Assembly: GCA_027604185.1 (NCBI GenBank)
Contig: JADGKB010000174.1
Span: 1 to 21,270 of the forward strand
Length of the DNA stretch: 21,270 bases
Direction of reading: 5' to 3'
DNA from: Boothiomyces macroporosus
Lineage: Eukaryota > Chytridiomycota > Chytridiomycetes > Rhizophydiales > Terramycetaceae
The translations under genes were made by a program, and so were the position numbers. A model generated the notes under the pieces. That model saw nothing but the letters and a program-made list of their open reading frames with translations, was not told the origin of the DNA and ran no database searches. Each line of letters begins with the position of its first letter. The stretch's first letter is position 1. Of this stretch, positions 1 to 21,270 are shown piece after piece.

Positions 1-53
1 ATTCTCGCGTGCAGTTAGCATTCATGACAATAGACAGTCGCAATTGCAAAATG

Positions 54-59
54 TTTATT
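54..59 (-). terminator. AATAAA polyadenylation signal overlapping the Usp stop codon
   Basis: The minus strand reads GAATAAACA. The TAA inside AATAAA is the stop codon of the restored Usp frame. The same overlap occurs at the end of the GT2-like gene, suggesting very short 3' untranslated regions. Confidence 0.5.
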
Positions 60-580
60 CTGGCTTCTTTACCACTAGGATGGATGTTTTCGAGTGGTTG
101 ACGAGGTAATTGCTCATGCTTCCCCATAGCGACTTGATCAACCCCTTGCCCAACTACCACAACATCAGCCTTGAATGAATCAACAAAATGCAAGAGGTCT
201 TTCTTGACATCTCCCAAGCCGATATAATACTCTACATTGTAGTTTTCAAGATCTTTGACGTAACCATCCATCATATTTTGCTCCTTTTCACAATCAATCT
301 TGTCGTCAATGTCAAAACTTTTGCCAGAAATCTTGTTTTTGACGGCTTCAGTGATATCAATCGTCGAATCACCGCCGAGCTTATTTTTAACAGTTTCAGT
401 GAGATTGGCGGAAGCAAGCGGTCGGATGCTTACCAAGACGATCTTGTCTTTGGCGTCAAACAGGTTTGCTTTGCTCCAGTTGACAGTGTGATGGCTGTAT
501 TTGGAAGTATCCAGCGCGAGTATCAAAGTGCGTTTGAAGTCTGTGATCTTGAAGAACTTTTGGTTGACAATGTGTCGCAT
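55..580 (-). CDS. Universal stress protein (UspA-type), frameshifted
   Basis: Universal stress proteins are small nucleotide-binding alpha/beta proteins. Read from the first ATG after an in-frame TAA (ATG at 580-578), the protein starts MRHIVNQKFF, followed by the Usp first strand LILALDTSKYSHHTVNW, a charged middle and the late strand FKADVVVVGQGVDQVAMG. That frame then runs off the window. In the next frame the sequence continues SMSNYLVNHSKTSILVVKK and stops at 57-55, which is exactly the canonical Usp C-terminus with its G-S turn. The break is a one-base surplus in a GGGG run (plus-strand CCCC, 122-125). The glycine-rich loop (G-x-G-x6-G-S) is shorter than the usual G-2x-G-9x-G-S/T form. 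About 174 aa if one base is ignored, normal for a single Usp domain. A TATATAAAG box lies about 30 bp upstream. Family assignment is strong. Whether the break is real or a sequence error is unknown. Confidence 0.75.
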
Positions 581-600
581 TGGTTGAAATTAACGCAGTT

Positions 601-610
601 GCTTTATATA
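601..610 (-). promoter_or_regulatory. TATA box of the universal stress protein gene
   Basis: On the minus strand this reads TATATAAAGC, its first base 30 bp before the ATG at 580. At the usual spacing transcription would begin almost at the start codon, implying a very short 5' leader. Confidence 0.5.
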
Positions 611-830
611 CCTGACTGCATGATTCAAAGTGCATTGCTGGTCATGCATGAATCTAGCCAAGAGGGATTTTGGAGGATTCGCGGCGATATTCGGCTGTCT
701 GAGTTGTAAATGTCAGAGCTGTTGTCTAGCATCTTACCTAAGGTTTGGATATACAACCCGCACCTCTTCAACCGAATGGCAGGCAATCAGGTGCAAGAGT
801 CTATTTAAAGTATTTCCATGATACAATAGC

Positions 831-836
831 TTTATT
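831..836 (-). terminator. AATAAA polyadenylation signal of the ion transporter gene
   Basis: The minus strand reads TAG (stop), AAA, then AATAAA, so the signal begins 4 nt past the stop codon. Another sign of very short 3' UTRs in this locus. Confidence 0.45.
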
Positions 837-839
837 TTT

Positions 840-2399
840 CTAATTAAATATAACTACTTCAGCCCATACCACCAAGTATCCAACCAGCATCATCGCGATC
901 AACGGCAACATGTTGTACTTGGCAAAATCAGAATTCGCAATCGATACCTTGTTTTCCACCAATATTCCTTTCCAGAGCAGTCCAGCCAAAGAGGCAGCAA
1001 ATACAAATCCAACGGCTCCAATGTTTGATCCCACAGCTAGCACAAGTGATGCAATTGTAATAGTTTTATCGTCCATATTCATCGCGAGGATTGTTTTGGC
1101 GATTAGAATAGTTGCCAAGATATTGGTACCAGCTATCGCGCACAATATAACTGTCAATATACCAAAGACGAATGCAGTCGTGGGTAAATTGACAGTAGCA
1201 AACTCCATATAGTAGGCAAATGTAGATATCCAATTCCTAAAAGAAAGTGACTGCACAATGATAAATTGAGACAATAAAAAGGATATCAGTGGAAACGGAA
1301 GTCTTGTGCAAGTCTGGTAGAACGTTGGGACCACTTCCTGCATTTTCGAATGAAAGGTAGGGAAAAATTTGTGAGGATGAGAGTCCCTAGATTCTTGAAT
1401 AACTATGGGTATGTTCTTGTATCTTCTATATAAATCCCAGCTGATGTCAAATAGTGCCTTCAGGATGGCAAATGGGATTGAAATCAGCCAAACTTCAACG
1501 TTGACAAATGATGCACCGATAATTACTACTACGCATGCCAAAAACATTACTGTTCCTACTGCTGCGCCAAAAGGATCTGTTAGTGCGTTTTCTTTAATAG
1601 AGGCTGAAGATTGCCGCTTCACCTTGGACAGCACTCTTACAAGTGATTCCTCAACTATTTCAACTTCTACTTGGTTAAATTGCTCTTGAGACCCAACTGC
1701 TTGTTGAACGTCTTCCATCTGTATTTCTGTTGGGACTGATTCAATGGGTTTGACAGGCATCCACTTGAACTGGAACCACAGCACAGCAAAACATACTAAA
1801 GAGCAAGCTATAAACGGACCAATCATGTATGCTGTAAAGGTTAGGTACCCAAAATGAAACCCTTCACAAATCACAACATTGGTTGGATTCCCAAAAAAGA
1901 ATACCATACTCCCAATATTTGAACTAGCAAATTCAGCAAACAGGAGTGGATTCAAATCCATACTGGTTGCGTGTGAGTAATGGACCAGAAAAGAAGTCGC
2001 AGATAGAATCACAGGGTCATTTCCCATCAATACAGACAATATCAAGCACAGCAAGTATATATATGTAAAGGTTTTGAACGTTGACGATCCACCCTTTTTA
2101 GCTACCAAAATAGCACAAGCTTTTAGTAATCCGGTAGATTCCAAAGACAGGGCAATGTATGCTAATCCGAAAAATAATGCCAAGATATTGTACGGCTTTA
2201 TGCTATCCGATCCCAGAATACCATCTACCACCACAGAAAACGGTATACATGTTGAAGCGAGTAATAATATTACTGAAATTGGGGGCGTTGTAGCCAAATT
2301 AAGGTAAAATTTAGTGAAAGGAATCCGGAATGGAACAAGCGTAAAGTACATGCATAGTATAAATATGACTAGGGTGAGTATATCCAGTGCGTTCGCCAT
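840..2399 (-). CDS. ArsB/CitM-type ion transporter (IT superfamily membrane protein)
   Basis: A 519-aa polytopic membrane protein, a secondary transporter of the ion transporter superfamily (ArsB, NhaD and CitMHS relatives). Two half-repeats are visible. The N-terminal half has MGNDPVILSATSFLVHY and then NIGSMVFFFGNPTNVVI, matching the ND...NIGS...GNPxN motif of ArsB-like proteins. The C-terminal half has TNILATILIAKTIL and GSNIGAVGFVFAASLAGLLW, the matching GxNIG/LAxLLW segment. A hydrophilic central loop (about residues 220-260, rich in E, Q and K) separates the halves. Length and topology fit an intact transporter. The substrate cannot be told from sequence: arsenite, another anion or Na+/H+ exchange are all possible, and no arsenic genes are adjacent. 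The start is the first Met of the open frame and leads directly into TM1. An AATAAA lies 4 nt past the TAG stop. No introns. Confidence 0.85.
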   Translation of the reverse strand: MANALDILTLVIFILCMYFTLVPFRIPFTKFYLNLATTPPISVILLLASTCIPFSVVVDGILGSDSIKPYNILALFFGLAYIALSLESTGLLKACAILVAKKGGSSTFKTFTYIYLLCLILSVLMGNDPVILSATSFLVHYSHATSMDLNPLLFAEFASSNIGSMVFFFGNPTNVVICEGFHFGYLTFTAYMIGPFIACSLVCFAVLWFQFKWMPVKPIESVPTEIQMEDVQQAVGSQEQFNQVEVEIVEESLVRVLSKVKRQSSASIKENALTDPFGAAVGTVMFLACVVVIIGASFVNVEVWLISIPFAILKALFDISWDLYRRYKNIPIVIQESRDSHPHKFFPTFHSKMQEVVPTFYQTCTRLPFPLISFLLSQFIIVQSLSFRNWISTFAYYMEFATVNLPTTAFVFGILTVILCAIAGTNILATILIAKTILAMNMDDKTITIASLVLAVGSNIGAVGFVFAASLAGLLWKGILVENKVSIANSDFAKYNMLPLIAMMLVGYLVVWAEVVIFN

Positions 2400-2750
2400 T
2401 CGAGTTTTTTCTGATTACCACACGTTCCAGCTAAATAATGGGAACGGAAGGTTCGGAAAAATGAAAATAAGGATGTTTTTCTTGATTGCATGCATCGTCA
2501 TTATTAACTGAATAGTGAGTGGAAACGGCTGGCGGGAAAGAGTTGTTCTAATTGATAAAAGACCCTGGATACCGTGCAGTTATTACTGCATCATATTTCG
2601 CCATTTCCTGTTGATCAAGTGCTGTGCTACTAATTCTGAGACGGAGAAACAGTTCAAGTTAATCATATTGTCTAAAATTCGGCTGGAGGAGTGCTTACAA
2701 CCGCCTTGCATCCTGTCGATTAAAGAGGGAGAATTTCATTTCCAGTCAGT
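2400..2750. other. Intergenic region upstream of the ion transporter
   Basis: AT-rich upstream region of the minus-strand transporter gene. No clear TATA box close to the ATG. Short plus-strand frames occur (for example 2515-2754) but have no recognisable domain. Confidence 0.4.
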
Positions 2751-2996
2751 TTAAAGTCCATTTATGCATAACTGTACACTTTCTTGGGTTAGGGGTTGAC
2801 ATTCACTAAACCGCATGGCTCCATGCCAAGCATTCCATTGATCATTGTGAACCAACTTGTTTTTATCATGCAATGTCTGTTTCCATTGTTGCTCATCATA
2901 TTCACTTGTGTCTCTTGAAAAACATCTAACGGCTGTAATAATAAATAACATTGCTAAACCCGTCATACTACCTCTCCTCACAATAATATCATTCAT
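2751..2996 (-). CDS. Possible small membrane or secreted protein, unrecognised
   Basis: An 81-aa open frame starting MNDIIVRRGSMTGLAMLF. If translation starts at the second Met (residue 11), the N-terminus is a short hydrophobic stretch (GLAMLFIITAV), followed by a hydrophilic, Trp-rich region (EQQWKQTLHDKNKL, DQWNAWHGAMRF). That composition looks more protein-like than the other frames here. I do not recognise a family. It lies between the transporter promoter and the secreted-protein promoter with no TATA box evident. It could be a small single-pass protein, an exon of a larger gene, or chance. Confidence 0.3.
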   Translation of the reverse strand: MNDIIVRRGSMTGLAMLFIITAVRCFSRDTSEYDEQQWKQTLHDKNKLVHNDQWNAWHGAMRFSECQPLTQESVQLCINGL

Positions 2997-3537
2997 TCAT
3001 TCTTGTAGATGTACTATCGACTTTGATAATGAGCCCTCATTCAATCCCCGCCGGTGAATCACCAGAGACTCAATGTGCTCTTTGTTTGGGGACACGATCT
3101 CCAAATTGTGATGGGAGCCGAAAAAACACGGGGAAATTTTGGTAAAACCTCTCCATTCACGAATTGAATTATAAACAAATAATTCACGCCAGTTGCCTTT
3201 TTGAGTTATTGAAATACATGATCATTTTAAACAATTTGTTTCAGTTAGATCCTTCCCACTCGGGACTTCGCATGGCTTCAACGTGGGTAACCAGAAAAAG
3301 GATTTCAGGGACCGATCCAGAATTCAAAATTCAGCTCGCACACATATCATTCAGCCTGTTGGTAACAAACTAGGTGGATGATTACCCTAATAAATAATCC
3401 GAGATCTCTTTGACCGCTTTTCTTTTTTAAAGAGAATGTATTTGATCTTTCACTTTACATTTTTACAGGTCGGGTAACAGCATGCTAACCGCGGCAGTCT
3501 CAGACAAATATGCCGTTCATACGCATGTAGCGGAGCA
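2997..3537. other. Intergenic region upstream of the secreted HELxE protein
   Basis: No gene supported. It holds a short ATTC-type microrepeat (about 2990-3003) and leads to the TATA box at 3538. The frame at 3164-3373 has no domain signal and is probably chance. Confidence 0.4.
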
Positions 3538-3546
3538 TATAAATAG
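3538..3546 (+). promoter_or_regulatory. TATA box of the secreted HELxE protein gene
   Basis: TATAAATAG, 42 bp before the ATG at 3580, implying a 5' leader of roughly 10-15 nt. The stretch before the ATG (AATACAATAAAATG) is A-rich, as in many fungal start contexts. Confidence 0.6.
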
Positions 3547-3579
3547 AAACATCATTTTCAAAAAATCTAATACAATAAA

Positions 3580-4788
3580 ATGAAATTCTTGTCTGCAATC
3601 ACTCTCGCAACCCTTGCCTTGGCTGGAACAAGCAATGGAAGTAAACCAAATGCATTACACCACAAATCCAAACCAAATGCTATTCATCCAAAATCTGGCC
3701 CAAAGACTTTTGCTCTTAAGAACGCTGCTGCCCCAGCTGGTGCAAAGTTGAACTACTATGGGGGTCCAGTTATTCCAAACGTCAAAGTATTCACCATCTT
3801 CTGGGGAGGCCAATCCAACGTTCAATACGCATCTCAAATCAATCAATTCTATACTGGTGTTACAAACTCTGCATTGTTTGACATGTTGGCTCAATACAAC
3901 ACTCCAACTCAAAACATTGGACGTGGATCATTCATCGGATCTTTCGATTACCCTAATGGTGCAACTGGAACTATTGATGACTCAGACATCCAAAAGGCTC
4001 TTCAAAACTTGATTTCACAAGGAAGCGTTCCAGCTGCTGATGAAAACACTTACTATGCTTTCCACTTTGCCCCAGGTGTTAGCATCACCCAAGGAGGAAG
4101 CTCTTCCTGCCAAGAGTTCTGTGCTTACCACGGTACCATTAAACAAGGAAACGGATATGTCTTTTATGGTGTTATCCCAGATCAAGGAGGTGCTTGCGCT
4201 GGTGGATGTGGTTCTGACTCTAACCCATTCAACAACCTGTGCTCTGTGGCTTCCCACGAATTGATTGAAGCTACTACTGATCCAGCTGTTGGTTTGGCTA
4301 CCGGAAACTCTGCTCCATTGGCATGGTACGATTCCAACAATGGTGAAATCGGAGACATCTGTAACGCACAACAAGGAAAGATTGTTGGTGGAGATGGAAA
4401 CACTTATGTTATCCAAGCTGAATTCTCCAACAAGGACAATGCTTGTATTGTTCCAAAATCATCTGGCCCTCCACCACCACCAAAGACTACTGTTGCTCCA
4501 CCACCAAAGACTACTGTTGTCCCACCGCCAAAGACTACTGTTGCCCCACCGCCAAAGACCACTGTTGTCCCAGTTCCAACTACTACCGTTCCATCCGAGC
4601 CAACTCCTACTCCAACTCAAGCTCCATCTGCTTGCGCGCACGATATTTGTGTAACTGGTTCCAAATTGAAGGCATCTTGCGATCCTTGCGCTGCTCAAAT
4701 TATTGACCAAGATAGCTACTGTGGAAAGACCAAGTGGGACTCGCAATGTGTTGATGAAGTTTACTATATCTGTGGAATTTCTTGCTAA
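3580..4788 (+). CDS. Secreted HELxE-motif protein with Pro/Thr linker and C-terminal CAHDxC cysteine domain
   Basis: A 402-aa secreted protein. Residues 1-20 (MKFLSAITLATLALAGTSNG) form a signal peptide. Residues about 57-290 are a globular domain starting LNYYGGPVIPNVKVFTIFWG. It has H226-E227-L-I-E230 in ASHELIEATTDP, then WYDSNNGEIGDIC from W249. The YxGGPV start, HELxE-TDP and WYD-GEIGD-C layout resembles EXORDIUM/PHI-1-like and related bacterial and fungal secreted proteins. HELIE looks like a gluzincin-type metal site, but protease activity is unproven. Four tandem 24-nt units (PPPKTTVA/V) form a rigid, probably O-glycosylated linker. The last ~52 residues (CAHDICVTG ... WDSQCVDEV) are a small cysteine domain typical of secreted zoosporic-fungal and some bacterial proteins. 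A role outside the cell, at the wall or on a substrate, is inferred. No introns. Confidence 0.8.
   Translation: MKFLSAITLATLALAGTSNGSKPNALHHKSKPNAIHPKSGPKTFALKNAAAPAGAKLNYYGGPVIPNVKVFTIFWGGQSNVQYASQINQFYTGVTNSALFDMLAQYNTPTQNIGRGSFIGSFDYPNGATGTIDDSDIQKALQNLISQGSVPAADENTYYAFHFAPGVSITQGGSSSCQEFCAYHGTIKQGNGYVFYGVIPDQGGACAGGCGSDSNPFNNLCSVASHELIEATTDPAVGLATGNSAPLAWYDSNNGEIGDICNAQQGKIVGGDGNTYVIQAEFSNKDNACIVPKSSGPPPPPKTTVAPPPKTTVVPPPKTTVAPPPKTTVVPVPTTTVPSEPTPTPTQAPSACAHDICVTGSKLKASCDPCAAQIIDQDSYCGKTKWDSQCVDEVYYICGISC
4474..4569 (+). repeat. Four tandem 24-bp repeats encoding PPPKTTV(A/V)
   Basis: Four 24-bp units (4474-4497, 4498-4521, 4522-4545, 4546-4569) encode alternating PPPKTTVA and PPPKTTVV. 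Small synonymous differences (CCACCACCA or CCACCGCCA; ACTACT or ACCACT) show some age. Likely an extended linker between the two domains, and a candidate for copy-number variation between strains. Confidence 0.85.
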
Positions 4789-4798
4789 ATTTTTGAAT

Positions 4799-4804
4799 AA
4801 TAAA
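4799..4804 (+). terminator. AATAAA polyadenylation signal of the secreted protein gene
   Basis: AATAAA about 10 nt past the TAA stop in an A/T-rich tail, consistent with a short 3' UTR. Confidence 0.5.
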
Positions 4805-5014
4805 TATCGTTAATATTCCTTGTAAATTAGTACCTCATTTTTGCGTAGTACTCGTCGATTTGTGGGTGCTTTATTATTCCAACACATTTCAAGGAAACAT
4901 CCAAACACTATTTCCGATCCTTGAGTTGATATTGAGGGACATTAAAGGAGAACGTTTCGTGTTTTTACTACGTCATCAAACGCAAGGCTTTTTCTTGTTT
5001 TAAAAATCGTACAA

Positions 5015-6271
5015 ATGTATGTAGCAGTGAGCTGGGATTGGCTCATAGTATTTATATCGTTCTGGGCTGCGGTGTTTGGTGCATTCACGTCAATTGAAGT
5101 TATTTGCCATTTGCTAAGAGTGCTAGTGGAACGAAAATTAGACAGAAAAGCAGAATCTAGCTCACAAATCGGAAAAAACAACACAGCACTGAAAAAATCT
5201 AGTGTCAGTTTGGCGGACAATCAAAAATCATTCCTTGACAAGATGACAGACGCCAAAATGACTTTTCTGAATATGTTAATTGCTGCAATAGCCCTAGGAG
5301 CGTGTGGTATATGGGGAATGCACTTTATAGGTATCCACTCGCTATCCTTTTTTGTGATTCCTGATAGCTTACTTGACCAAGAAGCAGCAATTTTGGCTCA
5401 AGGACTGTTGAATAATTCGTACTATGTACCACTGAATTTAAATGTTCTATACACAACATTATCCCTTTTCATTGGGGTTTTGTCAGTCTATTTCGGATTA
5501 CTTACTGCAGCTTGGGCATTTGGGTTGTTTAATCCCAATGTACAGAATATTTCCAACGAAATGCCAGACAGCGACAAGGACGAGCAAAAAACTCCTGTTA
5601 CTCCCGTTTCCCCAAATGAAGTAGATAAAAAGCTGTCACTCAATGCAGAGCTGGTGGATTCAGAAGAAATGCCCAAGTTAAACGAATCTCCATTACAATC
5701 AACCATGGAAAAGAAAAAGGTTGCAATGAGGAGCAATCTATCTATTCGAATTCCGAAAACAAAACAAACTGCTTTGAAAAGGTTAATGGTAAAAATGAAA
5801 ATGGAAATGGATGCTCGCAAATATCTACAAAAATACACTTTCTTTTCATTGTCTAAAAAGAATCAGGCTATATTTGTTCTTGGTGGAGTGTTGACCGGGT
5901 TTGGTGTCGCTGGAATGCACTATTGTGGAATGGCAGCAATGAGGATAGAAAACGTAAAAATGACCATGAATCCTATTCATCTAAGTTTATCTATAATAGT
6001 TGCGGCAGTAGTTGCGACAGTTGCGTTATGGATCCTGTTTTTCCTCCGTTCTAAACATGCTGTATTTGCTTCTTCTCTTGTCATGGGATTGGCGGTTTGT
6101 TCAATGCACTATTTAGCCACTGCAGGTATCATCTATGAATACGTACAGGGATACAATACAGAAAAAGTCCTATGGGAAATATCTGGCTTTGATAACGAAT
6201 TGGTATCTGCTCACCTTGCGTTTAGTATAGAGCTTGGGATACTAAATTATGTCCATAGGTTTTTGAAATAA
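5015..6271 (+). CDS. MHYT-domain integral membrane sensor protein
   Basis: A 418-aa polytopic membrane protein. MHYT domains are proposed to sense diatomic gases or redox state through metal held by conserved Met and His. Three motifs are visible: MHFIG at residue 102 (GIWGMHFIGIHSLSFF), MHYCG at 301 (GVAGMHYCGMAAMRIE) and MHYLA at 364 (CSMHYLATAGIIYEY). The N-terminal SWDWLIVFISFWAAVFGAF is the usual first helix, which supports this start. Unlike typical bacterial MHYT proteins there is no attached GGDEF, EAL or kinase domain. Instead long charged loops split the helices (about residues 38-82 and 178-285, rich in K, E and S). The C-terminus (HLAFSIELGILNYVHRFLK) is the normal last helix, so the protein looks complete. 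Function in fungi is unknown. No introns. Confidence 0.85.
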   Translation: MYVAVSWDWLIVFISFWAAVFGAFTSIEVICHLLRVLVERKLDRKAESSSQIGKNNTALKKSSVSLADNQKSFLDKMTDAKMTFLNMLIAAIALGACGIWGMHFIGIHSLSFFVIPDSLLDQEAAILAQGLLNNSYYVPLNLNVLYTTLSLFIGVLSVYFGLLTAAWAFGLFNPNVQNISNEMPDSDKDEQKTPVTPVSPNEVDKKLSLNAELVDSEEMPKLNESPLQSTMEKKKVAMRSNLSIRIPKTKQTALKRLMVKMKMEMDARKYLQKYTFFSLSKKNQAIFVLGGVLTGFGVAGMHYCGMAAMRIENVKMTMNPIHLSLSIIVAAVVATVALWILFFLRSKHAVFASSLVMGLAVCSMHYLATAGIIYEYVQGYNTEKVLWEISGFDNELVSAHLAFSIELGILNYVHRFLK

Positions 6272-6775
6272 CATTCTGGTTACTATTTTGATTATTTAGC
6301 TTCTTACTACTTCAAAATGTTGTGCCAATTATAACCACGCACTTCAGCTGATATTTCAGTAGCTAATTGGAAGCCAGTTGATTGTATAGTACATAAATTT
6401 AAAAGCAGTTGTAAACATGTTCGTCTGTATTCAATAAAAAAATACAATTTATATACAACTCCGTTTCACCATAATAGTGATTAGACATCGTGATCCATGC
6501 CATTCATTCTAGTTGGTTTATCAGCAGTCAGATCATTCTTCGCGTGTCATTTGTGTTTCATCTAGCCACAACTATCCCAGTAGTTACAACCATGGTGCAA
6601 TACTATAAAATTTGTGATAGTATTTGATAGCCAACCCATCAACGTCGTCCAATTCCTCCAGGATGCATGTAATTGATTAAACTTTGAAAATACGGATCAA
6701 AGTATCTGCATTTCAGCATATATCCTCAATTTGCAACACTTGTAGTCTGGAATTTTATAAGCCGTTGTTTATCAG
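6272..6775. other. AT-rich intergenic region left of the tandem duplication
   Basis: No gene, RNA or element is recognisable. An AATAAA-like run near 6434 could serve the MHYT gene. The region ends at the duplication boundary (TTTATCAG before ATCGGTAGCATG). Confidence 0.4.
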
Positions 6776-6889
6776 ATCGGTAGCATGATCATTTTCGTCG
6801 ACAGTGCTTCAGAAACAGAAATGCACAACCAGGCAGGTTGCGAAATAAAAACAAGTGGCAGAATTAGAGATATATTATCTACGTATTAA

Positions 6890-7962
6890 TCAGTCTCGGT
6901 AAGGAAAACCGCCAAACTTTGAACAAAGGTATTCGTATCCAGCAGAGTAGAAGGAATTTTCGTGAAACTCAATGTTTTGCAGCTTGACGTTGGTTTTTCT
7001 GTTCCAAACCTTTCCTTCCCAGCTTGAAAACTCTGGCATCCCGCCGTTAAAGTGCATGAACGCTGGCGTTGTGTTGGTTTTTACGTTCACATACTTGCCG
7101 CCAATATACTGCATATCGTCCAGAGAAATCCACATGCTTTTGAATATTTTTTCACGGTAGTCGAGCTTGCACCTCTCCCCCCACTTGATACACAGGTCGT
7201 ATGCTCGCGCTTGATCGTTTTCCGCGTGGTATTTTGGAGTGTTGGACATTGTTTCTTGAAACCACTGTGCGCAGTCCGACGCCCTGCACATCATTGCACC
7301 AGAATTGAGCCATTTCGGAGACGGATCAGGGGCATAGACTGCAATCATTTCTGGGTCGCCGGGGAAAAGGCTGCACATTGCATCGATGGATTCTTGGTCT
7401 TTGATGTACGGCCAGCAATTCTTTTCTGCGCTGTAAAGAACCTTCACGTCCATTTTAACAAATTCGTCCACAATGTAATCCACTGGCTGCTGCAAAAAGA
7501 CATCAAATGCATCGGCAAACACCAGGATTTGGTTTGGGTCCTTGCTTGCTTCTGCCTTCGCCATCTCAACAAACCTGTTTGGCTTTGCTTGCTTGGCTTC
7601 TTCTTCGCGAGGACCTGGGCCATACCCCCCAACTAGCAGTGGGATCTTTTCCACCAGGACTGATCGGGCCATCCTGCAAAACTTTTCCCGTTCATCAGAA
7701 GCATACACCACTACTTTTACTGAATCTTAGTCCAACTTACCTGGGGAACTGCCACTCCACTCTTTGAAGTTTTGATCGGGTCTGTTGTATGCACAGCTAT
7801 GTTGGTCACTGCTCGATTCTTGCAAACCAGGGCTGGATGAAAAATTTCGAACCACACTGGAGACGCAATAGACAATAAAGACCACTGCTGTGATTAAGAG
7901 TATTTGCGATTTATCAGAGTTAAATTGAGCTTACTGCGCGATTTGATTACTTTGATTGCCAT
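6890..7962 (-). CDS. PLOD/procollagen-type glycosyltransferase, type II membrane protein (copy A)
   Basis: Resembles the GT domain of procollagen-lysine glycosyltransferases, which use UDP-sugars in the ER/Golgi lumen. Joined exons 7962-7935, 7914-7741 and 7719-6890 give 343 aa. Basic start MAIKVIKSRN, signal anchor ILLITAVVFIVYCVSSVV, then KVVVYASDEREKF. DxxD metal site D137-D140 in ILVFADAFDVFLQ; SAEKNCWP at 164-171; WLNSGAMM near 204; END at 234-236; late HFNGG. These match the PLOD-GT order (FxDxYDV, FSAE-CWP, YLNSG). No lysyl-hydroxylase domain follows. Intron 2 (7740-7720) is 21 nt: GTAAGT donor, ACTAAG, TTCAG acceptor, in-frame TAA. Intron 1 is less certain: 20 nt ending TG (7934-7915) gives a full anchor; 47 nt ending CACAG (7934-7888) gives a 334-aa form with a short anchor. 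The acceptor sugar and protein are unknown. Confidence 0.8.
7720..7740 (-). other. 21-nt mini-intron in the PLOD-like gene (copy A)
   Basis: Minus strand: donor GTAAGT, internal GGACTAAGA, acceptor TTCAG, 21 nt in all. Removing it joins ...SGSSP to VKVVVYASDERE in frame (phase 1). Left in, a TAA interrupts the protein just before the conserved GT domain. Confidence 0.75.
7915..7934 (-). other. Possible 20-nt first intron of the PLOD-like gene (copy A), non-AG acceptor
   Basis: Minus strand: donor GTAAGC, TTTAAC, ending CTCTG. Removal restores MAIKVIKSRN-KSQILLITAVV in frame. The first exon is 28 nt and the intron 20 nt, exactly as in the neighbouring GT2-like gene. The terminal dinucleotide is TG, not AG. 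A 47-nt alternative ending CTTAATCACAG at 7888 is also in frame. Confidence 0.45.
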
Positions 7963-8143
7963 TTCAACAAACCATAACTGGTCGCGCTGCACTTTTAAAC
8001 AAACACGAGCCACACGAGCTATCTCCGACAAGCTGCAGCGCGCGGACATTGCTCATCTAGCCAGGCTATTCTTTGGGCTGAATATATATGCATCTGGCCG
8101 CGATATGCCTGCCAAGCAAGTGAATGCCACACAGAATAATGTT

Positions 8144-8149
8144 TTTATT
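8144..8149 (-). terminator. AATAAA overlapping the stop codon of the GT2-like gene (copy A)
   Basis: The minus strand reads GAC TAA TAA AAA; the second and third bases of the TAA stop (8150-8148) are the first two of AATAAA (8149-8144). Copy B has the same at 13265-13270. Confidence 0.45.
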
Positions 8150-9256
8150 AGTCTTGGTGTCCTGGGGAGCGTCCATTGGTCCCAATATGGACAAACATGG
8201 GTGGCAAGTCCACTCCCCGTTCGCTTTCGCTGCACCGATTTCTAAGCTTGATATCGCTGCTTTGGACCATACACAGGTGAGCGCACGCATATCCAGCCTT
8301 GTTAACCTTCATTTGAAACCATGTTTCTCCGTTTGTGTCGGACGGCGGTGGTTGGAACCGCCCAATTTGCTCAAGTCTCGCTCTGGATTTCAGCGAGGCT
8401 CCATTTGTGTACGATCCAGCACCCGACACGGTGTTGTCAGGATCTCCCTGTTGCCGATGATACATTACCTGCCCCTGATCAATATCGCGCTGGATGTTCT
8501 CCATCGAAGGTGTAAGCATCCATTGCGTTTCGTTTATTTTCTTGTACTCTTCGCTGTCGTATCGCAGCCAGACCTCTAAAACCTTTTCGTCGGTGTCTAT
8601 TACGTTCATCGCCATCTGTATCAGCGGCATATGGTCAAATCCAGGCCCGACTTCCCAATCCTCCTCCAGCGACAGAATGTACGGAGACCGGCACTGCTGA
8701 AAGATCAGCTGGTCGAACGCATAGGCAATGCCTACATTCACGCGGGAGAAAATGAACCGGTCGATCGGCAGCGTTTGTATATAATCTCGCAGCAAATCGC
8801 GCTCGCTGCCATTGTCCCACAGAATCATCTCGTAAGTGATATTTGGCTCGTTCGTGTGCATGTAGCTGACAAATGCCGAGACTGTCCGTTTAAGCAACAA
8901 AGGTCTTTTGCAAGACAGTAGAATCACACACATGTCTGGTGGAGAATCTCTGGCAAAATGCAGCGGTTTGTGCAGCTCAAAGAGATCGACTGCTGCTTTG
9001 TGATCATGCTGGGGCAGCTCTTCTTTGCCAGCTACTAGGATTGTATTCTGGGTTATTTCTGCCTGCTGGCCGGCACCCTGCTCTTGTGGAGCAGTGTCTG
9101 GAGTTACGGGAGCCAGATCGCCAATATTGACTGGTGACAGTTTGGTTGTACAGATTATTGCAACAGAGAGGAAAATAAGGACTACTCCAAAGACAGCGTG
9201 AAATTTCCCTGCGTTAGTGCTGATTTACGTCTGAACTTGATTGAACCCAGTGCCAT
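8148..9256 (-). CDS. GT-A/GT2-like glycosyltransferase, type II membrane protein (copy A)
   Basis: Exon 9256-9229 (28 nt), a 20-nt intron (9228-9209) and exon 9208-8148 give 362 aa. Start MALGSIKFRR, signal anchor FGVVLIFLSVAIICT (about residues 15-29), a Pro/Gln/Thr-rich stem (residues 30-98), then a Rossmann-like GT-A domain: MCVILLSCKRPLLLKRTV, WDNGSERDLL (DNGS at 141-144), VNVGIAYAFDQLI, and LSLEEDWEV with acidic EEDW at 191-194 in the DxD position. It ends FVHIGTNGRSPGH, like the C-termini of related eukaryotic nucleotide-sugar transferases. Type II topology places the enzyme in the Golgi/ER lumen. Without splicing, the frame stops at TAG before the anchor is complete, so the intron is needed for a membrane-targeted protein. 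AATAAA overlaps the TAA stop (8144-8149). Donor sugar unknown. It lies 185 bp upstream of the PLOD-like gene, same strand. Confidence 0.82.
9209..9228 (-). other. 20-nt mini-intron in the GT2-like gene (copy A)
   Basis: Minus-strand sequence GTAAATCAGCACTAACGCAG: donor GTAAAT, a canonical CTAAC branch-like motif at nt 12-16, and CGCAG acceptor. Removal turns a 24-codon stub into the continuous signal anchor KFHAVFGVVLIFLSVAIICT joined in frame to the catalytic domain. Confidence 0.8.
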
Positions 9257-9604
9257 TTTGGAAAGTTTAACGCGAAAAACAAACAATTAAATGCACATTT
9301 CTATTCGCATCACAATAGGACAGACTCTAAATCGCGATTAGACAGTGGTGCGCATCTATAGTATTGCCACAAATTCCAGAGCTGCCTGCCTGCTTATTGC
9401 GTTGGCTGTTTGAGACAAGTGTGCTTGATCGGAGCAAGACAGAGAACCAAAGGGGAATGGTCTATTTACCAACCGGCATTGCGATAGCGGCACTGCCAGT
9501 TTAACACATCTTCTGAAAAGCGCGTCCCAGCACCAAGAGGACTCAGTCAACACTTTGCACTGCCGTTGCTCAAGAAACCGTTCACACTAAGCAAATCCTC
9601 GGGA
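9257..9604. other. Region between the GT2-like gene and the orphan ORF (copy A)
   Basis: Upstream region of the GT2-like gene. It includes AAACAATTAAA (9281-9291, plus strand), a motif also found upstream of the GT-D gene near 10905. In a shifted frame just beyond the orphan ORF's stop, the minus strand could read DPEDLLSVNGFLSNGSAKC, a possible frameshifted continuation of that ORF. Confidence 0.35.
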
Positions 9605-9835
9605 TCAAGATAACTCTGAATTCATACACTTGGCATTCTGGCCGTGCTTTTGGGGGCGAACTTGCTTGATGGCTGCAAAACAGGAGTGGGTATTCTGATC
9701 GCCGACTATCCTTCGAATATTCTCAAGCTGGCTGCTCAGTCCAAGCTGGCTCCAAACTGTTTGGTACAGATCAACTGTAAGCATAGGCTGGAAGTCTGAC
9801 AACACTGGATTACCCAATGCTTGGCACTTGTAAAA
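9605..9835 (-). pseudogene. Orphan ORF between the GT-D and GT2-like genes, probable gene fragment (copy A)
   Basis: An open frame runs DFYKCQALGNPVLSDFQPML ... LYQTVWSQLGLSSQLENIRR ... CMNSELS and then stops. It has ordinary protein composition and GC content like the adjacent glycosyltransferases, but no ATG at its 5' end; the first Met is about 20 codons in. It begins about 25 nt past the GT-D stop codon. I could not connect it to the GT-D gene with a canonical intron in the right frame. No family recognised. Likely the 3' remnant of a lost gene, or a terminal exon whose partner I cannot see. Confidence 0.35.
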
Positions 9836-9860
9836 GTCGATTTGTCATTATTAAACTTTA

Positions 9861-10802
9861 CTAATAGAAATAACCCGGAAGCATGACAGCCTTGCCGTCA
9901 GCGTCAAGCTTGAATGCAGAGTCAAACTGGGTGCTGTAGAAATTACCGTCGTCCATGTATGGCCGTGTTTTTCTGCCTTTCAGCACCTCGTCAACGCTTG
10001 AACCAAAATCGATATACTTGTTTCTGTTGTTGAGACTCCACATGGTGTGAACCCCGATATTAGTCAATGGCCCGCAGGACATTATGAATAGCGTGTCTGT
10101 ATACTTCTTTGCGAGCCTTTCCCACTCTTTCTTGATTTCTTTGTGATGCGTTTCGTACCAGTCCAAACCGTTATCGGGACACTCCAGGTACTCCTGCAGC
10201 GTCACAAACGACTGGGCATTTGTTCTGCTCTCTTTGCTTGCGAAAATCACTACTGGCCCTGCCTCTCCGGCCTGGATCTTCTTCCACATGTTTCTGGTTC
10301 TTTTGTAGTTGGAGTTTACAAACACGTTCGAGTACGTGATATAGTCCAAATTCTGCTCAATATGAGACAGGAAGTAGTTCAGCGAGGGAACATTTTCATC
10401 TCCAGACAGTCCATAGTAGACCGGCTGGCCATAGTGTCCTTTCAAGGTACTGGCCAAATCAGTGGACAGCATTGACTGCTCTCCTCCCTTGTAAACCCAG
10501 CTGTCTTGCTGTGAGACCAATGGCCGTCGGTCAATAACAGCCTGTTCTCCGTCTGCAAATCTCATCATTGCAAAGTGGTGATCCTTATCCATAATCTGTT
10601 TGGCAAGCATCTACAATTAGAGCTTTTCTACCAGCCAGTCGTTGTCCATCGGTCCAGCGATTTTCCGTGGTTCATGGAGACATTCAGCGGAAGGCTTTTC
10701 AGCTTTCGCAGCAGACGCAGGTTGCTCGTCCCACAGAATATATGTTGCAATCAAAATTATCGGGAGCAGGACTAGCAATCTCGACTTTGTTGATATTTTC
10801 AT
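9861..10802 (-). CDS. GT-D-fold (DUF1792-like) glycosyltransferase, type II membrane protein (copy A)
   Basis: Exon 10802-10632 (57 codons), a 21-nt intron (10631-10611) and exon 10610-9861 give 306 aa. Start MKISTKSR, then signal anchor LLVLLPIILIATYILW and a short stem (PASAAKAEKPSAECLHEPRK). The catalytic domain carries FAMMRFADGEQAV (RFADGE at 74-79), matching the RFGDGE nucleotide-sugar motif of bacterial GT-D enzymes (DUF1792, as in streptococcal adhesin glycosylation). Further on are YGLSGDEN, VVIFASKESRTNA and LFIMSCGPLTNIG, a second Rossmann-like strand. GT-D enzymes of this type are best known as bacterial glucosyltransferases extending a protein-linked glycan; a eukaryotic version with a signal anchor suggests Golgi retargeting. 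If unspliced, the frame meets TAA and TAG within the intron. It is the 5'-most gene of the three-gene set. Donor and acceptor unknown. Confidence 0.8.
10611..10631 (-). other. 21-nt mini-intron in the GT-D gene (copy A)
   Basis: Minus strand: donor GTAGAAAAG, internal CTCTAATT, acceptor TTGTAG, 21 nt. It is phase 0 and frame-neutral, and its two in-frame stops (TAA, TAG) vanish on splicing, joining DNDWL to MLAKQIMDKDHHF. The donor is less canonical than in the other two genes, and an alternative start at the following ATG exists, but that would lose the signal anchor. Confidence 0.6.
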
Positions 10803-11896
10803 TGCGGCAGTGTGTGATTGAGATCAAAATTGTTATCTTATTTAGCCACACTTTCATTCCACCCTGCGCGTCAAACCGCCCTTTAATAAACAAACCCCTG
10901 CTGCAAACAATTAAAAAATCCCACCGTAAGACAAACCCAACAGTTGAGCCTGCGCTTTGGAATCTGTTCTGTTGACAGCAAATTATGCGCTTTCGAGGGG
11001 TCGCTGCAGAGCCGTGGAATATTGGTCAACGCAAGCTGCCCGTGTTCGCTATCCAACCGCCTTAACTTTAGACTGTACTGCAGAAGGCTGTGCTCGATCT
11101 AATGTTCAGGTATTGCCAGGATCGACTCTGAAATATTAATCTCATAATACGGGTTGTAATATTTATACCAACTAATTCTTTTATGCTTCGAATCAAGAAT
11201 GGCGATATCCCGCTATTTCTGGAACCTGGCAACCATCTTACTCACCAATTAAGCACCCCAGATTACATTGAATTTTTAAATACAGCAGCACACATTCTAA
11301 AGTAGAAATATCTTGCGATATTCTGGGTTAAGCGGCTTGTCAATGATTGACAAAATCTTTCAAAGTTCCTCTTCAATGCAGTTGAACTTATCGAAATTGC
11401 AATCGATTACCATTACGCTTGCTTTTTCATAACCATGAAAAGAACTCTACCTTCAGAGCAAGGTAATAATCCATTATCAGGCAGTATTCACGTATTTCAT
11501 CAAAATTTCAATAACTTCTGTTGAATTTCTTTCGGAATCTTGAAGAATGCCTGCAAACTGAAATTGATAATTTCTTTCCTTAATTCTTACAAATTAACAA
11601 TTTCCACTGATGTGGGGATGCTAGAGTCGAAGTTGGACCATCTTTTTTGATGGTTTCATAGCTTCATAGATATTTGGGCACTTCGTATGTTGAACACCAA
11701 ATTTTCACCTTTCATGTGAGTGGTTCCATCGATGTTTTAGATCTAGCTTTCTGCTTGCTTCGCTTGTGGAGTGTTCATCTAAGAAATAGGACATCAATAC
11801 TCGTCAAGATATTTTTTACATGCTAGATCAAAGCTCTGGCTTGCATTCTATTATTAGAATTGGAAGTAAAATGGCAAGATGGATGTTCCAGTGGTA
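10803..11896. other. Upstream region of the GT-D gene to the end of copy A
   Basis: The GC-rich part (to about 11139) holds the GT-D promoter, with a TATA-like TAAATAAG about 40-45 bp before the ATG and AAACAATTAAA near 10905-10915. A short GC-rich plus-strand frame lies at 10957-11139. From about 11140 to 11896 the DNA becomes AT-rich like the flanks, with no gene or element I can support. Confidence 0.4.
10957..11139 (+). pseudogene. Possible gene fragment upstream of the GT-D gene (copy A)
   Basis: A 60-codon frame (ESVLLTANYALSRGRCRAVE ... LTLDCTAEGCARSNVQVLPG) without an ATG start; a TGA lies just upstream. Composition is protein-like and GC-rich like the cassette genes, and GC falls right after it. 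Two regularly spaced Cys suggest a secreted-protein remnant, but no family is recognised. It could be chance. Copy B has the same at 16078-16260. Confidence 0.2.
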
Positions 11897-12010
11897 ATCG
11901 GTAGCATGATCATTTTCGTCGACAGTGCTTCAGAAACAGAAATGCACAACCAGGCAGGTTGCGAAATAAAAACAAGTGGCAGAATTAGAGATATATTATC
12001 TACGTATTAA

Positions 12011-13083
12011 TCAGTCTCGGTAAGGAAAACCGCCAAACTTTGAACAAAGGTATTCGTATCCAGCAGAGTAGAAGGAATTTTCGTGAAACTCAATGTTTTG
12101 CAGCTTGACGTTGGTTTTTCTGTTCCAAACCTTTCCTTCCCAGCTTGAAAACTCTGGCATCCCGCCGTTAAAGTGCATGAACGCTGGCGTTGTGTTGGTT
12201 TTTACGTTCACATACTTGCCGCCAATATACTGCATATCGTCCAGAGAAATCCACATGCTTTTGAATATTTTTTCACGGTAGTCGAGCTTGCACCTCTCCC
12301 CCCACTTGATACACAGGTCGTATGCTCGCGCTTGATCGTTTTCCGCGTGGTATTTTGGAGTGTTGGACATTGTTTCTTGAAACCACTGTGCGCAGTCCGA
12401 CGCCCTGCACATCATTGCACCAGAATTGAGCCATTTCGGAGACGGATCAGGGGCATAGACTGCAATCATTTCTGGGTCGCCGGGGAAAAGGCTGCACATT
12501 GCATCGATGGATTCTTGGTCTTTGATGTACGGCCAGCAATTCTTTTCTGCGCTGTAAAGAACCTTCACGTCCATTTTAACAAATTCGTCCACAATGTAAT
12601 CCACTGGCTGCTGCAAAAAGACATCAAATGCATCGGCAAACACCAGGATTTGGTTTGGGTCCTTGCTTGCTTCTGCCTTCGCCATCTCAACAAACCTGTT
12701 TGGCTTTGCTTGCTTGGCTTCTTCTTCGCGAGGACCTGGGCCATACCCCCCAACTAGCAGTGGGATCTTTTCCACCAGGACTGATCGGGCCATCCTGCAA
12801 AACTTTTCCCGTTCATCAGAAGCATACACCACTACTTTTACTGAATCTTAGTCCAACTTACCTGGGGAACTGCCACTCCACTCTTTGAAGTTTTGATCGG
12901 GTCTGTTGTATGCACAGCTATGTTGGTCACTGCTCGATTCTTGCAAACCAGGGCTGGATGAAAAATTTCGAACCACACTGGAGACGCAATAGACAATAAA
13001 GACCACTGCTGTGATTAAGAGTATTTGCGATTTATCAGAGTTAAATTGAGCTTACTGCGCGATTTGATTACTTTGATTGCCAT
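12011..13083 (-). CDS. PLOD/procollagen-type glycosyltransferase, type II membrane protein (copy B)
   Basis: Identical to the copy A gene at +5,121. Exons 13083-13056, 13035-12862 and 12840-12011; 21-nt intron at 12861-12841; uncertain first intron 13055-13036 (or to 13009 for the 47-nt alternative). Same DxxD, SAE-CWP and LNSG motifs and the same signal anchor. Its 3' flank is copy B's own 114 bp preceded by the end of copy A, so polyadenylation signals could be shared with copy A only up to the junction at 11897. With no sequence divergence the two genes would make the same protein and differ only in dosage. Confidence 0.8.
12841..12861 (-). other. 21-nt mini-intron in the PLOD-like gene (copy B)
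   Basis: Same GTAAGT ... ACTAAG ... TTCAG element as in copy A, at +5,121. Confidence 0.75.
13036..13055 (-). other. Possible 20-nt first intron of the PLOD-like gene (copy B), non-AG acceptor
   Basis: Same element as in copy A: GTAAGC donor, terminal TG. Because both copies carry it, a random read error at the acceptor is less likely if the copies are real, but not excluded if one copy is an assembly duplicate. Confidence 0.45.
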
Positions 13084-13268
13084 TTCAACAAACCATAACT
13101 GGTCGCGCTGCACTTTTAAACAAACACGAGCCACACGAGCTATCTCCGACAAGCTGCAGCGCGCGGACATTGCTCATCTAGCCAGGCTATTCTTTGGGCT
13201 GAATATATATGCATCTGGCCGCGATATGCCTGCCAAGCAAGTGAATGCCACACAGAATAATGTTTTTA

Positions 13269-14377
13269 TTAGTCTTGGTGTCCTGGGGAGCGTCCATTGG
13301 TCCCAATATGGACAAACATGGGTGGCAAGTCCACTCCCCGTTCGCTTTCGCTGCACCGATTTCTAAGCTTGATATCGCTGCTTTGGACCATACACAGGTG
13401 AGCGCACGCATATCCAGCCTTGTTAACCTTCATTTGAAACCATGTTTCTCCGTTTGTGTCGGACGGCGGTGGTTGGAACCGCCCAATTTGCTCAAGTCTC
13501 GCTCTGGATTTCAGCGAGGCTCCATTTGTGTACGATCCAGCACCCGACACGGTGTTGTCAGGATCTCCCTGTTGCCGATGATACATTACCTGCCCCTGAT
13601 CAATATCGCGCTGGATGTTCTCCATCGAAGGTGTAAGCATCCATTGCGTTTCGTTTATTTTCTTGTACTCTTCGCTGTCGTATCGCAGCCAGACCTCTAA
13701 AACCTTTTCGTCGGTGTCTATTACGTTCATCGCCATCTGTATCAGCGGCATATGGTCAAATCCAGGCCCGACTTCCCAATCCTCCTCCAGCGACAGAATG
13801 TACGGAGACCGGCACTGCTGAAAGATCAGCTGGTCGAACGCATAGGCAATGCCTACATTCACGCGGGAGAAAATGAACCGGTCGATCGGCAGCGTTTGTA
13901 TATAATCTCGCAGCAAATCGCGCTCGCTGCCATTGTCCCACAGAATCATCTCGTAAGTGATATTTGGCTCGTTCGTGTGCATGTAGCTGACAAATGCCGA
14001 GACTGTCCGTTTAAGCAACAAAGGTCTTTTGCAAGACAGTAGAATCACACACATGTCTGGTGGAGAATCTCTGGCAAAATGCAGCGGTTTGTGCAGCTCA
14101 AAGAGATCGACTGCTGCTTTGTGATCATGCTGGGGCAGCTCTTCTTTGCCAGCTACTAGGATTGTATTCTGGGTTATTTCTGCCTGCTGGCCGGCACCCT
14201 GCTCTTGTGGAGCAGTGTCTGGAGTTACGGGAGCCAGATCGCCAATATTGACTGGTGACAGTTTGGTTGTACAGATTATTGCAACAGAGAGGAAAATAAG
14301 GACTACTCCAAAGACAGCGTGAAATTTCCCTGCGTTAGTGCTGATTTACGTCTGAACTTGATTGAACCCAGTGCCAT
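13269..14377 (-). CDS. GT-A/GT2-like glycosyltransferase, type II membrane protein (copy B)
   Basis: Identical to the copy A gene at +5,121: exon 14377-14350, 20-nt intron 14349-14330, exon 14329-13269; 362 aa with a signal anchor, Pro/Gln-rich stem, DNGS and EEDW motifs and the HIGTNGRSPGH end. AATAAA overlaps the stop codon (13265-13270). No divergence from copy A seen. Confidence 0.82.
14330..14349 (-). other. 20-nt mini-intron in the GT2-like gene (copy B)
   Basis: GTAAATCAGCACTAACGCAG, identical to copy A. Confidence 0.8.
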
Positions 14378-14725
14378 TTTGGAAAGTTTAACGCGAAAAA
14401 CAAACAATTAAATGCACATTTCTATTCGCATCACAATAGGACAGACTCTAAATCGCGATTAGACAGTGGTGCGCATCTATAGTATTGCCACAAATTCCAG
14501 AGCTGCCTGCCTGCTTATTGCGTTGGCTGTTTGAGACAAGTGTGCTTGATCGGAGCAAGACAGAGAACCAAAGGGGAATGGTCTATTTACCAACCGGCAT
14601 TGCGATAGCGGCACTGCCAGTTTAACACATCTTCTGAAAAGCGCGTCCCAGCACCAAGAGGACTCAGTCAACACTTTGCACTGCCGTTGCTCAAGAAACC
14701 GTTCACACTAAGCAAATCCTCGGGA
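14378..14725. other. Region between the GT2-like gene and the orphan ORF (copy B)
   Basis: Same as copy A: an AAACAATTAAA motif near 14402, otherwise no supported gene. Confidence 0.35.
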
Positions 14726-14956
14726 TCAAGATAACTCTGAATTCATACACTTGGCATTCTGGCCGTGCTTTTGGGGGCGAACTTGCTTGATGGCTGCAAA
14801 ACAGGAGTGGGTATTCTGATCGCCGACTATCCTTCGAATATTCTCAAGCTGGCTGCTCAGTCCAAGCTGGCTCCAAACTGTTTGGTACAGATCAACTGTA
14901 AGCATAGGCTGGAAGTCTGACAACACTGGATTACCCAATGCTTGGCACTTGTAAAA
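14726..14956 (-). pseudogene. Orphan ORF, probable gene fragment (copy B)
   Basis: Identical to the copy A orphan frame at +5,121: no initiating ATG at its 5' end, no recognised family, located just past the GT-D stop codon. Confidence 0.35.
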
Positions 14957-14981
14957 GTCGATTTGTCATTATTAAACTTTA

Positions 14982-15923
14982 CTAATAGAAATAACCCGGA
15001 AGCATGACAGCCTTGCCGTCAGCGTCAAGCTTGAATGCAGAGTCAAACTGGGTGCTGTAGAAATTACCGTCGTCCATGTATGGCCGTGTTTTTCTGCCTT
15101 TCAGCACCTCGTCAACGCTTGAACCAAAATCGATATACTTGTTTCTGTTGTTGAGACTCCACATGGTGTGAACCCCGATATTAGTCAATGGCCCGCAGGA
15201 CATTATGAATAGCGTGTCTGTATACTTCTTTGCGAGCCTTTCCCACTCTTTCTTGATTTCTTTGTGATGCGTTTCGTACCAGTCCAAACCGTTATCGGGA
15301 CACTCCAGGTACTCCTGCAGCGTCACAAACGACTGGGCATTTGTTCTGCTCTCTTTGCTTGCGAAAATCACTACTGGCCCTGCCTCTCCGGCCTGGATCT
15401 TCTTCCACATGTTTCTGGTTCTTTTGTAGTTGGAGTTTACAAACACGTTCGAGTACGTGATATAGTCCAAATTCTGCTCAATATGAGACAGGAAGTAGTT
15501 CAGCGAGGGAACATTTTCATCTCCAGACAGTCCATAGTAGACCGGCTGGCCATAGTGTCCTTTCAAGGTACTGGCCAAATCAGTGGACAGCATTGACTGC
15601 TCTCCTCCCTTGTAAACCCAGCTGTCTTGCTGTGAGACCAATGGCCGTCGGTCAATAACAGCCTGTTCTCCGTCTGCAAATCTCATCATTGCAAAGTGGT
15701 GATCCTTATCCATAATCTGTTTGGCAAGCATCTACAATTAGAGCTTTTCTACCAGCCAGTCGTTGTCCATCGGTCCAGCGATTTTCCGTGGTTCATGGAG
15801 ACATTCAGCGGAAGGCTTTTCAGCTTTCGCAGCAGACGCAGGTTGCTCGTCCCACAGAATATATGTTGCAATCAAAATTATCGGGAGCAGGACTAGCAAT
15901 CTCGACTTTGTTGATATTTTCAT
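14982..15923 (-). CDS. GT-D-fold (DUF1792-like) glycosyltransferase, type II membrane protein (copy B)
   Basis: Identical to the copy A gene at +5,121: exon 15923-15753, 21-nt intron 15752-15732, exon 15731-14982; 306 aa with an N-terminal anchor and RFADGE. Its upstream region is copy B's own AT-rich end followed by the hAT relic, whereas the copy A gene faces the start of copy B, so distal promoter context differs between the copies beyond about 1.1 kb. Confidence 0.8.
15732..15752 (-). other. 21-nt mini-intron in the GT-D gene (copy B)
   Basis: Same GTAGAA ... CTCTAATT ... TTGTAG element as in copy A. Confidence 0.6.
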
Positions 15924-17017
15924 TGCGGCAGTGTGTGATTGAGATCAAAATTGTTATCTTATTTAGCCACACTTTCATTCCACCCTGCGCGTCAAACCGC
16001 CCTTTAATAAACAAACCCCTGCTGCAAACAATTAAAAAATCCCACCGTAAGACAAACCCAACAGTTGAGCCTGCGCTTTGGAATCTGTTCTGTTGACAGC
16101 AAATTATGCGCTTTCGAGGGGTCGCTGCAGAGCCGTGGAATATTGGTCAACGCAAGCTGCCCGTGTTCGCTATCCAACCGCCTTAACTTTAGACTGTACT
16201 GCAGAAGGCTGTGCTCGATCTAATGTTCAGGTATTGCCAGGATCGACTCTGAAATATTAATCTCATAATACGGGTTGTAATATTTATACCAACTAATTCT
16301 TTTATGCTTCGAATCAAGAATGGCGATATCCCGCTATTTCTGGAACCTGGCAACCATCTTACTCACCAATTAAGCACCCCAGATTACATTGAATTTTTAA
16401 ATACAGCAGCACACATTCTAAAGTAGAAATATCTTGCGATATTCTGGGTTAAGCGGCTTGTCAATGATTGACAAAATCTTTCAAAGTTCCTCTTCAATGC
16501 AGTTGAACTTATCGAAATTGCAATCGATTACCATTACGCTTGCTTTTTCATAACCATGAAAAGAACTCTACCTTCAGAGCAAGGTAATAATCCATTATCA
16601 GGCAGTATTCACGTATTTCATCAAAATTTCAATAACTTCTGTTGAATTTCTTTCGGAATCTTGAAGAATGCCTGCAAACTGAAATTGATAATTTCTTTCC
16701 TTAATTCTTACAAATTAACAATTTCCACTGATGTGGGGATGCTAGAGTCGAAGTTGGACCATCTTTTTTGATGGTTTCATAGCTTCATAGATATTTGGGC
16801 ACTTCGTATGTTGAACACCAAATTTTCACCTTTCATGTGAGTGGTTCCATCGATGTTTTAGATCTAGCTTTCTGCTTGCTTCGCTTGTGGAGTGTTCATC
16901 TAAGAAATAGGACATCAATACTCGTCAAGATATTTTTTACATGCTAGATCAAAGCTCTGGCTTGCATTCTATTATTAGAATTGGAAGTAAAATGGCAAGA
17001 TGGATGTTCCAGTGGTA
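15924..17017. other. Upstream region of the GT-D gene to the end of copy B
   Basis: Same contents as 10803-11896: a GC-rich proximal part with a possible plus-strand gene fragment (16078-16260), then AT-rich DNA with nothing recognisable up to the duplication boundary. Confidence 0.4.
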
Positions 17018-17032
17018 CTATTTCGAACCAAG

Positions 17033-18137
17033 CAGGGTCTGCAATAAATTATTGATTGGTCAATAATTGCAATATTTATTAACCAGTAATTGGTTGGTGC
17101 GGTATACCAATATCAATTATTGAGTGGATCCTACTTTCAATTATCCATTCCAAATTCCAATAAAATTCCTACCAATTAGTCTTGGAAATCATTTTTTGAA
17201 AGAAAAAGTTTTCTAAATGCACATTAATCAAGATGTTTGTACTTCAAGAAATCAATGAAAGATGATTATTGGGATTGCAAATTTTGTAGTGTTGATGGAC
17301 AGTGTTCGAAATCTTTAAAAAAAAGAAAGGAACAGGTTGGTCTAATCTATTTCACCGTATTCAGACTTGCACCAGGACTACCGGAATATTCTTAAGGATA
17401 AAGTTGATCCAATGTATATTGTACCTGCGAAAGTAAAAAGCATTTATTCCTGGATGGAGTTGATTGTCGTAAAGAACTGGCCTGTATCTACTGTTGATGA
17501 TGATCTCATCCGGAAGGCAATTTCCTATGACTCTATCTCTTCCAACACATTGAAAAGTACATGAACCTGTTGAGTTATTTGATGCATTAGTATCAAAGTA
17601 TCCTGAAACTGAGACTTATCTTGCTACTGGTGCACGCATTGTACACTCTCCTGATTTTGAATCAGGTGTGTGTAAAATATTACAAGGAAACGAAGATTTG
17701 AACGCGGATGAAGCTGCAGCACTCTGCTTGTTTGAATCTCCGCCGGTTGATAGTGGGGATGAAAGGGAAATTTCATTTGTTGATCAAGTTTTGAAAAAGG
17801 AACGGATAATGAAGTACCAAGATCTGTCTTTCATTCCACCAACATCAAATCATGTGGAAAGATTTTTTAGTGCATCTAAATTGGTGATGACTGACTTACG
17901 GAAAAGTACACTTCCTACAAACTTGGAAAAAATAATGTTTTTAAAGTGCAATCGAGAATGGTGGGATGTCAAACTTCTAGCTTCAGTTCTTAATGAACAA
18001 AACAATCAATAAAAGCATTGGAATCCAATAATTGATTGGATTGATTTTCCAATGTCAATTAATCATTGAACGTAAGCTTCAATACCAATTATAGATTGAC
18101 TGCTACCAGTGTCACTGCATATATTATTGCAGGCCTG
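17033..18137 (+). mobile_element. hAT-family DNA transposon relic, internally deleted
   Basis: The left end reads CAGGGTCTGCAATAA (17033-17047). The right end, read on the opposite strand from 18137, is CAGGCCTGCAATAA. These are imperfect terminal inverted repeats with the CAGG start typical of hAT elements. AATTGATTGG/CAATAATTG-type repeats crowd both subterminal regions (17047-17120 and 18025-18100), as expected for transposase binding sites. The interior encodes the two ends of a BED/hAT transposase. The flanking 8-mers (GAACCAAG and TCAGAGGA) do not match, so there is no visible target-site duplication; the element is old or rearranged. Confidence 0.75.
17255..18012 (+). pseudogene. hAT transposase pseudogene (BED finger and C-terminal dimerisation domain)
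   Basis: From the ATG at 17255 the frame gives DDYWDCKFCSVDGQCSK, the first Cys pair of a BED zinc finger. After a run of eight A's the reading frame slips: GTGWSNLFHRIQTC and then HQDYRNILKDKVDPMY lie in other frames. A segment with NWPVSTVDDDLIRKAIS, typical of hAT N-terminal regions, follows to a stop at 17564. From about 17563 another frame (HEPVELFDALVSKYPETETY) opens and runs to 18012, carrying the hAT dimerisation signature SNHVERFFSASKLV ... FLKCNREWWD. The RNase H-like catalytic core is missing entirely, so it cannot encode active transposase. Frameshifts and a large internal deletion mark it as dead or, at most, a non-autonomous element. Confidence 0.8.
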
Positions 18138-18338
18138 TCAGAGGATTGTTTGATGTACAGCTGACAATGTTTCCACACTAATGAAGCAGAATTATCTACT
18201 TGATGGTCTTATGATATAATTTGTCTATCTTTAAACTTCATATTAATTATAGGTAAATAATATAAAATATTATATTAGGATGATTACTCTTTGGTGTAGT
18301 ATATTTTGGAGAGAATATTGTTGAATATTTCACTGTTT

Positions 18339-19673
18339 TTAGGAATTAGAACTAGTTGCAACAATATTGCTTTCATTTACATCCCCAAAATTTGGTTTCT
18401 TTGCTGCCAATCTCATTATAGCAAAGGCGAAAATAAAACAACCAATAAATGTCCCTAAAATGAAAACTCCGATAAATTCAAAGTTTTCACCAGCATTTGC
18501 GATGAAATCCCAGAAAGGACCATCAGGGTTATACTGTGATTGAACGATCCCAAGTAGTTCCACCAAAGCAATCCCAAAGGCAAATATTACAGACAGAGTT
18601 GTAATAAAAAGATTGAATATCAACTTTTGAAATGGAGACACCAAATCCCATCCGTAGATCTTCAACATTAACACCGCGTCAATACTATCAACTATTGTCA
18701 TTCCGCAGGTGAATAGAAATGACAAGAACAAGACAATCCAAGAGCCTCCACTGGAAGCATTTATGACTACGATAGATATTAAAGCTATTTCAGTTGCAGT
18801 ATCAAATCCCAATCCAAACAAAAAGCCGATAATATACATCTTCCAAGGTTTATCCACAAGCCTAAATAGTTTTATGCCAAATAACCTGGAAAATATTCCT
18901 CCTTGCGTTTCCAACTCGTTCAAATCTTCATCTAGCTTGTTCCTCTTATAGTTTTTGATGGTTACCAGTAAATAATAGACAGAGACACTGTTAATAATTC
19001 CAATCAACAACAAAAATGAGGCGCTAAATGAGGACCCAATTAAACCACTGACCTGATTGTAATTCTGTACAAACACTGTATTAGCAACAACTGCAACCAC
19101 AATCGTTCCAAAAATTACGATTGTTGAATGTCCCAGAGAGAAGAATAATCCAAGAGTGACCGGAGTTTCTCCATTCAAAATAAATCTTCTTGTAGTGTTG
19201 TCAATAGCAGCTATATGGTCCGCATCCAAAGCGTGTCTTAATCCCAATGTATAAGCTATCAAAAGTAAAGGAATAGATGAACGGGAGTAGGCAGAATAAA
19301 ATCCAACAGATGCTACCCAAATGACCATATTTGCACATATCAAACTAACAAAGAGAAATGCTATCCTTTTGTTAATCTGACTATCTTCTTTAATGAGATA
19401 AGGAGTCTTCTCGTCTTCTGAAAAGTTCAGCGATTCCAGGCTATCAGAAACCTTGATTTCTGTGCCATCTGGTTTGTAGATTTTAAGTAAAGAGTATTTT
19501 CCAATTGAAAGAATTGAATTGCTCCTCAACAAACTATTGATGTCATTGACATCCATCAACACAGATTTGAATTGGTCCAAAAACCCTTTCAGAAGTTCTT
19601 TTTTCCACCCAAATAGATTGCATTTCTGAAAAAAATGTGCACAAGCACTTTTGTTATCCCAAAAAAATTTCAC
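18339..19673 (-). CDS. NiCoT-family nickel/cobalt transporter (HoxN/NixA type)
   Basis: A 444-aa membrane protein importing Ni2+ or Co2+. The family signature GLRHALDADHIAAIDNTTRR (HxxxxDH at residues 147-153) in an early helix is the metal-selectivity motif. FFSLGHSTIVIFGT (from about 177) and FGLGFDTATEIALIS (third signature) are also present, followed by the last helices to residue ~430. About 8 hydrophobic segments fit the family. In fungi such transporters usually supply urease; that role is inferred. The N-terminus is odd: about 100 residues (MKFFWDNKSACAHFF ... SLNFSEDEKTPYLIKED) precede the first helix, longer than typical. Translation could instead begin at Met40 (MDVNDINSLL). No introns. 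It is preceded on the same strand by a DinB relic, so its promoter may lie in that relic. Confidence 0.88.
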   Translation of the reverse strand: MKFFWDNKSACAHFFQKCNLFGWKKELLKGFLDQFKSVLMDVNDINSLLRSNSILSIGKYSLLKIYKPDGTEIKVSDSLESLNFSEDEKTPYLIKEDSQINKRIAFLFVSLICANMVIWVASVGFYSAYSRSSIPLLLIAYTLGLRHALDADHIAAIDNTTRRFILNGETPVTLGLFFSLGHSTIVIFGTIVVAVVANTVFVQNYNQVSGLIGSSFSASFLLLIGIINSVSVYYLLVTIKNYKRNKLDEDLNELETQGGIFSRLFGIKLFRLVDKPWKMYIIGFLFGLGFDTATEIALISIVVINASSGGSWIVLFLSFLFTCGMTIVDSIDAVLMLKIYGWDLVSPFQKLIFNLFITTLSVIFAFGIALVELLGIVQSQYNPDGPFWDFIANAGENFEFIGVFILGTFIGCFIFAFAIMRLAAKKPNFGDVNESNIVATSSNS

Positions 19674-19724
19674 ATGCGATTATCAATACAGATTCAACAC
19701 AAAATATTCTGCGACACTTGGATT

Positions 19725-20008
19725 TATTTACCTTTTAAGGAATACTGTTTTCAAAGAAGGGAAATCATTGTCCTTGTGAATATCCATCCGCCTTTTGCCA
19801 ATATTGATTGTTCGACAGGTTGCCCTTATAGACGGAAACTCCAGTTGATATCTGCCAAATGTAAATGATTTAAAGTTCCATGAATTGATCTAAAGCATAA
19901 CTGCGCATTTGAATGATAAAGGTCGTCATCCAATGCTTCTAGATCAGCAAATAGTTTCTTGTACGCCCACAGATGATACCTGGCATATTTCTGTATAGAT
20001 TGGTTCAT
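19725..20008 (-). pseudogene. DinB-family protein relic, frameshifted and truncated
   Basis: From the ATG at 20008: MNQSIQKYARYHLWAYKKLF, then a linker and SIHGTLNHLHLADINWSFRL, the DinB N-terminus with the two metal-ligand His contexts (GTLNHLHLAD). The frame then ends at TAA. The next frame continues plausibly as YKGNLSNNQYWQKADG, and a third as MDIHKDNDFPSLKTVFLKR, resembling the LYxDFxxLxxxR segment of DinB proteins, before stopping near 19727. Intact DinB proteins are about 150-170 aa with a third His near the C-terminus; here that part is absent because the NiCoT gene begins. No canonical introns in the correct phase rescue it. DinB proteins are mainly bacterial, so transfer followed by decay is possible. 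The family call is good; pseudogene status is likely. Confidence 0.6.
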
Positions 20009-20069
20009 TTCCTCCTGAAGGATAGATTCAAAATTTGAAAGTCGAGTGACAAAATAATTTCAGCAAAAA

Positions 20070-20423
20070 ATGCCTGTTTATTTTGAGATTGCTGGACTAA
20101 ATGAAATGAGCTATGGAAGAATTTGCAATGAACACAGTCAAGGGTGCGGAAACATTGTTGCAAAAGGCACTTTATTGGTTTTACAGCCTACGGTCATCGA
20201 AACAGATACAGGACCAGAGTACGCCATTGCTGCTATTTTTGCGGATGGAAATATAAGGACTTGCACAGTAGGATACATTGCCCAGGAATATCTTTTTTTT
20301 AGAAAGAGATATGAAGATAAATATGCTCAAGTTGTGGAATTGCTGCAGTATTCGAGAAATAGTGAACATCAAAAGAGGTCGAAGAACAGCCATGGGATAG
20401 CCAAGTGCGTTTTATTGGAATAA
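20070..20423 (+). CDS. Small unknown protein with conserved-looking domain
   Basis: A 117-aa protein starting MPVYFEIAGLNEMSYGRICN, with an A-rich start context (GCAAAAAATGCC). A Cys-bearing segment CNEHSQGCGNIVAKGTLLVL is followed by beta-strand-like stretches (YAIAAIFADGNIRTCTVGYI), an aromatic/basic segment (QEYLFFRKRYEDKYAQVVEL) and a polar tail ending GIAKCVLLE. Composition and frame length argue for a real gene, but I cannot name the family. It is divergent from the DinB relic with only 61 bp between the starts, so a former bidirectional promoter is likely. No signal peptide or membrane segment. Confidence 0.6.
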   Translation: MPVYFEIAGLNEMSYGRICNEHSQGCGNIVAKGTLLVLQPTVIETDTGPEYAIAAIFADGNIRTCTVGYIAQEYLFFRKRYEDKYAQVVELLQYSRNSEHQKRSKNSHGIAKCVLLE

Positions 20424-21270
20424 ATCTAGATTAACTCTTTGAAGGTTCTGGATATATCGCATGGAAACATGCTGGATTTTGCACGAATACGAGCTGAAAG
20501 CATGCGCTATCCTCGTTTGAAGGTAATAAAACTATCCAACTGGTAATACCACTCTTTAACACTGTCTGATTGAATATTTTGTTTGGATATTAAATCAAGT
20601 TTCTGACAAGTCTCCTATACTTATTCAACTGTTAAATAATGAGCCAATACTATGTCTTTATCAAGCATCTAATCCCACTACTTTTGGATCATTTTGGTCA
20701 TTCGAAGAGAGACAATAATCATTTAGAACACACAGTTGCCAGTGTCCCAGTTATATTTAATGTCAATTTAGAGTCATTGATCCATTAACCCTAACGTAGA
20801 ATTATGAAGAACGATTGCAGGCATTGATTGATATAGCTCAGAAGAGTGTGATTTCGTAGTAGTTTTGTACAAACTAGGTTATCTTAGCAACAGTTTATGA
20901 GGGCACAGAAAGTAAATGTTCCAGACTACTGCCTAGGAGCATCAGGGAAGGTTTTGGAGAAAAGTATTGAAAACTAAACAAATTGGGTTACCTAAATACC
21001 ATGAGGTGTAGGTTCAGCAAATTGAAGATGAAAATATAAGAAATCAGGCATAATATTGCTCAGCAGTTACTTTGACGTTCAAAACATTTTCTTTTATAGG
21101 TAACACAGAAATTGCTTACCTCACAAGTATTTTAATACCACAAACCTGTGGTTAGATTGATCATTCTTTAATGAGCGAGGTTTCTTTGACGCCAACTTTA
21201 GGTGTCCAAAGCTTGACATTAACTACTTCTTGATTCTCGTAATCATACTTCTAAACACTCTAATGGGTGC
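20424..21270. other. AT-rich terminal region without a supported gene
   Basis: Contains only short frames. A stretch at 20470-20525 (MLDFARIRAESMRYPRLK, followed by GTAATA) could be a first exon, and a 49-codon ATG frame starts near 20639, but neither shows a domain. No repeat, RNA gene or element seen. Confidence 0.3.

Follow-up and report, generated by a model that had tools for sequence, protein, structure and literature searches.

Predicted spliceosomal introns of about 20 nt in three glycosyltransferase genes of a chytrid fungus follow the norm of its genome

Introns as short as those predicted here for the chytrid fungus Boothiomyces macroporosus, a member of the Rhizophydiales close to Terramyces, have been recorded from nucleomorphs, heterotrich ciliates, and mikrocytids. 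The chlorarachniophyte nucleomorph, a relict endosymbiont nucleus, has kept many introns with GT–AG ends. Those of the Bigelowiella natans nucleomorph are given as 18–21 nt in the relevant passages of one report (PMC10245619), a chlorarachniophyte length range nearly identical to that of the chytrid. The chytrid introns differ in that they belong to a fungus and to its main nuclear genome, carry clear CTAAY-like branch motifs, and include some near 44 nt and longer. In the free-living Stentor coeruleus, spliceosomal introns are shorter still, at 15–16 nt, with a branch that excerpts of the description place at a fixed nt 10–11 rather than at the nt 14–15 predicted for the chytrid (PMC9505925), and they lack a strong branch consensus. 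Introns of Mikrocytos mackini share with those of the chytrid a narrow length range (16–17 nt in Mikrocytos) and conserved motifs, as far as the relevant passages describe them (PMC10245619). Mikrocytos, a reduced parasite whose spliceosome is reduced too, has 224 introns, whereas the chytrid retains U2AF2-like and Cwc25 genes and has, by rough extrapolation, 11,000–13,000 introns. Trichomonas resembles the chytrid in combining a short and a longer intron class in one genome, and its shortest intron, 23 nt, is called one of the shortest known in the section that treats it (PMC12316389); it is an intron-poor protist, whereas the chytrid has many introns, most of them under 23 nt.

Fungal introns generally have GT–AG ends and a yeast-like CTAAC branch motif, as do those of the chytrid. 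A survey that covered 644 fungal genomes describes a mean of 63 nt as relatively short, and its table includes just two chytrids for ancestral reconstruction (PMC8476143). The predicted chytrid introns are far under the usual fungal size and close to the shortest known in any organism, and no fungus with introns this short was among the results listed in searches of open-licence literature. A fungal case would mean that introns this extreme do not depend on a relict nucleus, a giant ciliate, or a reduced parasite. Close relatives are available in culture collections, so the spliceosome limit is testable at the bench.

The window, meaning the whole 21,270-nt stretch of DNA analysed, carries three neighbouring glycosyltransferase genes (A, B, and C) that are each interrupted by 20 or 21 nt. 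All three interruptions are, like the exons around them, on the minus strand, exactly at the coordinates given in the initial annotation, and have CTAA where it had placed it. The gene A segment (7720–7740, 21 nt, GTAAGTTGGACTAAGATTCAG) reads GTAAGT..CTAAG..CAG, with CTAA at nt 11–14; the putative branch A is nt 14, which lies 7 nt from the 3′ end. The gene B segment (9209–9228, 20 nt, GTAAATCAGCACTAACGCAG) reads GTAAAT..CTAAC..CAG, with CTAA at nt 12–15, and its putative branch A, nt 15, is 5 nt from the 3′ end. The gene C segment (10611–10631, 21 nt, GTAGAAAAGCTCTAATTGTAG) reads GTAGAA..CTAAT..TAG, also with CTAA at nt 12–15, and its branch A would be nt 15, at a distance of 6 nt from the 3′ end. 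Retention leads to a stop in every case, as had been claimed: through an in-frame TAA within the gene A segment, a frameshift reaching a stop at codon 25 in gene B, and two stops within the gene C segment. Judged from sequence, the three segments are almost certainly ordinary spliceosomal introns of the U2 type with GT–AG ends that have shrunk to about 20 nt, as most introns of this chytrid appear to have done.

Among the three segments, the gene C junction is the one with homologue support. Gene C begins with an ATG at 10802 in an exon encoding a hydrophobic anchor (10632–10802) and continues in an exon that contains the RFADGE-containing domain and the stop (9861–10610); two relatives run contiguous across the site of the intron. 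Exon 1 of gene B (9229–9256, ATG at 9256) supplies just the opening 28 coding nt, and exon 2 (8148–9208) holds the anchor, a glycosyltransferase-like domain with a weak GNT-I match under the cut-off, and the stop. The initial annotation had each excision fuse a signal anchor in frame to a conserved domain. The frames do rejoin on removal, but the gene B anchor lies entirely within exon 2, and gene A calls for a further predicted intron.

In gene A, the GT_PLOD domain (PF25342) occupies exon 3 (6890–7719, including the stop), and the match starts at residue 59 of the product, the first residue past the 21-nt intron junction. Exon 2 (7741–7887) encodes a stem and a hydrophobic anchor, the latter judged by eye. 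Upstream of the 21-nt segment, the last stop in the frame is not followed by any ATG, and frame analysis therefore suggests a second intron at 7888–7934, 47 nt long (50 nt using the adjacent AG) and outside homologue coverage. It would link exon 1 (7935–7962, ATG at 7962) to the remainder in a frame of 334 aa. Few relatives of gene A were found in the database, and none spans the 7720–7740 junction. With its junction outside their cover and a CTAAG branch motif, this segment is the weakest of the three taken singly. Proteins will be truncated or wrongly joined by gene finders and read aligners that set a minimum intron length of 20–40 nt; for gene A of this contig, the entry in the database, 260 aa, starts past the intron.

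The three genes lie in a 5121-bp tandem unit (6776–11896) that is repeated exactly at 11897–17017. Identical second copies of the introns of genes A (12841–12861), B (14330–14349), and C (15732–15752), all on the minus strand, lie in this exact repeat and are therefore not independent evidence. A search of a phage collection gave no match.

That the three segments exceed chance rests on genome-wide tests. A motif-free estimate from Pfam exon matches in chaperonin CCT and kinesin genes put 39 of 46 scored junctions at 17–24 nt, or 36 of 42 once obvious repeat copies were removed. It began from 54 adjacent exon pairs, eight of which were dropped for a profile gap of more than 13 positions (estimates 34, 43, 80, −130, 38, 40, 56, and 19 nt); PF00133, with few junctions, was left out. 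In positions 1–200000 of one contig, GTA..NAG segments bridging frames open for at least 50 codons peak at 19–22 nt, 3.7 times background, with 28.2 per length at 18–22 nt vs 7.7 at 25–35 nt. Seven decoy donor/acceptor pairs gave 3.8–8.4 and 3.9–9.8 per length in the same ranges, no comparable excess, which ties the excess to a GTA start and an NAG end. An earlier bridging test, based on GTRNGT donors together with a weak codon model, found no excess over decoys; in a post hoc judgement, this reflects low power, since most donors here are not GTRNGT.

Motif searches agree on length. Among the 100 matches listed (112 total) for GTAAGTN{0,30}CTAACN{1,6}AG, 85 are 18–23 nt, where uniform spacing predicts 19%, and the GTAATT-donor pattern places 72 of 100 listed matches (277 total) in that range. 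Totals were compared with reversed-pattern controls and show no excess in two of three cases (GTAAGT, 112 vs 295; GTAAGT at 47–79 nt, 23 vs 277; GTAATT, 277 vs 190), so the argument rests on the length distribution. In an unbiased motif count, the reversed sequence too has a small rise at 18–22 nt (84 over five lengths vs 13.9 per length). The modal intron length is 19–20 nt with a narrow spread.

Exact excision of such segments restores conserved proteins. With five introns (20, 20, 21, 44, and 19 nt) spliced out, CCT3 has no gap at any junction against bovine and human CCT3; the single gap in the alignment to mammalian CCT3 is one residue long and lies away from the junctions. The product is 546 aa, the length of the annotated Terramyces protein, to which it is 96% identical. 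Across CCT genes, 14 of 16 junctions admit a single GT–AG solution no more than 7 nt from the estimate, and the other 2 admit two; the best solution is 19–23 nt in 13 of the 16 (from 17 pairs, the one estimated at 34 nt left out). Intron removal also restores the Isy1 and Cwc25 frames. An explanation by pseudogenes, or by assembly or sequencing indels at the interruptions, gains something from the fact that every segment in the window either disrupts the reading frame or introduces a stop, and from several repeated stretches in the assembly that could be artefacts. It is nevertheless highly improbable, given these restored proteins, the presence of such segments in conserved CCT, kinesin, Isy1, and Cwc25 genes, the GT..YTRAY..AG that the segments have in common at fixed spacing, and a peak at 19–22 nt limited to GTA starts and AG ends, which random indels would not produce.

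The position of the branch motif bears on how the segments are removed. Among the matches listed at 18–23 nt, the putative branch A falls at nt 14–15 in 127 of 148 segments, and its distance to the 3′ end is 4–6 nt in 138 of the 148; the sample omits from 157 rows those with overlapping ends, repeat copies, and two GTAATT rows with CTAAC far from the end. YTRAY, which the search did not require, occurs in 91 of 141 segments of 18–22 nt vs 7 of 85 of 25–35 nt. The initial proposal of near-minimum introns with an almost fixed branch distance is thus borne out by the length, junction, and branch-position tests. Two U2 snRNA genes carry GTGTAGTATCTG, with the branch-binding GTAGTA intact. The predicted Cwc25 starts MGGGDLNLKKSWHP, with its N-terminal glycine plug intact, whereas Stentor Cwc25 is reported without it.

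The usual lower limit for spliceosomes lies above about 20 nt, which lends some appeal to removal by DNA elimination, ribosomal bypass, or a non-spliceosomal RNA enzyme. Ciliate-type elimination cuts TA-bounded segments from DNA; the segments here have GT and AG as their ends and are present in the assembled genome. Any such route has very little probability in view of the GT–AG ends, a U2-complementary branch motif at a fixed distance, and the GTAGTA of the U2 snRNA. Spliceosomes are, moreover, reported elsewhere to splice introns of 15–21 nt, in the relevant parts of two studies (PMC9505925, PMC10245619). In spliceosomal removal, U1 and U6 would read the GTA-rich 5′ end, U2 would pair with the CTAAY-like motif at nt 11–16 and set the branch A at nt 14–15, and the first AG, 4–6 nt past it, would serve as the 3′ splice site. 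As a polypyrimidine tract has no room, recognition should depend on the tight geometry of 5′ site and branch, a form of intron definition.

The initial annotation had left the spliceosome to the host or to a source lineage, and transfer of just these three genes from a tiny-intron lineage such as a ciliate or nucleomorph, to which the 46–50% G+C of the gene block (38.6% in 200 kb of one contig) and the few database relatives of genes A and C might point, is extremely improbable, since gene C has its closest relatives in Terramyces and Boothiomyces and the same introns of about 20 nt interrupt CCT subunits, kinesins, Isy1, Cwc25, and U2AF2, so that no special source lineage is needed. Introns of this size are a trait of the host genome. 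The three segments follow the genome norm and reflect no peculiarity of the glycosyltransferase genes.

A minority of longer introns, some of them clustered near 44 nt, coexists with the class of about 20 nt. Beyond 46 nt, GTAAGT gives 23 matches across 47–79 nt; the longer introns are spread out and do not form one sharp class. For GTAATT donors, a long class was sought and the spacing was about that of chance, with 11 of 100 listed matches at 24–35 nt and 16 of 100 at 36–49 nt. Among distinct GTAAGT segments of 36–46 nt, CAG stands directly 5′ of the branch motif in 7 of 13. The CAG-before-branch pattern has 25 matches vs 7 in the reversed control: 11 rows (10 places) at 41–47 nt, 9 at 20–22 nt, and 5 at 25 or 34 nt. 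This link to long introns, noticed before its test, is only suggestive. Tentatively, and at somewhat under even chances, a largely complete canonical spliceosome, with the Cwc25 plug and a U2AF2-like gene kept, may remove thousands of introns of about 20 nt by measuring a near-fixed step of 14–15 nt from 5′ site to branch. Few introns would fall at about 24–35 nt, and those near 44 nt would form a second population with the strong GTAAGT donor and often a CAG directly 5′ of the branch motif. If so, ultra-short introns would not need loss of the branching-factor plug, and discrete workable geometries would set intron length. Hairpins were rejected as a general reason for introns near 44 nt: the mean z was −0.27 for 13 GTAAGT introns of 36–46 nt, vs −0.01 for 20 longer introns and 0.22 for 20 GTAATT segments, against mononucleotide shuffles. 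Two or three single introns do fold well.

By all sequence criteria open to testing, the short segments interrupting three neighboring glycosyltransferase genes are real, genome-wide, and very probably spliceosomal. All three genes are on the minus strand, with the segments at 7720–7740 (gene A, 21 nt), 9209–9228 (gene B, 20 nt), and 10611–10631 (gene C, 21 nt). The coordinates and GT..CTAA..AG composition reported in the initial annotation match the sequence. Removal of the segments restores the frames, as had been claimed, while retention brings in stops, and the predicted products spliced by these coordinates are 334 (A), 362 (B), and 306 (C) amino acids long, each with a single terminal stop. 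Gene A had been thought to be interrupted once; the 21-nt segment stands, but an ATG is reached only with removal of a further, putative 47-nt intron, 7888–7934. The domain assignments held for gene A, where GT_PLOD starts at the first residue past the junction (Pfam), but for gene B only a weak GNT-I match below the cut-off was obtained. A Pfam search with gene C gave no significant match; the proteins nearest to it belong to Terramyces sp. JEL0728, at 91% identity, and to Boothiomyces. The database protein for gene A (P0125) begins after the gene A intron and appears cut or misjoined.

Tiny introns are not confined to these three genes; those of the CCT and kinesin families are also broken by them. 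Six-frame Pfam matches to both families are split into exons, and intron length was estimated from the gap between adjacent exon matches after adjustment for profile position, with no use of any splice motif. There were 54 adjacent exon pairs, of which the 46 with a small profile gap were scored. The estimate, which is partly blind to frame-keeping introns (18 or 21 nt) since these leave the match unsplit, fell at 17–24 nt in 39 of 46 pairs (the rest being 13, 41, 41, 44, 60, 66, and 114 nt), and in 36 of 42 without copies in repeated stretches. For 16 CCT junctions, every GT..AG solution with both frames open and at most 7 nt from the estimate was collected; the solution was unique at 14 and twofold at 2. 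The best solutions were 23, 19, 40, 20, 22, 19, 20, 20, 44, 19, 22, 20, 20, 20, 111, and 20 nt, that is, 19–23 nt in 13 of the 16, with YTRAY present in 14 and a GTA start in 15.

CCT3 has introns of 20, 20, 44, and 19 nt visible as frame breaks, and a fifth of 21 nt that is in frame and contains no stop (1164–1184 of the CCT3 locus stretch). The fifth was recognized from seven extra residues that relatives do not have; if retained, it would add seven residues with no quality-control signal. With all five introns out, the protein has 546 residues, and its alignment to the bovine and human CCT3 proteins spans residues 5–528, the only gap being one residue long and away from the junctions. Relatives are contiguous across the junctions except for the Kappamyces entry (P0031), whose late start and ten residues missing mid-protein may reflect a faulty gene model. 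The CCT3 protein shares 96% identity with that of Terramyces sp. JEL0728 (Chytridiomycota, Rhizophydiales, Terramycetaceae in the NCBI taxonomy). The annotated Terramyces proteins are correct at the junctions compared, and the gene models may already include such introns without comment, or the Terramyces genes may not have them.

In pattern searches of the whole assembly (15.2 Mb, 216 contigs), lengths pile up at 18–23 nt. Among the first 100 of 112 matches listed for GTAAGTN{0,30}CTAACN{1,6}AG, 85 are 18–23 nt, a single one is 24–35 nt, and 14 are 36–46 nt, where uniform spacing would give 19%, 39%, and 34%. For the GTAATT pattern, 100 of 277 matches listed comprise 72 at 18–23 nt, 11 at 24–35 nt, 16 at 36–49 nt, and one at 16 nt. 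Reversed-pattern controls exceed the pattern in two of three cases (295 vs 112, 277 vs 23, and, for GTAATT, 190 vs 277), so the totals prove nothing alone; the length distribution does. GTA..YTRAY..NAG segments in the first 200 kb of contig C1 number 65, 85, and 51 at 19, 20, and 21 nt, with about 12 per length at 25–35 nt, an excess at 18–22 nt of 172 per 200 kb; the reversed 200 kb gives 84 across lengths 18–22 vs 13.9 per length. Scaled to 15.2 Mb, this single stretch suggests, roughly, 11,000–13,000 such introns. The branch motif was not required in an ORF-bridging test of GTA..NAG segments that link frames free of stops for 50 codons or more and that disrupt the frame if retained. Such segments peak at 19–22 nt (29, 63, 26, and 20), with no comparable excess for seven decoys, and YTRAY occurs in 91 of 141 at 18–22 nt vs 7 of 85 at 25–35 nt. 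At an 80-codon threshold the corresponding values are 13.0 vs 2.2 per length, with YTRAY in 44 of 65 vs 0 of 24. An earlier, weaker ORF-bridging test with GTRNGT donors gave no excess.

By yeast convention the branch A is the second A of CTAAC, and it was so taken here. The putative branch A lies at nt 14 or 15 in 127 of 148 listed GTAAGT/GTAATT introns of 18–23 nt, bearing out the near-fixed distance put forward earlier, and 4–6 nt from the last G in 138 of the 148. Predicted positions in the window introns fit this anatomy: nt 14, 7 nt before the 3′ end, in gene A; nt 15, 5 nt before it, in gene B; and nt 15, 6 nt before it, in gene C. A minority of introns is longer: those in the homology set are 40, 44, 46, and 111 nt, and 10 of the 100 GTAAGT matches listed cluster at 43–46 nt; among the GTAATT matches listed there is no long cluster. 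CAG directly precedes the branch motif in 7 of 13 distinct long GTAAGT segments, a feature noticed prior to its test. A general hairpin in the longer introns was looked for and not found.

Two U2 snRNA genes (142 and 135 bits) both carry GTGTAGTATCTG. The U2AF2-like gene matches with 231 bits over the three-RRM region plus a 31-bit piece, and falls under the whole-protein cut-off because introns split the gene, one break coinciding with GTAATTCTAACTAACCAAG (19 nt). In Isy1 the introns seen measure 20, 19, and 46 nt. Cwc25, with its own 21-nt intron, starts MGGGDLNLKKSWHP, and its glycine plug is intact. According to passages of PMC9505925, Stentor, with introns of 15–16 nt, has a Cwc25 without the plug and an unconserved Isy1 N-terminus, changes that its authors propose avoid a clash with the tight lariat. 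That the plug is intact here speaks against a need for its loss at intron lengths of 19–21 nt.

These are a known kind of intron at its extreme, in a kingdom without a report in the literature searched: among the open-licence papers listed, titles and displayed abstracts yielded none of fungal introns near 20 nt. Published lengths are 18–21 nt for the nucleomorph, 16–17 nt for mikrocytids, and 15–16 nt for heterotrichs (PMC10245619), Trichomonas introns of 23 nt are termed one of the shortest known (2025; PMC12316389), and a fungal mean of 63 nt is termed relatively short (PMC8476143). Two chytrid genome papers, in the sections consulted, mention introns just in passing.

The whole three-gene block is doubled in an exact 5121-bp tandem repeat (6776–11896 and 11897–17017), which reflects either very recent duplication or faulty assembly. 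The many other near or exact repeats in the assembly include C36:59323–60387 with C36:101507–102571, C123:2513–4353 with 5990–7833, C71 with C195, C49 with C100, and C175:2832 with 12979; haplotypes that were not collapsed, loops in the assembly, and true segmental duplications are all possible origins. The G+C content is 46–50% in the glycosyltransferase block (7001–11000) vs 38.6% in C1:1–200000. Adjoining the repeat is a hAT transposase fragment (17554–18012; Dimer_Tnp_hAT, weak, just under the cut-off), and 5015–6268 encodes a membrane protein with three stretches of MHYT, a domain described for bacterial signaling proteins.
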